In this document: positions 1-64,000 of the stretch, piece after piece
Numbering within the stretch: position 1 is the first letter of the stretch
How the letters are laid out: the number at the start of each line of letters is the position of its first letter
Assembly: GCA_017798145.1 (NCBI GenBank)
Contig: CP059069.1
Span: forward strand, 1,845,226 to 1,909,225
Reading direction: 5' to 3'
From: Akkermansiaceae bacterium
Lineage (GTDB): Bacteria > Verrucomicrobiota > Verrucomicrobiia > Verrucomicrobiales > Akkermansiaceae
Length of the DNA stretch: 64,000 nt
Notes under the pieces: model-generated
The model's database searches: none
What the model was told of the DNA's origin: nothing
The model's input: the letters and a program-made list of their open reading frames with translations, nothing else
Made by a program: the position numbers and the translations under genes

Positions 1-1
1 C

Positions 2-2044
2 CTCACTTTCGATTCATCGGTTGCCCCGGAGAAGGATGTCATAGCCGGACTGAAGGAGACGGGAGCAAACATCGGGCCGCTTGAGCTCGGGAAAAAGGAG
101 GAGAAACCGCTCGCCGCAAAGATCCGCTCCGGCGAGCTGAACGAGGAGATTTCCTGCGGGCTCGGCCTGCTGTTCCTCATAGCTGCTTTCACGGTGGAGA
201 AAATTTCCGGGGTGAACTGGTGGACGCATGGCCTCTACCTCGGAGCCTACGTTTTCGCCGGGCAGGAGGGGGTGAAATCCGCCATCGCATCGCTAAAGGA
301 GAAAGTACTCGATGTGGACGTGCTGATGGTGCTCGCGGCCATTGGCGCCGCCATCGTGGGTGCGCCTTTCGAGGGTGCGTTGCTGCTGTTCCTCTTCGGC
401 TTTTCCAACGTCCTCCAGCGCTACGCCATGGAGCGCACCCACCGCGCCATCGAGTCCCTGCTGACGCTGCGGCCGGACAATGCGTTTGTGAAACGCAATG
501 GGACTGTCGTCCAGGTGCCGGTCGAGGAACTGGAGATCGGCGAGACGGTGGTGGTGAAACCCGGCGAGCAAATCCCGGTGGACGGCACGCTCTCGGAAGG
601 CAGTACCCACGTCGATGAGTCCTCGCTCACCGGCGAGTCCATGCCGGTGACGAAGAACCCCGGCAGCACTCTTTTCGCGGGAACAATCAACCAAAGCGGC
701 GGCATCGAGCTGACCGTCACGAAGCGCTCGGATGACTCAGCCTTGGCGCGGATGGTGAAGCTCGTCGCCGAGGCGCAGGCGGAAAAATCCCGCACCCAGC
801 GCTTCCTGGAAAAGGCGGAGCAGTGGTATGCGATGGGGGTCATCCTTTTCACGATCGGCGTGTTCCTCGTGCCATGGCTGTTTTGGGGAGAAACCTTTGG
901 TCCCGCGTTCTACCGGGCGATGACCATCATGGTGGTCGCCTCGCCGTGCGCGCTGATCATCAGCACCCCGGCCACCGTCCTTTCCGCCATCGGCGGCGCG
1001 GCGCGGCGCGGAATCCTGATCAAGGGCGGATCCCACCTGGAGCGCGCAGCTACGATAGACATCGTAGCAGTGGACAAGACAGGCACGCTCACCGTCGGCA
1101 AGCCCTCGCTCACAGAAATCGTTTCGCCAAAGGGGCGGCATGAGTTCGGCGACGACCTTCCGCCGGAGGCCATGGAAATCCTGCGCATCGCCGCCGGGCT
1201 GGAAGAGAGATCGGAGCACCCGCTCGCCCATGCCGTTGTTGTCGCGGCGAAGAAACTGAAAATCACCTCCCCACCTGCCACCGCCTTCCAATCCACCACC
1301 GGCAAGGGCGCCGAAGCCACAATCGAAGACAAGCGCTACGCCATCGGCAGCGAACGCTGGTTCCGTGAGATCAAGGCCGTGGGCTTCGATTCTTTCGCCG
1401 AGCTCTCCAAACCCCTCCAGGAAAAAGGCCGCACCTGCATCTGGCTCGGCCTGCGGGAAGGCGACAAGGTCACCGCCCTCGCCGTCCTCGCCATGGCCGA
1501 TACGATACGCCCCGAAGCACGGGAGCTCACCGCACAGCTGCACAAGCTCGGGGTGAAAAAAGTCGTCATGCTCACCGGCGACCACAGGCTCGTGGCGAAG
1601 ACCATCGCCGAGGAGGCGGGAGTCGATGAGATCCAGGCGGAGCTGCTGCCGGAGGACAAACTGAAGGTCATCGTCGAGCTCAAGAAGGAGGGCCGCGTGA
1701 TGATGGTCGGCGACGGTGTGAACGACGCCCCCGCCCTCGCCACATCCGATCTCAGCGTAGCAATGGGAGCCGCAGGCACCGATGTCGCCATGGAAACCGC
1801 CGACGTGGTGCTGATGGGCGACCGCCTGGAAAACATCCCCCTCCTCCTCAGCCACTCGCGCCGCGCAAGGCGCGTCCTCGTCCAGAATCTCGTGTTTTCA
1901 GCCGCCGTGATCATCACACTGGTCATCGCCGCGCTCGGCTTCGCCCTGCCGCTGCCCATCGGCGTCGTCGGCCACGAGGGCAGCACCGTCATCGTCTGCC
2001 TCAACGGCCTGCGCCTGCTGATGATAGGGAGATCTGCAATCTGA
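2..2044 (+). CDS. P1B-4-type heavy-metal efflux ATPase, 5' end outside window
   Basis: ATP-driven divalent metal exporter of the inner membrane. The frame is open from base 2, so the start lies outside the window; the GTG at 194 falls inside the coding frame. Visible P-type ATPase landmarks are the actuator TGES (about 629-640), the phosphorylation loop DKTGTLT with its Asp codon at 1073, an SEHPLAH element and the hinge GDGVNDAP (about 1709-1732). The membrane metal site reads SPC (codons 941-949) rather than CPC, and the last helix carries HEGST (about 1970-1985). That pair is characteristic of the P1B-4 subgroup (CoaT/CtpD/PfeT), which exports Co, Fe(II) or related ions. The metal itself cannot be read from sequence. 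Its stop abuts the stop of the convergent small gene on the other strand. Confidence 0.9.
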   Translation, partial: LTFDSSVAPEKDVIAGLKETGANIGPLELGKKEEKPLAAKIRSGELNEEISCGLGLLFLIAAFTVEKISGVNWWTHGLYLGAYVFAGQEGVKSAIASLKEKVLDVDVLMVLAAIGAAIVGAPFEGALLLFLFGFSNVLQRYAMERTHRAIESLLTLRPDNAFVKRNGTVVQVPVEELEIGETVVVKPGEQIPVDGTLSEGSTHVDESSLTGESMPVTKNPGSTLFAGTINQSGGIELTVTKRSDDSALARMVKLVAEAQAEKSRTQRFLEKAEQWYAMGVILFTIGVFLVPWLFWGETFGPAFYRAMTIMVVASPCALIISTPATVLSAIGGAARRGILIKGGSHLERAATIDIVAVDKTGTLTVGKPSLTEIVSPKGRHEFGDDLPPEAMEILRIAAGLEERSEHPLAHAVVVAAKKLKITSPPATAFQSTTGKGAEATIEDKRYAIGSERWFREIKAVGFDSFAELSKPLQEKGRTCIWLGLREGDKVTALAVLAMADTIRPEARELTAQLHKLGVKKVVMLTGDHRLVAKTIAEEAGVDEIQAELLPEDKLKVIVELKKEGRVMMVGDGVNDAPALATSDLSVAMGAAGTDVAMETADVVLMGDRLENIPLLLSHSRRARRVLVQNLVFSAAVIITLVIAALGFALPLPIGVVGHEGSTVIVCLNGLRLLMIGRSAI

Positions 2045-2359
2045 TCAGCGGCGCCCCAGGCCCTGCGATGGGAAAAACAGCCTCGCGATCCCATTGACCA
2101 GGCCAACGAACATCCGGAAGGCGACGAAGAGCACCACGGCAACCATCCCGACAGCCACGATGAGCACCAGCGCGATGGATCCCAGGACGATCCAGAGCGG
2201 CCACCACCTCGCGTCCAGCCTCTTCACCTGCCCCTGCCAGTTACCCCAGCGCGCCCAGGGGGCGCCCTTTGCGGATTCCTCCCGAACGGGTTTCGGCTCC
2301 ACGGCGATTCCGTCGATCTCGACGACCTCCGCCTCGATGGTTGGTTCATTGCCGCTCAT
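2045..2359 (-). CDS. Small membrane protein of unknown function
   Basis: A 104-residue protein I cannot assign to a family. The first 50 residues are hydrophilic and acidic. They are followed by one long hydrophobic stretch (about residues 53-90, starting WWPLWIVLGSIALVLI) that could form one or two membrane helices, and a basic tail. It is convergent with the metal ATPase, with no base between the stop codons. The codon use matches its neighbours, so I take it as a real gene, but only from frame and composition. Confidence 0.55.
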   Translation of the reverse strand: MSGNEPTIEAEVVEIDGIAVEPKPVREESAKGAPWARWGNWQGQVKRLDARWWPLWIVLGSIALVLIVAVGMVAVVLFVAFRMFVGLVNGIARLFFPSQGLGRR

Positions 2360-2496
2360 TCCGTGCCGAAGCTAACCCATCCAGCGGAAAATCAAACCTT
2401 GAAACCCGGGCACGGAAAAGCGGCCCGACGGATCAGCCACAGGGAAAACCCAATAACCCGAGGCGTCTCAGTCGGACCGCCAACGATAAGGAAAGC

Positions 2497-3249
2497 ATGC
2501 ATCGTGCCAAGATTCACGGCGCATCTCCGGAGTTCCAGCCGCCATGCACGGCGGGGATTGACAAAGGCACCGGCGGAACGTGGCATGTGCGGGTGCGTGT
2601 TACGAAAGTGCCGGAGGGCGGAGCCAAGAAAAAGTTGCTGGACGCTGCGGAAATCCTTGTGGCCGCGAAAGGCTTCGATTTCGTCTCGGTGAGAGATGTT
2701 ACGGGTGCCGCCGGGGCGAACGTGGCAGCGGTGAACTACCACTTCGGCAGCCGCGAGGGGCTGATGGATATGGTCATCGCAAAACTCCTCGATCCCCTTT
2801 GCTCGGCACGCAGGAAAGCGCTGGAGAGCGCCGACAAACGCACCGCCACCGAATCCCTGGTGCGTTCCTACGTGACCGCCATTGCGGAAACCGCAGCCTC
2901 CCTCGGCATGCAGGCCCCGCTTTTCCCTCGTCTCGCGGGGCGCATCCTGGCGCTGCCTGATGAGGCGCTGCCTGGCGCGCTCGCGATGGAACGGCGGGAC
3001 ACAAGTGCCTTGTATCTCAGCGCGATGCCGCAAGTCCGGCCAGCCGACTGGGCGTTCTTCGAGGCGGGGTTGGCACAGTCCCTCATCGCCTGCGCGGACT
3101 CCTCGGATCTCTCCGCGTTGCAGGAGCATTGGATCGCCTTCGGGCTGCGCGGGCTTTGCGTGGCGGGAAATGCGAAAAAGCCGGAGGCCGAGCCCCAGCT
3201 GAAAGAGGCCAAAGAGGACGAGGCCCAGGGGATGCTCTTCGATTTCTAG
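2497..3249 (+). CDS. TetR-family transcriptional regulator
   Basis: DNA-binding repressor with an N-terminal TetR helix-turn-helix: the segment from AKKKLLDAAEILVAAKGF to VAAVNYHFGSREGLMDMV matches the TetR_N pattern, including the YHFGSREGL recognition-helix end. The rest is a helical ligand-binding region I cannot match to a ligand, with an acidic tail. I chose ATG 2497 because AAGGA lies 4 bases upstream (2488-2492); GTG 2587 is an alternative nearer the HTH. Its stop overlaps, on the opposite strand, the stop of the antiporter gene. The target is unknown; the divergent small membrane gene and the antiporter are candidates by position only. Confidence 0.8.
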   Translation: MHRAKIHGASPEFQPPCTAGIDKGTGGTWHVRVRVTKVPEGGAKKKLLDAAEILVAAKGFDFVSVRDVTGAAGANVAAVNYHFGSREGLMDMVIAKLLDPLCSARRKALESADKRTATESLVRSYVTAIAETAASLGMQAPLFPRLAGRILALPDEALPGALAMERRDTSALYLSAMPQVRPADWAFFEAGLAQSLIACADSSDLSALQEHWIAFGLRGLCVAGNAKKPEAEPQLKEAKEDEAQGMLFDF

Positions 3250-5093
3250 GCAGGGGCAGGCAAGCCTTCTTTCGGGATGAGTGCGTAGATCACCGTGCCT
3301 TCGGGGGCTTTTGTCAGCTGGTTGGGAGCGGGGCGCAGGCCCTTGGAATCGCCGAGAAACATTACGATGGCAGCGGGGTAGGTTTCCCGGAATTTCGCGA
3401 AATCGAATTTCTCCGTCATCTGGGATTTTTTCATCTGCCCGCCTTCCGCGACGATCTTGGAGAGCAGGGCGTGATCCGGCCTGTCCATGAAAAGGTTCTG
3501 GCTGCGGATCTCGTCGGATATGGATTTCCTGTGGTGCCCCTCGCGGTCCAGCGGCGCGAGCTGCCACACACCGCCGCGCCCGAACTGGTGGATGAAACGC
3601 TGCGCGGCCATCGAGTTCACCTCGTCGTTGGTCGTCACCGCCGCGAGGGTGGCGATGCCATTGAGATCCAGCTCCTCCTCGGCGAACTCGGAGAGGATGT
3701 TCGCCCGCTGCGCCTCCAGGCCCATCATTTTTGCGGCGGATACGTTGGGGAAATTCGTATCCAGGAGGAGCACGCGGTGGCCATCGTCGTGGAGGGCCTT
3801 GGCGGCCATGCGCACCCATGGATCCGCCCCGGCGAAGAGGATCCCGCTGGCGTTCCTCGCCGCGAGTCCGAGGTGGCGGGCGAGCGGCGAGGCGGCCAAG
3901 CCATAGATCAGCACGGTGCCGACGATGATGAGGAACACCAGCGCCACGAGCTCATGGGATTGCCTGAGGATCACCGGCGAAAGCTCCCCGAAGCTTCCCG
4001 CCAGCGCGGCCTCCTCGAACTCCAGCGCGAAGATCGAGGTGACGGCGGCGGCAACGATGCCGCGCGGTGCCAGGAAGGCCAGGAAGGTGCGCTCCTTGGG
4101 GCTGGTCCTCTTCGAGAAAACCAGCGATGCGAAGACCGAGAGCGGCCTGCCGATGAGGACGAGGAAGCCGAGCAGGCAAACCCCCTTGAGCCACACGCCG
4201 CCGAGCTCCGCGGCCGAGATGCGCCCGGAGAGGACGATGAAAAGCGCGGAGATGATCAGGATGCGGAGGTTTTCCTTGAACTCCAGGATATGCCGCACGG
4301 AAACGGAGCGCTGGTTCGCGAGGGCGATGCCAAGGACAGTCACCGTCAGCAGACCCGCCTCCTTTTCAAGCATGTTCGATCCGGTGAAGGCCAGCGCCAC
4401 CACGGCGAGCAGGAACACCGGCTGGAGGTAATCCGGGACCAGGTGACGGCGCAGCATCAGCTCCACCCCTTTCGCAAGCACCAGCGCACCGGCCACGCCG
4501 ACGGCAAGCATGATGCCGAGCGATTTCAGGACGTCCGCCTGCGCGATCGCCATGTTCCCCGCGATGGCGATCTTGAAAACCAGCACGGCGAGGATGGCCC
4601 CGATGGGATCGACGACGATGCCCTCCCATTTCACGATCGCGGCCATCTTGCGGGTGGGGTTCACATGGCGCAGCAGCGGCGCGATCACCGTGGGCCCGGT
4701 GACGGTGAGGATGCTGCCGACGAGGGCGGCGAGGCGGATGTCATAGCCGAGCGCGAATACCATGAAGGCGGTGGTCAGCGACATGGAAAAGATCACTGCG
4801 AGCGTGCAGAGCCGCAGGATGGGCAGGCCGGAGACCCTGAGTTCGGAAAATTTCAGGGTCAGCCCACCCTCGAAGAGGATGATGGCCACGAACAGCCCGA
4901 CGGCCGAAAGCAGCGGGCTGGTATGGCCGTCTCCGGGCGCGAGGAAATCATCGATGCGGACGCCGGAAAACTGCCCGAGAGCGAAGCCGAAGCCGAGCAG
5001 CAGGAGGATGGAGGGCAGCTTGAATTTCCATGCGATCCACTGCGCTGCAACGCCTAGGATCAGGATCAGGGTGAGGTATGCTAGGGGTGACAT
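3246..5093 (-). CDS. Cation:proton antiporter with C-terminal TrkA-N-like domain
   Basis: Inner-membrane monovalent cation/proton exchanger. The first ~400 residues hold about a dozen hydrophobic helices typical of the CPA superfamily, with an early FKLPSILLLLGFGFALGQ element and the LTVTGPTVIAPLLRHV stretch common in NhaP/KefB-like exchangers. After about residue 410 the chain becomes soluble and Rossmann-like (ILFAGADPWVRMAAKAL, then VLLLDTN), resembling a TrkA-N nucleotide-binding domain. The ATG at 5093 begins the first helix; an in-frame GTG at 5111 overlaps the stop of the upstream MBL gene and would suggest translational coupling. Substrate (Na or K) is not decidable. Confidence 0.85.
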   Translation of the reverse strand: MSPLAYLTLILILGVAAQWIAWKFKLPSILLLLGFGFALGQFSGVRIDDFLAPGDGHTSPLLSAVGLFVAIILFEGGLTLKFSELRVSGLPILRLCTLAVIFSMSLTTAFMVFALGYDIRLAALVGSILTVTGPTVIAPLLRHVNPTRKMAAIVKWEGIVVDPIGAILAVLVFKIAIAGNMAIAQADVLKSLGIMLAVGVAGALVLAKGVELMLRRHLVPDYLQPVFLLAVVALAFTGSNMLEKEAGLLTVTVLGIALANQRSVSVRHILEFKENLRILIISALFIVLSGRISAAELGGVWLKGVCLLGFLVLIGRPLSVFASLVFSKRTSPKERTFLAFLAPRGIVAAAVTSIFALEFEEAALAGSFGELSPVILRQSHELVALVFLIIVGTVLIYGLAASPLARHLGLAARNASGILFAGADPWVRMAAKALHDDGHRVLLLDTNFPNVSAAKMMGLEAQRANILSEFAEEELDLNGIATLAAVTTNDEVNSMAAQRFIHQFGRGGVWQLAPLDREGHHRKSISDEIRSQNLFMDRPDHALLSKIVAEGGQMKKSQMTEKFDFAKFRETYPAAIVMFLGDSKGLRPAPNQLTKAPEGTVIYALIPKEGLPAPA

Positions 5094-5104
5094 AATAAGA
5101 AAAT

Positions 5105-6007
5105 CTACCACTCGATGCCGACACCTTCCTCGGGGATGAGGACGCGGTCGCTGATGCCGAGGCGGTCGGCCTCGGTGAGCAGGCGTTCGACGGGTTCCTG
5201 CAAGGCTTCATTTCCGAGCGGGAAGGTGCCGTAGTGCATGGGGATGAGGACTTTCGCGCCGAGATCCGCGAAGGCGCGCACTGCCTGCTCCGGGTTCATG
5301 TGCACATCGCGGCCGCTGGGCGAATCGTAGGCGCCGATGGGCATGAGCGCGACATCGATCCTGTGCCTTTTGCCGATTTCCGCGAAGCCATCGAAATAGG
5401 TGCTGTCGCCGCAGTGGAAGACGCTCTTGCCGCCGGCGTTGACGATGTAGCCTCCGTAATCGCGGTGGGTGTCATGCACATAGCGCGCGCCCCAATGGTG
5501 GCTGGGTGTGTGGACGACGCTCATCCCGGCGATCTCCAGCTCGTCCCAGACCTTGACCTCATGGATCGCGGGGAAACCGAGTTTTTTCACGAGCGATGCG
5601 CTGCCCATGGGGACGACGATCCCTTCCGTGGCACGCAGGATCTTCAGGCTGGGCTTGTGCAGGTGGTCGAAGTGGGCGTGGGTGACGAGCACCAGATCCA
5701 CCTCCGGCACGCCATGCAGCGGAAGTCCCGGATGCCGCTGCCTCTTCACCGGGCCGTGCCATTTCGCCCAATTCGGATCGACGACGACCGAGTGCCCGGC
5801 GAACTGCAGGAAAAACGATGCATGCCCGATCCATGTGATGCGGACGCGGTCGGCATCCGGCGGGGTGAGCACCGGTTCAAGCACTCCGCCACCCATTTTA
5901 CGGAACATGCCGGGAACGATGTGGTGCCGGAGGAACTTCGCGTTGCGCCCGGGCCAGCCCTTCTGAGGGGCGAGGCCGGAGTAGCGGTTTTCCGGGGAGC
6001 GTTTCAT
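5105..6007 (-). CDS. MBL-fold metal-dependent hydrolase, NAPE-PLD/RomA-like
   Basis: Metallo-beta-lactamase-fold hydrolase of 300 residues. The metal site motif is THAHFDHLH, preceded by WIGHASFFLQFAGHSVVVDP, a beginning typical of the NAPE-PLD/UlaG-like branch. Further likely ligands are the His of FHCGDSTYFDGF and of PMHYGTFPLG near the C-terminus. The substrate is unknown; relatives act on phosphodiester or lactone bonds. It lies 12 bases downstream of pyrF on the same strand and its stop overlaps a possible GTG start of the antiporter, so the three are probably co-transcribed. Confidence 0.8.
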   Translation of the reverse strand: MKRSPENRYSGLAPQKGWPGRNAKFLRHHIVPGMFRKMGGGVLEPVLTPPDADRVRITWIGHASFFLQFAGHSVVVDPNWAKWHGPVKRQRHPGLPLHGVPEVDLVLVTHAHFDHLHKPSLKILRATEGIVVPMGSASLVKKLGFPAIHEVKVWDELEIAGMSVVHTPSHHWGARYVHDTHRDYGGYIVNAGGKSVFHCGDSTYFDGFAEIGKRHRIDVALMPIGAYDSPSGRDVHMNPEQAVRAFADLGAKVLIPMHYGTFPLGNEALQEPVERLLTEADRLGISDRVLIPEEGVGIEW

Positions 6008-6019
6008 TTCTGCAGGCGC

Positions 6020-6799
6020 TCAGGCACCCGGGTAACCGAGCGCGATTTTTTCCACCCACTCCTCCGCCCGTGCACGGAAGCCTTTCTCGTCCTGTGCGTA
6101 GAGGATTCCGCGGGAGACATTGATGACATCCGGGGCGCTGCGTTTCGCGGCGGCGAGAGCGGCGAGATCCCCACCCTGCGCACCGAGGCCGGGGACGAGG
6201 AGCGGTGCGTCCGGCATTTTCGGGAGGACTGCCTCCGCATTCGTGAGCCCGACAACGTAGCCGACATCCGTAGCGCGGCCTTCGGATTTCGCGCGCTCGC
6301 CCAGGGCGGTGACGAGTTCGAACACCTGCCGCCCATCGGCGAGTCGCTGCTGCTGGAAATCGGCCGAGCCGGCGTTCGAGGTGACGGCGAGGAGATAGAC
6401 CGCCTTGCCGGGGTGATCGAGGAAAGGCTCGATGGAATCATATCCGAGGAATGGGTTCAGTGTCACGGCATCGACGTTCCAGCCGTTGAAATATCCCTGT
6501 GCGTAGTATTTCTGGGTCTCGCCGATGTCGCTGCGCTTCGCGTCCAGGATCACGGGGATTTCCTCCGGGACTTCGGCAAGGATTTCCTCAAGCACCCGGA
6601 TGCCATCGATCCCCATCGCCTCGAAGTAGGCCATGTTCGGCTTGAAGGCGGCGGCCCAGACGGAGGTTTCCCCGATCACGCGGATGAGGAAATCCTTGGC
6701 ATAATCCGCGCCGTGTTCGCCGGGACGCGGGTCAAGGCCGACGCAGAGCCTCGATCCGGAGGACTTGATCCGTTGCTGCAGTTTTTCGGTGAAACGCAT
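6020..6799 (-). CDS. pyrF: Orotidine 5'-phosphate decarboxylase
   Basis: Last step of UMP synthesis: decarboxylates OMP to UMP. At 259 residues it fits the longer type 2 (archaeal/mycobacterial-like) family. The catalytic Lys-Asp signature is seen as VILDAKRSDIGETQ, and the early RLCVGLDPRPGEHG and later VPGLGAQGGDL phosphate-loop segments are also typical. The start ATG at 6799 gives the expected N-terminus. It heads a likely three-gene run with the MBL hydrolase and the antiporter. Confidence 0.93.
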   Translation of the reverse strand: MRFTEKLQQRIKSSGSRLCVGLDPRPGEHGADYAKDFLIRVIGETSVWAAAFKPNMAYFEAMGIDGIRVLEEILAEVPEEIPVILDAKRSDIGETQKYYAQGYFNGWNVDAVTLNPFLGYDSIEPFLDHPGKAVYLLAVTSNAGSADFQQQRLADGRQVFELVTALGERAKSEGRATDVGYVVGLTNAEAVLPKMPDAPLLVPGLGAQGGDLAALAAAKRSAPDVINVSRGILYAQDEKGFRARAEEWVEKIALGYPGA

Positions 6800-6842
6800 G
6801 GCCTATCCTTGGCCCGCATTTCCGGTTACGCAAAGCAAACTC

Positions 6843-7289
6843 CTACGGGGCGGGAAGAGTTTTTCGCCCCCGCGATCCGACCCATGCGATGAATGCGAGG
6901 GAGGAATAATACGCAAGGAACTCCACCGCCTTGGCCCAGTAGGTGATTTTTTCCTCCCCGCCGGTGCAGCCGCAGCGAATGTCCAGCCCGCGCCACCATG
7001 CGGAGCCGACGGCAAGGGCGAAGACCGTGACGAAGCCGAACATAGCCAGCCAGGAGCCCTTGCGCAGCACCCCGAGCATGAAGCAGATCCCCGCCACGAT
7101 CTCCGCCCATGGCAGGATGTAGGCGACGGCCACCGACATACCCTCTCCGACAAGCTTGTAGTTCGCGATGTCCACCGCGAAGCGATCCAGCCCGCTGACG
7201 AAAAGTTTCTCGCCACCCGCGTAGGTGAAATACGCGCCCATCGCCACCCGCAGCGCCAGCGCGAGCATTTCGTCCTTCCGCATTTCCAT
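6843..7289 (-). CDS. DoxX/MauE-like small membrane protein
   Basis: A 148-residue protein with four hydrophobic helices (ALRVAMGAYFTYAGGEKLF; AYILPWAEIVAGICFMLG; WLAMFGFVTVFALAVGSAW; LAYYSSLAFIAWVG). The order and the CGCTG cysteine pair before the last helix match the DoxX/MauE group, which often partners periplasmic thiol-redox proteins. The start at 7289 (MEMRKDEM) begins just before the first helix; 7283 is an alternative. It is divergent from the secreted thioredoxin-like gene at 7445, which fits a shared redox role, but that pairing is inference. Confidence 0.7.
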   Translation of the reverse strand: MEMRKDEMLALALRVAMGAYFTYAGGEKLFVSGLDRFAVDIANYKLVGEGMSVAVAYILPWAEIVAGICFMLGVLRKGSWLAMFGFVTVFALAVGSAWWRGLDIRCGCTGGEEKITYWAKAVEFLAYYSSLAFIAWVGSRGRKTLPAP

Positions 7290-7444
7290 GGCCGCAATAT
7301 CTCGCACAAGGGTGGCGCTTGTCACGGATTTCCCAACATCGGCGGCATGTGCCATTCGCCGATCACACATCTTCACGGAATCCGGCTGCCAGGGCGGTTT
7401 CACATGTGGTTTGACAAACGGTACGGCGAGAACAGAATGGGTAT

Positions 7445-8128
7445 GTGAACTTAAACCGGATCTTTTTGTTGGCGGTCGCATTTGTAACTTCCGCATCCGG
7501 TGCCGGAGCACCCCGCGGGTCCTTCACTGCCGGGGAATATGAAGCAGCAAAGGCGACGGCCAAGGAATCCGGCAAGCCCATCGCGATTGTCATCACGAAC
7601 ATCGTGTCCAGCTGCCCGAAATGCCTTGCGGGCAACGAGATGGTCTTCAAGCGGATGAAATCGGACTACGTTCTGGTCATCGACGATGACGCGGCCAAGC
7701 AGGGTGGGACGCTGCCCAAGAACATCAAGCAACTCACCTATCCGATCTACAAATCGAAGGGCAACATCATCCCCATCGTCGCCGTGCTCTCCCCGGAGAA
7801 CGAAAAGCTGCTAGGTGGCCTGTGCTACAAACAGATCTCCGGGGATGGCGGCAAGGCCTTCAAGACCCTTGATGCGGAGGTGGCAAACGAAATCGCCAAT
7901 CTCCCGCCCGCCGAGGAAACCAGCCCGGCACCAGGGACACATGTGGCGAACCATGGCATGCAGGATTGGACAAACTCCGAAGGGAAGACGATCCGTGCGG
8001 AGGCCGTTTCCCGCACAGGATCATCCGTGAAGCTCAGGCTGCAAAACGGGAAGACGGTCGATTACCCCTTGGACAAGCTATCGGAAGATAGCCGCAAGCT
8101 GGTTTCCGACACCCTGGGCGACAACTAG
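7445..8128 (+). CDS. Secreted thioredoxin-like protein with C-terminal SHD1-like domain
   Basis: Residues 1-22 form a signal peptide (LNRIFLLAVAFVTSASGAGA). The middle (about 28-155) has thioredoxin-like features: GKPIAIVITNIVSSCPKCL places a CPKC redox motif after a beta strand. The last ~60 residues (DWTNSEGKTIRAEAVSRT through LDKLSEDSRKLV) match the short SHD1-like domain common in planctomycete and verrucomicrobial exported proteins. The likely role is periplasmic thiol chemistry on an unknown partner. The start codon is GTG; an earlier in-frame start is not seen. Stops of this gene and of lepA converge 6 bases apart. Confidence 0.7.
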   Translation: MNLNRIFLLAVAFVTSASGAGAPRGSFTAGEYEAAKATAKESGKPIAIVITNIVSSCPKCLAGNEMVFKRMKSDYVLVIDDDAAKQGGTLPKNIKQLTYPIYKSKGNIIPIVAVLSPENEKLLGGLCYKQISGDGGKAFKTLDAEVANEIANLPPAEETSPAPGTHVANHGMQDWTNSEGKTIRAEAVSRTGSSVKLRLQNGKTVDYPLDKLSEDSRKLVSDTLGDN

Positions 8129-8134
8129 CGGCAT

Positions 8135-9934
8135 TCAGTCCCCGCTCTTGAGCACCTTGATGAAGGCGTCCTGCGGGATGTTCACCTTGCCGAACATCTT
8201 CATCTTCTTCTTCCCCTCCTTCTGCTTCTCGAGCAGCTTGCGCTTCCGGGAAATGTCTCCGCCGTAGCACTTCGCGGTGACGTTTTTCCGCATCGCGGAG
8301 ATCGATTCGCGGGCGACGATCTTGCCGCCGACGGCCGCCTGGATGGCGACGACGAAAAGGTGGGACGGGATCACCTCCTTCAGGCGCTCGGCGAGCTTGC
8401 GGCCGTATCCCTCCGCCTTGTCGCGGTGGACGATGGTCGAGAAGGCCTCCACCGGATCGCCGGCGATGAGCATGTCCATCTTCACCATCTTCGCGGCGCG
8501 GTAGCCCGCATGCTCGTAGTCCATGGAGCCGTAGCCCTTGGTCTGGGACTTCAGGCGGTCGTTGAAATCGACGAGGATTTCAGAAAGCGGCAGCACGCAG
8601 GAAAGCATGACGCGCATGTCGTCGATGGTCTCCGTGTTGGTGACCTCGCCGCGTTTCTCGAGGACGAGCTGCATCATGTCGCCGATGTATTCGCCGGGCA
8701 CCATGATGTAGACGTTGACGATGGGCTCGCGGATTTCCTGGATCACCTGGGTCTCGGGGAAGAGCGTCGGGTTATCCACCACCACTTCCGTCCCATCGGT
8801 GAGATCGACGTGATAGATCACGGAGGGGTAGGTGGATATGACATCCATGTCGAACTCCCGCCGCAGCCTTTCCTGGATGATCTCCATGTGGAGCAGGCCG
8901 AGGAAGCCGCAGCGGAAACCGAAGCCCAGCGCGGTGGAGCTCTCCTGGGAGAATGTGAAGGCGGGGTCGTTGATCTGGAGCTTGCCCATCGCCGTTTTCA
9001 GCGCCTCGTAGTCCGAGGAATCGACCGGATAGATCCCGGAGAAAACCATGGGCTGGATCTCCTTGTAGCCGGGCAGCGCCTCGGCGCAGGGATGTGTGGA
9101 ATCGGTCATCGTGTCGCCGATCTTCACCTCGGCGGCGGATTTCATGTTGGCGATGACGTAGCCAACATCCCCCGCGCCGAGAATGTCGCGGGCGCTCATT
9201 TTCGGGGTGAAGACGCCGACCTCCTTGATCTCGTAGGTCTTGTCGGTGGCGAAAAGTTTGACCCGCTGGCCGCGCTTGATCGTGCCGGAAAACACCCGGA
9301 CGTAGGAGACCACGCCGCGGTAGGTGTCGTAGAGGGAGTCGAAAACGGTGGCGCGGAGCAGCTTGTCCGGGTTCTCAACCGGGGCGGGCACACGGGCGAT
9401 GATGGCCTCCAGGATTTCCTCGATGCCGATGCCGGCCTTCGCCGAGGCGGGGATGCAGTCCTCCGCCGGGATGCAGAGGATGTCCTCAAGCTGCTTCTTG
9501 CACTTCGGCACGTCTGCGGCAGGCAGGTCAATCTTGTTGAGGACGGGGATGATCTTGAGGTTCTGCTGCTCGGCGAGGTGGAGGTTCGCGACGGTCTGCG
9601 CCTCGACCCCCTGCGCCGCATCAACCATCAGGATCGCGCCCTCGCAGGCGGCAAGCGCGCGCGAAACCTCATACGAGAAATCCACATGACCCGGCGTATC
9701 GAGCAGGTTGAGCTTGTAGGTTTTCCCGTCCTTCGCCTTGTATTCCATCGCGACGGGGTGGGACTTGATCGTGATCCCTTTCTCCCGCTCCAGATCCATC
9801 GAGTCGAGCTGCTGCGCGGAAGTCTCCCGCATCGTCACAGTGCTCGTCATCTCCATGAGCCGGTCGGAGAGCGTGGTTTTCCCGTGATCGATGTGGGCGA
9901 TGATCGAGAAATTTCTGGTCAGTTCTGTGGACAT
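8135..9934 (-). CDS. lepA: Elongation factor 4 (LepA) GTPase
   Basis: Ribosome-associated translational GTPase. The G1 loop reads AHIDHGKTTLSDRLME, the switch motif is [11 protein letters not shown] and the base-recognition motif is NKID. Length is 599 residues from ATG 9934 (MSTELTRNFSIIAHI), the family norm; codons upstream to 10000 are not conserved-looking. The C-terminal LepA-specific part ends FGKVNIPQDAFIKVLK, as expected. It lies downstream of a hairpin at 10042-10069 that separates it from the frameshifted secreted-protein gene. Confidence 0.96.
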   Translation of the reverse strand: MSTELTRNFSIIAHIDHGKTTLSDRLMEMTSTVTMRETSAQQLDSMDLEREKGITIKSHPVAMEYKAKDGKTYKLNLLDTPGHVDFSYEVSRALAACEGAILMVDAAQGVEAQTVANLHLAEQQNLKIIPVLNKIDLPAADVPKCKKQLEDILCIPAEDCIPASAKAGIGIEEILEAIIARVPAPVENPDKLLRATVFDSLYDTYRGVVSYVRVFSGTIKRGQRVKLFATDKTYEIKEVGVFTPKMSARDILGAGDVGYVIANMKSAAEVKIGDTMTDSTHPCAEALPGYKEIQPMVFSGIYPVDSSDYEALKTAMGKLQINDPAFTFSQESSTALGFGFRCGFLGLLHMEIIQERLRREFDMDVISTYPSVIYHVDLTDGTEVVVDNPTLFPETQVIQEIREPIVNVYIMVPGEYIGDMMQLVLEKRGEVTNTETIDDMRVMLSCVLPLSEILVDFNDRLKSQTKGYGSMDYEHAGYRAAKMVKMDMLIAGDPVEAFSTIVHRDKAEGYGRKLAERLKEVIPSHLFVVAIQAAVGGKIVARESISAMRKNVTAKCYGGDISRKRKLLEKQKEGKKKMKMFGKVNIPQDAFIKVLKSGD

Positions 9935-10041
9935 GGGCGAAGCGGGCGCATGGATTGCACGAAATCGCCGGAATTGCAGCAAAAAATCGATTCTGCACAA
10001 GTCCTTGCTGAGCGGCTCGTTTCCTCAAAAATTGAGGCACG

Positions 10042-10069
10042 CCCCGAAGGGTCACACCGCCCTTAGGGG
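10042..10069 (-). terminator. Hairpin, possible terminator after the secreted-protein gene
   Basis: A perfect 10-base inverted repeat, CCCCGAAGGG / CCCTTAGGGG, with an 8-base loop. It overlaps the stop codon of the gene reading in from the right. No clear U-run follows in the minus direction, so termination efficiency is uncertain. Confidence 0.5.
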
Positions 10070-11143
10070 ACTGCTATCTCCTTGATGCGCCAGAAGCGCG
10101 GCGAGGCATCCACAGTGAAGGGAAAAGTGACCGATGTTTCCGTAGTTGTGGCCGGTATCGCGCTACCGACATCCTCCCATGCCTCGGAATTGGTCAGGTC
10201 GGTGGTGGTCTGGAGCTGGTACGAGGTTCCGTCGGTGGAAGCCCAGGTGAGTGTTTTCTCTCCCGGCCCCGCATCAACAAATGCCACCAAAGGGATTTCG
10301 CGGGCCGGCTCACGGACGGCGAAGCGGTAATCCGTGCCCGAAGCACTCGTTATCGTGTAGGATGCGACGGGTTGGGAGGCGTTATCCAAGACGGAGGAAA
10401 TCCCCTCCCAAGTCACCGTGTTCCCAAAGTCCACGGTCGCCGATCCGGTGCCTGCCCCCCCCGGCGGGCTGATGGAATTCCCGTTGGTGCCAAACGGGCT
10501 GCCGTCCGTTGTCGCGGAGCCGTCCACCCGCACGCCTATGTGGAAAGGCGTGCCGTAGGTGAAATTCACCGTGAAGGGGAGGATCTCCCCGGAGTACGAG
10601 GTGGTGGAACTTCCCGCGGCCGCCCCCAGCGAAGCAACGGAACGCCCGCCGCTCGCCCTGCCCGTATCCGTGGTCAGCGGGGTTTCGCTTTCAAAGCCAT
10701 AAAACACACTGACCGCAGCGTTGGCCCCGTTGTAGAATCCCACGACGTTGTTTGTCACAATCGTACCCCCCCACCCTCACGGATCCGGTGAACGTCCCGG
10801 ATTGCCCGGTGCGCCCCGGGGCATTGATCGTGACAAGATCCTGCCAGATGCTGAGTCCCGATACACTGGCATAAGAGCTTTCCTGGGGGCTGATCGTCCG
10901 GAAAGACTCCGCTTTTACGAACACCCGGCTGATGCCTGAGGAAGCCTTGAGCCGGATGATTGAAAAGTCGCTGAACCCGTTGAAACTGCGCTCTGACGGC
11001 CCGCCCGGTGTCACGGTGGCGGGAGGGGTGTTCCGGGAGATGCCATTGGGGTGCGTGATGTAGGAGGAATGATAAACCAGCGTTTCAGACCCGGCATATA
11101 ACATCCGGGGAAGAACCAACATGGCGAGAACAACGCGGGACAT
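10063..11143 (-). pseudogene. Secreted protein of unknown function, frameshifted at a homopolymer
   Basis: Two overlapping frames read as one protein. The upstream frame (from ATG 11143, or ATG 11164) has a signal-peptide-like start (SRVVLAMLVLPRMLYAGS) and a beta-rich domain up to FTGSVRVGG. The downstream frame continues from TIVTNNVVGFYNGAN to a C-terminal FWRIKEIAVP. The switch falls at a run of seven C on the plus strand (10766-10772): six would keep one frame of about 360 residues, seven shifts it. The tail (YQLQTTTDLTNSEAWEDVG, then FWRIKE) is a pattern I associate with verrucomicrobial surface proteins. The domain function is unknown. Either the gene is broken, it varies by slippage, or the base count is an assembly error. 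Confidence 0.6.
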
Positions 11144-11424
11144 CGGGAGATCGGAGGGAGTCATATACTTATGCAGCCTTCTATCAGGACGCATATATCA
11201 TAAACGGCTTTCCCGCAAATAGTCAATTTGAAATCAAAGGGAGCCTCCCGGAAACCGATCTCAAAGCCGGCGCATGAACCATCCGGCGCGGAAAATCACC
11301 CCGCCCCCACCTCCGCAATTGCGTAGCTGAAATATACGGATTCGCGTAATTCATGCGGCAGCCCGGCTTTGGTAGAAATGTGGCATCCCCAGAGGGAATC
11401 CCCCGACAAACAACACCCCCGAAA

Positions 11425-11844
11425 ATGAAAACGAACAACCGCACCCGCACCACATCCCGCGCCGGGATGACACTCCTCGAGCTCACCGTCGTGATCCTCG
11501 TCCTACTGTCCCTGATCTCCATCCTTTTCATAGGCGCCCGCGCCTGGAAAAAAGGCAGCGACCGGGCCGCCTGCATCCTCAACATCCGCAACTGCCAACA
11601 GGCGCTCCGCGGATATGCCAACAGCTATGGCATCACAGCCGGGAACAACATCCCGGGTGGGAGAACCCGCGAAGATGTGATCATCGGCCCCGGCCTTTTC
11701 ATGGACAACCCTCCGGTGTGCCCATCCGGTTCCAGCTACACCGGCCTGGGCGTCACCACCATACCCCTCCACGGCGAGCTGCTCATGGAATGCGGCTTCA
11801 TCGACGGCAGCCTGCACATCCCGGAAAACTACGGCGGCTGGTAA
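11425..11844 (+). CDS. Type IV pilin/pseudopilin-like protein
   Basis: A 139-residue protein with a type IV prepilin leader: basic start, then RAGMTLLELTVVILVLL, giving the G/M cleavage site and Glu at mature position 5. The hydrophobic helix that follows is normal for pseudopilins of type II secretion. The C-terminal part contains only two cysteines and no recognised domain. ATG 11425 is chosen because it leaves a 13-residue basic leader; an in-frame ATG at 11353 would give an improbably long one. No other pilus or secretion gene is near. Confidence 0.75.
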   Translation: MKTNNRTRTTSRAGMTLLELTVVILVLLSLISILFIGARAWKKGSDRAACILNIRNCQQALRGYANSYGITAGNNIPGGRTREDVIIGPGLFMDNPPVCPSGSSYTGLGVTTIPLHGELLMECGFIDGSLHIPENYGGW

Positions 11845-11853
11845 ACAACCGGC

Positions 11854-12657
11854 TCACGCATTCAGCGGCGGGATGCCGAGCTGCTCGGGAAGTGCGAGGC
11901 GCGGCCGGTCGGTGAGGATCTCGGGATCGCCGTGGGTGATTAGGACGGTATGCTCGAAATGGGCGGAGGGCTTCCTGTCCTCCGTGATGACCGTCCAGCC
12001 ATCATCCAGGATGCGAACACCGGGGACGCCGGCGTTGATCATCGGCTCGATAGCAAGCGTCATGCCGGGCATGAGTGTGGGAGATTTCCCGCGCGGACGG
12101 TAGTTCGGCACCTGCGGTTCCTCATGGAGCTTCCTGCCGACCCCGTGGCCGACGAACTCCCGGACGATGGTGAAGCCGAAGGGCTCGGCGTATTCGGCGA
12201 CGGCACCGCAGAGATCCGCGAGCTTGCGGCCCGCGCGAGCCTTGGAAATGGCTTCGTAGAGGGATTGCTCGGTGACAGCGAGAAGGCGCTTCGTTTCCAA
12301 TGGGATCTCGCCGCAGGCGACGGTCGTCGCGTTGTCCCCGATGAAGCCCCCCTTGGTGATGCCGACATCGATTTTCACGATATCCCCCGGCTGTATGCGG
12401 CGCGGGCCGCCTATGCCGTGGACGACCTCCTCGTTGACGGAAATGCAGATCTGGCCTGAGAAACCGCGGTAATTCAGGAACGCGCTCTTGCAGCCGTTTT
12501 TCTCCATGAGATCCGCAGCTAGGGAATCGATCTCCTTGGTGGTGACACCGGGGGCGACGGTGGCCGCGAGCTCCTGGAGTATGGAAGAGGCGATGCGCCC
12601 GGACTCGCGCATGCGTTCGATTTCCTTCGGGGACTTGATGGGGATACGGGTGCGCAT
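11854..12657 (-). CDS. map: Methionine aminopeptidase type I
   Basis: Removes the N-terminal Met from nascent proteins. The five metal ligands are in order: Asp of KIDVG, Asp of GDNATT, His of GHGVG, Glu of IEPM and Glu of HFEHT. At 267 residues it fits the single-domain bacterial type Ia form. It is the last gene of the ribosomal block, 32 bases after adk, the usual secY-adk-map order. The usual next genes (infA, rpmJ, rpsM) do not follow. Confidence 0.96.
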   Translation of the reverse strand: MRTRIPIKSPKEIERMRESGRIASSILQELAATVAPGVTTKEIDSLAADLMEKNGCKSAFLNYRGFSGQICISVNEEVVHGIGGPRRIQPGDIVKIDVGITKGGFIGDNATTVACGEIPLETKRLLAVTEQSLYEAISKARAGRKLADLCGAVAEYAEPFGFTIVREFVGHGVGRKLHEEPQVPNYRPRGKSPTLMPGMTLAIEPMINAGVPGVRILDDGWTVITEDRKPSAHFEHTVLITHGDPEILTDRPRLALPEQLGIPPLNA

Positions 12658-12689
12658 TTGGATAAACTCTGAATGATAGCTGCCAAACC

Positions 12690-13325
12690 CTAAGCGAAGG
12701 AGCTGAGGATGGTGGCGGCGGTTTCGTCTTTTGTACCGGTGGCCGGGACGGGGACAAGCCTGCCTGTTTCACGGTAGAAGTCGATGACAGGGACGGTGAG
12801 GGAAAGGAACTCCGCGTGCCGATTGCGGAAATTGGCCTCGCTGTCGTCAGCGCGGGGCGCGGCGTCACCCCCGCATTTGGGGCATTTCCCGGGTTCCGGG
12901 AGATCGGCACCTTGGCCGGACCAGCGGCAATCGGGGCACTCCACCCGATCCTGGATGCGGCGGAGCAATTCAGCGAACGGAACCTCCAGGGCGACGGCGG
13001 CACCGAGCGTCACACCCTTTTCCAAGAGCCATGCATCAAGGAATTCCGCCTGGCGCAGGCTGCGGGGAAATCCGTCGAGCACCCAGCCGGAAACCGCGTC
13101 GTTCGCTACGAGCCAGTCCGCGACGATGGGACATATCAACCCATCCGGGAGGTATCCGCCGCGCGCGAGGATGGGTTCCGCAGCAAGCCCCAGTGCGGTG
13201 CCGTTCTCGATGTTCTCCCTCAGGAGCGCCCCGGTGCTCAGGTAACCGAGCCCGAGGCTTGCGGCGAGGCGGCGCCCCTGGGTGCCTTTACCTGAAGCGG
13301 GCGGGCCGAGGAGGACGATTCGCAT
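12690..13325 (-). CDS. adk: Adenylate kinase
   Basis: Interconverts ATP+AMP and 2 ADP. The P-loop is GPPASGKGTQG at residues 7-17, followed by the AMP-binding YLSTGALLRENI and the DGFPRSLRQAEFLD segment. The lid carries two Cys pairs (CPDC and CPKC), so it is the zinc-binding long-lid form often seen in Gram-positive and other phyla, not the E. coli type. It sits 25 bases after secY. Confidence 0.95.
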   Translation of the reverse strand: MRIVLLGPPASGKGTQGRRLAASLGLGYLSTGALLRENIENGTALGLAAEPILARGGYLPDGLICPIVADWLVANDAVSGWVLDGFPRSLRQAEFLDAWLLEKGVTLGAAVALEVPFAELLRRIQDRVECPDCRWSGQGADLPEPGKCPKCGGDAAPRADDSEANFRNRHAEFLSLTVPVIDFYRETGRLVPVPATGTKDETAATILSSFA

Positions 13326-13350
13326 CGGAGGGATTACCCGCAGGAAGGGA

Positions 13351-14847
13351 TCAGGAATGGGTGCTGTTGTAGATGTAAGCCGTGATGCCGAGTATGATCA
13401 GCACGGCGATGACCAGCCATAGATACACGATGGCATTGCGGGGCGCGGCGTTGCTCTGGTTACCCAGGCGGTCGTAGCGACCCTTGAGCTTCCCTTTCCG
13501 CAGGAAGCCATCGTAGTGCTTCTGGAGGAGGTGGGTCTCCACCTGTTTCATGACGTCGAGCACAACCCCGACCATGATCAGCAAGGAAGTGCCGCCGAAG
13601 AAATGCAGGACGAGCGATCCCGGCGGCAAGCCGACGAGTTTCCCGATGAGAGCCGGGAGGAAAAACAGCGCCGCAAGGAAGATCGCACCGGCGAAAGTGA
13701 GGCGGGTCATCGTGAAATCGAGGAATTCCGCAGTGGGCTTGCCGGGGCGCTGGCCGGGTATGTAGCCGCCGTTGCGCTTGAGGTCTTCCGCGATCTGCGA
13801 GGGCTGGAACATCATGGCCACCCAGAAATAGGAGAACAGGAAGATGCCCACACCACCGAGGATGTAGTACCACATCCCGCCGCCGACGAGCTCGCCGTAA
13901 AGCTTGGTCGCCCAGGGGGTGCCAGCAGCACCGGGGATGTATTGGAGCATGATGGGAGGCAGGGAAAGGACGGCGGTCGCGAAAATGATGGGCATCACGC
14001 CCGCATAGTTGACCTTGAGCGGCAGGTATTGGGTCTGCCCGCCGAACTGCTTGCGGCCGACAACTCGCTTGGCATATTGCACCGCGATCTTACGCTGCGC
14101 CTGGGTGATGGCGATCGTGCCGGCGATGACGATGAGCAAGAGCGCGATCATCACGACCATCATGATGGCCTTGAAGGGGTCGCCGTCGGTGAAGTAGCCC
14201 CATGCCTGGATCAGTGCACCGGGAAGTGCGGAAATGATGTTCACCGTGATGATGATGGAAATCCCGTTGCCGATGCCCTTTTCCGTGATCTGGTCACCCA
14301 GCCACATGAGCAGGATGGTTCCGGCAACGATGGTGAGGACGGTAAGGGCAAACCACGACGCGGATGGGTCTGGCACGAGCTTGCCGAATTTTTCGACACC
14401 CGCCATATAGGGGATGTTGTCCGGCGTTATCAGTGATTTCGCGACGAAGAAACCCTGCACGAGCGCGATCACGATGGTGATGTAACGGGTGTATTGGGTG
14501 ATCTTCTGGCGGCCGCCGTCCTCGCGGGCGAGCCGGGAGAACTTCGGCACGATGGCCGTCATCAGCTGCACCATGATGGATGCCGAGATGTAGGGCATGA
14601 TGCCCAGCGCGAAGACCCCGCATTGGGTGAGGCCGCCGCCGGAGAAAACGGTGAGGAGCGCCGTGACTCCGCCGGTCTCGGTGGCGTCCTTCGAGACACT
14701 GTCCAGCCATGCCTTGATCACCGTCGCATCAACACCGGGGAGCGTGATGTGCACACCAAGGCGGACGATGACGATGAGGGCGAGGGTAAAGAGGATCCTG
14801 TCCCGCAACTCGGGGATTTTCCAGGTGTTCGCAAAGGCTGAGATCAT
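13351..14847 (-). CDS. secY: Preprotein translocase subunit SecY
   Basis: Channel subunit of the Sec translocon. The ATG at 14847 gives MISAFANTWKIPELRDRILF, the expected cytoplasmic lead into helix 1, and 498 residues. Conserved family segments include LGIMPYISASIMVQL and DQITEKGIGNGISI. About ten hydrophobic helices can be counted. A run of about 50 additional codons upstream is not conserved-looking. Located between rplO and adk as in the spc operon. Confidence 0.96.
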   Translation of the reverse strand: MISAFANTWKIPELRDRILFTLALIVIVRLGVHITLPGVDATVIKAWLDSVSKDATETGGVTALLTVFSGGGLTQCGVFALGIMPYISASIMVQLMTAIVPKFSRLAREDGGRQKITQYTRYITIVIALVQGFFVAKSLITPDNIPYMAGVEKFGKLVPDPSASWFALTVLTIVAGTILLMWLGDQITEKGIGNGISIIITVNIISALPGALIQAWGYFTDGDPFKAIMMVVMIALLLIVIAGTIAITQAQRKIAVQYAKRVVGRKQFGGQTQYLPLKVNYAGVMPIIFATAVLSLPPIMLQYIPGAAGTPWATKLYGELVGGGMWYYILGGVGIFLFSYFWVAMMFQPSQIAEDLKRNGGYIPGQRPGKPTAEFLDFTMTRLTFAGAIFLAALFFLPALIGKLVGLPPGSLVLHFFGGTSLLIMVGVVLDVMKQVETHLLQKHYDGFLRKGKLKGRYDRLGNQSNAAPRNAIVYLWLVIAVLIILGITAYIYNSTHS

Positions 14848-14943
14848 GTTCGGGAAATGTGGAAGCGTGGTTTGAATGCACGGAGAGGAAGCATGCAAGT
14901 GCTTCCTCCCCTAAATCGGATGCTGTCTCGGCGGCTCCGCCGA

Positions 14944-15420
14944 TCAAGCTTCTTCGGAGGGAGCGGCGTTGGGGGCGGGTTCGGTCACGGTGCCGCCCGC
15001 CTTCTCGATCTTGGCCTTGGCCGTTGCGCTGACCTTGTCGAAGGCAACCGTGAAGGACTTCTCGACCTCCCCGTCGCCGAGGAGCTTGATCTTGTCACAG
15101 GGCCCGTTGACCAGGCCGACCCTGCGGAGGGAGGCCTCGTCGATGGTCGCGCCAGCATCGAAGCGGTCGTCGAGATCGCCGACGTTGACGACGATGAACT
15201 TGTCGCGGAAGTCGTAGTTGTTGAAGCCGCGCTTCGGAAGGCGGCGGTGAAGGGGCATCTGGCCGCCTTCGAAACCGACGCGGGTTCCGGATCCGGAGCG
15301 TGCTTTCTGGCCCTTGTTGCCCTTGCCAGAGGTTTTGCCAAGGCCGGAGCTTTCACCTGCGCCGAGGCGCTTGGTGCGGTGCTTGGCGCCGGGGTTTGGC
15401 TTGAGATTGTGGAGTTCCAT
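14944..15420 (-). CDS. rplO: Ribosomal protein L15 (uL15)
   Basis: The start MELHNLKPNPGAKHRTKRLG and the glycine-rich GESSGLGKTSGKGNKGQKAR are diagnostic. It is 158 residues, with an extra Ala/Glu-rich tail. It follows rpsE directly; the rpmD (L30) gene usually lying between them is absent, and the 72-base gap instead holds a repeat hairpin. Confidence 0.96.
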   Translation of the reverse strand: MELHNLKPNPGAKHRTKRLGAGESSGLGKTSGKGNKGQKARSGSGTRVGFEGGQMPLHRRLPKRGFNNYDFRDKFIVVNVGDLDDRFDAGATIDEASLRRVGLVNGPCDKIKLLGDGEVEKSFTVAFDKVSATAKAKIEKAGGTVTEPAPNAAPSEEA

Positions 15421-15435
15421 GGTTGTGTTAATGGG

Positions 15436-15487
15436 GATTAGATATTGGGAGATTAGATATTAGGTTTTTTGATTAATATCTAATATC
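15436..15487. repeat. AT-rich repeat and hairpin between rpsE and rplO
   Basis: The 11-mer GATTAGATATT occurs twice (15436-15446 and 15451-15461), and GATATTAG (15456-15463) pairs with CTAATATC (15480-15487). The stretch is strikingly AT-rich against its surroundings and sits exactly where rpmD would normally be. Confidence 0.7.
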
Positions 15488-15492
15488 AAATT

Positions 15493-16236
15493 TCAAATGG
15501 CCTTTTCCTTTTTCTTCTTGCCGCGGGATCCGAGGATCTGGTCGCGGGTGCGGACGGAGGAAAGCGCCTTGAGTGTCGCCTTGACGACGTTGGCGTGGTT
15601 GGAGGAGCCCATGGACTTGGCCAGGACATCGCGGATGCCCACGGCTTCGCAAACGGCGCGGACACCGCCACCGGCGATGATCCCCGTTCCGGGCGAAGCG
15701 GGCTTGAGGAGAACCTTGCCGCCGCCGTATTCCGCGTAGATCTCGTGGGGAATGGTCCCGTCCACGATGCTCATCGGCTTGAGGACCTTGCGGGCAGCCT
15801 CGCTGGCTTTCTTGATGCAGTCTGCAACCTCGTTGGCCTTGCCGAAGCCGAGGCCGACCTTGCCCTGTTTGTTTCCACAAACCACAAGGGCGGAGAAGCT
15901 GAAACGGCGTCCGCCTTTGACGACCTTGGCGCACCGGTTGATGAAAACGACCTTTTCGGATAGTTCGTTGCCCTCCTCATCGGTCGGCGCGGCGCGCTCT
16001 TCGCGGCGCGGGCCTCCACGGCCGCGGCCGCCGCCGAATCCGCCGCCTCCACCGCCACCACCAAAACCGCCGCGGCCTTGGCCGCCGCCACCTTGGTAGC
16101 CGCCGCTTTGCGGGGCTTGGGATTGTTCGCTTGCAGCGGGTGCCGCCGGGGAAACGTCTGGTGCGGTGGAAGGAGCCGGAGTCTCGGATGCTGCCGGAGC
16201 CGCCGCAGCGGTTTCATTTTCAGGAGTAGTAGCCAT
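15493..16236 (-). CDS. rpsE: Ribosomal protein S5 (uS5) with long glycine/RG-rich N-terminus
   Basis: The S5 core starts at about residue 90 (LSEKVVFINRCAKVVKGGRR, FSFSALVVCGNKQGKVG) and is complete through the C-terminal domain. In front lie about 90 residues absent from ordinary S5 (usually ~165 residues total): an Ala/Pro/Glu-rich part, then a Gly/Arg part with GGYQGGGGQGRGGF and GGGRGRGG. The ATG at 16236 is 12 bases after rplR and no ATG is better placed nearer the core, so the extension appears real. Confidence 0.95.
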   Translation of the reverse strand: MATTPENETAAAAPAASETPAPSTAPDVSPAAPAASEQSQAPQSGGYQGGGGQGRGGFGGGGGGGGFGGGRGRGGPRREERAAPTDEEGNELSEKVVFINRCAKVVKGGRRFSFSALVVCGNKQGKVGLGFGKANEVADCIKKASEAARKVLKPMSIVDGTIPHEIYAEYGGGKVLLKPASPGTGIIAGGGVRAVCEAVGIRDVLAKSMGSSNHANVVKATLKALSSVRTRDQILGSRGKKKKEKAI

Positions 16237-16248
16237 GTGATAGGGGAA

Positions 16249-16605
16249 TTAGAATTTGAGTCCGGCTTCGCGGGCTGCGTCGGCAAGGGCTTTCACCTTG
16301 CCATGGTAGAGGTGGCCGCCGCGGTCGAAGACCACGTCGGAAATGTTGGCCGCCTTGGCGCGCTCGGCCATCAACTGGCCGACTTTCTGGGCGGATGCGA
16401 TGTTCGAGGCGTTGCCCTCGAAGCTTTTGTCCATGGTGGAAGCGGATGCGAGCGTGCGTCCTGCGGTATCGTCGATCAGCTGCGCGTAAACGTGCTGGTT
16501 CGAGAAATAGACGGCGAGGCGCGGGCGCTCCGTGGTGCCGCGCACCTTGCGGCGGATGCGGCTGTGGATCCGCTGGCGGATGGATTTGCGTTGGATTGTG
16601 CTCAT
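16249..16605 (-). CDS. rplR: Ribosomal protein L18 (uL18)
   Basis: 118 residues, the normal length. [20 protein letters not shown] and [20 protein letters not shown] match the 5S rRNA-binding family, and the ending [19 protein letters not shown] is typical. It lies between rplF and rpsE with short gaps. Confidence 0.96.
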
Positions 16606-16625
16606 GTAACAGAGATGGATTGAGG

Positions 16626-17165
16626 TTATTTGCCGACGCTCTTGCCTTCCTTGCGGCGGACTTTCTCGCCGACATAGCGGACACCCTTGCCCTTGTAGGG
16701 CTCCGGTTTGTAGAAAGCGCGGACTTCGGCGGCGAACTGGCCGACGAGCTGCTTGTCGATGCCCTCGACCTTGATCTTGGTGTTGTCGTTCACCGTGACG
16801 GTAAGGCCGGACGGGATGGGGTGGAGCAAGGGGTGGGAGCGGCCGAGGGAGAGGTCGAGATCCGATCCCTTGACGGCTGCGCGGAGACCGACGCCGTGGA
16901 TTTCAAGATCCTTGGCAAAGCCTGCGGAGACGCCGATGATCATGTTGTTGACGATGCTGCGGACCGTGCCGTGGAGGGCGCGGTGCTGGCGTTGCTCGGT
17001 CTCGCGGGATACGATGACGCTTCCGTCCTCGCTCTTGAGGGAGATCCCGGAAGGGACGGTGAAGTCGAGTTTCCCTTTCGGGCCTTCGACATTGACCGTA
17101 TTGCCATCTACCTTGATGGCGACCTTTTCGGGAAGGGTGATTGGTTTGAGTCCTACTCGTGACAT
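16626..17165 (-). CDS. rplF: Ribosomal protein L6 (uL6)
   Basis: [20 protein letters not shown] is the standard start and [20 protein letters not shown] the standard C-terminal signature. 179 residues, both L6 repeats present. Downstream of rpsH by 26 bases. Confidence 0.97.
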
Positions 17166-17191
17166 AATATCTGTGTGTTCGAGTTTCGGGG

Positions 17192-17587
17192 TTACCAGAT
17201 GTTGGCGAGGATTTCGCCGCCAAGTTTCTGGCGCTTTGCGGATGCACCGGACATCACGCCCTTCGAGGTCGAAAGGATGGAAATGCCAAGGCCTGAGAGG
17301 ACGCGCGGGATGTCATCGGAGCCGACGTAGTGGCGGCGGCCGGGTTTGGAGACGCGCTTGAGATCGGTGAGGACGGGGCGCCCATCAACGAACTTCGGGC
17401 TGACTTTCAGCTCGGTGCGCTCGCCGGTGACGACTTCGTATTTCCAGAGATATCCCTCTTGCTTGAGGATCTCGGCGATGTCCGCCTTGATCTTGGAGTA
17501 GGGAGCGGTGAATTCCTCGTTGCCGGCGCGTGCCGCGTTCTTGAAACGGGTGAGGAAGTCGGAGATCGGGTCTGTGAGAACTGCCAT
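17192..17587 (-). CDS. rpsH: Ribosomal protein S8 (uS8)
   Basis: TDPISDFLTRFKNAARAGNE at the start and LSTSKGVMSGASAKRQKLGG at the end (the STSKG(V)MS signature) identify S8; 131 residues. The gene directly upstream is rplE, with only a 29-base gap, so no rpsN is present between them. Confidence 0.97.
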   Translation of the reverse strand: MAVLTDPISDFLTRFKNAARAGNEEFTAPYSKIKADIAEILKQEGYLWKYEVVTGERTELKVSPKFVDGRPVLTDLKRVSKPGRRHYVGSDDIPRVLSGLGISILSTSKGVMSGASAKRQKLGGEILANIW

Positions 17588-17616
17588 GGTGGTGGTTTCC
17601 TTGAATTTCTATGGGG

Positions 17617-18198
17617 TTATGCGTTGGCTGGTTCTGCAACCTCGGCCTTCTTGATGTCGCGGAAAGGCATCCCGAGCTCGATGAGGAGCTCGCGGCCTTC
17701 GTTGTCGGTCGGTGCGGAGGTGACGAAGATGAGGTCGAATCCGATCTGGCGTTTCACCTGGTCGAGCTCGATTTCCGGGAAGATCGTCTGGTCTGCGAAA
17801 CCGCAGGCGTAATTGCCGCGTCCGTCGAAGGACTTGGCAGAAATGCCCCGGAAGTCGCGGATGTTCGGGGCTGTGACGTTGATGAAACGATGGAGGAACT
17901 CCCACATCCGGTCGCCGCGGAGGGTCACGCGGGCACCGAGGGGTTCACCTTCGCGGAGCTTGAAATTCGCGACGGCCTTCTTCGAGAAGGTGATGGAAGG
18001 TTTCTGGCCGGTGATCTTGGAGATCTCGACGACGGCGTCATCGACGGCTACCTTGCGGTCGGGGGCCTTGCCCATGCACGAGGTGACGACGATTTTCTCC
18101 AGGCGCGGGACCTGGTGCGGGTTGGTGTAGCCGAGCTTCTTGGTCAAAGCCGGCACGACCTTGTCTTTGTAGTGTTGCAGTAGTGCTGGTGTACTCAT
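17617..18198 (-). CDS. rplE: Ribosomal protein L5 (uL5)
   Basis: NPHQVPRLEKIVVTSCMG and LREGEPLGARVTLRGDRMWE are the family's conserved segments; FDGRGNYACGFADQTIFPEI follows as expected. 193 residues, slightly longer than usual because of an Ala/Glu tail. Confidence 0.96.
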   Translation of the reverse strand: MSTPALLQHYKDKVVPALTKKLGYTNPHQVPRLEKIVVTSCMGKAPDRKVAVDDAVVEISKITGQKPSITFSKKAVANFKLREGEPLGARVTLRGDRMWEFLHRFINVTAPNIRDFRGISAKSFDGRGNYACGFADQTIFPEIELDQVKRQIGFDLIFVTSAPTDNEGRELLIELGMPFRDIKKAEVAEPANA

Positions 18199-18261
18199 TT
18201 GTTTTAGCGGGTCAGCGCGGTTGGTTGTTAACGCTTAAGCGCGGGCGGCCTGGTGAGAGGC

Positions 18262-18495
18262 TTAGCCCAGTTTCTTCACATTGGAGATATGGACGGGGGC
18301 GTCTACGGTCTTGATGCCGCCGTCGGGATCGGCTTCGGAACGGCGGACGGCCTTCTGGACGGTGCGGCCGCCTTCGACGACAACCTGACCCTTGGCGGCG
18401 TTGACAGAGAGGACGGTGCCCTTCTTGCCCTTGTGGTTGCCGGCGATGATTTCGACCTGGTCGCCTTTCTTGACGTGTGTCTTGATGGTGCTCAT
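18262..18495 (-). CDS. rplX: Ribosomal protein L24 (uL24)
   Basis: A short 77-residue L24. The KOW motif is visible as [20 protein letters not shown] with the following [15 protein letters not shown]. It sits between rplN (13 bases upstream) and rplE. Confidence 0.95.
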
Positions 18496-18508
18496 TGGAA
18501 AATTATGG

Positions 18509-18874
18509 TTAGAGAACCTCGGGGGCGAGGGAAACGATTTTCATGAACTGCTTTTCGCGGAGTTCACGGGCGACAGGGCCGAAGATGCGGGTGCCGCGTG
18601 GGTTGTTGTCCTTGTCGATGATGACGATCGCGTTGGAATCGAAACGCAGGACAGAGCCGTCGGCGCGGCGGACGGGGAAGGAAGTGCGGACGACGACGGC
18701 CTTCACCACGCTGCCCTTCTTGACGGAGGCGGTGGGGATGGAGTCGCGGATGTGGGCGGTGATCACGTCGCCGATGCGGGCGGAGCGAGTGCGTTTTCCG
18801 AGAACGCCGATCATTTTTGCGGTGCGGGCGCCCGTGTTGTCTGCAACAGCGAGCTTGGTTTCCATTTGAATCAT
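18509..18874 (-). CDS. rplN: Ribosomal protein L14 (uL14)
   Basis: [20 protein letters not shown] and the internal [20 protein letters not shown] are highly conserved L14 segments; 121 residues. The gap upstream to rpsQ is 117 bases and contains the repeat hairpin at 18901-18963. Confidence 0.97.
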
Positions 18875-18900
18875 GACTTGTGGTGGTAAAGGCTGAAAAA

Positions 18901-18963
18901 CTGAGATTCTTAGAAGCTGAAACCGGGTGGCGGATGAGAGGCAATCTTATTTCAGCATCTCAG
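18901..18963. repeat. Nested inverted repeat between rpsQ and rplN
   Basis: CTGAGAT (18901-18907) pairs with ATCTCAG (18957-18963), and inside them AGCTGAAA (18915-18922) pairs with TTTCAGC (18950-18956). The wider gap (18875-18991) is built from variants of the words GCTGAAA and CAGCATTTC-like sequence, low in GC compared with the flanking genes. Confidence 0.7.
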
Positions 18964-18991
18964 CGTTTCGGAATATCAGCTTTTTTATTCG

Positions 18992-19270
18992 TTAGTGGGA
19001 TAGGATCTCGGCGAGCGCCCAGCGCTTGAGCTTGGAAACGGGCTTGGTTTCGACAATGCGGACGCGGTCGCCGATGGCGGCCTCGCCCTGCTCGTCGTGC
19101 ACGTAGTATTTCTTGGATCGCTTGACGATCTTGTTGAACTTGGGGTGCGGGACGCGGGCGACGTGCTCGACGACGATGGTCTTCTCCATCTTGTTGGAGA
19201 CGACGACGCCGACGCGGCTCTTGCGCTTGTGGACTGCCTCTGTGGGGGCTTCCTGGGATGATTCGCTCAT
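18992..19270 (-). CDS. rpsQ: Ribosomal protein S17 (uS17)
   Basis: [19 protein letters not shown] at the start and [18 protein letters not shown] near the end match S17. 92 residues, with an 11-residue acidic N-terminal lead before the conserved part. Confidence 0.95.
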
Positions 19271-19289
19271 GGTGATGGTCTTTCGGGGC

Positions 19290-19484
19290 TTACGCCTGTT
19301 CGTTGGAAATGGTGAGGATTTGCGCGATCTCGCGACGCACCTGCTTGAAGCGAGCCGGGTTTTCGAGGGTTCCGGCCGAGCGCTGGAGGCGCAGGTTCAT
19401 GGATTCCTGTTTGAGGTCGCGAAGGCGGCGGAGGCGCTCGTCTGCGGAGAGTTCGCGTATGTCTTTGGCTTTGGTAAGTGCCAT
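19290..19484 (-). CDS. rpmC: Ribosomal protein L29 (uL29)
   Basis: A 64-residue helical-hairpin protein with [20 protein letters not shown] and the conserved [17 protein letters not shown] ending. Lies 19 bases before rpsQ. Confidence 0.94.
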
Positions 19485-19503
19485 GGTCGTGTCTTGGTGA
19501 ATG

Positions 19504-19923
19504 TTATTGGTGCGGGTTGCGTGTCACGAGGCGGGTGCGGAAGCCGAGCTTGTAGGAGGCGAGGCGCATCGCTTCCTTGGCGGCGGATTCGGGAACTCCG
19601 GCGACTTCGAAAAGCATGTTGCCGGGGCGGATTACGGCCACCCAGGTGTCCACGGCGCCCTTGCCCTTGCCCATCCGGGTTTCCGGGGGGCGGCGGGTGA
19701 TGGACTTGTGTGGGAAGATCCGGATGAAGACCTTGCCTTTCCGTTTGAGGGAGCGGTTGATCGCAACCCGGCAGGCTTCGATCTGGCGCGTGGTCATCCA
19801 GGCGCGCTCGAGGGTCTGGAGTCCGAAGTCACCGAAGGCGACGGTGGTTCCGCGCTGGGCGTTCCCGGAGCGGGATCCGCGGTGGCTCTTGCGGAACTTG
19901 GTTCGTTTGGGCATCAAAGGCAT
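19504..19923 (-). CDS. rplP: Ribosomal protein L16 (uL16)
   Basis: [20 protein letters not shown] at the start, then [20 protein letters not shown] and [20 protein letters not shown]: the central peptidyl-transferase-site protein, 139 residues, full length. Confidence 0.97.
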
Positions 19924-19962
19924 GGCAGTATTCTCCTTTTAAGGTGTTAGGTATTGGGCGTT

Positions 19963-20754
19963 TTAAGCTGTTGGGGCTGGTGCGGGTGCACCGCCACCTT
20001 GCGGGCGGTTGTCAGGACGGCGGTCTCCACCACCTTGGCGGCGATCGCCACCTCCGCGGTTGCCACGGTCTCCGCGATCTCCGCGATCTCCGCGGTTGCC
20101 GCGGTCTCCGCCAGGGCCGGGCTTGCCGTCGTCCTCTTTCTTGTTGATCCAGCACTTGACGCCGATGATGCCGTAAACTGTGCGGGCTTCCGCAAAGCCG
20201 TAGTCGAGAGGGACGCGGAGGGTCTGGAGAGGCACCTTGCCTTCGCGGTAGCTTTCGGCGCGGGCGATGTCCGCACCGCCGAGGCGGCCGCCGCAACGGA
20301 CTCGGATGCCTTCGGCACCGAATTCCATGGCGGTCTGGATGGAGCGCTTCATGGCGCGGCGGAAGGCGATACGGCGCTCCAGCTGGATGGCGATCTGCTC
20401 GGCGACGAGCTGTGCGTCGAGCTCAGGCTTGCGGATCTCGAGGATATCGAGTTTCACCTGGGAGTCCTTGCAGATCTTCTGGACGTCTGCGGTCATGATC
20501 TCGATTTCCTTGCCCTGGCGGCCGATGATGAGGCCGGGACGGGAGGAGTGTAGGGTGACGCGGACGCTGTTCCATGCGCGCTCGATGACAACCCTGGCGA
20601 GGCCAGCGTTGACGAGCTTGTTCTTGAAGTAGGCGCGGATGGCGAGGTCTTCGTGAAGCTTGGTCGTGTAGTCCTTGCCGCTGGCATACCATTTGGAGCG
20701 CCAGTCTTTGTTTACGGCGAGGCGGAAGGCGATCGGATTTACTTTTTGTCCCAT
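19963..20754 (-). CDS. rpsC: Ribosomal protein S3 (uS3) with RG/RGD-rich C-terminal tail
   Basis: The S3 core is complete: MGQKVNPIAFRLAVNKDWRS, KH domain with HSSRPGLIIGRQGKEIE, and the C-terminal domain ending YGFAEARTVYGIIGVKCWIN. After about residue 213 comes a ~50-residue tail of Gly, Arg, Asp and Asn with repeated RGDRGDRGNRG, then a Pro/Ala end. The tail DNA (about 19963-20120) is a degenerate tandem repeat. Confidence 0.96.
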   Translation of the reverse strand: MGQKVNPIAFRLAVNKDWRSKWYASGKDYTTKLHEDLAIRAYFKNKLVNAGLARVVIERAWNSVRVTLHSSRPGLIIGRQGKEIEIMTADVQKICKDSQVKLDILEIRKPELDAQLVAEQIAIQLERRIAFRRAMKRSIQTAMEFGAEGIRVRCGGRLGGADIARAESYREGKVPLQTLRVPLDYGFAEARTVYGIIGVKCWINKKEDDGKPGPGGDRGNRGDRGDRGDRGNRGGGDRRQGGGDRRPDNRPQGGGAPAPAPTA

Positions 20755-20784
20755 GGTGTTAGGTGGAGAATGTTCTGGATGGGG

Positions 20785-21216
20785 TTATGCGGTGGTTTCC
20801 TCTACGGCAGGCGCTTCGGCTTCCGGCGCCTTGCCCGCTTTCTTAGCTGCGGCTTTTTTCGGGGCGCGCTTTTTCGTTTCGGGGGCGGCTCCGACGAGGG
20901 TGATGGAGATGTGGGAGGTGCGCTTGATGATGGCACCTGCGGAGCCCTTTGCACGAGGCATGAAGCGGCGCATGGTCGGGCCGGCACCGATGACGGCCTC
21001 CTTGATGACGAGCGAGTTGGTGTCGAGCGAGAAGTTGTTCTCGGCATCCGCGATGGCGGTCTTGAGGGTCTTGCCGATGAGGAATGCGGCCTTCTTCGGG
21101 GTGAAGGTGAGGATATCGAGGGCGTTGGAAACAGGGAGACCCTGGATTTCGCGGGCTACGTCACGCGCTTTCTTGGGCGAGAGACGGACAAATTTCGTGG
21201 TGCTGGTGACTTCCAT
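20785..21216 (-). CDS. rplV: Ribosomal protein L22 (uL22)
   Basis: The core (RLSPKKARDVAREIQGLPVS, then GPTMRRFMPRAKGSAGAI with the exit-tunnel loop) is normal. About 30 further residues form a Lys/Ala then Glu/Ala tail (KKAAAKKAGKAPEAEAP), so the total is 143. The gene upstream is not rpsS but an unrelated coiled-coil protein. Confidence 0.96.
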   Translation of the reverse strand: MEVTSTTKFVRLSPKKARDVAREIQGLPVSNALDILTFTPKKAAFLIGKTLKTAIADAENNFSLDTNSLVIKEAVIGAGPTMRRFMPRAKGSAGAIIKRTSHISITLVGAAPETKKRAPKKAAAKKAGKAPEAEAPAVEETTA

Positions 21217-21247
21217 GGTCGTCGTTGGTTTGGGATATTCGGGAAAC

Positions 21248-21964
21248 TTAGTTTTGTGTGAGTATCACGGCGGTGTCGCCGAGGCGGGGTGTCTGGTCTT
21301 TGGAGTCGATCTGTTCTACGAAGGCGCCGGAGACCGAGCGGCGGACATCTGCGAGGATTGCTTTTCCGTAAGGCTGCTTTCCGTGGAGGAGATGGAAGGT
21401 CATTCCGATCTTCGCTCCCTGTGTTTCGCCGAGGTTGAGGACAAGCATTCCGGTTGCCTGATCCATGCTGACGATTTTCGCCTGCTGGAGTGTGCCCGTC
21501 CGGACATCGGGGAGGGGTTTGTCGCGGAGACCGCTCACAGAGTCAAGCTCTCTCATGGCGGATTCCACGCGGAGCCGTGCATCGGGATCGGAAACAACCG
21601 CCTGGCGGAGGTAATCCTGGACTGTGGCGGAAAACTTCATCGCGGCGGCCTCGAGCTGTGCGTTGCGCTCGTTGGCGAGTTCGAGGTCGGCGGCAGCCTG
21701 GATCAGGCGGTCGTCGCCGCCATCAAGAAGGTTTTTGCCGAGGGCTTCGAGTCGCTCGCGCACTTGGTCGAGCTGCTCGGTGGATTTTCTCTCGGCCTTG
21801 TTTGCCTCGACCAGCGCCTGCCGGAGGTTGCGGTTCTGTTCCTGGAGGTCTGAGATCATTTCCTGCAACTTCTCGTTGGAGACCGCTTGCCCGTGGCACG
21901 GCACGGCCATGGCCAGCAGCCCGAGGGCGGCGGCGAATGATCGTGTGTGAATGAAAACGGACAT
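21248..21964 (-). CDS. Exported coiled-coil protein inserted in the S10 operon
   Basis: 238 residues from ATG 21964. A signal peptide (FAAALGLLAMAVPCHGQA, cleavage near residue 26) is followed by a strongly heptad-like coiled coil to about residue 110 (EKLQEMISDLQEQNRNLRQA, then KSTEQLDQVRERLEALGKN). The C-terminal ~80 residues look like a small beta domain (AKIVSMDQATGMLVLNLGET, then GMTFHLLHGKQPYGKAILAD), somewhat like MreC or flagellar-assembly type beta barrels, but I cannot name it. It lies between rpsS and rplV on the same strand, with a 101-base gap upstream and 31 downstream, where ribosomal operons normally have nothing. No clear Shine-Dalgarno is seen. Confidence 0.75.
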   Translation of the reverse strand: MSVFIHTRSFAAALGLLAMAVPCHGQAVSNEKLQEMISDLQEQNRNLRQALVEANKAERKSTEQLDQVRERLEALGKNLLDGGDDRLIQAAADLELANERNAQLEAAAMKFSATVQDYLRQAVVSDPDARLRVESAMRELDSVSGLRDKPLPDVRTGTLQQAKIVSMDQATGMLVLNLGETQGAKIGMTFHLLHGKQPYGKAILADVRRSVSGAFVEQIDSKDQTPRLGDTAVILTQN

Positions 21965-22065
21965 TTGAGTATTGCGGGATGGTTTCACCAAAGAGGCAGG
22001 GAGGGAACAGAGCTTGGCTTGAAGGGAAATTCTTCCTCGGAGTTTGAAATTTGAGAGCTGAATCC

Positions 22066-22338
22066 TTACTTCTTGCCGATGCCGCCGTGGGCACGGAAGA
22101 TGCGTGTCGGTGCGAATTCGCCGAGCTTGTGGCCGACCATGTTCTCGGTGACATAGACGGGGACGAAGGTCTTGCCGTTGTGGACGGAGAAGTTGTGGCC
22201 GACGAAGTCCGGTGTGATCATGGACTTGCGGGACCATGTCTTGATCGGCTTGCGGTCGGAGCCTGCTTCGGCGACAGCGTCGATCTTGGCGAGAAGCTTC
22301 TGATCGACGAACGGGCCTTTCTTGAGGGAGCGTGGCAT
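22066..22338 (-). CDS. rpsS: Ribosomal protein S19 (uS19)
   Basis: [20 protein letters not shown] and [20 protein letters not shown] are diagnostic; 90 residues and full length. It follows rplB by 30 bases and precedes the inserted coiled-coil gene. Confidence 0.97.
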
Positions 22339-22368
22339 AAGTAGTTGGAGTGAGGTTTCGGGAAAGGG

Positions 22369-23211
22369 TTACTTCTTGTTGTCGTGGCGCGACTCGACGA
22401 TGAAAACACTGGTGGTCTTCTTCTTCTTGCGGGTCTTCTGTCCCTTGGCGTGGCCCCATGGGGAAAGGAGGTGCTGGCGACCACCGCCGGACTTGGATTT
22501 GCCTTCGCCACCGCCGTTCGGGTGGTCGACGGGGTTCATGCACATGCCGCGGACGGTGGGGCGGATGCCCTGCCAACGGGAGCGGCCGGCCTTGCCGGAG
22601 ACTTCGTTCATGTGGTCGCGGTTCCCGACAACGCCGATGGTGCAGTAGCAGGCCTCGTGGAAGCGGCGGATCTCTCCGGAGCGCATCTTGACGAGTGCCC
22701 AGCCGCCGTCGCGGTTTGAAAGGACGGCGCTCTGGCCTGCCGAGCGGGCGACCTTGCCGCCGCCGCCGGGAAGCAGCTCGATGTTGTGGATCTCGGTTCC
22801 GAGGGGCACTTTGCCGAGCGGCATTGCGTTGCCGACCTTGGGTGCGACGTTTTCCCCGGAAACCACCTTGGCGCCATCGGTGAGTCCGGCGGGTGCGAGG
22901 ATGTAGGATTTCACGCCGTCCTTGTATTGGAGGAGGGCGATGCGGCAGGTGCGGTTCGGATCGTATTCGATGCCGACCACGGTTGCCTCCACGTCACGCT
23001 TGTTGCGCTTGAAATCGACCAGGCGGTAGTGGCGTTTGTGGCCACCACCGATGTGGCGCGTGGTGATGCGTCCGGTGTTGTTCCGGCCACCCGAGCGCTT
23101 GAGCGGGGTGAGCAGGGATTTCTCCGGCTTGCTCTTGGTGATCTCGTCGAAGGACGGGAGCTCCTTATAGCGCTGGGATGGTGTGAGTGGCTTGAAAGTT
23201 TTAAGTGGCAT
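22369..23211 (-). CDS. rplB: Ribosomal protein L2 (uL2)
   Basis: The segment [20 protein letters not shown] and the essential His region [18 protein letters not shown] identify L2. 280 residues, complete. Downstream of rplW by 60 bases. Confidence 0.97.
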
Positions 23212-23271
23212 GACTCGCGTTTCGTTAAAGGGTTCTTGCTTATAGCTGTGGGCTATCCGCTGGGTGCGGGC

Positions 23272-23556
23272 TTAGATGAGGTCGATGGATTCGCCGTCCG
23301 CAAGGCGGACGATGGCTTTCTTGTAGCTCGCGGTGCGGCCTTGGTCGGCGCGGCGCTTGCGGCGGAGTTTCCCGTCGTAGTTCGCGGTGCGGACCTTGAC
23401 GACCTTCTTGTCGAAGATGGTTTCGACGGCTTGCTTGATCTCGATCTTGTTGGCGAAGCGGTCGACCTCGAGGACGACCTCGTTGTTCTGCTCCTGGAGC
23501 AGTGAGGCTTTTTCGCTGAGGCGGACGTTCTTGATGACCTGGTAGATGTCTTTCAT
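23272..23556 (-). CDS. rplW: Ribosomal protein L23 (uL23)
   Basis: 94 residues from ATG 23556. VRLSEKASLLQEQNNEVVLE, NKIEIKQAVETIFDKKVVKV and the YDGKLRRKRRADQGRTASYK loop match L23. The frame stays open upstream into rplD, but 19 bases after the rplD stop is the natural start. Confidence 0.95.
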   Translation of the reverse strand: MKDIYQVIKNVRLSEKASLLQEQNNEVVLEVDRFANKIEIKQAVETIFDKKVVKVRTANYDGKLRRKRRADQGRTASYKKAIVRLADGESIDLI

Positions 23557-23575
23557 GGTCGTGGTTTCTGGGAAA

Positions 23576-24184
23576 TTATGCGGTGCGTTGGGCGAGGGTC
23601 CCGACGGCGTCGCCGACGAGGATGATGACCTTGGCGAGGAGCAGTTGCTCGACGTTGAGTTCCGATGGGGTGACGAGCTGTGTCCAGGCGACGTTGCGCG
23701 CGGCGAGCTTGGTGGAGTCGTCGAAGTTTCCGACGAGGAGCACCTTGCGGTCGGCTTCGGTGACGTTCTTGAGTTCTGCGAGGAAGGATTTGGTCTTGCC
23801 GTCGGAGATGGCGAAGGAGGGAACGGTGAAGAGTTTCTCTGCGCGGGTGAGGTCACCGAGGACGCGGCGCAGGGCGAGCTTGCGGACGGACTTGGGGACG
23901 CTTTTTGCGTAGGAACGCGGGCGGGGGCCGAAGACGACACCGCCACCGACGAAGATCGGGGCGCGCTTGTCGCCGTGGCGGGCGTTGCCGGTTCCCTTCT
24001 GTTTGTAGATCTTCTTGTTGTTGCCGCTGACTTCGCCGCGGGTCTTGGTGTTGGCGGTGCCGGAACGGCGGTTCGCACGGTATGCGGTGACAAGGTCGTG
24101 GACGGCTTGGCGGCCTTTTTCCTCACCTACGAGGACAAGGTTGGCGGCTTCGGCATCTGCTGCTGTGAAGGCTTTTGCGGACAT
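23576..24184 (-). CDS. rplD: Ribosomal protein L4 (uL4)
   Basis: Conserved exit-tunnel loop region [20 protein letters not shown] followed by [20 protein letters not shown]. 202 residues, within the usual range; sits between rplC and rplW. Confidence 0.96.
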
Positions 24185-24226
24185 GGCGGAAAATTGTTTA
24201 GGATTGGGGAAGGGGCGGGGCGCTGC

Positions 24227-24856
24227 TTATTTCTTCTTCGCGGCGCGTATCGTGAGGTAGGAGCCTTTGGCACCCGGTACGGAGCCGGAGACGAGGATGA
24301 CACCATCGTCTTCGCGGACGGCGATGACCTTGAGGTTCTGCATTGTGGACTTGGTGGTGCCCATGTGGCCTGGCATCTTCTGGTTTTTCCAGACGCGGCC
24401 GGGGGTGGAGCCAGCGGCGATGGCGCCGGTCCGGCGGTGCATCATGTGGCCGTGTGCCATGGGTTGTCCGCCGAACTTGTGGCGCTTGACGGCACCCTGG
24501 AAGCCGCGGCCGATCGTATTGCCGATGACATCGACGTATTGACCCGCTTCGAAGAGGGCGAGGCCGGGATGTTCGGTAGGGAGTTCGGCGCCGTTTTCGA
24601 AGCGGAACTCAAGGACGTGGCGTTTTGGAGCGGAGCCGGCCTTTTTGAAGCGGGCGAGGTCAGGCTTGTTGACGCGGAATTCCTTCTGGTCGTCGAAGCC
24701 AACCTGGACGGCGGTGTAGCCGTCGGATTCGACGGTTTTCGATTGCAGGAGTGTGTTGCCCGATACGTCGATGACAGTGACGGGGATGCTGGAGCCCGCT
24801 TCCTTGTCGAAGATGCGGGTCATGCCGAGTTTTTTGCCGAGTAGTCCGAGTGACAT
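24227..24856 (-). CDS. rplC: Ribosomal protein L3 (uL3)
   Basis: [20 protein letters not shown] at the start and the central [20 protein letters not shown] plus [20 protein letters not shown] are L3 signatures; 209 residues. The 50-base gap to rpsJ is made of repeats of GATTG/ATTGGA words. Confidence 0.96.
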
Positions 24857-24906
24857 AGCGAATTGGAGATTGAGGATTGGAAATTGGAAATTGGGGAAGG
24901 CACCTG

Positions 24907-25212
24907 TCAGATCTTGATGGTGATGTCGACACCGGCTGGGAGGTTGAGCTTCTTGAGCTCATCGACGGTGCGGGCGGTTGGATCGACGATGTCGAGGAGG
25001 CGCTTGTGGGTGCGGATCTCGAATTGCTCGGCGGACTTCTTGTTGACGTGGACGGAACGGTTGACGCTGAATTTCTCGATGCGGGTCGGAAGCGGGATCG
25101 GACCAGCAACACGTGCGCCAGTGCGCTTTGCGGTCTCCACAATTTCGAGGGCCGAGCGGTCGATGGCGCGGTGATCGAAGGCACGCAGGCGGATGCGGAT
25201 TTTCTGTGACAT
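24907..25212 (-). CDS. rpsJ: Ribosomal protein S10 (uS10)
   Basis: [20 protein letters not shown] and [20 protein letters not shown] are unmistakable; 101 residues. It directly follows fusA with no tuf gene between. Confidence 0.97.
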
Positions 25213-25252
25213 GGGATGAGGTGGTTGTTGGTTCTGAGATTTGGTGGAAGAC

Positions 25253-27394
25253 TTAGGCGACGCGGTCGATGGCGATGGCCTCGACGATGTTGTTGGGGAC
25301 TTGTTCGAAATGGGAAGGAGTCATCGAGTAGGATGCGCGGCCGGAGGAGAGGGTGCGGACGGCGGTGGAGTAGCCGAACATTTCCTTGAGCGGAACCTTG
25401 GCGGAGACGACGGAGAAGGTGCCTTTGGACTCCATGTGCTGGATTTGGCCGCGGCGGCGGTTGAGATCGCCCATGACATCGCCCTGGTAATCGTCCGGGG
25501 TGGTGACCTCGACGGCCATGATGGGCTCAAGCAGGATGGGGCCGGCGTTCTTGAAGGCGTCGCGCATCGCGAAGATGGCGGCCATGGTGAAGGCGTTTTC
25601 GTTGGAATCGACGTCGTGATAGGAGCCGTCGAGGATATCGACGTGGGTGTCGATCACGGGGTAGCCTGCGATGACGCCGTTGGAGGTGGCCTCGCGGCAG
25701 CCCTTGATGACGGCGTTGATGTATTCCTTGGGGATCGAGCCGCCGATCGTCTTGTTCTCGACGGTGATTCCCTTGCCCGCCTCGTTGGGTGCGACGGAGA
25801 GGATGACGTGGCCGTATTGGCCGCGTCCGCCGGACTGCTTGATGAGCTTGCCTTCGCCCTTGGCGGCTTTGGTGATCGTCTCGCGGTAAGTGATCTGTGG
25901 TGCGCCGGTGTTGGCATCCACCTTGAACTCGCGCTTGATGCGGTCGACGATGATCTCGAGGTGGAGTTCGCCCATTCCGGAAATGATGGTCTGGCCGGTT
26001 TCCTCGTCGGTCTTGACCATGAAGGTCGGGTCTTCATCGGAAAGGCGCGCGAGGGCAAGGGCGAGTTTTTCCTGGTCGGCGACGGTGCGGGGCTCGACGG
26101 CCATGGAAATGACCGGCTCCGGGAAAGTGGGGGGTTCGAGGACCACATCATGGCCTTCTGCGGCGAGGGTGTCACCGGTGGTCGCGTTTTTCAGACCGAC
26201 CATGGCGGCGATGTCGCCGGCGAAACAGGCATCGATGTCCTTGTGTTCGTCCGCCTGGATGCGGATGAGGCGGCCGACGCGCTCGGACTTGCGGGTGCGG
26301 GGGTTGTAGACCGTGTCGCCCTTGCGGATGACGCCGGAATAAACGCGGAAGAAAACGAGTTTCCCGACGAACTTGTCGGCCCAAAGCTTGAAGGCGAGGG
26401 CGGTGAACTTGGCGTTGTCGGTGGTGGGGATCTCGATTTTCACCTCTTCGTTTTCCGGATCCATGCCGGTGGTGAAGGGGATGTCGAGGGGGGAGGGAAG
26501 GTAGTCGATGACGGCGTCGAGGAGATATTGGACGCCCTTGTTCTTGAAAGCGGAGCCGCCTGCGATCGGGACGAGCTTGTTGGCGATGGTGGCGCGGCGG
26601 ATGGCCTGCTTGAGATCGGTGAGGGTGATTTCCTCCTCCATGAGGAATTTCTCGCCGAGGATCTCGTCGCAATCGGCGGTGGTGGAAACCAGCTCGGCGT
26701 AAGCGGCCTTGGCGATCGCCTTCTGGTCTTCGTCAAGCTCGGTGACGGTGTAGGTGGAGCCGAATTTGTCGTCGTCGGAGTAGTAAACCGCTTTTTGGTT
26801 CACCACGTCGATCTGGCCCTTGAGGTTTTCCTCGGCACCGATGGGGATGAGGATGCGGACGGCGTTGGCTCCGAGCTTCTCCTTGATTCCGGAAACGACG
26901 TTTTCGAAGTCGGCTCCGGTGCGATCCATCTTGTTAACGAAGACGATGCGCGGGACCTTGTATTTGGTGGCCTGGCGCCAGACGGTCTCGGTCTGCGGCT
27001 GGACGCCGGCGACCCCGCAGAAGACGACGATGGCGCCGTCAAGCACGCGCAGGGAGCGCTCCACCTCAGCGGTGAAATCGACGTGTCCGGGGGTGTCGAT
27101 GATGTTGATGCGCTGTTTCTCGTCGCTGAAGAGCTTGGTGACGCCTTCCTCGACATGCTGCCACCAGTCGGTGGTGACGGCGGCGGAGGTGATGGTGATT
27201 CCGCGTTCGCGCTCCTGCTCCATCCAGTCGGTGGTGGCCGCACCGTCGTGCACCTCGCCGATCTTGTGGATCATCCCGGTGTAGAAAAGGATCCGCTCGG
27301 TGAGAGTGGTCTTCCCTGCGTCGATATGCGCAGCGATCCCGATATTGCGGGTCCGCTCAAGCGTATAAGGACGGTCTGGATGGTTGTGGCTCAA
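25253..27394 (-). CDS. fusA: Elongation factor G
   Basis: Translocation GTPase, 713 residues. The G1 loop is [16 protein letters not shown], the switch II motif [16 protein letters not shown], and the base motif [11 protein letters not shown]. Domain IV carries the family's [18 protein letters not shown]. It lies between rpsG (20 bases upstream) and rpsJ, as in the str operon, but with tuf absent. Confidence 0.97.
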
Positions 27395-27414
27395 ATTTTG
27401 AATCTAGCGATTGA

Positions 27415-27888
27415 TTAGAAGCGGAAGTGGGCGAAGGCGCGGTTGGCTTGGGCCATTTTGTGGACGTCGTCGCGCTTGCGGACGGTTGCGCCCTGGTTGT
27501 TGGCGGCGTCCTTGATCTCGTTGGCGAGGGCGACGTGCATCGGGGTGCCCTTGCGGTTGCGGGCGTATCCGACGAGCCAGCGCATGGCGAGGGACTCGGA
27601 GCGGTCGGGATCGACCTCAAGCGGCACTTGGTAAGTGGCACCACCGACGCGGCGGGACTTGACCTCGACGCGCGGTTTGGAGTTTTCCACCGCGCGGGTG
27701 ATGACTTCCAATGGATCGACGGTGTCGGTGCCTTCGTTGGCGCGCTCGATGGCGGCGTAAACGATGCGCTGGGCGAGCGAGCGCTTGCCGTCCTGCATGA
27801 CCTTGGTGATGAGGTGACCGACGACGGGGCTGTCGTAACGAGGGTCGCGACGGTCGGGCTTGGTGAAGATTCTCTTGCGGCGTGGCAT
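27415..27888 (-). CDS. rpsG: Ribosomal protein S7 (uS7)
   Basis: MPRRKRIFTKPDRRDPRYDS and VKSRRVGGATYQVPLEVDPD are the conserved parts; 157 residues, full length, in the usual rpsL-rpsG-fusA order. Confidence 0.97.
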   Translation of the reverse strand: MPRRKRIFTKPDRRDPRYDSPVVGHLITKVMQDGKRSLAQRIVYAAIERANEGTDTVDPLEVITRAVENSKPRVEVKSRRVGGATYQVPLEVDPDRSESLAMRWLVGYARNRKGTPMHVALANEIKDAANNQGATVRKRDDVHKMAQANRAFAHFRF

Positions 27889-27918
27889 GATTCTTTGGGG
27901 TAAAGGTTTCGGGAAAAA

Positions 27919-28323
27919 TTACTTCTTCTTCGCAGGGGCGGCGGCTTGGCCGGGCTTCGGCTTCTTCGCACCATACTTGGAGCGAGCCTGGCGGCGCTTG
28001 TCGACCCCGAGGGTATCGAGCGAACCGCGGACGATGTGGTAACGGACACCCGGAAGGTCTTTCACCCGGCCGCCGCGAACGAGGACGATGGAGTGCTCCT
28101 GGAGGTTGTGGCCTTCACCACCGATGTAGGCGATGACTTCGAATCCGTTGGTGAGGCGAACCTTGGCGACCTTACGGAGCGCGGAGTTCGGCTTCTTGGG
28201 CGTCCGGGTCATAACCTGGAGGCAGACACCGCGGCGCTGCGGGCAGTTGACGAGAGCGGGCGATTTCGACTTCTCGACCGGGACCTGGCGTCCCTTGCGA
28301 ACTAGCTGATTAATGGTCGGCAT
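27919..28323 (-). CDS. rpsL: Ribosomal protein S12 (uS12)
   Basis: 134 residues from ATG 28323 ([20 protein letters not shown]). The decoding-site loop [20 protein letters not shown] has Lys at the usual streptomycin-sensitivity position. A Lys/Pro/Ala tail follows ([17 protein letters not shown]). It is the first gene of the ribosomal block. Confidence 0.97.
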
Positions 28324-28669
28324 GATTTCCTTCGTGTTACTGGATTTGTCTTGAAAAGTTCTTGGGACAAACCGGCACGAAGACGGGGCTTTCAAAACCC
28401 GTGATCGCTTTTTTCCGGAGCTGCACCCGATAATTTCCCCTGTTTTGTGGGGGCCACCGTTGTTTTTCGGGGTGACCCAGCCTCGCTGTGGGGGGCGGGA
28501 CTTTATCCATCGCCCCCGTCCTGACAAGACCTTTTTGGGCTTTTTTGAAAAAAGTTTCCTTTCCCTGTCAAGGCACCGGCTTTCCCCCATATTCCGGGCA
28601 TTCCTGCCTTGTCCTGCCGGAAAATGGGTTCGTTTGGCAAAAATCCGTTTCATGGTGATTTCGTGTTTC
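28324..28669 (-). other. Leader/upstream region of the ribosomal operon, no gene seen
   Basis: About 345 bases with no supported gene. The stretch is unusually rich in T and A runs on the plus strand (for example around 28530-28565) compared with the coding DNA. It must carry the promoter and leader of the ribosomal block. I could not find a clean fold matching a known ribosomal-protein autoregulatory leader. Confidence 0.6.
28500..28527 (-). promoter_or_regulatory. Candidate sigma-70-like promoter for rpsL operon
   Basis: Read on the minus strand, TTGTCA (28522-28527) is followed after 16 bases by TAAAGT (28500-28505), about 177 bases before the rpsL ATG. A second possible -35, TTGACA, lies at 28566-28571 without a good -10 at proper distance. 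Assignment rests on consensus likeness alone. Confidence 0.35.
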
Positions 28670-28867
28670 TTAGAATTGTATGGCCAGCGGTGCGGGAACC
28701 GCTTCCCCGTTGCGTATGCGCTGCACCCGTTCGAGCTGCGCCATGGCGCGGTAGAGCTGCCGCTCCAGCTTCGTCTCGTAGCGCAGGATCTTGTCGAGCA
28801 CCTCGGCGGAGCGCACCTCCCCCAGAAAATCCTCCAGGAAGGCACACCCCACAACGGATGCCTGCAT
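28670..28867 (-). CDS. 65-residue protein, probably a C-terminal remnant
   Basis: The peptide [20 protein letters not shown] followed by [18 protein letters not shown] resembles, from memory, the C-terminal helix of long hypothetical proteins frequent in planctomycetes and verrucomicrobia (RYE..LxRxLYRAxxxLxxLQ). Here only that tail exists and nothing matching the front part lies upstream. It may be a decayed gene or a true small protein. Confidence 0.4.
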
Positions 28868-28979
28868 GGCCCGGGTGCCTCACTGAACCCATGGCGCGGG
28901 AAACACGGTTGGTGCAGGGACGAAGACGCCGAGGGATTCTACATTTGCCATCGCCTCGCCGTTAGGACTACAAGCTGTC

Positions 28980-29549
28980 ATGCGTATTTTGGTATTTTTC
29001 CTCGTCGCCTTCTCTTCCGCATCCGCACAGACGGATGCCGGCAAGCTTCTTGCGGATGGTTTGAAACAGGCCGTGGCTGGACTCGCCCCCGTCCCCGTAA
29101 AGGACAAGGCCGCCGTTCTCGCCGCCACCACCGAACTGCTTGCGAAACACATCACCTTGCGGGCCGATGGCAGCGCCTCGGCCTATTACACCATGTCTTC
29201 CACACGCCGCCCGATGGAGTGGCGGAAGTTCGTCGTCACCCGGATCGTCATCCAGCCTGTCAGCGAGGCCGACCGCCTCAACGGCATCACCCAACGCTAC
29301 CTTGTCGCCTTCGGAAGCGAAGCCCACCGGACTTGGGACTTGAAAACCAACACCTGGGGAGAATGGCGGCCCAACGGATCGGTGCTTTTTCCGGCGGGGA
29401 TCTCCTTCGAATGGAAGGGCGGCGCTTGGGTCGCCCGCGAATCCACCCAACTGAAATACTTCGTCCCCGGCCCCGGTGAATCCGTCATCCGCCCGGAACG
29501 CACCGGCAACGACGCGGGACTGCCGCCGGGGATGTCGCGCGGGAAGTGA
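28980..29549 (+). CDS. Secreted protein of unknown function
   Basis: 189 residues with a clear signal peptide (RILVFFLVAFSSASAQ, cleavage after about residue 17). The mature part is helical at first, then beta-rich (YTMSSTRRPMEWRKFVVTRI, SVLFPAGISFEWKGGAWVAR) with no cysteine and no recognised domain. A likely start is ATG 28980. It lies just outside the low-GC island. Confidence 0.6.
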   Translation: MRILVFFLVAFSSASAQTDAGKLLADGLKQAVAGLAPVPVKDKAAVLAATTELLAKHITLRADGSASAYYTMSSTRRPMEWRKFVVTRIVIQPVSEADRLNGITQRYLVAFGSEAHRTWDLKTNTWGEWRPNGSVLFPAGISFEWKGGAWVARESTQLKYFVPGPGESVIRPERTGNDAGLPPGMSRGK

Positions 29550-29600
29550 AACGGCTGCATTTCATAAATTAAAAACAATACCTTTCCTAAAAATCCAAAT

Positions 29601-30137
29601 ATGGCATCTGAAAAGCAATTTCGTGGAGAGGCAATGGTTTACGCAACTATGAGCAAACTGCTCTTGAGAGGATACAACGCGGCAAAGCCAATTTTTGACG
29701 AAGGAGATGGAGATGACTTCTGGGTTGCCTTGAAGGGTTCATCAGACCGGATCAGAAAAATACAGGTGAAATCGGCTCGCCTAACCAAGTGGGATAAACG
29801 CATAAGCATGTCTGTAAAGATACAGATGCCCCAATCGATTTTGGACGGCACAGTAAATGTGGTTGTAGTCGCATTGTGGGATGAACAACAATCATTCATC
29901 GGATTATTCGATGCTAGTGACGTCAGAATGCTTCACGATAGCGGAATTGGAGGCTCGATTAATCGGAAAAAACTCACCCACACACCACACTTTGGTTTCC
30001 GTTTCAAAGTCGATCTGTCGCAGGCCTCTCCGAGGGTTACCTGCGGGACTGAAAGCCGAGATGTTACCCGTCACTTCAATTGGCGCGGAGGAAGATGGGA
30101 CGAACTATTTCCTTTGGAGCGTTGGGCGAACCTCTGA
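29601..30137 (+). CDS. PD-(D/E)XK-like nuclease-fold protein
   Basis: 178 residues. The front matches the pattern of small PD-(D/E)XK proteins: a helix with Glu10 (FRGEAMVYATMSKLLLRGYN), an acidic loop with Asp38/Asp39 (DEGDGDDFWVAL) and the strand KIQVKSARL giving Gln55-x-Lys57. The family is similar to group I intron-associated or DUF4365-like endonucleases, an assignment from motif shape only. It starts the low-GC island (28 of 60 bases GC in 29641-29700) behind a very AT-rich 50-base stretch likely to hold its promoter. Its stop is 4 bases before the next gene. Confidence 0.55.
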   Translation: MASEKQFRGEAMVYATMSKLLLRGYNAAKPIFDEGDGDDFWVALKGSSDRIRKIQVKSARLTKWDKRISMSVKIQMPQSILDGTVNVVVVALWDEQQSFIGLFDASDVRMLHDSGIGGSINRKKLTHTPHFGFRFKVDLSQASPRVTCGTESRDVTRHFNWRGGRWDELFPLERWANL

Positions 30138-30141
30138 TTGC

Positions 30142-30879
30142 ATGAAGTATCCTAGAATAGACATCGAAGAAACATTTGCAGAACTCGTTCGGGATTCCGG
30201 AGGAGTCGTCTTGGAAGACAAGTTGCCGAAGTCACCTTCGTTTGAGAACGCGGATTACGTGTTTCATCATGAGCGGCTGGTTGCTGAGCTCAAGTGCCTG
30301 ACGGAAGACAATGTGAATAGCCCAAACATTGAGTCCAAAATCGATGCGTTGATTGCCGATTGGCACGATCAAGGAAAAATTCAAACCAAACAGCGCGATA
30401 AAGAAAGTTGGCGCAAGATGCCGCAGGAGCTCCAAACGAAAATCTATGAAATCAGCACGAAGTCCATCAAGCGGCGGATTCAGAAAGCCAACGCCCAAAT
30501 TCGCGAGACGAAACGCGAGCTAGGTTTGGACAATTACCTAGGCATGGTGATTTTGGCAAACGACGGAATTTATTCGCACGGCCCTGCAGCCTTCATCAAT
30601 GCAGCCATGGTAGCCCTCAAAAGGGATTTCAGCGAGATCGACTACGTTATCTTTTTCACTGCCAATCTTTTCACACGTCTCAAGGAAACTCCGGAGCCTG
30701 CGCTAATCTGGATAGGAATTGACCTGCAACGCGGTGCCAAAATCGATGGTCAATTCATCGATCGCCTAGGGCGCGATTGGCGGTTGCTCGTATGTAAAAA
30801 AACCGGACTTCCTGGTTTCGATCAGGAGTTGAACGATATGGAGGGGTTTTGGCATTCCACTCATATGCCACGGGAGTAG
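30142..30879 (+). CDS. Unknown protein with a possible nuclease core, partner of the upstream gene
   Basis: 245 residues from ATG 30142. The frame is open further upstream to 29881, but that part overlaps the preceding gene in another frame and is rejected. ENADYVFHHERLVAELKCL provides a possible D-Xn-ExK site (Asp38, Glu49, Lys51). A basic helical middle (KSIKRRIQKANAQIRETKRE) and a beta-rich end with YLGMVILANDGIYSHGP and IDYVIFFTANLF follow. I do not recognise the family. Four bases separate it from the upstream gene, so the two form a cassette. Confidence 0.5.
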   Translation: MKYPRIDIEETFAELVRDSGGVVLEDKLPKSPSFENADYVFHHERLVAELKCLTEDNVNSPNIESKIDALIADWHDQGKIQTKQRDKESWRKMPQELQTKIYEISTKSIKRRIQKANAQIRETKRELGLDNYLGMVILANDGIYSHGPAAFINAAMVALKRDFSEIDYVIFFTANLFTRLKETPEPALIWIGIDLQRGAKIDGQFIDRLGRDWRLLVCKKTGLPGFDQELNDMEGFWHSTHMPRE

Positions 30880-31050
30880 CTGGGATGATTTCCTATTATT
30901 CAAAACCGGATGCAATCCTCCGTCACAAACTCCCCATCCTCCTGCTCCTGATATCCGATCACACAGTATCCGGGCGGTCATCCAATGCCGCACCGCCCAC
31001 ATCGCATTATGCCGGTTTCGACATCAGCAGTTATGAGCTTAACGATCATG

Positions 31051-32082
31051 TCACTGCGATTCGGGAGGCGAACCAGCATGATACTTCAGTGGTATATCCG
31101 GGGCGTCTGCGGCCACCCTTCTGGTCACAAGGAATGATCTTAGTGGATCAGTGGGATGCGGCACATTTTCGACCTTCATACGTGTGGCGGGTGCCGCTCG
31201 GTCAATATTGCTCTTTCGGACGATGCTGCGCACCAGTGCTTCATCCCGCCCAATCAAGAAGCGTTCGGTCTCCCGAGCGACCGTGAGATTAAAATCACGA
31301 ACCTGCGTGCGATTAAACCTAAAGTGACCGAAGCCCCCACCATATTTTCCGATCAGGAGTGCAACTTTCTGCGTCAGAGGGAAAAGTTTTGTGATCTTTT
31401 CTGATCCCAGTCCAATAACCGGCTCCCCGCTACGTATGAATTTCTCAGGAACTACATAGCCTATCGGTGAATCTGTTGTGATAAATGAACATCCTCTTGC
31501 CGCGTGTACTACGACCCAATCCATCAGGGCGATGTCCTTTGATGCTCTACTGGTTTGATCCAACATCAAGCTAATCGTGTTGTTCCTACTGCCCTTCATC
31601 GAGAATTGTTCTTCGTGGATAAATTTGTACATGCTCTCAGCAGTTACATCACCCTTCTTTTCTTTGCATTTGAAGACTATCTCCGCAGCTTCGACCGTGG
31701 GAACCATTTCTTTGAGAAGAATTTTATGAACTGCGTCAGCCATTTCATCGATCTCACGTTCAAATCGCGGAGTCCGTGTATGTTGGAAAGCCAAATAGTA
31801 GGCTAAATCGGCACGCTGCTCAGGGTTGATTTCTTGACCAGCTTCCAGTGTTTGAATCGCGGTTTTAGCCCGCCCCTCGAATTGCGAGAGCATTCTTTCG
31901 ATGTCATAATCTCTTTCACCTGTTTCGCTCGTTATTGCGTAATAATGCCCGATGACAGCGGTGTTCTTTGGCTGCTGACGGCGATAAGAATCTTCCTTGC
32001 GATCATAGACCCATACGTAACCATCTCTTGCAAATTTATGGAGATAGAATTCAGGGAGGAAGTGGTGGCGCTTCGGATTCAT
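31051..32082 (-). CDS. DUF4238-family protein
   Basis: 343 residues. The start MNPKRHHFLPEFYLHKFARD followed by GYVWVYDRKEDSYRR is the DUF4238 signature, as are FITTDSPIGYVVPE and the middle RADLAYYLAFQHTRTPRFER. The family has no fully established function; it is common in accessory regions. ATG 32082 is chosen because the signature begins there; the frame stays open 72 bases upstream. It lies downstream of an R-M remnant on the same strand. Confidence 0.8.
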   Translation of the reverse strand: MNPKRHHFLPEFYLHKFARDGYVWVYDRKEDSYRRQQPKNTAVIGHYYAITSETGERDYDIERMLSQFEGRAKTAIQTLEAGQEINPEQRADLAYYLAFQHTRTPRFEREIDEMADAVHKILLKEMVPTVEAAEIVFKCKEKKGDVTAESMYKFIHEEQFSMKGSRNNTISLMLDQTSRASKDIALMDWVVVHAARGCSFITTDSPIGYVVPEKFIRSGEPVIGLGSEKITKLFPLTQKVALLIGKYGGGFGHFRFNRTQVRDFNLTVARETERFLIGRDEALVRSIVRKSNIDRAAPATRMKVENVPHPTDPLRSFLVTRRVAADAPDIPLKYHAGSPPESQ

Positions 32083-32160
32083 GACGCTGACGATGATAGC
32101 ACATGCGTTCTTTTTCCACACGCCAACGCGCAGGGGGAGCGGAGGGCGCACCAAACTTCT

Positions 32161-32505
32161 TCAAACCCTAATACAATCCCCCGTGACAAACGCCCCATGC
32201 TCGTCCACCGGCAGCGGCAAGCCGGGCGGGGTGATGGGTTCTCCGGCGGCTTCCTTGGCGGCGCAGGAGTGGTTGAGGGCGAGGAGGAAGGTGAGGATGT
32301 CCGCGCCCTTGGGCATGGCGTAGGCGGCGCGGACGGCGGCGTCGAGTTTCGCCTGGGCTTCGCGGAGAGGGTTCGCGCCGGGTTCATCGAGGGTGCGGTA
32401 GAGGTCGCGCAGGGACCAACCCATCTTCTCCATCACCTCGCGGCGGAGCCGGCGGAGGGCGACGGCTTCGATCTGTTTGCGGATCCAATATTGGACTTGC
32501 ACTAA
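32161..32505 (-). pseudogene. C-terminal remnant of an MmeI-like DNA methyltransferase/restriction gene
   Basis: The readable remnant runs from about VQVQYWIRKQIEAVAL to the stop at 32161. LYRTLDEPGANPLREAQAKL followed by DAAVRAAYAMPKGADILTFL and ITPPGLP resemble the C-terminal ends of type IIL/MmeI-like enzymes, recalled from the family. The frame is open further right to 32697 but there it overlaps the methyltransferase gene and loses sense. The base composition is high-GC like the chromosome. It is collinear with the N-terminal remnant at 34336-34722. Confidence 0.55.
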
Positions 32506-32506
32506 A

Positions 32507-32520
32507 GACGTCCTGACGTC
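32507..32520 (+). promoter_or_regulatory. Duplicated GACGTC box before the methyltransferase start
   Basis: GACGTC is repeated with two bases between (GACGTCCTGACGTC), ending 12 bases before the ATG at 32533. Each half is a perfect palindrome, as expected for a dimer-bound operator or for the enzyme's own recognition sequence. A second palindrome, CCAATATTGG, lies at 32485-32494. Confidence 0.45.
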
Positions 32521-32532
32521 AAATTCCAGAAC

Positions 32533-33690
32533 ATGAGTTACGAAGCCCGTCAACCCAACCGCCCAGGAGTAGTTCGCGACGCCATCATCGAAGTTCTTGC
32601 GGGTACGACTCAGCCGCTTTCTCCAAAAGAGATCCACGAAATGGTCTCCGAACGGATAGGAGAAACGCCCGCTTCCTCGATTCGATCCTATCTCCAAAAC
32701 AACAGCGAAACCTTCTTCAAGAAGGTAGGCCGCGCCAAATACGAGATAGCAACTACTTCACTGGCTGAACCCGAAGCTGAATACAAGTGCCGTGACTTGT
32801 TCAAAGCCAAGGAACCAGTCCAATTTTTCACATCAGGACTTGCCCGTGTTTACCTTCAGGATTGTTTGGATTGGCTTGAAAAGGCCAATCCGAACAGCAT
32901 CCACGCCGTGGTCACCGATCCACCCTATGGTTTAGTCGAATACACTAGAAAGGAGCAGGACAAGCTTCGCTCCAAACAAGGTGGAGTTTGGAGGATTCCG
33001 CCTTCATTTGATGGCCACACCCGCTCGCCCCTTCCGCGCTTTACCACTCTTACGAATGGGGATCTCAAGAACATCGGCGAGTTCTTCAAGCTTTGGGGAC
33101 AACTAATTCTCCCGATTCTTGTCCCTGGCGCAAATGTCGTGGTGGCAACAAATCCCCTAGTTTCCCACATCATTTCAATGGCTCTTGCTGGTGCCGGATT
33201 GGAGAGGCGCGGTGAAATCGTCCGACTCGTAATGACAATGCGCGGAGGAGACCGCCCCAAGGCCGCCCACGATGAATTTCCAGATGTCAGCGTCTTGCCC
33301 CGCTCAATGTGGGAACCTTGGCTGGTATTCAGAAAGCCAGTCGAAGGAAGAATCCAAGACAACTTACGAAAATGGAAAACCGGCGGCTTCAGACGTCCAG
33401 ATCAAGACCGCCCATTCGGCGATGTGATCCGCTCGAGTCCAACCCGTGCGAGCGAGCGGCAATTGGCTCCGCATCCAAGCCTAAAACCACAGGAGTTTTT
33501 GCGTCAATTGGTTCGTGGCGTCCTGCCCCTTGGTGAGGGCGTTGTATTGGACACGTTCTCAGGAGCCGGCTCTACTTTGGCCGCAGCGAATTATCTAGGC
33601 TACGAGTCGGTCGGACTGGAAATTGACCCGGAGTATTACTCTTTGAGCAGGAGGTCGATTCCCGCGCTCCAGGCGTTGAAGACATTCTGA
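32533..33690 (+). CDS. DNA (adenine/cytosine-N4) methyltransferase with N-terminal winged helix
   Basis: 385 residues. Residues ~10-72 form a winged-helix-like domain (PLSPKEIHEMVSERIGETPA, SSIRSYLQNNSETFFKKVG) similar to HARE-HTH modules. The catalytic motif IV is TDPPYGL (DPPY at 129-132) and motif I is DTFSGAGST close to the C-terminus, an order typical of beta-class amino-methyltransferases. The SAM loop is preceded by HPSLKPQEFLRQLVRG. Lower GC than the flanks. Its stop is 8 bases from the stop of the convergent endonuclease gene, so the two form an R-M system. Confidence 0.85.
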   Translation: MSYEARQPNRPGVVRDAIIEVLAGTTQPLSPKEIHEMVSERIGETPASSIRSYLQNNSETFFKKVGRAKYEIATTSLAEPEAEYKCRDLFKAKEPVQFFTSGLARVYLQDCLDWLEKANPNSIHAVVTDPPYGLVEYTRKEQDKLRSKQGGVWRIPPSFDGHTRSPLPRFTTLTNGDLKNIGEFFKLWGQLILPILVPGANVVVATNPLVSHIISMALAGAGLERRGEIVRLVMTMRGGDRPKAAHDEFPDVSVLPRSMWEPWLVFRKPVEGRIQDNLRKWKTGGFRRPDQDRPFGDVIRSSPTRASERQLAPHPSLKPQEFLRQLVRGVLPLGEGVVLDTFSGAGSTLAAANYLGYESVGLEIDPEYYSLSRRSIPALQALKTF

Positions 33691-33698
33691 AAAGCCAT

Positions 33699-34301
33699 TT
33701 AGGCTCTGTAGATCCAGTTCTTTCGGAGTTTCTGAATGCCTTCCGCATGCAGCGTTGCTGTACGCGTGCCTAATTCGCCCCTCGCGTTCTTACGAAAGTC
33801 GCTTACATCCACTTCACCGAGATAAACCTCGGTGAAGTGCATCGGCTCCCTGTCAACTGCCGGTTCTCCAATGTTGTCCATGCGATAAACAAAGACGCAC
33901 ATCCACTGTTTCCGCGCTCCATGTGTATCCACAGCACCACCCGCCTTCTTTGTTGCCTTGATCTCCACGCCTTCGCTGCCTGATTTCACGGCGTTGCCGG
34001 GATAGACTCCGTTCACGATTAGGTCGGGATGGCCATTGAAATAGCTATTCTCGGTCAGCGACCTGGAATGAGTGGCTAAACTCGATGTCATCAAGTCCGA
34101 CAGCAAACCTGACATCATCGCCGGGCGCAGCAAATCGTCCAGTCGCCGAATTCGTTTTTCGACAAGGTTCGAGTTCACATCGTGGAAGAAATCATAAACA
34201 TCTTGCATTGCCATTTCAAAATCCGCGAGACGGAGCCCATAAGGTAGATGCGCTTCTTTGTTGAAATTTTCACGTATAACGACGGCTTTTTTAATCGGCA
34301 T
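33699..34301 (-). CDS. Type II restriction endonuclease (PD-(D/E)XK)
   Basis: 200 residues. The catalytic site reads HPDLIVNG (Pro92-Asp93) then GVEIKATKK (Glu113-x-Lys115), a regular PD-Xn-ExK arrangement. The rest has no family I can name. It converges with the methyltransferase, which is the usual arrangement of a two-gene R-M unit. The start ATG at 34301 follows an AGGGAACAGCC stretch that could act as a ribosome site. The specificity is unknown. Confidence 0.7.
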   Translation of the reverse strand: MPIKKAVVIRENFNKEAHLPYGLRLADFEMAMQDVYDFFHDVNSNLVEKRIRRLDDLLRPAMMSGLLSDLMTSSLATHSRSLTENSYFNGHPDLIVNGVYPGNAVKSGSEGVEIKATKKAGGAVDTHGARKQWMCVFVYRMDNIGEPAVDREPMHFTEVYLGEVDVSDFRKNARGELGTRTATLHAEGIQKLRKNWIYRA

Positions 34302-34335
34302 GGCTGTTCCCTGTTAGTGAGAATGCTACAGGACT

Positions 34336-34722
34336 TCAAGCCGAACCTCGACTACTGGGCTGCGGCAGGTCTATTGCTCTTTGAAGGAGGAAGGCGAGCG
34401 CCTCGGCGCGGGCGGGCAGATCCGCGAGGGCGATCTTCTCGACGGGATCGAAGAGCTGGTCGTAGTGGCGCTCCAGTTTCCTGCCGCGCGATTTCATCTC
34501 GATGAGGACGCGCTCGGGCCACATGAGATCGGCGAAGTTCTTGCCCTTGGCTCCGCCCTTTTTCGCGAGGCGCGTCTCGCGGGTGGCACCGGCTTCCTTG
34601 ATCCCATCGTGCCCGAGGGCGCGGAAGAGATGGTCGAGGAAATCGGCGGACTCGCCTTTCTCATCCCCCGTGAGGTGGGTGCGGACGTAGGTGACGAAAT
34701 CGGCAAGGGAGAAATCCGGCAT
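34336..34722 (-). pseudogene. N-terminal remnant of an MmeI-like DNA methyltransferase/restriction gene
   Basis: Starting at MPDFSLADFVTYVRTHLTGD, the fragment contains FLDHLFRALGHDGIKEAGAT and VLIEMKSRGRKLERHYDQLF. These are the N-terminal nuclease-linked part of MmeI-like or related fused R-M enzymes, with a D..L....EMK site (ADLMWPERVLIEMK). After about ALAFLL (base 34384) the reading turns unrelated and ends at 34336. High GC here, low GC from 34383 leftwards. An in-frame extension to 34761 adds 13 residues and is unsupported. Confidence 0.6.
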
Positions 34723-34844
34723 AATTTCGCGAAAGGCTAACAGGAGGGTGCAGGAAGCCAAGCGCCATCGCCTTAGCTGGTCGTCCCCGGCATATCTGCG
34801 GGTTTGAGCTGAGATGTGGCTAAAAAAATCGTTCCGAGCGAGAC

Positions 34845-37163
34845 CTAGCGTTTCTTCGCCTGGCCCATGGCCTGGGTGAACCAGTCGTTTCCGGCGGGTG
34901 CCGCCTGGGGACGGTTGTCGCGGCGCTGCGGGGGGCGGTTCTGGTTTCCTGCGGGAGTCCCCCTGTTCTGGCGGGGCTCGAAATCGGGCTTGGATTTCAT
35001 GGAGAGGGCGATGCGGTTCCGCTGCAGATCCACTTCCATGACGGTGACCTGGACTTTCTGGCCGACCTTTACAACCTCCGAGGGATCGCGGACGAAGTTG
35101 TCGGAAAGGGCGCTGACGTGGACGAGGCCGTCCTGGTGGACTCCCACATCAACGAAGGCTCCGAAGGCGGTGACGTTGGTGACGATGCCGGGGAGTTTCA
35201 TGCCGACGGTGAGATCGGCGGGTTTTTCGACGCCCTCTGCGAAGGTGAAAGCCTCAAAAGCCTTGCGAGGGTCGCGGCCGGGTTTTGAAAGCTCGGCGAG
35301 GATGTCCTGGAGAGTGGGGAGGCCGACTTCTTCGGATACGTATTTCTTGAGATCGATTTTCTTGCGGAGGGACTCCTCGCGCATGAGATCGGCGACCCCG
35401 CAGCCAATGTCCGCAGCCATTTTCTCAACGAGTGCGTAGCGCTCCGGGTGGACGGCGGAGGCATCGAGCGGGTGGGCGGCATCGCGGATGCGGAGGAAAC
35501 CGGCGGCTTGTTCGAAGGCTTTTTCGCCGAGGCGGGGAACCTCTTTCAACTGCGCGCGGGAGGTGAAGCCACCGTTTTCCGTGCGGAAGGCGATGATGTT
35601 TTCCGCGAGGGAATTGCTGAGGCCGGACACGTAAGCGAGCAGGTGCTTCGAGGCGGTATTCAACTCGACGCCGACTCCGTTCACGCAACTTACGACCGTG
35701 TCATCCAGGGAGGTCTTGAGCGCACGCTGATCGACGTCATGCTGGTATTGCCCGACCCCGATGGCCTTGGGATCGATCTTCACAAGCTCGGCGAGCGGAT
35801 CCATGAGACGACGGCCGATGGAGACCGCGCCGCGCACGGTGACATCCTCGTTGGGGAATTCTTCGCGGGCGGCTTCGGAAGCGGAGTAGATCGAGGCTCC
35901 GCTCTCATTGACCATGATCACCTGGATGGAGGCGGGGAGCTTGAGTTTTTTGATGAACGACTCGGTCTCGCGGGAGGCGGTGCCGTTGCCGATCGCGATG
36001 GCCTGGATGTCGTGCTTTTTGATGAGGCCGACGACTTCGGTGGCGGCTTCGTAAAGCTGGCTGTTCGATCCCGCGGTGCAGTAAAGCACGGTGTGGTGGA
36101 GGAGTTTTCCCTGGGCATCGAGCACGACGGTCTTGCAGCCGGTGCGGAAGCCGGGGTCGATGGCGAGGGTGCGCTTGCGGCCGAGGGGCGAGGCGAGCAT
36201 GAGCTCGCGGAGGTTGTCGGCGAAGACCTGGATGGCCGTCTCATCGGCGCGCTTTTTGCCGAGCAGGCGCATTTCCGTTTCCATGGAAGGCATGAGCAGG
36301 CGCTTGCAGCCGTCCTCGGCGGCGAGGCGGACTTGCTCGGCGCAGGCGCCTTTTCCGGTGACCCAATCAGCGGTGGCGATGCGGGCTACTCTTTCTAACG
36401 GAACCTCGACGCGCATGAAAAGGAAGGCCTCCTTTTCGCCACGGCGTATGGCGAGCATGCGGTGGGAGGGGATGCTTTTGAAAGGCTCGGACCACTCGAA
36501 GTAGTCGCGGTATTTCGCGGCATCGGTTTCCTCTTCCTTGCCATACATGATCTTGGAGGAAACGGTTGCCTCCTCCTCGTAGATTTTCCGGACTTGGCCG
36601 CGCAGGTTCGCGTCGTCCGCCACGCGCTCGGCGATGATGTCGCGGGCACCGGCAAGGGCGTCTTCGGCGGTGGGGACTTCCTTTTCCTTATCCTCGCTGA
36701 GGTTGATGTATTTCGCGGCCTCCTCGGTGGGGTCGGCGTTCTGGTTTTCGAAAATGAAATCGGCCAGCGGGGTCAGGCCGCGCTCGACGGCCTTGGTGGC
36801 GCGGGTCTGGCGCTTCGGGCGGAACGGGGCGAAAATATCCTCCAGAGCGGTGAGTGTGAGGGCGGCGAGGATTTTTTTCTTCAGCTCATCGCTGAGGAGC
36901 TTCCTCTCATCGAGGGATTTCAGGATGGTGGCGCGGCGGGAATCGAGCTCCGCGAGCTGGAGCATGCGGTCGCGGATCGCCTGGATCTGCACCTCGTCGA
37001 GCATGCCGGTGGCCTCTTTCCGGTAACGGGAGATGAAGGGGATGGTCGCGCCCTCGGCGAGGAGCTTGGCGGTGGCGGCGACCGAGGAAAGGCTGATTCC
37101 GGTCTCGCGTGCGATGAGTTCGAGATGGGCTTGGGAGGAGGATTCGGGGGTGGATTCGGACAT
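34845..37163 (-). CDS. tex: Tex-like RNA-binding transcription accessory protein
   Basis: 772 residues, the expected length. In order: N-terminal helical part (ISRYRKEATGMLDEVQIQAI), a YqgF/RNase H-like domain (LAIDPGFRTGCKTVVLDAQG), helix-hairpin-helix segments and a C-terminal S1 RNA-binding domain (GIVTNVTAFGAFVDVGVHQD). A Gln/Arg/Asn-rich tail follows. It binds nucleic acids and affects transcription elongation in other bacteria. A monocistronic gene upstream of the R-M relics. Confidence 0.95.
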   Translation of the reverse strand: MSESTPESSSQAHLELIARETGISLSSVAATAKLLAEGATIPFISRYRKEATGMLDEVQIQAIRDRMLQLAELDSRRATILKSLDERKLLSDELKKKILAALTLTALEDIFAPFRPKRQTRATKAVERGLTPLADFIFENQNADPTEEAAKYINLSEDKEKEVPTAEDALAGARDIIAERVADDANLRGQVRKIYEEEATVSSKIMYGKEEETDAAKYRDYFEWSEPFKSIPSHRMLAIRRGEKEAFLFMRVEVPLERVARIATADWVTGKGACAEQVRLAAEDGCKRLLMPSMETEMRLLGKKRADETAIQVFADNLRELMLASPLGRKRTLAIDPGFRTGCKTVVLDAQGKLLHHTVLYCTAGSNSQLYEAATEVVGLIKKHDIQAIAIGNGTASRETESFIKKLKLPASIQVIMVNESGASIYSASEAAREEFPNEDVTVRGAVSIGRRLMDPLAELVKIDPKAIGVGQYQHDVDQRALKTSLDDTVVSCVNGVGVELNTASKHLLAYVSGLSNSLAENIIAFRTENGGFTSRAQLKEVPRLGEKAFEQAAGFLRIRDAAHPLDASAVHPERYALVEKMAADIGCGVADLMREESLRKKIDLKKYVSEEVGLPTLQDILAELSKPGRDPRKAFEAFTFAEGVEKPADLTVGMKLPGIVTNVTAFGAFVDVGVHQDGLVHVSALSDNFVRDPSEVVKVGQKVQVTVMEVDLQRNRIALSMKSKPDFEPRQNRGTPAGNQNRPPQRRDNRPQAAPAGNDWFTQAMGQAKKR

Positions 37164-37238
37164 GGGTGTTGGGGCGGGGAAACTAGCTGCGGATCACGCA
37201 GCGAGGCAAGCGGCATGAGATGCTGGACTGCAATCCGA

Positions 37239-38129
37239 TCAACCCAGCCATTTCCTGACCGTAACCAGGTCGTTTTTCATCGCCGCAACGGTATCTTTCA
37301 CCACGTCCCCGCCTTTGACATATTCGATGTGGATGGAAACAGGGATTTCGGGCGGGAGCAGCTTCGTGACGAACTTGCCGGCCAGCGGATTCACCATCCC
37401 CTCGCCCAGCGGGCATGCCTGCTGTTGCTTCCCAGCGATCCGGTAATCCTTGAAATACACCGCACCGATGTGTGGCAAAGCCCGACGGAAGTTCATTTCC
37501 CAAGCGTTCGCCCCCTCCACCGTCGCATGCGCGAAATCGAAGGCCATGCCGAGGTCTTTCACATCGATCCCCTCCAACATCCCGACCATGTCCCAGATCG
37601 GGCCGCCGACGTAGTTGTTGCCTCGGTGGTTCTGGTAAAGCCCCTGGATGCCGATCTCCTTGTTCAGCGCGGCGAGATCGGTGAGCTGGGCCTTGAAATT
37701 CGCCACCTGCGGTTTGATCGGCTTGGAAAGGTCATACTTCAGGTGCTCGAGCCGGTAGCGCCTGATCCCCGATTTCGCGGCGGCGCGGAGCTGATTTTCG
37801 GCAAGGCCTGCCTTGTCCACCTGATTGATGCTGGAAGCCATGATCGTGACCTCGAGATCCTTCTTGGCCAATGCGGCGACGAGGGCCGGGAGCTTGCCCT
37901 CCATTTCCTCGGGCTCGATATGGCCGCCCTTGCGCAAGGGTGCCTCAAGCCCGGCAATCCCCAGCGGGGCGATGGTTTCCGCGAGTTCGTCGAAGCTGAG
38001 CTTCTCCAGATACTTCGTGAAAACCGCGATATCGCGCCCCGGTTTTTCCTCCGCAGCCGAGGCTTTCCCTCCCGCCAGCACCCCCAATCCAACCAGCGAA
38101 GCCTTTCCGACAAAAGATCTGCGATCCAT
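37239..38129 (-). CDS. Exported sugar-phosphate isomerase/epimerase-like TIM-barrel protein
   Basis: 296 residues with a Tat-type leader (MDRRSFVGKASLVGLGVLAG, Ala-rich cleavage near residue 27). The mature part resembles the xylose-isomerase-like TIM barrel: GIQGLYQNHRGNNYVG, DLGMAFDFAHATVEG and VYFKDYRIAG supply His/Asp/Glu metal-site candidates. Such proteins are very common secreted enzymes of unknown substrate in this phylum. About 206 bases separate it from rnc; I see no gene there. Confidence 0.8.
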   Translation of the reverse strand: MDRRSFVGKASLVGLGVLAGGKASAAEEKPGRDIAVFTKYLEKLSFDELAETIAPLGIAGLEAPLRKGGHIEPEEMEGKLPALVAALAKKDLEVTIMASSINQVDKAGLAENQLRAAAKSGIRRYRLEHLKYDLSKPIKPQVANFKAQLTDLAALNKEIGIQGLYQNHRGNNYVGGPIWDMVGMLEGIDVKDLGMAFDFAHATVEGANAWEMNFRRALPHIGAVYFKDYRIAGKQQQACPLGEGMVNPLAGKFVTKLLPPEIPVSIHIEYVKGGDVVKDTVAAMKNDLVTVRKWLG

Positions 38130-38335
38130 GGATCCAGCCTATGGCACAGCTTCCGCATGTCAAAGCATCCCGAAAACACATCCGGGACAAAAAAGTGCCG
38201 CCAGGGAACCGCGGCAAATGTGGACAAACTACCGTTGCTCCGATCAAGGCCTGGCGGGGTTCGCTTGCCATACCTCCACGGCCCCTGACAGCGGGGGAAA
38301 GGAAAACCAACGCGGCACCGCCCGCAACAACAAAC

Positions 38336-39022
38336 TCAGTTTTCCCAGCTGCGCACCCGCAGCGCCTCGGCGGCGGCGCGGGCTTCCGCCTCTTTCTTGC
38401 TCTTGCCCTTGCCGGTGGCGAGCAGCTTGTCCTGCCATGTGACCTCCGCCTGGAACACGCGGCGGTGGTCCGGCCCGCTTTCGCCGACGATCTGATAGAC
38501 GGGGGCGACCGGATGGATGGCCTGCAGGCATTCCTGGAGCTCGCCCTTGGGGTTGCGCTCGTCGGGGCTTTCCACCATGCCGTCGATCTCAGACTCGAAG
38601 AGCCGCAGGATCAGATCCCTGGCCGCGACCAGGCCGGAATCGAGATAGACCGCGCCGATGAGCGATTCGAAGGCGTCCGCGAGGGTGGAGAGCCTGCGAC
38701 GCCCACCCGTGGCCTCCTCGCCCTTGCCCAACAGGACATAATCGCCCAGGTGTATCATCATGGCGAAGCGGGCCAGCGCACGGCGCGAAACGACGCGGGA
38801 GCGGAGCTTGGTGAGATGTCCCTCGGTGGCGTCCGGAAAGAGCTTGAAGAGCGCCTCGGTCACGGCGAGCTGGAGGACGGCATCGCCGAGGAATTCCATC
38901 CGCTGGTTGTCGAAGTGCGGGCGCTGTGTCTCGTAGGCAAGGCTCGGATGGGTCAGCGCCTCGGCGAGCAGCAGCGAGTTGCGAAACTTGTATTGGATCC
39001 GGCTTTCGAGCGGTTGCATCAA
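38336..39022 (-). CDS. rnc: Ribonuclease III
   Basis: 228 residues: the endonuclease domain signature is NQRMEFLGDAVLQLAVTEAL and the second acidic site is in ADAFESLIGAVYLDSG. The dsRNA-binding domain is at the C-terminus (NPKGELQECLQAIHPVAPVY to GKSKKEAEARAAAEALRV). It processes rRNA and double-stranded RNA. The tRNA-His lies 61 bases upstream on the same strand. Confidence 0.95.
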   Translation of the reverse strand: MMQPLESRIQYKFRNSLLLAEALTHPSLAYETQRPHFDNQRMEFLGDAVLQLAVTEALFKLFPDATEGHLTKLRSRVVSRRALARFAMMIHLGDYVLLGKGEEATGGRRRLSTLADAFESLIGAVYLDSGLVAARDLILRLFESEIDGMVESPDERNPKGELQECLQAIHPVAPVYQIVGESGPDHRRVFQAEVTWQDKLLATGKGKSKKEAEARAAAEALRVRSWEN

Positions 39023-39083
39023 CAGGTTCTGTTTTCACCGCTTTCCGCGGGACCGGGCACCGTGCCGGACGCGGGGAAAAAGG

Positions 39084-39160
39084 TGGGGTGATCGACGGGA
39101 CTCGAACCCGCGACAACCGGAATCACAATCCGGGGCTCTACCAACTGAGCTACGACCACC
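39084..39160 (-). tRNA. tRNA-His (GTG anticodon)
   Basis: The minus strand folds as a cloverleaf with the acceptor 7 bp (GTGGTCG with CGATCAC), a D arm from GCTC, an anticodon arm CCGGA-TTGTGAT-TCCGG with anticodon GTG at 39124-39126, and a T arm with TTCGAGT. An extra encoded 5' G (39160, the -1 base) faces C73, the tRNA-His identity pair. The 3' CCA is encoded (39084-39086). Confidence 0.95.
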
Positions 39161-39233
39161 ATTCAGGCGGGCGGGAGGCTTATCCCAGCCCTGCGGCATT
39201 GGAAAGGGAAAAATCGCCTGCTCGGCGGAAACT

Positions 39234-39566
39234 TCATCGGACGACCCTACCGCCCAGAGAGAGGATGCGTGAGTTCGCCTTGGCGGCCTCCGCGTTGGGG
39301 ATGTCGCCAAGGCGGACATAGATCTGGGAAAGGGCGGTCCAGGCGAGGAGATCGTTGGGCTGGAGGGAGGTGGCCTGGAGGGATGCACCGAGAGCCTCCT
39401 TGAGCTTTTCGGTTTTGAGCAAGGCCATGGAGAGGGCGTGCCAGGAATCGAAATGGGTGGGATCGATCCCCACACATTTGCGGTAGAGCGCCGCGGCCTC
39501 CTCCAGCTCGCCGAGCGCCAGGTGACCGCTGGCGTCGTCGAAGGCTTGCTGGAGTTCGTCGGTCAC
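39234..39566 (-). CDS. Small tetratricopeptide-repeat protein
   Basis: 110 residues from GTG 39566, consisting of about three TPR helix pairs (ASGHLALGELEEAAALYRKC, TALSQIYVRLGDIPNAEAAK). I prefer this GTG because it lies 29 bases after the upstream stop; the frame is open to ATG 39650, which overlaps the PpiD-like gene. TPRs mediate protein contacts; the partner is unknown, possibly the adjacent chaperone-like protein. Confidence 0.65.
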   Translation of the reverse strand: MTDELQQAFDDASGHLALGELEEAAALYRKCVGIDPTHFDSWHALSMALLKTEKLKEALGASLQATSLQPNDLLAWTALSQIYVRLGDIPNAEAAKANSRILSLGGRVVR

Positions 39567-39595
39567 GATACGGGGTTTCGGACGCCCATGCGCCC

Positions 39596-41239
39596 CTATT
39601 GGCGGTATAGGGCCTGGACTTCGGCGGCCTCGCTGCGGGCGTTGAGCCATGAGGTGAAGGCGGAGATCCTGTTGGACTCGGCGGCCTGGCCGACCTGTGC
39701 CTCCACGGTGGTTGCGTCGGTCTCGCTTTTGATGACATCGCGGCTTTCCACGAGGACGAGGAAGGCGCGGTCAGCCTCGATGACAGGCTCCGCGAGACTG
39801 CCGGGATCGGTGTAGGCAGCGTCCGAGAAGAGGGTGGCAGGCACCTTGGTGGTGTCGCCCTGGTAGCCGGAGGTGACGTCCGGGAGGCTGACGACCTCGT
39901 TGGTGATCCCGGCAGCGGTGGCCGCCTCCGCGAAGGTCTTGCCCTCGGCGAGCGATGCCTTGATTTTTTCCGCAGCCTCATCGGCGGCCTGCTTGAGGGC
40001 GGCGGCGGCTTTCTCTGCGATCAGGCGGGCGCGGGCATCTGCCCGGGCTTCCGCGTAGGTCTGGACGCGCGATGGCTCGGTCTCTTCAAGCCGGGCAATG
40101 ATCCAATCGCTCTCGCCGATCGCGATGGCGGGCGAAATTTTCGAGAAAGGGTCCGAAGTTTCCTTCATGCGGAAAAGCTCGTCCGCCACGGTGCCGGGGG
40201 TGCTGTTGGAGCGGAGCTTGGCGCGGAGATCCTCGGGGGCTTCGGCGGCCGCGAAAAGTTCCGAGGTTTTCAGCTCGAAGCCGCGCTCCCTGGCGAGATC
40301 CGCGAAGCTGAGGTCTTTGCCGGACTCGAGGTCGTAGAGGAAATCATCGACCTTCGCATCGGTTTCGAGCTGTATCTTGCGGCGGCTCTCGGCGATGCCT
40401 GCGCTGCGCTCCGCCACCTTTTTGTCATACTCCGCCTTGGCCTCCGCCGTGGCATCGACGGGCGGGGCGGGAATTTCCGCCGGCTCATCGGGGAATGCGG
40501 GCTTGGCCACCAGGTAGGTGAACCTGCGTTTTTCCGGGGTGCGGAAGGCGTCCTTCACGGTTTCCCAATATCCCTTGATCTCCTCCTCGGTGGGATCGAT
40601 TTTCTCCTCGATGGGATCCATATCGATGCGGGCGAGGCTGAGCCGGATGCGTTGGGAGTCGAGGGCATTGCGCTTCGCGACGAGGCCGCTGTCGGTCGTG
40701 AGGCCGGAGCCGATGATCTCCATGAGCTTGCGCTGGCCGATGACATCGGACGCGAGATCCCGGATGTCGGGCTCCGAGAGGCCGAGGCGGCCTATGCCCT
40801 TCTCGATGAAATTGCGGTATTGCTCCGGAGAGAAAGCGCCGTCCGGGCCGGTGAATGCACGGAGCTGGCGGATGAAGCTGTCAATCTCCTCATCCCCCGG
40901 ATAGATGCCGAACTCCTGTTTTGCGGAGCGCAGCAGGATGCGGTTCGAGAAGAAATTTTCCTGGGCCTGTTCCTGCGTCTGTGCGTCCCCGGCGAGGGAG
41001 ATGAGGAAGCCATAGAATTGAAAATCACCGGACTGCATCAGCGCCTGGGTGAGTTCGTAGCCGGAGGCCCCGAGTTTTGTGAACTCCTTGTCCGAGTAGG
41101 TGCGCCCCGCGATCTTCATGTAGGGGGCGCCGCCCTGCGATGCGCGCATGGTGCTGGTGTCCATGAACAGGAAGCCGATGAGGACGAGGACGAAGAGGAC
41201 GATGATGAGTCCGGTGTATTTGCGAAGGTTTTCGATCAT
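39596..41239 (-). CDS. PpiD/SurA-N-like membrane-anchored chaperone
   Basis: 547 residues from ATG 41239, with an N-terminal anchor helix (YTGLIIVLFVLVLIGFLF) as in PpiD. The SurA_N-like segment follows (ENFFSNRILLRSAKQEFGIY, then FSPEQYRNFIEKGIGRLGLS). The central part is a Glu/Ala-rich insertion with no clear parvulin active-site sequence, so isomerase activity is doubtful. It is likely a periplasmic folding factor at the inner membrane. Homology to other PVC 'SurA N-terminal domain' proteins is inferred. Confidence 0.75.
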   Translation of the reverse strand: MIENLRKYTGLIIVLFVLVLIGFLFMDTSTMRASQGGAPYMKIAGRTYSDKEFTKLGASGYELTQALMQSGDFQFYGFLISLAGDAQTQEQAQENFFSNRILLRSAKQEFGIYPGDEEIDSFIRQLRAFTGPDGAFSPEQYRNFIEKGIGRLGLSEPDIRDLASDVIGQRKLMEIIGSGLTTDSGLVAKRNALDSQRIRLSLARIDMDPIEEKIDPTEEEIKGYWETVKDAFRTPEKRRFTYLVAKPAFPDEPAEIPAPPVDATAEAKAEYDKKVAERSAGIAESRRKIQLETDAKVDDFLYDLESGKDLSFADLARERGFELKTSELFAAAEAPEDLRAKLRSNSTPGTVADELFRMKETSDPFSKISPAIAIGESDWIIARLEETEPSRVQTYAEARADARARLIAEKAAAALKQAADEAAEKIKASLAEGKTFAEAATAAGITNEVVSLPDVTSGYQGDTTKVPATLFSDAAYTDPGSLAEPVIEADRAFLVLVESRDVIKSETDATTVEAQVGQAAESNRISAFTSWLNARSEAAEVQALYRQ

Positions 41240-41354
41240 GGCTGGATGGCTGGGGGCGGGATTAAAGGGAGGGAAAGCGCGGGACGCAAGACAGTAAGCG
41301 GGGGAAGACGAGTGAACAGCCGTGGGACAAGAGGAGGCAGGGATGGGTAGCGAA

Positions 41355-42035
41355 TCATTCTTCCCCACCCCCCTCCCCCGGCCTCCCCCTCGCCCGCTCC
41401 TCTTTGATCCCCTCCCAGATCAGATGCGGGCCGGGTGGGCTGTGTCCGGGGTCGTGCTTTTTCCCAAGGCGGGTAAGCGTATCGGCTATGGGCGAGGCTT
41501 CCTGATCTGCGGTGAGATTGAGGATGATGAGCGCCTCTCCCTCGCCATCGAGGATGACAGTGCCCTTCCCGTCATCGCGGACATCGGACTCGAAGGGGAT
41601 GATCCATGCATGGGCTTGGATTTTTTCACCCGATAGCAGGATTTCCCGGCGGTTCCGGATCCTGGCGGGATGATCGGATCTGAAACGGGCGCGGAAGCAA
41701 ACGGCACCCGGCTTGTCCGCAATGATGTGGATCAGGATGCAGTCCGCCGCAGCGCTTGCCAGGATGGTGCGGGTGAGGGTGGTTTTCCCAAGGCGGTGGG
41801 TGGAGGTGATGATGCCGTTTTCAGCGGTGGAAGACCCGAAGCCCGCCACCTTCTCCGTTCCCGTTTCCCAGCCGATCTCAAAAACAAGCTCCTCATCGGA
41901 GCCTTTGGCCTTTGTTGCCAGGGTGGTTGCCTCCGCCGTCTGCACCACCCGGCAAGACAGCCGCGGGGTGGAAATCGCCTGCGCCGGCGCAATGGCCGTA
42001 GCGAGCAGGAGTATCGTTGTTAGGCGCGGGATCAC
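41355..42035 (-). CDS. Secreted protein of unknown function
   Basis: 226 residues with a signal peptide (IPRLTTILLLATAIAPAQA). The mature part is beta-rich (LVFEIGWETGTEKVAGFGSS, GKTTLTRTILASAAADCILI) and faintly resembles the N-terminal domain of GH95-like glycosidases, a weak suggestion. The tail is low-complexity Gly/Arg/Glu. It lies upstream of a divergent transporter-hotdog gene. Confidence 0.55.
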   Translation of the reverse strand: MIPRLTTILLLATAIAPAQAISTPRLSCRVVQTAEATTLATKAKGSDEELVFEIGWETGTEKVAGFGSSTAENGIITSTHRLGKTTLTRTILASAAADCILIHIIADKPGAVCFRARFRSDHPARIRNRREILLSGEKIQAHAWIIPFESDVRDDGKGTVILDGEGEALIILNLTADQEASPIADTLTRLGKKHDPGHSPPGPHLIWEGIKEERARGRPGEGGGEE

Positions 42036-42112
42036 TCGTGGAATGTGGGGTATGTCCCATGGGCGATCAAGCAGTGCTTGCGGTGCCGCGCAATCGTGGG
42101 AATGCTGGGGGC

Positions 42113-43996
42113 ATGAATTTGCGCTGGTTGAACGCTTTGTTGTGGGGGAACACCGTCGCGCTTGCGTGGATGTGGGGGCTGGGGCTGTTTTTCAGCGTCC
42201 AGATCTCATTCATGTTCGGCATGCAGGGGCTGCTCATGTTCGCCATCCCCAACGCCATCGGCCTCATGCTTTTCGGCACGCTCACCCAGATCGTGGCAAA
42301 GCGCCATCCCGGCGGGCACGAATCGCTGGCGCTGTTTTTCGACAAGTTCGCCAAACCTTTCCGCCTCATTTTCTACATCTACCAGATCGTCGCGCTCTCG
42401 CTGACGGTCTTCGCGCTGGTGAAATATCTCGTCGTCCCACTGCTCGGGACGATCGACAGCCTCTCCGGGAGCGCTGTCCTCGCGCTTTCGGTGACGATGT
42501 CCGTCTTCGTCCTGCTGGCGGTGGGCTGCCTGTTCGGCGAGGAGTTCGGCATCCGCAAAATCAAGGCCGGGCACGCGCTGCTCGGCGCACTGCTGGTCAT
42601 CTGCATTGCGACGGTGCTGGTTTCGCTTGGCGGCTCTTCCCCGGGGACCGGCAGCCAAGGGCTTGGTGCAGATCACGGATATACATCGAGCCGGTTCTGG
42701 GGACTCGTCATACCGCTTATCGTCGGGCTGCTGGTCGGCCCGTGGATGGATTTGCAGCACTGGCAGCGCGCGATCCAGATCCACCGCGAGGAAACCTCAA
42801 TCCGCCTGAGCTACATTTTCGGCGGGATCATCTTTTTCCTGCTGCTGCTTTTCCACGGTTACCTGGCCATGTGGGTGATGGGCAACGCGACAGAAATCAC
42901 CCTCAACACCTCGAAACTCGATGATCTCGTCTATGGCCACAGCATCGTCGTGCAGTATTTTTCCGATGGATTTTCCGGAAACTCCCTGATCCCCGCGGCC
43001 TACTTCGGTTTCCTTGTCATCTGTGTCCTGACCACGCTCGACAGCGGTTATGTCGCTCTCAGGTGGTTCCTTGGGAAAAACGTCGAGAAGAGCGAGAACA
43101 TGCTCATTTCGATCATCCCCAAGCAGATCATCTCCTCTCCCATCCCGACCTTCTTCATCGTCGCCGTGATCACCTTGGGGGGCTATTTCGCGAAGTTCGA
43201 GCTGGAGTATTTCATGGTCTTCTACGCCTCGTTCTTCGTCGGCTACGCCGCGCTAGCCATCGCCCGCTGCTTCGTCCCGAACTCACAGCAGCCTCTCCCG
43301 CAGATCCGCATGTTCTCGATGGCATGCCTATGCCTGGTGATCTTCGCCTTCGGCTACATGGTCGACCAGAACGTGCTGATGTACGTCGGTTCCCTGCTTC
43401 CGCTGGCTTATGTGGTATGGCTCGTCACCACCACCGACCTGCTGCGCCTTGTCACGGAAAAGGCCGACCAGGTGATGCACGCCGCCGCAGAGATCCCCGC
43501 GATCAAGGCGATTGCCAAAACCACGCAGCCCGCGCCCAGCGAGGTGGCCGCCCCCGTTTCCGGAGGCACCCACGACCTCATGGGCCACTTCGAGGGGAAA
43601 TGGTTCGTCTATTCCATGGTCGCCACCTACGCGGACACGAACTCCGTTGGCAATGTCTATTTCGGGATGTATCCGATGTATGTCGGGAAAACCCGCGAGC
43701 TGTTCTTCAACGCCGCGATGCCGGACTTCGACCTGAAGACGACGAAGTTCTACATCCTCACCCGCTCCTTCGAGCACAAGTTCGTCCGCGAGACCCGCGA
43801 GTTCGATACGATCACGGTCAAGATCAAGGTGAAGGATGCGAACCGGAAATTCTGCACCCTGGAGCACCAGATATTCGGATCCGAAGGCCAACTGTTAGGA
43901 AAAGGCCAGCAGAGCCTGCTGTTCGTTTCCGCGAAGGACTACGGCCTGCTCGACATCCCGCCGGAAGTCTATTCCGCCTTCGTGAAATATCTCTGA
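42113..43996 (+). CDS. Membrane transporter fused to a C-terminal hotdog thioesterase
   Basis: 627 residues from ATG 42113 (behind GCTGGGGGC). Residues ~1-440 hold about a dozen hydrophobic helices with Trp/Phe-rich starts (GLGLFFSVQISFMFGMQGLL) and WMDLQHWQRAIQIHREE; I read this as a solute-transporter-like domain but cannot name the family. Residues ~493-627 form a hotdog domain: FEGKWFVYSMVATYADTNSV, GNVYFGMYPMYVGKTRELFF, and GEGQLLGKGQQSLLF-like ending. The ADTNSVGNVYF stretch closely recalls the enediyne/polyene thioesterases (CalE7/DynE7 type). The domain order in a single chain is one I have not seen. It lies next to and convergent with the cluster of lipid-like enzymes on the minus strand. 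Confidence 0.7.
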   Translation: MNLRWLNALLWGNTVALAWMWGLGLFFSVQISFMFGMQGLLMFAIPNAIGLMLFGTLTQIVAKRHPGGHESLALFFDKFAKPFRLIFYIYQIVALSLTVFALVKYLVVPLLGTIDSLSGSAVLALSVTMSVFVLLAVGCLFGEEFGIRKIKAGHALLGALLVICIATVLVSLGGSSPGTGSQGLGADHGYTSSRFWGLVIPLIVGLLVGPWMDLQHWQRAIQIHREETSIRLSYIFGGIIFFLLLLFHGYLAMWVMGNATEITLNTSKLDDLVYGHSIVVQYFSDGFSGNSLIPAAYFGFLVICVLTTLDSGYVALRWFLGKNVEKSENMLISIIPKQIISSPIPTFFIVAVITLGGYFAKFELEYFMVFYASFFVGYAALAIARCFVPNSQQPLPQIRMFSMACLCLVIFAFGYMVDQNVLMYVGSLLPLAYVVWLVTTTDLLRLVTEKADQVMHAAAEIPAIKAIAKTTQPAPSEVAAPVSGGTHDLMGHFEGKWFVYSMVATYADTNSVGNVYFGMYPMYVGKTRELFFNAAMPDFDLKTTKFYILTRSFEHKFVRETREFDTITVKIKVKDANRKFCTLEHQIFGSEGQLLGKGQQSLLFVSAKDYGLLDIPPEVYSAFVKYL

Positions 43997-44007
43997 GCCC
44001 GCGTGCC

Positions 44008-45072
44008 TCAGATCCTGCCTGGATCGAATCCGAACGGCTCCCGCCACTCCGGGGGCTCCCCCTCCCAGCCGACGAGGAAGTGACGGCCGCGGAAAACCTT
44101 GCCCTTCAGGCCGGAGAGTGCGGCTGCGAGGGGATCTTTCTCGGACAAGCCAACCGACAGCAGCCCCCCATTTCCTGAAAACAGGGCGGCTGAGAGAAGG
44201 CTCTTCAGGATGGACGGATCGTCGTCCGCACAGGCGAGCATGGACGCTTTCCGGATCGGAATCGTCCTGCCCCGTCGTGGCAGCTTCGCACCGCCGCGGA
44301 TTAGCGCAGCGAGATTCCAAAACGGTCGGGCTACCGCCATCGCAGGGGAATAGCCATCGACCCGCAAACGCTGGAAACCGCCTTGATCCCACAGAGCAAT
44401 CATCCCGCGAATCTCTCCCGCATCCTCAGCGACAAGGAAATCCCCGATCACCAAGCCGTTGAGGAAAGCCCCACCAAGTTTCCCTAGGTCGACCGCCGCA
44501 CTGAAACTCCTGCGGCGGGAGGAATCATCGAGAAGGCATTGCATTGCAGGAAGATCGGCCTCACACGCTGTGCGGACGGGGAAGTAACGCGAAATCGCCT
44601 GTTGGGGCAGCAACCAGTTCACATACCGGCCTGCGGGTCGGTATTGCGGGAGCCGCATGCGTCCGCTGCGCAGGATTTCGAGAGCCGGCGCGTTTCCCTC
44701 CAGCACAAGCGTCTGCGCCCATTCGCCTTCGGCAAAAACCTTTTCCCTGAGACTCCGAAAACCACGCGCGAGCAGGGTGCCGCTCCTCCAATCCGGATGA
44801 ATCCTCAGATCGGAAAGGTAACGCAGGGGGATTTTTTCTCCGCCGAGATGGACAAGGCGTTTGCCCGCTGAAAACACACCCGCCGCCCGCCCGTCCGCTG
44901 CGAAGGCTGCCCAGACACAGGGCGTGGCCGCCTGCACCCGCGAGGCCGCGAAGAAATCCGGTGAACGATCCGAACCGATCCGGATTGCTCCGGCCATGGA
45001 GGTTTCCGAAAAAAGCCGTTCTAGCGCGGCATGATCGGCGGCAACCGCCTCGCGGATCGTCACCCCATCCAT
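44008..45072 (-). CDS. Tandem GNAT-like acyltransferase
   Basis: 354 residues from ATG 45072, which has a strong GGGGAGG ribosome site 6-12 bases upstream and overlaps the stop of the GH3 gene. TIREAVAADHAALERLFSET opens a GNAT-like domain with LRYLSDLRIHPDWRSGTLLA, which resembles the acetyl-CoA-binding strand and loop. A second, more diverged half (about residue 185 on) contains LVAEDAGEIRGMIALWDQGG. Possible role: N-acylation in the proposed pathway. Substrate unknown. Confidence 0.6.
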   Translation of the reverse strand: MDGVTIREAVAADHAALERLFSETSMAGAIRIGSDRSPDFFAASRVQAATPCVWAAFAADGRAAGVFSAGKRLVHLGGEKIPLRYLSDLRIHPDWRSGTLLARGFRSLREKVFAEGEWAQTLVLEGNAPALEILRSGRMRLPQYRPAGRYVNWLLPQQAISRYFPVRTACEADLPAMQCLLDDSSRRRSFSAAVDLGKLGGAFLNGLVIGDFLVAEDAGEIRGMIALWDQGGFQRLRVDGYSPAMAVARPFWNLAALIRGGAKLPRRGRTIPIRKASMLACADDDPSILKSLLSAALFSGNGGLLSVGLSEKDPLAAALSGLKGKVFRGRHFLVGWEGEPPEWREPFGFDPGRI

Positions 45073-46469
45073 TCCGCCACCTCCCCGGATGATTGCTGTT
45101 GGTATAGTACGGGCAGCTTCACATCGCCGATCCTGCAGCCGCGCTTGAGTGCGAGGGCTGCGGATAAATCCTGCACCCATCCCTCCTTCAAAGCCATGGG
45201 CTTGCATGGCGCGAGTTGCCCGAGGGCGAGAGCCTGTTTGAAATACGGATTCTCCAGCAGCTTTGAAATCACTCGGGCGGATTTTCTAGTGTCCTCCATC
45301 CAAACCTCGTAGCCCGGCACATCGGGATCCGCCGCAAGGAACCCGCAGACGCCCGCCTCCGAAAAAGCCGCCGCAACCGCTTCCTCCGCGAGCTTCTCCC
45401 CGACCAGATCCGAGACAATCCCTTTCCTGCCGAGAAACCTCATCTCCGGAACCCCACCCTCAGTGAAGCCCGTGATCCTCACAAGATCCCCGCTGCGGTA
45501 GCGCATCAGTCCGCCCGAAGTGGAAATCAACACCTCACAGACCATGCCGATCCGCAATTTCTCACAGGCGAGATGGTTGCCGTCCTCATCGAGGAATTCA
45601 TGGTAGTGGCACTCATGCGCCAGTCTCGCGGAACCGACTGGAATCGAAGTCACCCCTTCCGTTGCAAGCAGGCCTTTCGGCTCGATGGGCACACCGCCGA
45701 GCCTATCGCGGAGTCGAGGAATCCACCTGGCGCTGGAGGCATCCGCCCAACAGCTCACGAGCGCGAGCTGCGGCCAGATTTCCCGCCATGTCTTGCCGGG
45801 CCGCCGCAACGCGACTTCCGCATCGATGCAGAGTAAAAATGTCGGGCTCCAGACAGAGACCAAACTCAGATCCGGAGTCCTCAGCAGTTCCTCCGCCGTT
45901 TCCGCGAAGACTTCCGAAGCACCTCCCGAAAGCCGCGGCACAACCAGCCAGTCGGACAGCCGCGCCCCTATCGCGTCTGGGAAATATGCGCCATCGCCAT
46001 CCAGCCCGACCGGCAAACCGCCCGCTGTCCTCCCCCGCGCGATCCCCGGCGGTGAGATCGCCCAATACGCCCTTCCTCCGAACACCTCAGGATAACTTTC
46101 GTGCCAGCCGCCCAGCCATGCCGCCATCCCGTAGGCGAAATCCTCCCGCAGCCCCTCGGTCACAGGGATCAGTTTCGCACCGGAACTGGTGCCGGAGGTG
46201 CACTCGAAGGCGATGACCTCCCCGCAAGGCAGCACGCCTTTCTCCCCATTCGCAACGCGCGCGATCCAATTACCATAGTCCTCGTAGTTCCTCTCCGGGA
46301 CACGCTCCCGAAAATCCGCCTCAGTCCGGATCTCCCCGAACCCATGAGCCTTTCCGAACACCGTGTCCTGATGCCGATGGATCGAGGCGAGCAACCGATC
46401 CCAGGGACTCCCCGCCCTTTCCGGCATGGACTCCAGAGCCCCCAGCAATGCCCGCGCCGCCGCATTCAT
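45060..46469 (-). CDS. GH3-family ATP-dependent acyl-acid-amido synthetase-like enzyme
   Basis: 469 residues. The adenylation P-loop is TSGTSSGAKLIPVT (91-104), and a later YRSGDLVRITGF with TEGVTSIPVGSA marks the GH3 branch of the adenylating superfamily. GH3 enzymes in plants join acyl acids to amino acids through an acyl-AMP; bacterial relatives do the same with various acyl groups. ATG 46469 overlaps the upstream stop as ATGA. Overlap and spacing place it centrally in the minus-strand operon. Confidence 0.8.
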   Translation of the reverse strand: MNAAARALLGALESMPERAGSPWDRLLASIHRHQDTVFGKAHGFGEIRTEADFRERVPERNYEDYGNWIARVANGEKGVLPCGEVIAFECTSGTSSGAKLIPVTEGLREDFAYGMAAWLGGWHESYPEVFGGRAYWAISPPGIARGRTAGGLPVGLDGDGAYFPDAIGARLSDWLVVPRLSGGASEVFAETAEELLRTPDLSLVSVWSPTFLLCIDAEVALRRPGKTWREIWPQLALVSCWADASSARWIPRLRDRLGGVPIEPKGLLATEGVTSIPVGSARLAHECHYHEFLDEDGNHLACEKLRIGMVCEVLISTSGGLMRYRSGDLVRITGFTEGGVPEMRFLGRKGIVSDLVGEKLAEEAVAAAFSEAGVCGFLAADPDVPGYEVWMEDTRKSARVISKLLENPYFKQALALGQLAPCKPMALKEGWVQDLSAALALKRGCRIGDVKLPVLYQQQSSGEVAEWMG

Positions 46470-47182
46470 CGCACGCCTTCCAGCCCTTCGCGGAACGCCG
46501 TGAGCGCGAACTTGCGGAGATTCCCCGCGGACATTTCCGCCATGCACACAAGCTCCTCGCCATCGGCATGACCCGGGTTTCTCTCCAGGAAAAAATCCAC
46601 CCACATATTCCGCTCCGGCACTCCGGCCAACTCCCTCCTGAGTTGACCCGCGCTCCGGGGAAATCGGATCACGCCCTCATCCGCCTTCCACGCATCGCCG
46701 AACAGTCCGCCCGCAACCTTGCCCGCAAGGTCTTCCAGAATCTGCTCCTCCCGCTCCGGATGCGGATGGAAACGCTTCGCAAACAAAGGCAGGTAACGGT
46801 AGGTGCGGTGGCCTTTCGAGATCAGGAACCAATACAGCGGCCTCCCGCTCCGCGCCTTCCGCTCCCCTGCCCGGCGGCAGAAACCTTTCACCAGTTCCTG
46901 CGTCCCCCAGTGCTCGCGGGCGATCACGGTATCTCCGGAAAAGATCACATCGCCCTCCGGCATTTCACCGCAGGGGTTCCATGCGATCGTCGTAAATCCG
47001 CACAACCGCCCCTCACCATCACGGAGCATGACCACTTCGTCCTTCCTTTCCAAATCCGCCCGGAAAGCATCCGCCGCAACCGCCTCATAATGCCGCTCCA
47101 TCAGGGCGAACATTTCCGCAATCTCCGCCTCGGGAAGATCGGAAACGCGCACCACCTCGCTCGCGAGGCCGGTCTTTGTCAT
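46466..47182 (-). CDS. GNAT-fold-like protein of the biosynthetic operon
   Basis: 238 residues from ATG 47182, coupled to the upstream gene by an ATGA overlap. The first half resembles a GNAT acyltransferase (EIAEMFALMERHYEAVAADA, VVMLRDGEGRLCGFTTIAWN), the rest is unrecognised (SGRPLYWFLISKGHRTYRYL). An alternative start is ATG 47191. Likely works with the GH3 enzyme directly downstream; the acyl or amine partner is unknown. Confidence 0.55.
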   Translation of the reverse strand: MTKTGLASEVVRVSDLPEAEIAEMFALMERHYEAVAADAFRADLERKDEVVMLRDGEGRLCGFTTIAWNPCGEMPEGDVIFSGDTVIAREHWGTQELVKGFCRRAGERKARSGRPLYWFLISKGHRTYRYLPLFAKRFHPHPEREEQILEDLAGKVAGGLFGDAWKADEGVIRFPRSAGQLRRELAGVPERNMWVDFFLERNPGHADGEELVCMAEMSAGNLRKFALTAFREGLEGVR

Positions 47183-47751
47183 TTCAGGCATGCCGCGATG
47201 AGGATGGAGATCATCAGGTATTGGGAAGGCATACGGATGAAATCGGTCAGCAGGTTCAGCCTCGCATGTTCCGGCCCGTCCGGCACGAAATAGATCCCCT
47301 CGGCAGGGCCTGCGGTTTGTTTTTTGAAACGGAAGACGAAATAGATCTCGGCCACAAGGGTGAGAGCCGTCAGCCACAGCCAGATCCGCGTGTCACCGCC
47401 CCGCAGCAGAAGGACAACCAATCCGAGGTGAATTACATCATGGAAAATCCCATACGAGGTTTTCCATTTCCCCCTCGCACAAAGCGGGAGCTCGATCACC
47501 GTCCGCAACCCCATGGAAACCGCCAGATAGAGGTAAGTGGGACTCTGCAAGCAAAGCAAAACCGGCAGCACCAGCCAGAGCGCGGAAACATGCACCAGCC
47601 ACCCCGCCTTCGCCCGCGAGATGGGGCCACCCAGCCGCTGCGGCAGCCGGTTCTGCCACGCATGAAAGATCGGCGCGAGAAAATGGAACCCTAGCAGCAC
47701 CCAAGCCGCCCAAACCGGCATCGCCTCCACCGCATCTTGCCACGCCTTCAT
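47179..47751 (-). CDS. Polytopic membrane protein of unknown function
   Basis: 190 residues with about five hydrophobic helices (VWAAWVLLGFHFLAPIFHAW; AGWLVHVSALWLVLPVLLC; IWLWLTALTLVAEIYFVF; LMISILIAACLK) and a HDVIHLGLVVLLL segment with two His that could bind metal. No family recognised. ATGA overlaps on both sides (with the Rieske gene upstream and the GNAT-like gene downstream) show strict co-translation. Confidence 0.65.
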   Translation of the reverse strand: MKAWQDAVEAMPVWAAWVLLGFHFLAPIFHAWQNRLPQRLGGPISRAKAGWLVHVSALWLVLPVLLCLQSPTYLYLAVSMGLRTVIELPLCARGKWKTSYGIFHDVIHLGLVVLLLRGGDTRIWLWLTALTLVAEIYFVFRFKKQTAGPAEGIYFVPDGPEHARLNLLTDFIRMPSQYLMISILIAACLK

Positions 47752-48752
47752 ACCCGCAGCCCCTTTCTCTCCGGCGCGCGGCCTTCCAGAGATTTCCCGG
47801 CGATCAGATCCCGTATCCCGCGCGCGATTGCATCGGTCTCATGGAAAAGGAATTTCGCTTCCCCCGTCCGCTCGATGTCCTCCGTCTGCTCGCGGAGGAT
47901 ATCGACATCCTGATCCAGGATGCGCCCGGCGAAGGGTTTGAAAACGAGATTCACCAGCGCGCCCAGCGGCTCGAAGCGGAACGCCAGCATCGTGAACACC
48001 CGCGTCCTGTTTTCCGAAACCGGGGTACATTGGCTCATGACGACATACTGGCGCTTTTCACTCATCCGGTAATTCACGCGCGTGACGAAAGGCAGTTGGA
48101 AACGGTCGGTGTGACGGATCTCGCTGCCCTCCGGGACAAGCAGTTTCCCTATCCATGAGTCCATTCGCTCCTCGCCGATGAATTCCGCCTCGATCCAATC
48201 CGCCCCACCCGTGATCTCCAGCTCGATCTCCTTGCTCTCCTCACCCCGGAAAAGCCCGCGGTGCACATGCGCCGTGTGGGGGACATCCAGAAAGTTTTCC
48301 ACGCAATGGAACGCCGCCGCCTCGAACTCACGCTCCATCAGGAAATGCCGCCAGCCCTGCTCCCCCATCCCCGGAAACACCGGCGGGCCAAGCTCGGAGT
48401 CAGCGCCATCCTCCGCCGGCATCCACACCCAGACGTAGCCCTGTTGCTCCCAAGCGATGTATGATTTCACCCGTATCGCGGAACAATCCCCAGACCCGCA
48501 GGCCGCAGGAATTTTCGTGCAGCGCCCGTCCGCCGCCCAAGCCCAGCCGTGGTAGGCGCAGCGCAAGCCGTCGTCGGTCACCTTGCCACGTGAGAGCGCG
48601 AGATTCCGGTGCGGGCAGCGATCCGCCAGCACCCCGATCCGCCCCTCCGCATCCCTGAAAACCACCAAGGCTTCCCCAAGCACCGTCCTTGCCACAGGCC
48701 CCTTGACAACCTGCTCCGCACGACAAGCGATATACCAATGACCCCGCAGCAC
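47748..48752 (-). CDS. Rieske non-heme iron oxygenase
   Basis: 334 residues. The [2Fe-2S] site is CPHR (Cys46, His48) and CAYHGW (Cys65, His68) with normal spacing. The mononuclear iron site lies in ENFLDVPHTAHVH, with an Asp in DILREQTED as a possible third ligand. The layout resembles the VanA/pheophorbide-oxygenase group that hydroxylates or demethylates aromatics; PrnD-type amine oxidation is another possibility. First gene of the minus-strand operon, 83 bases from the divergent desaturase start. Confidence 0.85.
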   Translation of the reverse strand: MLRGHWYIACRAEQVVKGPVARTVLGEALVVFRDAEGRIGVLADRCPHRNLALSRGKVTDDGLRCAYHGWAWAADGRCTKIPAACGSGDCSAIRVKSYIAWEQQGYVWVWMPAEDGADSELGPPVFPGMGEQGWRHFLMEREFEAAAFHCVENFLDVPHTAHVHRGLFRGEESKEIELEITGGADWIEAEFIGEERMDSWIGKLLVPEGSEIRHTDRFQLPFVTRVNYRMSEKRQYVVMSQCTPVSENRTRVFTMLAFRFEPLGALVNLVFKPFAGRILDQDVDILREQTEDIERTGEAKFLFHETDAIARGIRDLIAGKSLEGRAPERKGLRV

Positions 48753-48835
48753 ACCTGCACGTTAGATCGCCGCAACCCCACATGGCGAACGGATTCGTTG
48801 TTTCCAAATCCCCCGTCCTCCTTACGATGTTGCAT

Positions 48836-49687
48836 ATGAAAGCAGCACGGTTCCTGCCACTGCTCCGCGACCGCGCGGATCTGAGGACGCTGCTGTTCGT
48901 CGCGCTCGCGCTTCTCCTCGCTGCGGGGAATTGGACGGGGCTGTTCCGCAACTTCCTGAGCGTGCCGCTGGCGTGCCTGTTCGCCTTCGTCTCCTGCACC
49001 GCGACTCACAACCAGATGCACCTGCCGGTTTTCCGCAGCCGGTTCTGGAATTCCATCTACCAGATCGCGCTTTCCTTCGCCATCGGCCAGCCGCCCACCG
49101 GCATCATCACCGCACACAATGAGAGGCATCACAAGCACACGGAAAGCGATCTCGACTTCGTACGGACAAACCTCGTCCGCTTCCGCTGGAACGCGCTGAA
49201 CATCCTCCTGTTCCCCTTCGCCTCCATCGCAGCGATGTATCGGGAAAAACCAGGCGACCTCGCCGATTGGAAAGCGAAGCGCCCCCGCCTTTTCCGGCAG
49301 GCGGTGCTTGAGCGGGCGATCTTCTATGTAGTGATCGTGACCCTCCTCATTGCGGACTGGCGAGCCACCATCCTTTTCCTGTTCCTACCGTGGATCAGCG
49401 CACAGATCGCGCTGGTGGGCATGAATCTCCTCCAGCATCAGGATTGCGACAGCAGCTCGGAACACGACCACTCCCGGAACCTCACCGGAAAAGTGGTGAA
49501 CTATTTCCTCCTCAACAGCGGCTACCACACCGCACACCACATCCGTCCGGCGATGCACTGGAGCAGGCTCCCGGAGTTCCATGAAAGCGAGATCGCTCCC
49601 AAAATGAACCCCGCCCTCAACCACCGCTCCCTCACCGGCCTTCTCGCCGAACGGTTCCGCAGGCCTCCCATTTCCCATGCAAGCTGA
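48836..49687 (+). CDS. Membrane fatty-acid desaturase
   Basis: 283 residues from ATG 48836; ATG 48827 is equally possible. Three His boxes are present: THNQMH, HNERHHKHTE, and HTAHH near the C-terminus, with LLQHQDCD between. About four membrane helices. Desaturates or hydroxylates acyl chains in the membrane with O2 and electrons from a redox partner. First gene of the plus-strand half of the cluster; it overlaps the following gene by 11 bases. Confidence 0.8.
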   Translation: MKAARFLPLLRDRADLRTLLFVALALLLAAGNWTGLFRNFLSVPLACLFAFVSCTATHNQMHLPVFRSRFWNSIYQIALSFAIGQPPTGIITAHNERHHKHTESDLDFVRTNLVRFRWNALNILLFPFASIAAMYREKPGDLADWKAKRPRLFRQAVLERAIFYVVIVTLLIADWRATILFLFLPWISAQIALVGMNLLQHQDCDSSSEHDHSRNLTGKVVNYFLLNSGYHTAHHIRPAMHWSRLPEFHESEIAPKMNPALNHRSLTGLLAERFRRPPISHAS

Positions 49688-51581
49688 ACTACCGGACCGC
49701 GAATCTTCAGCTCGCCCCAGTGCCCCCGCCCGGGAGATCGACTTCACCCTGCCGTTTTTCCCCGCCCGTCTCACCGCGCTGCACCATATCCCCTCGTGGC
49801 ATCTCCTTGAAGAGCGGCACCGCACCCGCTACACACAGCTCTACGCACTTTATCTGAACGAGCAGACGGCATTCTTCGAGGAGTTGCTGGCAACAACGCT
49901 CCTTCCCGCGCTCTACGCCCGACCGGATCTCATCGGCGCGGATCTCGCGGAAAACCTCCGATGCTTCGAGCAGGAGGAGAGACGACACTCGCGCTGGTTC
50001 CGGCAAATGAACCACCGCATCGATCCCAAACGGTTTTCCATGGAGCCGGGCGACTACGTTTTCATCCCCTCCAATCCACGCCTCAACGGCATCGGCAAAT
50101 GGTTCGCCGGAAAGCCGTTTTCGTTTCCCTTCTGGATCTGGCTCATCCTTCTCCAGGAGGAGCGCTCGATTTACATAGCCCGGGAGTGCCTCAACGAAAG
50201 CGGCCTCGAACCGAATTTCCGCGAGCTCCACCGCAAACACATGGCCGATGAGGTCGACCATGTCCGCTGGGACACCCAACTCATCGAACGGCTCTGGCTG
50301 CCCATGCCCATGTGGAAACGAGAGTTTCAGGCCGCAATCTTCGGTTGGCTCATGCGCGAGTTCTTCACCGTCCCGAAACGGGCGGCAAGGTCTGTGCTCG
50401 ACGCCCTGCTAGGCGAGTTTCCAGAGCTTTCAACCATTGCCGGGCAACTCCGCCGCGAGCTTGCGGAACTCAAGTCCTCCCTCCCCTATCACGCCAGCCT
50501 CTACAGCCGCAACGTCACCCCGAAAGCCTTCGCCCTATTCGATTCGCTGCCGGAGTTTGAAAACATAGGCCGCTCACTACCCGCCTATGGAGAAGGGCGC
50601 CTCCGGCCCCTTAGCACAACCCCAGCGATCCACTCTCACTATCCTCCGCAAAAGGGCGAGACGCCCCCTTCTCCATACCCGCTCCCATCACGGCTGAACC
50701 TCCTCATCGCCGCCGCCCAGGTCATCGGCCTCCTCGCTCTCCTTGCGGCCACCTCCATCACCTCCGGCTGGGCGCTGGCCGGCCTCGCCATCGCGTATGC
50801 CCTCCTGATGAATTCCGGCTACGCCATGCTCCATGAAGCCGAGCACGGCCTGCTTCACGAAAACCGCCGCCTCAACGATACGGTTGGAGCCATCCTCGCC
50901 CTGTTTTTCCCCGCGCCTTTCCACCTCCTCCGCCAGGGCCACATCGGCCACCACCTGCGCAACCGCTCCGACGAAGAGGCATTCGATTTTTACTTCGAGG
51001 GCGAGAGCCGCATTTGGAAAACCCTCCAGCTTTACGGCATCCTCACCGGATTCTTCTACCTCACCGTCGTCCTCTCGAACCTCCTCGCCCTCATCCATCC
51101 GAACCTCCTGAAAGCCCGCTGGGCCGACTTCGACCGCCCGACCCGCGCCCTCCTCGACTCGCTCAATCCGCGCTACTTCCGCCTCATCCGCATCGAGGCC
51201 ATCGCCGTTTTCCTGCTCCACGGCACATGGATCTGGCTCTGGGGGACGCCGGTCTGGAAACACTTTTTACTCGTCGGCAGCTTCGGCGTCCTCTGGTCCG
51301 CCCTCCAATACGTCCACCACTTCGGCACCGAGCGCGACGTCCTCAAGGGCGCCCGCAACCTCCGCACATGGAAGTGGCTCGATGCCCTCTGGCTGAACCA
51401 CAACTGGCACCGCAACCACCATTCCCAACCTACCGTCCCGTGGGTGAATCTCCCGGAAATCACCCCGGAAAACGACGGCGAGCGTGGCCGCGTCCTCGCC
51501 GCCTACCTCCGCATGTGGCGCGGCCCCAGGCTTACGGATGAACGAATCGAAAACCATCATGCCGGAAAAATCATTCGCTGA
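49677..51581 (+). CDS. AurF-like diiron oxygenase fused to a membrane fatty-acid desaturase
   Basis: 634 residues. Residues ~30-300 carry the diiron-oxygenase pattern of AurF-type N-oxygenases: Glu69 (NEQTAFFEELL), EQEERRHSRW with Glu101 and His104, LQEERSIYIARE with Glu161-162, and HMADEVDHVRW with Asp191, Glu192 and His195. Residues ~340-630 are a polytopic desaturase with His boxes HEAEH (386-390), HIGHH (422-426) and HNWHRNHH near residue 578. The linker (304-334) is encoded by an inverted-repeat element. I know of no AurF-desaturase fusion. A frameshift between the two domains is not needed. It probably N- or C-oxidises and desaturates the same carrier-bound or lipid substrate. Confidence 0.75.
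   Translation: MQAELPDRESSARPSAPAREIDFTLPFFPARLTALHHIPSWHLLEERHRTRYTQLYALYLNEQTAFFEELLATTLLPALYARPDLIGADLAENLRCFEQEERRHSRWFRQMNHRIDPKRFSMEPGDYVFIPSNPRLNGIGKWFAGKPFSFPFWIWLILLQEERSIYIARECLNESGLEPNFRELHRKHMADEVDHVRWDTQLIERLWLPMPMWKREFQAAIFGWLMREFFTVPKRAARSVLDALLGEFPELSTIAGQLRRELAELKSSLPYHASLYSRNVTPKAFALFDSLPEFENIGRSLPAYGEGRLRPLSTTPAIHSHYPPQKGETPPSPYPLPSRLNLLIAAAQVIGLLALLAATSITSGWALAGLAIAYALLMNSGYAMLHEAEHGLLHENRRLNDTVGAILALFFPAPFHLLRQGHIGHHLRNRSDEEAFDFYFEGESRIWKTLQLYGILTGFFYLTVVLSNLLALIHPNLLKARWADFDRPTRALLDSLNPRYFRLIRIEAIAVFLLHGTWIWLWGTPVWKHFLLVGSFGVLWSALQYVHHFGTERDVLKGARNLRTWKWLDALWLNHNWHRNHHSQPTVPWVNLPEITPENDGERGRVLAAYLRMWRGPRLTDERIENHHAGKIIR
50586..50677. repeat. REPIN-like inverted repeat inside the fusion gene linker
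   Basis: TATGGAGAAGGGCG (50586-50599) pairs with CGCCCCCTTCTCCATA (50662-50677, two extra C). The left arm also contains an AAGGG/CCCTT hairpin and the right arm AAGGGCG-AGA-CGCCCCCTT. It encodes residues 304-334 in frame, which is low-complexity and proline-rich. Confidence 0.75.
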
Positions 51582-52209
51582 GCACAAAGGCACGCAAGTC
51601 GCCATGCTCCTGCTCAATCTCATTCCGCTTTGCCATGCAGCAGGCACCGTCGCGTGCCTTTTCCTCCCGCTCATGTGGCCGCTGAAAATTCTCTCCGCCC
51701 TAGCTTTCCTTTACATCCTCCCCCTCGTCCCCGCCCGCATCCTCCGCGAATCGCTCCGGAGATCCCCTCCGGAAATCCCCATCGGCTCCCCCGCTTTCCT
51801 AAAATGGTGGGCCTGCTTCCAGTGCCAGGTGCTCTTCCTCCGCTTTCCCTCGCTGGAAGAGATCATCCGCCTCATCCCCGGTTGCTATTCCCTCTGGCTG
51901 CGGCTTTGGGGATCCCGCATCGGCAGGTTCACCTACTGGGCTCCCCGTACTTCCATCCTCGACCGCGGCTTCCTGGAAATCGGAGACAACGTGGTCTTCG
52001 GTGCCGGCGTGAAGCTCAACCCGCATGTCATGGAGAAGGGGAAACTCCTCCTCGCCCCCGTGAAAATCGGCGACCGCTCGCTCATCGGCGGATACTCACT
52101 GCTCACCGCCGGAACCGAGATCGCGGATGACGAAGCCGTCCGTGCGTTTTTGATTTCCCCGCCCTTCTCAAAATGGAAGGATAACAGACGAATCCGCGAA
52201 AAATCATGA
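51559..52209 (+). CDS. Membrane-anchored left-handed beta-helix acyltransferase-like protein
   Basis: 216 residues from ATG 51559; ATG 51538 is also possible, and both overlap the end of the fusion gene. Two N-terminal hydrophobic helices (LLLNLIPLCHAAGTVACLF, ILSALAFLYILPLVPARIL) precede a short left-handed helix part (GFLEIGDNVVFGAGVKLNPH, PVKIGDRSLIGGYSLLTAGT). Hexapeptide repeats of this kind occur in O- or N-acyltransferases. The acceptor is unknown. Confidence 0.65.
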   Translation: MPEKSFAEHKGTQVAMLLLNLIPLCHAAGTVACLFLPLMWPLKILSALAFLYILPLVPARILRESLRRSPPEIPIGSPAFLKWWACFQCQVLFLRFPSLEEIIRLIPGCYSLWLRLWGSRIGRFTYWAPRTSILDRGFLEIGDNVVFGAGVKLNPHVMEKGKLLLAPVKIGDRSLIGGYSLLTAGTEIADDEAVRAFLISPPFSKWKDNRRIREKS

Positions 52210-52772
52210 AACCCATCATCCTGTTCCTGCTGCTCACCGCCCTTCCCGCATTTTCGCAGGAAGCCGACAAACAAGCCCTCCGCGACCTCAAGGCGATCTA
52301 CGAGCGAGCCATCGCCGAAAAGGATCTCGAACTCATCAAGCCGCACCTGGCCGCCGATTTCACCGCCGTGATGATCACCGCAGATGAAGTTAAGGACTAC
52401 GACGGTATCAAGGCATATTGGGCGAAGGTGGAGGAGTTCATCGGCGAGGACGGAACCTACACCGTCTCCGTCGAGCCGGATGACACGATCTTCGACGGCA
52501 ACATCGCCATAGCGAAAGGCATCGCAAAGGAACAGGTCGTGCGCGGAGGGAAGAATATTGACCTGACATCGAAATGGACCGCCATCGCCCGCAAGGAAGG
52601 CGAAACATGGAAACTCGTCCGCATCCAGGCCAGCATCGACCCGGTCAACAACCCCATCATCACCGCTCTGAACAAAGGCAAACTCTGGGTGACCGGTGGG
52701 GTGGCCGGAGTCGTAGGGCTCGTCATTGGACTTCTGTTAGGGCGTAGGAGTAGGCGCGTCTCCGCGCCTTGA
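52206..52772 (+). CDS. Secreted NTF2-like (DUF4440-type) protein with C-terminal membrane anchor
   Basis: 188 residues, start codon overlapping the previous stop as ATGA. A signal peptide (PIILFLLLTALPAFSQ), an NTF2-like fold (LRDLKAIYERAIAEKDLELI, WTAIARKEGETWKLVRIQAS) and a C-terminal helix (VAGVVGLVIGLLLGRRSRR) are visible. The last residues come from the REPIN-like repeat at 52741. It may bind a small hydrophobic ligand; function unproven. Confidence 0.65.
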   Translation: MKPIILFLLLTALPAFSQEADKQALRDLKAIYERAIAEKDLELIKPHLAADFTAVMITADEVKDYDGIKAYWAKVEEFIGEDGTYTVSVEPDDTIFDGNIAIAKGIAKEQVVRGGKNIDLTSKWTAIARKEGETWKLVRIQASIDPVNNPIITALNKGKLWVTGGVAGVVGLVIGLLLGRRSRRVSAP

Positions 52773-52867
52773 GTTCGGGGTGGCGTCTCCGCCACCTGTG
52801 GAAAAGTCTTTTGTCACTGCGGGTGGGACACCCGCTTGAACCCAAGGCGCGGGACGCACCTACTCCC
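52741..52867. repeat. REPIN-like composite of four hairpins
   Basis: Outer arms GGAGTAGGCGCG..CGCGCCTTGAGTTC (52747-52776) and GAACCCAAGGCGCG..CACCTACTCC (52838-52866) are imperfect inverted copies. Between them lie two tight hairpins: GGTGGCG-TCTC-CGCCACC (52779-52796) and GCGGGTG-GGA-CACCCGC (52819-52835). The left arm itself folds (AGGCGCG-TCTC-CGCGCCT). It spans the end of the NTF2-like gene and the stop of the next, convergent gene. Confidence 0.75.
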
Positions 52868-55554
52868 TAGCGAACCATTGCGGATGCAATCCGCTGCCAC
52901 TCTCCTATCTGATGATAGCCTCCGGTGGAGAACGGCCCGTATTCGCCGCTAGTCCCGTCCGTCCATTTCACATTCACCCGCACGGGTGACTTGTCGTCGC
53001 CCAGCCCCACCACGATGCGCCTGTCGCCCTGGGCGGAGAATCCCGAGACATTGAGTACATCGACGTGCCATTTTTTCCCTCCCTGGGAAATCTCCAGCAC
53101 GCTGCCAACCGCATCGCTGGGCACCGCTTTCCCGTTTCCCCGCACCTCGAGACCGATCCACGCAGCGGATGAACTACGGCGGTTCTCGTAGAATGAGACC
53201 GGATCGAACTGCCGGGTGAGGACGAGATCCGCATCCCCGTCGTTGTCGAAGTCAGCGAGCGCCACCCCGCGCGAGTTCCCGAGCCGGGAAAGCCCCGTGA
53301 CATCCGATGCATCGTGGAAAGTCCCGCCCCGATTCATCAGCACCCGGCTTTTCTGCGAACCCCAGATCGTGTAGCCCCGAGTGTCACCCCATTTGTCTGC
53401 GTAGGAATGGACACCGGGATCGCTGCGCGCCACTTGGCCGTTCACATACCAGTAGTCGCGCGGCTTATCGAAGCGGCGATCCATACTGTCGTCCACCATC
53501 CCGTTCGCCTGCACCATGTCCGGCCAGCCATCGAGATCGAGGTCGGCGACGCCCGCGCCCCACCCAAAACTTTCGGGATTCAGTGCTCCACGTTTCGCTG
53601 CCTCGTTGTGGAATAGCACGCTGCCATCCGCCATCCGCTCCGTCATCCACAACAAGCTTCCCTCCGCCTGCATCGGCGCGTGCACATTGGAGACCTGGAT
53701 GTCCGGCGTGCCGTTGCGGTCGAAATCCGCGATGCTCGCATTCATCCCCTTGTAGGTGTCTTTTCCGATGGATCCGAAATGCGACCCTTCGATCCTGCGG
53801 AAACCTTTTCCCTTCTCGTTCAGGTAAAGGTCATCGGGGCCGAAGTCGGACGCCGCGTAGATGTCCGGCCAGCCATCGCCATCAAAATCCGCGGAGTTCA
53901 GTGCCAGCGTCCAATGCGTCTCCGGCATCCCGAGCTTTTTGATATCCTCCTTCGCAAAAGTCCCGTCGCCCCGGTTGCGGTAGAATTGGTTCAGCCCGCC
54001 GTTCTCCGCCTTGTGCCAGCTCGCGTGCATGAAATGGAACATACGGCGGTCGCCCTCATATTCCGGCCGGGGCAGGCGGAAGGGATTGAGCGGGGTCGGC
54101 TTTTCATAATCCGGCAGGTAGGGCGTCATCGAGTTTCCCAGCAGCAGGTCGAGATCGCCGTCGCGGTCGGGATCGAAAAACATCGCCGCAAGGCAGGTGT
54201 GGTGGCCGGTGATCCCTGACCGCTCCGTGATGTCGGTGAAGGCGATTTCCCCGGCGACAGAATCGTTCCTGAAAAGCCTGCTGCCGCCGAAACCCATGCC
54301 GATGAAAAGATCCTGGTCGCCGTCGTTGTCGATGTCCGCGAAGACCGCGCAGGATGGAAGACCATACTCGGCCGGATCGGCGCGGATCACATCGAGCGCG
54401 GGCAGTTGGATTTTTTCAAATGTCAGATCCCCCGTATTCCGGAAAAGCGTGCAGCGATCTTCCGCCCGTTTCATCGGCCTCGTCAGGAAAAGATCCTGAA
54501 GCCCGTCGCCGTCCACATCCGCCACCGCCGCCGCATCGCCCACCGAGAGAATCCATTTCCCGACATGCTGGAGACGCGGATCGATATCGGTGAGGATGGT
54601 TCCCTGCTTGGACGGGAAAAGATCCTTCTCCACCCACGTGAAGCCGGGACTTTCCGTCAGCCCGCGCGGAGTCCGATCCAGCGCGAATGCCACGCCCACC
54701 AGAACCGATGCCAGCACCGCTTTCCTAACAAGCACCCGCGATTCGGGAAATCCTCGAGCTTTGATCCAACCCCAAAGAAACCGCACCGTTTGCACCGTGA
54801 ACGCCGCGTAGAAGAGCGTGTAGTAGCCCTGCATGAAATGGAACCCGAGATCCGCCACGGTGATCGCCGCCGCGATTCCGATCTGCGCTCCCTTTTTCGC
54901 CGGGGAGGTCGCCGGATCGGTCAGCATATAGAACACGAAAAGGAAGAACGCGGGAGCTGTCAGCGTCCCCAGCCAGATCGCCTCCGCAGGCACATGGTGA
55001 CGCATCACCCAAGCCCGCAGCGCAGTCTGGGCGCAGTAGAAAACGAGGAACGAACCCACCAGCCAGCCGCGTTGGATCTTGCGGATGAACACCACCATCG
55101 CCAGCCCGCCAAGGAACATCGCGATCGCCCACGTCCCGCCCCATTGGTAGGCTGGAGCGGGCGAGATCAGCCCACCACCCAGCAGCATCCCCGCGATCAC
55201 ACCGAACAGCGCCGGATTATAGACATGCTTCCCGTTGAGCGTGAAAAGGTGCTTCGACCCGATCGCCAGAAGCGGCGGCAGCAGCGGCAGCCAGACATTC
55301 GATCCATAGTCCAGCAACAGCGCCAGCCCGCACCCGGTGATCAGCCCGCTCCACGGGAACTCCGTCCGTTTCCTGAAAAACCGGTTCGCCAGGAAATCCG
55401 CCAGCGCCGCCGTCACAACCACCATCCCAGCCTGCAACGGCGTACGCGCGAAACCGAGGAACGCCAGCCCGCAAATTAAGTAGAGCCCCAGCAAGCCAGC
55501 GAACCACGGCCTGGGATCCACATCCTTTGTAATCTCCGGTCTCAACAGCCCCAT
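52867..55554 (-). CDS. RnfD/NqrB-like membrane domain fused to FG-GAP/VCBS repeats and ASPIC domain
   Basis: 895 residues from ATG 55554. The first ~290 residues hold about eight helices and match the RnfD/NqrB-like pattern (FPWSGLITGCGLALLLDYGS, VYNPALFGVIAGMLLGGG, FYMLTDPATSPAKKG). No flavin-attachment SGAT is evident. The rest is extracytoplasmic: calcium-binding-like repeats (DVDGDGLQDLFL, DIDNDGDQDLFIG, DLDLDGWPDMVQ, DFDNDGDADLVL) and an ASPIC/UnbV-type C-terminal domain (GDRRIVVGLGDDKSPVRVNV). The role is unknown, perhaps membrane-tethered surface binding with an electron-transfer-like anchor. The stop is inside the REPIN-like repeat. Confidence 0.8.
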   Translation of the reverse strand: MGLLRPEITKDVDPRPWFAGLLGLYLICGLAFLGFARTPLQAGMVVVTAALADFLANRFFRKRTEFPWSGLITGCGLALLLDYGSNVWLPLLPPLLAIGSKHLFTLNGKHVYNPALFGVIAGMLLGGGLISPAPAYQWGGTWAIAMFLGGLAMVVFIRKIQRGWLVGSFLVFYCAQTALRAWVMRHHVPAEAIWLGTLTAPAFFLFVFYMLTDPATSPAKKGAQIGIAAAITVADLGFHFMQGYYTLFYAAFTVQTVRFLWGWIKARGFPESRVLVRKAVLASVLVGVAFALDRTPRGLTESPGFTWVEKDLFPSKQGTILTDIDPRLQHVGKWILSVGDAAAVADVDGDGLQDLFLTRPMKRAEDRCTLFRNTGDLTFEKIQLPALDVIRADPAEYGLPSCAVFADIDNDGDQDLFIGMGFGGSRLFRNDSVAGEIAFTDITERSGITGHHTCLAAMFFDPDRDGDLDLLLGNSMTPYLPDYEKPTPLNPFRLPRPEYEGDRRMFHFMHASWHKAENGGLNQFYRNRGDGTFAKEDIKKLGMPETHWTLALNSADFDGDGWPDIYAASDFGPDDLYLNEKGKGFRRIEGSHFGSIGKDTYKGMNASIADFDRNGTPDIQVSNVHAPMQAEGSLLWMTERMADGSVLFHNEAAKRGALNPESFGWGAGVADLDLDGWPDMVQANGMVDDSMDRRFDKPRDYWYVNGQVARSDPGVHSYADKWGDTRGYTIWGSQKSRVLMNRGGTFHDASDVTGLSRLGNSRGVALADFDNDGDADLVLTRQFDPVSFYENRRSSSAAWIGLEVRGNGKAVPSDAVGSVLEISQGGKKWHVDVLNVSGFSAQGDRRIVVGLGDDKSPVRVNVKWTDGTSGEYGPFSTGGYHQIGEWQRIASAMVR

Positions 55555-55609
55555 CCTGCCCCGCCCTCTACCTTTAGGCAATCGGCGATGTGAAAGTGGG
55601 ATCCTTCTC

Positions 55610-56824
55610 TCACCCCACAAACAGCCCCACGATCGCGGCACTCGTCAGGTTCGAGAAAGTCCCCGCAATCACCGCCAGGAAACCCAGCCTCGCGATCTCA
55701 GAGCGGCGGTTCGGAGCCATGCCGCCGAGACCGCCGAGGAGGATGCCGATCGAGGAAAGGTTGGCGAAGCCGCAGAGCGCAACGGCTCCGATCGCCTGTG
55801 CCTTGGGCGAGAGCATCTCCTGCCATTTGATGTATTGAACGTAGGCGACGAACTCGTTGAGGATGAGCTTTTGCCCGATCAGGCTGCCGCCTTTCACCGC
55901 ATCCTCCCACGGCATCCCGATCAGCCAGGCGACGGGCGCGAAGCACCAGCCGAGTATCACCTGGAGGCTGAGGTCTCCGTTTCCGAACCAGCCGCCGATC
56001 CCGCCTATCATCACGTTGAGAAGTGCGATCAGGCCGATGAAGGCGAGCAGCATCGCCCCGACGTTCAGCGCGAGCATCAGACCGGTGGATGCCCCGACCG
56101 CAGCCGCATCCACCACATTCGCCGGCTTCTCATCGCCTTCCGCGAAACCTAGGTTCCCCTCGTGCGGGACATCAACCTCGGGCTTCATCAGCTTCGCGAA
56201 AAGCAAGCCGCCCGGAGCCGCCATGAACGAAGCGGCGATCAGATAATTGATATCCACACCCAGCGCCACATACCCGGCCAAAATGGATCCCGCCACGCTC
56301 GCCAGCCCGCCGACCATCACCGCGAAAAGCTCGGATCGTGTCATCCGGGCAATGTAGGGTTTCACCACCAGCGGAGCCTCCGTCTGTCCTACGAAAATGT
56401 TCGCCGCCGCCGAGAGCGATTCCGTCCGGCTCGTTCCCAGCAATTTTTTCAGAGCGCCTCCCAGCACCTTGATCACCACCGCCATCACCTTCAGGTGATA
56501 GAGCACCGCGATGAGCGAGGAGAAGAAAATGATCATCGGCAGAACACGGAACACAAAGATAAAACCGATCGAAGCGGGCCCGTCCGTGGTCAGCGGGCCG
56601 AAAAGGAAATCGACGCCCTCTTTCCCAGCTCCGATCGCGTTGGTGACGCCGTTGCTGAGCCATTGCAAGGTCTCCCGCCCGGCCGGCACCGCGAACACGA
56701 CGAAGCCGATGGAAACCTGGATCGCCAGCGCCGCGCCGACCGTCCGCCAGCGGATCGCCTTGCGGTTGTCACAGAGAAGATAGGCCGCTCCGAGGAGCGC
56801 GGCGATTCCAAGGAGACCGGTCAT
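55610..56824 (-). CDS. NupC-type concentrative nucleoside transporter
   Basis: 404 residues from ATG 56824. CNT features are [40 protein letters not shown] (the QTEAP core) and the C-terminal [20 protein letters not shown]. It imports nucleosides with H+ or Na+. The reading frame is open upstream to 57205 but that part shadows the next gene. A single gene between unrelated units. Confidence 0.9.
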
Positions 56825-56934
56825 GGGACTGACAAATATCCGTTCGCGAACCGGATAGGAAGGGGAATAAACGGCCGCTCGGCCTGCATTTCTCCCCCTC
56901 CCGCAGGGGCACTCCCACACGTTCCGCCGGGATC

Positions 56935-57060
56935 TCAGTACGTCTCGGACTTCGGATAGACGTTGGCCTCGTCCTCGGACGCAGACAGTCTGGAACCGCC
57001 CTCGAACCGGTGCGCCTTCGACGAGATTGACAGGGTAGCGGACCTGGAGCCGTAATGGCG
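56935..57060 (-). pseudogene. Possible C-terminal remnant peptide without a start
   Basis: In the 240-base gap between nupC and the phosphatase gene, the minus frame ending at the TGA 56935-56937 reads [20 protein letters not shown] then [11 protein letters not shown]. It has a coding-like GC-rich third position and no start codon. It may be what is left of a gene removed by the insertion or turnover of the neighbours; a chance frame is possible. Confidence 0.3.
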
Positions 57061-57065
57061 GGACG

Positions 57066-59054
57066 ATGAATCTCCGCCCCGCTTTTGTTCTCGCCTTGTC
57101 GGCCTCCGCCTGCCTCGCGGCGGAAATCACCCGCGGCCCATACCTCCAGGTGGCGCGGCAGGACGGGATCACCATCGTCTGGAGAACCGAAGGCGAGCTT
57201 GCCAACCCGAAAGTGAACTATTCGCAAGACGGGAAGGTCGAGAGCGGAACATGCTCCGGCCCTGCCATCCTGGAACGCTCCGGGCTCAGCGGGGCGCCGC
57301 AAGGCGCATTCCAATACGAGGCGACGATCTCCGGACTCCTGCCCGGCACCACCTACCGCTACGATATCCTCGACGGTGCCAAGGCTCTCACAGGAAGCGG
57401 CCCGGAATATCGTTTCACCACCCACCCGCCCACAGGCAAACCAACCCCCGCGCGGATCTGGGTGGTCGGGGACTCCGGCACCGGCGAGGCGCACCAGATG
57501 CTCGTCCACCGCGCCATGGTCGCCTACACGGAGGAAACGAAACGCCCGCTCGACCTCTACCTCCACGTCGGCGACATGGCGTACGGCCAGGGCACCGATG
57601 CGCAGTTCCAGACGAAATTTTTCAAACCCTACAAGGACACCCTCCGCAACACCGTCTGCTGGGCTTCGATGGGAAACCACGAAGGGCACAGCTCGAATGG
57701 CCTAAAGGGCGTGGGGCCGTTTTTCGACGCCTATGTCTGCCCGGTGAAAGGAGAGGCGGGCGGGGTGCCCTCCGGCAGCGAATCGTATTACTCCTTCGAC
57801 CATGGCGACATCCATTTCATTTGCCTGAACTCGCACGATATCGACCGCTCCCCGCAAGGCGAAATGGCGAAATGGCTGGTGCGCGATCTGGCTGCAGCGG
57901 AATCGCGCTGGATCATCGGCTTCTGGCACCATCCGCCCTACACCAAGGGCACCCACAACAGCGACACCGAGACCCAGCTTGTGGAGATGCGGGAATCCAT
58001 CATGCCCATCCTGGAAAACGGCGGGGTCGATCTCGTCCTGAGCGGACACTCGCACATCTACGAACGCTCGATGCTGATTGACGGCGCATACACAACCCCC
58101 ACCACCGCGAAGGGCGTTGTCCTGGATGACGGAGACGGCAAACCGGATGGCGACGGGGCATACAAGAAAAGCGAAGCGACCACCCCCCACAACGGCACGG
58201 TGGCGCTTGTGACCGGCCACGGCGGTGCCCTGGGCCGCAACAACATGGGCATCTCCCCTGTCATGCGCAGCATCGTGCTCGACCACGGCTCCACCCTCAT
58301 CGACATCGACGGCGACACGCTCACCGGCGTCATGCTCGACCTACGCGGCAAGGAGCGCGACCGCTTCGCCATCGTGAAGCGCGGGACGGTGAAGCAGAGC
58401 GTCGTGGAAAACCCTTGGACGCCCGACGATTCCACGGCGGAGCGCACCGGAGCGGGCGTCCTTGGCGCGCCGAAGACCGTCGCGGATGCCGAGGAGGCCC
58501 GGAAAGCCGGAAAGCGAAATGTCCCTGGACTGATGCCGAAGGAAACCAGGGAAATCATCCCGCGCCACGCACAGTGGGACTACCTCGCCGACGGCGACGA
58601 ACCGGAGACCGAAATGTGGACCCAGCTCGGATTCGACCCGAGGCAGGAGGGCTGGAAACCGGGAACGGCAGGTTTCGGATACGGCGACGGCGACGACCGA
58701 ACGGAGCTCAAGGACATGCAGGGGAATTTCACCACGATCTACATCCGCCGTGAGTTCGAGATCCCGCCGGGTACCGACCTGAAACGCCTCGGCCTGCTGA
58801 TCAACTACGACGACGCTTTCGTCCTCCACATGAACGGGAAAGAACTTCTCTCCAAGGGCGTCGTCCGCGGAAAGGACGGGCGCACGAAAGTCGAGAAACA
58901 CGAGGCGAGCGGGGCGGAATACTTCTCGCTCGCGGAATTCGCCGGTGCCTTCCGTGAAGGGAAAAACATCATCGCCCTCGAGGGCCACAACAGCGGCAAG
59001 GACAGCAGCGACCTGAGCCTTGATCCGGCCTTGTTGCTGGAGACGGGCGAATGA
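57066..59054 (+). CDS. Secreted purple-acid-phosphatase-like metallophosphoesterase
   Basis: 662 residues with a signal peptide ([17 protein letters not shown]). After a fibronectin-like N-terminal domain ([20 protein letters not shown]) the calcineurin-like catalytic core shows [39 protein letters not shown] and [10 protein letters not shown], all the metal motifs of purple acid phosphatases. The C-terminal ~200 residues form a beta-rich domain ([19 protein letters not shown]) that may bind carbohydrate or phosphate polymer. Acts outside the cytoplasm to release phosphate. Confidence 0.88.
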
Positions 59055-59060
59055 TCCGCC

Positions 59061-61451
59061 TCACTCGTAAACAAGATGTGCGGTGGCGGTGCAGGGTTCC
59101 GATGACTTGAAGCGGATCCAATAGGCTTGGAATTCCACGGGAAAGGTGTGGTTGGTTTCCTCGCCGGGTTTCACCTCGAAGGTTTCGTAAACGGACCAGC
59201 GCCCCTCACCCGTGAGATCGATCTCGGCTGAGATGGTGGTCTTCCTGTCAGCCCGGAGGGTGAGGGTTTTCCTGTCGTAGGCGGTGAGGAGGTAGGGATC
59301 GGAGGGGATGTCCTTTTCCACCGCGCTGCCCTGCCATGGGCCGCCGTGGCCGCGGGGCTTGCCGAGTTTCCAGATGTCGTCGATGGCTCCGGCCCAGAGG
59401 GCAACCTCGCCGCCGGCGGAGCGGATGATGTGGGGGTTGTCGGCGGGCGCCTTTTCCACGATGCCGGAGACGACGAAGAGGCCGCGGTAGGAGCAATAGT
59501 CGTGGACGAGGCGGTTGTGGGTGGCGACGGGACGGGCCTTGGCGAAGCCGCCGGCGTTCTCGGCGGGGAGTTCGTAGAAGGTGCCGTGGGCGTTGAAGAG
59601 GTCGCGCTCGGTGGCGACCTCGCGGCACACGCGGTATTCGTGTTTGTCGAGGGCGGGGTCGCCTTTCGGGAGGCGCCAGCGCTTGCCATTGTCATCGACA
59701 TAGAGGACGGAGGCGGCGTCCACGGTGAGGATGCCGGTGGGGATGTCCGGCATCTTCTCGGTTTTCCGCCAGATGGTGGGCTTGAGTTGCAGCTCCGAGT
59801 CGAGCTCGTAGGTGCCGATGCGTTCCCCGGCGGCGTTCACGGCGTGGAAGCCGAGGGTGCGGCGGTCGCCGAAGGCATGGACGGCTCCGCCGGTGTGTGC
59901 TTCGCCGGGCTTGGCGATTCCGCCGAAGATGGCATCGGCCTCGGAGTTGCGGGTGTCAGGATTGTGGAAGGTGAAAACGGCGGAGGCCTTTTCGAGATCG
60001 ATGGTGGAGGTGATGCGCGCCCATGCGCCGGTTTGGCTTTCCGCGAAGGGAACGAAGAGGTAGCCGGATGCGGGCACATCGACCTCGGCGAGCGGGGTCC
60101 ATTCGCCATCGCCCTTAATGTCGGTCTCGATGCGGAAGGTGACTTTTTCCCCGGCGCTATGGGCGAGGTGAACGGCGCGGCGCGCGTAACCGGAGAAGAG
60201 GAAGGCATCCGAGGGCGCATCCTTTTTCACCGCTTCATCGACCCACACCGCGCCGCGCCCGATGGCGGGGCCGAGCTTGTCGAGCTGCGGTTCATCGACG
60301 AACCAGAGGTTGGACTGGGACTGCGGCGCTGGGACGTGGCCCTTGGCCTTGCGCTTGTTGAGGAACTCCGATTTCGCGGTGTCGTCGCACCCGAGGACGA
60401 TTTTCCCGTTCCACTCCGCGAAGTCGCCGATGACCTTGAGGTAGTTCGAGCGCGGCGCGATGCCGGAGGAGTTTTTCGGGGTGAAGGTGGGCGGGAAATT
60501 CCAGAAGGTGCCGTGCATTGTCATCAGGAAATCCTTTTTTCCGATCTCGCGGATGCGGGGCCACTCGGTGTTCCAGCCGTGGGCGCCGTCGTAGGAGTGC
60601 GAGCCTTTCGGGAGGCGGTAGAAAGTCCAGCCGCTGTCCGGCATGCGGACGCCGAGGAGGAGCGAGCGGTGATCCCAGCCCACCGTCCAAATCGGGTCGG
60701 TGGCGGGGTTTGGGTTTCCATAAATGCCGCCGGAACCGGTGACTTCGGTGAACTGGTTGCGGCGGATGATGGTCCATTTTTCGGCCTTGCCGTCCCACTC
60801 GGCGAGGACGCCGGAGGATGTTTCGGGCTTGGTCTTAGCGTCGTTGCCGCGTTCGCCGTTGTTCGAATACACGTAAACGCCTTGGCCGGAGTAAAAGCCC
60901 TTTCCGTGGTAGCCGGGCAGGCCGGACTTGCGGGAGCTGGCTGCGTTGTCCTCATCGCCCCAGAGTTCGGTGACCTTGAGGCCTTTCGCGCCGATCTCGT
61001 AGATCCCCTCCTCCATCGTGGCCGTAACCACTTTTCCCGCGGGGTCGGTCAGGTGGCGGGCGGTGCCTGTGGGGCGGCCGAACATTTCCGTGTAGGGGAT
61101 GGCGCGCACCTTCGAGTCGGCACCCACCGCGTAGGGGCCGATGAAAAGCTGTTTGGATTCGTTGTGGATGAGGCGGTTCGCGGGGGTGCCGCCTATGCTT
61201 TCCGGATGGATCGCCTGGATGAGATCCGGGGAAACGGAGTAGAGCTTGTCATCCGAGCCTTTGGGCGAATGCGGGGCGTAGGTCACGATCCAGAGTTTTC
61301 CCTGCCACGGCACCACCGCGCCAGTGCCGCATTCCCCCGAGGAATTGAACATCGTCAGGTGCGGATAGATCCCGCTGAGGGAAACCGGATCCGCCGCACG
61401 GACGGCAGGATGCAGGGACAGGAAGACGAAGAGGAGGATGCCGGATCTCAT
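59061..61451 (-). CDS. Large secreted protein of unknown function, sulfatase operon partner
   Basis: 796 residues from ATG 61451 with a signal peptide (RSGILLFVFLSLHPAVRA). The mature chain is beta-rich with repeated W-containing segments (AVVPWQGKLWIVTYAPHSPK, LGCDDTAKSEFLNKRKAKGH, VHAFGDRRTLGFHAVNAAGE), looking like a propeller or beta-sandwich set, but no family is recognised. It starts 29 bases after the sulfatase stop on the same strand, so it may bind or process the same sulfated polymer. Confidence 0.65.
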   Translation of the reverse strand: MRSGILLFVFLSLHPAVRAADPVSLSGIYPHLTMFNSSGECGTGAVVPWQGKLWIVTYAPHSPKGSDDKLYSVSPDLIQAIHPESIGGTPANRLIHNESKQLFIGPYAVGADSKVRAIPYTEMFGRPTGTARHLTDPAGKVVTATMEEGIYEIGAKGLKVTELWGDEDNAASSRKSGLPGYHGKGFYSGQGVYVYSNNGERGNDAKTKPETSSGVLAEWDGKAEKWTIIRRNQFTEVTGSGGIYGNPNPATDPIWTVGWDHRSLLLGVRMPDSGWTFYRLPKGSHSYDGAHGWNTEWPRIREIGKKDFLMTMHGTFWNFPPTFTPKNSSGIAPRSNYLKVIGDFAEWNGKIVLGCDDTAKSEFLNKRKAKGHVPAPQSQSNLWFVDEPQLDKLGPAIGRGAVWVDEAVKKDAPSDAFLFSGYARRAVHLAHSAGEKVTFRIETDIKGDGEWTPLAEVDVPASGYLFVPFAESQTGAWARITSTIDLEKASAVFTFHNPDTRNSEADAIFGGIAKPGEAHTGGAVHAFGDRRTLGFHAVNAAGERIGTYELDSELQLKPTIWRKTEKMPDIPTGILTVDAASVLYVDDNGKRWRLPKGDPALDKHEYRVCREVATERDLFNAHGTFYELPAENAGGFAKARPVATHNRLVHDYCSYRGLFVVSGIVEKAPADNPHIIRSAGGEVALWAGAIDDIWKLGKPRGHGGPWQGSAVEKDIPSDPYLLTAYDRKTLTLRADRKTTISAEIDLTGEGRWSVYETFEVKPGEETNHTFPVEFQAYWIRFKSSEPCTATAHLVYE

Positions 61452-61480
61452 GGTTTTGATGATTTTTGCGGGTTCGTGGA

Positions 61481-63025
61481 TTACCTGGTCACATTGCAGC
61501 GTTCGGCCCAGGCTTGCCATAGGGCTTTGAGCTCCTCCGTGCGTTCGGCGTCCTTTGCCGCAAGGTTCTTGTTTTCCGTGGGGTCGCTCCTGAGATCATA
61601 AAGTTCCCATGGCGCTTTCCTCGAGCCGACGGCTTTCCAATCGCCGCGGCGGACGGCCTTTTTCCCGAGATGTTCCCAGAAAAGTTCGCGCTCCTGTCCC
61701 GGATCATCAGACCTGAATACTGGCGTTAGGCTTATCCCTTCCATCGGATTGATGGGTTCTCCGGACACCGTTTCCGGATAGCTTGCGCCGGAGATCTCGA
61801 TCACGGTGGGCATGATGTCGATGACATGGCAGGCGGCATGGCGTAGCTCTCCCCTTGCGGCGATACCCGCCGGCCAATGGGCGATGAGAGGGGTCGCGAT
61901 CCCGCCCTCGTGGGTGTGCATCTTGAATTTTCGGAACGGGGTGTCGGAGGCGTTCGCCCACTCCAGTCCAGCGCTTGCGTGGGAAAGGCCTGTGCCGATC
62001 GGTGCGCCCTTCTCGCCGTTGCTGAACCCTCCCGCGCCGCCCTCGGCGGAGCAGCCGTTGTCGGACAGGAAGAGGATGAGGGTGTTCTCGAACTGGCCGA
62101 GTGCCTTGAGCCTTGCGACGAGCTTGCCGGTGTTCTGATCGATGGAGTCGATCTGCGCAGCGTAGATCTCCATGCGGTGGGCGAGATCCCTGCGCTCGGC
62201 CTCCGGCGTCTCCCCCCAGGACTTTGCCTCCGGATCGCGTGCCGAGAGCGCGGCGTTTTCCGGCACGATGCCCATCCTTTTCTGTTTCGTGAAACGCGCC
62301 TCGCGCTCGGCATCCCAGCCCTTGTCGAAGCGGCCCTTGTATTTCGCGATGTCTTCCGGCTTTGCCTGCAGCGGCCAGTGCGGGGCGATGTGGGCTAGGT
62401 AGAGGAAGAAGGGCTTTTTCGTTTCCGTGACGGCCTCGTCGATGAAGCCGATCGCCTGGTCGGTGAAATCATCGGTGACATACAGGTCGTCGGGGGGATC
62501 GATCTTGTTGTCGTTGGAGAAAATCTCGCGTTTTTTCGAGAGCATGGAGTCCTTGAAATAGAATCCGCCCCCGCCGGGCGAGCCCCAGAAGCGGTCGAAG
62601 CCGCGATCCGTGGGATAGTGGCCTTTGCCTTCGCCGACATGCCATTTGCCCGCAACCAGCGTTGTGTAGCCTGCCGGCCTGAGGGCTTCGGCGATGGTCA
62701 CGCAATTCCTGTTCAGTTTGCCGCGGTAGCCGGGCTTGCCTTCGTCAGCGGTCATCGCACCGACACCGGCCTGATGGGAATAGAGCCCGGTGAGCAGGGA
62801 GGCGCGCGTGGGACAGCAGCGGGAGGAGTTGTAGAAATTCGTGAAGCGAAGGCCTTCCGCGGCCAGCGCGTCGAGATGGGGGGTTTCGATTTCCGATCCG
62901 TAGCAGCCAAGATCGGAGTAGCCCATGTCATCGGTGAGGATGACGATGATGTTCGGCTTTTCCGCTGCGGCAAGATGGGCGACGGCGATCAGCAGTGCAA
63001 TGGGGAGGCAGGCAGCGAATTTCAT
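61481..63025 (-). CDS. Secreted arylsulfatase-family enzyme
   Basis: 514 residues, signal peptide (FAACLPIALLIAVAHLAAA). The sulfatase signature is CCPTRASLLTG, with the first Cys the expected formylglycine site (CxPxR). Metal ligands: DDMGYSD early and SDNGCSAEGGA later. It hydrolyses sulfate esters, presumably of a polysaccharide. The divergent sulfatase begins 87 bases away. An anaerobic or FGE-type maturase is not in the window. Confidence 0.92.
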   Translation of the reverse strand: MKFAACLPIALLIAVAHLAAAEKPNIIVILTDDMGYSDLGCYGSEIETPHLDALAAEGLRFTNFYNSSRCCPTRASLLTGLYSHQAGVGAMTADEGKPGYRGKLNRNCVTIAEALRPAGYTTLVAGKWHVGEGKGHYPTDRGFDRFWGSPGGGGFYFKDSMLSKKREIFSNDNKIDPPDDLYVTDDFTDQAIGFIDEAVTETKKPFFLYLAHIAPHWPLQAKPEDIAKYKGRFDKGWDAEREARFTKQKRMGIVPENAALSARDPEAKSWGETPEAERRDLAHRMEIYAAQIDSIDQNTGKLVARLKALGQFENTLILFLSDNGCSAEGGAGGFSNGEKGAPIGTGLSHASAGLEWANASDTPFRKFKMHTHEGGIATPLIAHWPAGIAARGELRHAACHVIDIMPTVIEISGASYPETVSGEPINPMEGISLTPVFRSDDPGQERELFWEHLGKKAVRRGDWKAVGSRKAPWELYDLRSDPTENKNLAAKDAERTEELKALWQAWAERCNVTR

Positions 63026-63112
63026 GATGCCAGCTGTACCGCATACGCGGGACGGATCAAGGGCCGTATCGCCTTGCCGCAGCACCGGCCTTCTGCCCAC
63101 AATTCCCTTGAA

Positions 63113-64000
63113 ATGATGAAGACAATCCACATCGCGGCAAGCATCGCGGCAAGCATCGCTGCGGCCGCCGGCATCGGCATTTGTGAAACACGGGCCGCTG
63201 AGAAACGCCAACCCAACGTGATCCTGATCATGACCGACGACCAGGGCTACGGCGAGATCTCCGCCCACGGCAACCCGGTTCTCAAAACCCCGAACCTCGA
63301 CACCCTCCACGGCGAGAGCGTGCGACTGACGGATTTCCACGTCGATCCCACCTGCTCGCCGACTCGCGCCGCCCTCATGACGGGGCGCTACTCCACCCGC
63401 ACCGGCGTATGGCACACGATTAACGGACGCTCCATGCTGCGCCCCGACGAGCTGACCCTCGCGGAACTTTTCAGGGCGAACGGCTACGACACCGCCATGA
63501 TCGGCAAGTGGCACATGGGCGACAATTTCCCCTGCCGCCCCCAGGATCAGGGCTTCGCCCACACGGTCTGGCACCTCGGCGGCGGCATCGGCAACGGCCC
63601 CGACTTCTGGGGCAACGACTACTACGACGACACCTATCTTGTGAACGGGAAACGCGAGAAGTTCGAGGGCTACTGCACCGATGTCTGGTTCCGCGAGGCC
63701 GCGAGCTACGTGGAACGCAACAAGGACAAGCCCTTCTTCCTCTACCTCGCCCCGAACGCACCGCACGGCCCCTACTTCGTCCCGGACAGATACTCCGCCC
63801 CGTACATCGCCGCCGGACTGCCGGAGACCATGGCGAAATTCTACGGCATGATCGCGAACATCGATGAGAACATGGGCAGCTTCCGCGCCCACCTCGCCAA
63901 GCTCGGCCTCGCCGAGAACACCCTGCTCATCTTCATGACCGACAACGGCACCACCGCCGGCTGGATCGACCAGGGCGCGGGCTACGAATATTTCAACGCC
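63113..64000 (+). CDS. Secreted sulfatase, 3' end outside window
   Basis: 296 codons to the window edge, in frame with no stop. The leader is extended by a repeated 12-base unit (ATCGCGGCAAGC twice, then ATCGCTGCGGCC). The sulfatase signature is CSPTRAALMTG (CxPxR) and the metal site begins MTDDQGYGE, followed by IGKWHMGD and FMTDNGTTAG. ATG 63113 is followed at once by ATG 63116; either may be used. Likely the same substrate class as its divergent neighbour. Confidence 0.9.
   Translation, partial: MMKTIHIAASIAASIAAAAGIGICETRAAEKRQPNVILIMTDDQGYGEISAHGNPVLKTPNLDTLHGESVRLTDFHVDPTCSPTRAALMTGRYSTRTGVWHTINGRSMLRPDELTLAELFRANGYDTAMIGKWHMGDNFPCRPQDQGFAHTVWHLGGGIGNGPDFWGNDYYDDTYLVNGKREKFEGYCTDVWFREAASYVERNKDKPFFLYLAPNAPHGPYFVPDRYSAPYIAAGLPETMAKFYGMIANIDENMGSFRAHLAKLGLAENTLLIFMTDNGTTAGWIDQGAGYEYFNA

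What the first reader, a model, noticed from the sequence alone, without database searches (positions are those of the whole stretch)
42113..52772. Candidate undescribed biosynthetic locus for an oxidised acyl product
Seven genes overlap by ATGA-type or short overlaps and include enzymes that make sense together: hotdog thioesterase, GH3 acyl-adenylating enzyme, GNAT-like proteins, Rieske oxygenase, two desaturases, AurF-like diiron oxygenase, beta-helix acyltransferase. No PKS, FAS or NRPS core is present, so the acyl chain must come from primary metabolism, or the core lies elsewhere. The enzyme set suggests release or activation of a desaturated acyl group, joining to an amine, and N- or C-oxidation. 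I cannot match it to a known cluster.
Basis: partly seen in the sequence, partly recalled or inferred. Interest (0 to 1): 0.82.

Follow-up and report, generated by a model that had tools for sequence, protein, structure and literature searches.

The report
Acyl-amide pathway with interchangeable oxidation modules
A recurring bacterial gene cluster appears to attach fatty acyl groups to an amine and remodel the chain, using oxygen-using enzymes (including a relative of a protein pair from enediyne-antibiotic clusters) in some bacteria and vitamin-B12 radical enzymes in others; its product is unknown.

Summary
The cluster is real and recurs, but its borders differ from those given. The transporter-hotdog gene (42113-43996) matched no relative tested. 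That protein joins an RnfD-like membrane domain to FG-GAP/UnbV repeats; the membrane domain groups with UnbU of enediyne clusters, away from Rnf/Nqr proteins.

The core is GNAT1-GNAT2-GH3. In 387 Verrucomicrobiota genomes GNAT1 and GNAT2 each hit 19, sharing 18; GH3 is in the same run in 18 of 18. Sixteen of these carry B12-radical-SAM genes (one weakly), two the UnbU-UnbV fusion, none both. The core also occurs in Planctomycetota, Gemmatimonadota and Pseudomonadota, once beside exporter genes.

GNAT1 has a predicted N-myristoyltransferase-like tandem-GNAT fold. The 34 sequences examined keep an acid five residues from a hydrophobic last residue.

I read it as an acyl-amide pathway with interchangeable oxygen-dependent and B12-radical-SAM remodelling modules. 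No chemistry was tested. Seven searches of open-licence papers gave no description.

The parts
44008..45072 (-). GNAT1: tandem-GNAT, N-myristoyltransferase-like acyltransferase (354 aa)
   Evidence: Model pLDDT 89.5; NMT matches Foldseek E 5.8e-13, VIA Z 23.1, 295 aligned, rmsd 3.4; acid at -5 and hydrophobic last residue in 30 of 30 aligned rows and 4 of 4 later ones read by eye
45060..46469 (-). GH3 acyl-adenylating amide synthetase (469 aa)
   Evidence: Pfam GH3 107.9 bits and GH3_M 42.3 bits; in the same run as GNAT1/GNAT2 in 18 of 18 confident Verrucomicrobiota genomes
46466..47182 (-). GNAT2: single-GNAT acyltransferase (238 aa)
   Evidence: Model pLDDT 92.2; GNAT folds up to Z 12.8, FeeM and LasI among them; no Pfam GNAT hit
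47179..47751 (-). MEM: small membrane protein of unknown family (190 aa)
   Evidence: No Pfam or NCBIfam hit; found with Rieske in 7 UNB-type loci; in one frame with FG-GAP repeats in L020
47748..48752 (-). Rieske non-haem iron oxygenase (334 aa)
   Evidence: Pfam Rieske + VanA_C; Rieske and mononuclear-iron motifs in 6 of 6
48782..49687 (+). DES1: membrane desaturase/hydroxylase-like di-iron protein (301 aa)
   Evidence: Pfam FA_desaturase 91.7 bits; three His boxes in 9 of 9
49677..51581 (+). AurF-like di-iron domain fused to DES2, a second membrane desaturase (634 aa)
   Evidence: Pfam AurF 48.1 and FA_desaturase 98.9 bits; mostly separate frames in the relatives; DES2 His boxes in 13 of 13
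51559..52209 (+). LBH: left-handed beta-helix protein with hydrophobic segments, similar to the Pls/PosA terminal domain
   Evidence: Hexapep; NCBIfam NRPS_term_dom 46.1 bits, cut-off 423.1; hydropathy
52206..52772 (+). SnoaL/DUF4440-like protein with one C-terminal hydrophobic segment
   Evidence: Pfam DUF4440 31.6 bits; hydropathy
52867..55554 (-). UNB: RnfD-like membrane domain + FG-GAP repeats + UnbV_ASPIC (895 aa), an UnbU-UnbV-like fusion
   Evidence: Pfam NQR2_RnfD_RnfE, FG-GAP_3, UnbV_ASPIC; matches UnbV/UnbU pairs; tree

Best explanation
A biosynthetic cluster for an N-acyl amide (lipid-like or secreted) built from fatty acids of primary metabolism. GH3 adenylates a carboxylic acid with ATP and joins it to an amine or amino acid. 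GNAT1, with an N-myristoyltransferase-like tandem-GNAT fold, moves an acyl group from a thioester to an amine, its C-terminal carboxylate acting as base. GNAT2 makes a further acyl transfer. The acyl chain is desaturated or oxidised by DES1, DES2 and the AurF-like domain. The UnbU-UnbV fusion, with Rieske and MEM, performs a chain-remodelling step that B12-binding radical SAM enzymes perform in the other version. Shown: gene content, co-occurrence, the swap pattern in the sampled loci, domain identities, grouping of the UnbU domain, and metal-ligand motifs of Rieske and the desaturases. Inferred: every reaction, every substrate, the equivalence of the two modules, and the product.
For: Nine loci from named genomes share LBH, SnoaL and DES2 in 9 of 9 and GH3 and GNAT1 in 8 of 9, L015 being cut. 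GNAT1/GNAT2 profiles hit 19 and 19 of 387 genomes, 18 shared; GH3 in the same run in 18 of 18; B12-radical SAM in 16 (G209 only at E 8e-5), UnbU-UnbV in 2, both in none. Later same-genus loci: B12-radical SAM in 4 of 4, GNAT2 and GH3 in 3 of 4. Rieske and MEM were in none of the 16 in the stretches held. NMT-like fold, its C-terminus aligned to the NMT C-terminus, which is the catalytic base (PMC7048800, passages). GH3 and GNAT1 in one frame in L021. GH3 makes N-acyl ornithine in Singulisphaera (PMC12493201, abstract and passages). B12-radical-SAM proteins of L018 score best with BchE, PhpK and HpnJ models, all below cut-off.
Against: No product and no assay. The module equivalence rests on mutual exclusion in limited flanks; B12-type loci carry further radical SAM genes, and G443 and G202 keep AurF and DES2 with B12-radical SAM, so the swap concerns only UnbU-UnbV/Rieske/MEM. 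L016 and L021 have UnbU-UnbV without Rieske or MEM in the stretch held (L021 is cut on that side, L016 is not). Burkholderia arboris and Acinetobacter baumannii have the core with neither module. L146 has GNAT1 and B12-radical SAM without GNAT2/GH3 in a 7-kb contig, and G480 GNAT2 alone. DES2 (13 of 13) and Rieske (6 of 6) also end flush, so a flush end is not special to GNAT1. The GH3 motif YRxGD is in only 7 of 12 distinct proteins.
Confidence: 0.5

Rival explanations
1. A membrane aminolipid pathway of the GH3-dependent ornithine-lipid kind: GH3 makes an N-acyl amino acid, a second acyl is added, and the chains are then desaturated or hydroxylated.
For: OlsH is a GH3 enzyme that makes N-acyl ornithine in a planctomycete; the GH3 here has a weak partial OlsH match; PAP2-like genes in several loci; membrane desaturases.
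Against: OlsH score 45.3 against a cut-off of 620; no alpha/beta-hydrolase (OlsI-like) domain among the window proteins scanned; in an A. baumannii record the core sits among MFS, HlyD and OEP efflux genes, which suggests a secreted product.
Confidence: 0.3
2. A pathway for an acylated, radical-SAM or oxygenase modified peptide or protein: the NMT-like enzyme acylates a peptide amine.
For: NMT acylates protein amines; radical SAM proteins with weak matches to peptide-maturase models, among many others, in B12-type loci; a study of lysine-acylated lanthipeptides contains the term tandem GNAT (PMC13060382, listing and start of abstract).
Against: Little room for a precursor gene between the packed genes: the gaps are 29 bp (48753-48781) and 94 bp (52773-52866). 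GH3 has no obvious role in such a scheme. Small ORFs were not searched systematically.
Confidence: 0.08
3. An enediyne-like or polyyne-like product: UnbU-UnbV and the desaturases create acetylenic groups on a fatty chain.
For: UnbU domain groups with enediyne UnbU, 96/96; the fusion aligns to UnbV and UnbU of the C-1027 cluster, E 1.5e-25 and 6.6e-17; two desaturase-family proteins.
Against: No enediyne PKS or DUF1702 match at E 1e-3 in the window, 11 cluster loci and 4 other loci; B12-type loci lack UnbU-UnbV; desaturase-family membership does not show acetylenase activity.
Confidence: 0.1
4. The UnbU-UnbV gene is a general electron-transfer or scaffold protein that happens to lie beside the cluster.
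For: FG-GAP/UnbV_ASPIC proteins are common and the C-terminal half is about as similar to CRTAC1 proteins of Granulicella and Acidisarcina; single UnbU-like genes exist in other contexts.
Against: UnbU-UnbV parts are in all 9 GNAT1-bearing loci outside Pseudomonadota without B12-radical SAM, apart from L014, a 6.5-kb contig (L020 has only the FG-GAP half, in frame with MEM); UnbU-like hits in only 6 of 387 genomes, none of them one of the 16 B12-type genomes; it is the only PF03116 protein of its genome.
Confidence: 0.12

Closest known systems
GH3-dependent ornithine lipid synthesis (OlsH/OlsI, Singulisphaera acidiphila; PMC12493201)
   Same: GH3-family enzyme in a bacterial gene set from the PVC group; N-acyl amide formation is the proven GH3 reaction there
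   Different: OlsH model far below cut-off here; no OlsI-like gene found; extra GNATs, oxygenases, UnbU-UnbV or B12-radical SAM
Eukaryotic N-myristoyltransferase
   Same: Tandem-GNAT fold over the whole of GNAT1 (Z 23.1); model C-terminus aligned with NMT C-terminus
   Different: 11-16% identity in the rows shown; no Pfam match; in a bacterial small-molecule cluster; substrate unknown. Bacterial NMT-type structures have been noted before (PMC12219266, passages)
Enediyne cassette (UnbL/DUF1702, UnbV, UnbU, PKSE, thioesterase), e.g. C-1027
   Same: UnbU-like and UnbV-like parts, near oxidising enzymes
   Different: Fused in one protein in the order U-V (C-1027 has V then U as separate genes); no PKSE, no DUF1702
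BchE/AcsF-type pairs (oxygen-independent radical SAM versus oxygen-dependent iron enzyme for one step; recalled)
   Same: A B12-radical-SAM set and an oxygen-dependent set replace each other around a constant core
   Different: Here a whole module swaps, and the shared step is unproven
N-acyl amino acid synthase FeeM and AHL synthases (GNAT folds)
   Same: GNAT2 model matches FeeM (Z 11.7) and LasI (Z 12.6)
   Different: Tied with histone and N-terminal acetyltransferases (Z 11-13); no functional assignment follows

Membership tests
GH3-dependent ornithine lipid pathway (OlsH/OlsI) | OlsH equivalog GH3 | tested here: not met
   NCBIfam OlsH 45.3 bits, cut-off 620, partial
GH3-dependent ornithine lipid pathway (OlsH/OlsI) | OlsI alpha/beta-hydrolase O-acyltransferase nearby | tested here: not met
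   No such domain in the ten proteins at 42113-52772 and UNB; the rest of the genome was not searched for it
GH3 acyl-acid-amido synthetases | GH3 domains over curated cut-off | tested here: met
   GH3 107.9 (23.6) and GH3_M 42.3 (23.6)
GH3 acyl-acid-amido synthetases | Nucleotide motifs (recalled) | tested here: inconclusive
   [ST]SG[TSA] in 12 of 12 distinct proteins; YRxGD in 7 of 12 (G443 was counted twice there as L028 and L053); the window protein has both
N-myristoyltransferase | Tandem-GNAT NMT fold | tested here: met
   Z 21.7-23.1 in the 50 rows shown, all NMTs; predicted model only
N-myristoyltransferase | C-terminus reaches the active site as base | tested here: inconclusive
   Model C-terminus aligned to NMT C-termini; conserved end in 34 of 34; coordinates not inspected
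N-myristoyltransferase | NMT sequence family | tested here: not met
   No Pfam family listed at E up to 10
N-myristoyltransferase | Acyl-CoA:amine transfer activity | not testable with these tools
   Needs assay
Enediyne biosynthesis cassette | Enediyne PKS (PKSE) | tested here: not met
   C-1027 PKSE query: no match in the window or 15 loci, 11 of them cluster loci; three ketosynthase-family hits in own genome in frames of 409-440 aa
Enediyne biosynthesis cassette | DUF1702 (UnbL) | tested here: not met
   No match in the window or 15 loci at E 1e-3
Enediyne biosynthesis cassette | UnbU and UnbV | tested here: met
   long-branch warning on the tree; the UnbV half is not specific
Rnf/Nqr complexes | RnfD/NqrB clade | tested here: not met
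   Separate clade 100/100; PF03116 45.4 bits against 118.6-398.6 for all other hits listed in the phylum search but one (G222, 18.8); only PF03116 protein of the genome

The most novel reading that the evidence does not exclude
A so far undescribed class of pathways around an NMT-like acyltransferase, a GNAT and a GH3 enzyme, spread over at least four bacterial phyla, in which one chain-remodelling step exists in an oxygen-dependent form (UnbU-UnbV + Rieske + MEM) and a B12-radical-SAM form. If so, UnbU-UnbV is a portable module for difficult acyl-chain chemistry and not confined to enediynes.
Probability: 0.35. Interest if true: 0.88.

Novelty: new variant of a known kind. Interest (0 to 1): 0.76.

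Why it matters
The function of UnbU and UnbV in enediyne biosynthesis is, to my recollection, unsettled; a cluster that uses them without a polyketide synthase would be a simpler place to test them, and the B12-radical-SAM versions suggest what kind of step they do. It would also give a bacterial NMT-like enzyme a metabolic context.

Tried and rejected
Considered and dropped: (1) the transporter-hotdog gene as part of the set: no match in relatives. (2) The 4HBT domain as an enediyne-type thioesterase: only 25% identity, E 1.6e-6, to the C-1027 thioesterase and not conserved. (3) UNB as an Rnf/Nqr subunit. (4) A first UnbU tree contained badly picked control ORFs (L054, L055, L075 on very long branches); it was rebuilt with controls chosen by phmmer, nine of 24 candidate loci plus RsxD. 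The rebuilt tree still carries a long-branch warning. (5) A flush C-terminus as proof of NMT chemistry: controls DES2 and Rieske are flush too. (6) The UnbV half as specific to enediynes: generic CRTAC1 proteins match about as well. (7) Absence of the SGAT string from UNB and enediyne UnbU as loss of a flavin site: it is present in RsxD but absent also from the five control rows that grouped with RsxD, so it says nothing. (8) Motif counts counted the window protein twice; one search recounts on distinct frames.

Led nowhere: PDB sequence searches with the UNB membrane domain (none) and the GNAT2 profile (one weak hit); the GNAT1 profile gave four weak hits, three of them acetyltransferases. 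Paper searches for UnbV/UnbU/enediyne/RnfD/DUF1702 and for the gene combination gave no matching description (open-licence PMC only, listings read; two searches returned hundreds to thousands of papers of which only 15 and 12 were listed). antiSMASH and MIBiG were not available. The genome-contig scan finds close relatives only, so distribution outside Verrucomicrobiota is a lower bound.
Full report
What is there. The window lies at G000:C1:1845226-1909225 of a 4.39-Mb single-contig genome. Genes at 44008-52772 form two divergent, overlapping runs. Minus strand, from 48752 down: Rieske oxygenase, a 190-aa membrane protein (MEM), GNAT2, GH3, GNAT1. Plus strand, from 48782: desaturase DES1, an AurF-like domain fused to desaturase DES2, a beta-helix protein (LBH), and a SnoaL/DUF4440-like protein. 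Just beyond, 52867-55554 on the minus strand encodes an RnfD-like membrane domain followed by FG-GAP repeats and UnbV_ASPIC; I call it UNB.

Borders. One scan of named genome contigs with the AurF-DES protein found nine loci: by record title five are Verrucomicrobiota, three Planctomycetota (L018 is titled Sedimentisphaerales) and one Gemmatimonadota (titled Longimicrobiaceae). All nine carry DES2, LBH and SnoaL; GH3 and GNAT1 are in eight and GNAT2 in six (L014 starts inside GH3, L015 at DES2 and L021 just before GH3, so genes upstream are cut off there). UNB parts are in six of nine (L013, L016, L017, L019, L020, L021; L020 only the FG-GAP half) and B12-radical SAM in one (L018). The transporter-hotdog gene matched none of these loci, though not all reach that flank, and none of five other carrier genomes searched whole. 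It should be removed from the cluster and UNB added.

The core is GNAT1-GNAT2-GH3. Profiles A1 (GNAT1) and A2 (GNAT2) were searched in 387 Verrucomicrobiota genomes. GNAT1: 19 of 387, 18 with E of 1.6e-55 or better and one weak (G410, 1.2e-9). GNAT2: 19 of 387, the same 18 plus G480. The overlap has hypergeometric P 9e-29 if genomes were independent, which they are not; three of the 18 (G000, G117, G202) gave rows to both profiles. I looked at the flanks of all 18 (scans): GH3 is in the same run as GNAT1 and GNAT2 in 18 of 18, mostly adjacent. The flank of G480 had GNAT2 alone; that of G410 was not fetched. By contrast DES2 (E 1e-60) is in 4 of 387: G000, G117, G443, G202.

Two interchangeable modules. 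In the stretches held for the 18, B12-binding radical SAM genes are in 16 (in G209 only a weak hit, 8e-5, with another radical SAM gene), UNB in 2 (G000, G117), both in none; Rieske and MEM are in none of the 16. UNB-like domains were found in 6 of 387 whole genomes: G000, G117 and four distant single-domain genes in genomes outside the 16. Adding other loci, UNB-type: L013, L016, L017, L019, L020, L021 and G032; B12-type: L018 and a Citrobacter portucalensis plasmid. L014 and L015 are cut and cannot be typed. A later set from the window's own genus (GNAT1 in 5 of 61 genomes, one being the window's) gave B12-radical SAM in 4 of 4 new loci and GNAT2 with GH3 in 3 of 4; the fourth contig is 7 kb and lacks them. 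So within one genus both module types occur. There are exceptions: Burkholderia arboris (GNAT2, GNAT1, DES2, GH3, Rieske) and one Acinetobacter baumannii record (HlyD, MFS, GNAT2, GH3, outer-membrane efflux protein, GNAT1) show neither module in about 25 kb. L016 has UNB without Rieske or MEM. G443 and G202 combine B12-radical SAM with AurF and DES2, so the AurF/desaturase part is a separate, movable module.

UNB and enediynes. A protein search of plasmid records with UNB matched 62 records, 46 of them Streptomyces; in most Streptomyces rows that I saw, UnbV and UnbU genes lie under the match, among them C-1027. C-1027 UnbV and UnbU align to UNB over most of their length (E 1.5e-25 and 6.6e-17). 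A tree of the membrane domain with six enediyne UnbU, one Serratia UnbU, ten Rnf/Nqr proteins, three single UnbU-like proteins and seven cluster domains puts the cluster domains beside the enediyne ones (96/96) and the Rnf/Nqr proteins apart (100/100), with a long-branch warning. No enediyne PKS or DUF1702 was found in the window, 11 cluster loci and 4 other loci, and the genome has three ketosynthase-family hits, in frames of 409-440 aa. In L020, MEM and part of the FG-GAP protein share one frame, which ties MEM to the same step.

GNAT1 and GNAT2. Neither has a Pfam acetyltransferase match. The GNAT1 model (pLDDT 89.5) matches N-myristoyltransferases over its whole length: Foldseek E 5.8e-13, VIA-align Z 23.1, rmsd 3.4, 295 residues, 13% identity. 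In 49 of the 50 rows shown the last aligned pair is the last model residue with NMT residue 496 (human), 492, 455, 421 or 410 (other species); the remaining row is a C-terminally truncated NMT. Residue 496 is the human C-terminus, whose carboxylate is the catalytic base (PMC7048800, passages); that the other numbers are C-termini is recalled. PMC12219266 (passages) defines NMT-type double GNATs by a C-terminus in the active site and reports such structures in bacteria and archaea, so the fold in bacteria is not new. Thirty aligned GNAT1 sequences end in the same column with E (24) or D (6) at position -5 and L, I, V or M last; four later ones agree by eye. GNAT2 ends scatter over 14 positions in 28 rows, but DES2 (13 of 13) and Rieske (6 of 6) also end flush, so this is supporting evidence only. 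The GNAT2 model (pLDDT 92.2) is an ordinary GNAT, with histone acetyltransferases, LasI and FeeM tied at Z 11-13.

How it may work. GH3 enzymes of bacteria can make N-acyl amino acids (OlsH, PMC12493201, abstract and passages), but the GH3 here is not OlsH by NCBI's model. In L021 GH3 and GNAT1 are one reading frame, which fits two linked acylation steps. DES1 (9 of 9), DES2 (13 of 13) and Rieske (6 of 6) keep their metal-ligand motifs; all 13 AurF-like frames have an EExxH-type motif by a loose pattern; GH3 has its SGT-type motif in 12 of 12 but YRxGD in 7 of 12. The B12-radical-SAM proteins of L018 score best with BchE, PhpK and HpnJ models, below cut-off. I therefore propose an acyl amide whose chain is remodelled either by the UnbU-UnbV/Rieske/MEM module or by B12-radical SAM enzymes. 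The exporter genes in A. baumannii suggest a secreted product there; PAP2-like genes elsewhere suggest lipid chemistry. I cannot decide between a membrane lipid and a secreted small molecule.

Verdict. Novelty is put at 'new variant of a known kind' because GH3-dependent amide formation is known, while the combination was not found in paper searches, which cover open-licence PMC only.

Noticed in passing
L036 (Serratia proteamaculans plasmid NZ_MT039191.1), 4051-18436: DUF1702, UnbV and UnbU genes lie with an acyl carrier protein, separate ketosynthase genes, an aminotransferase and deoxysugar genes, with no gene annotated as type I PKS in the stretch shown. A possible non-PKSE use of the enediyne trio.
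   Followed up: partly
window:42113-43996: A transporter-like membrane protein with a fused C-terminal 4HBT domain; no Pfam hit for the membrane part and no match in five other carrier genomes.
   Followed up: partly
window:51490-51581 (C-terminus of DES2) and 12 relatives: DES2 ends flush in 13 of 13 sequences with a tail that is mostly AGKxIR; the reason is unknown.
   Followed up: no
L050:11526-13855 and L051:3627-5889: Single UnbU-like membrane genes stand directly before DUF2330 genes in two genomes, with no UnbV-like match in the stretches held.
   Followed up: no
L053:16138-19014: A SMEK-NACHT protein, possibly defence-related, sits between the two halves of the cluster in G443.
   Followed up: no
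L028:9553-11258: Two adjacent AurF-like genes in G443.
   Followed up: no
L135:5425-13077: In an A. baumannii record (3.97 Mb, labelled plasmid) GNAT2, GH3 and GNAT1 are interleaved with MFS, HlyD and outer-membrane efflux genes.
   Followed up: partly
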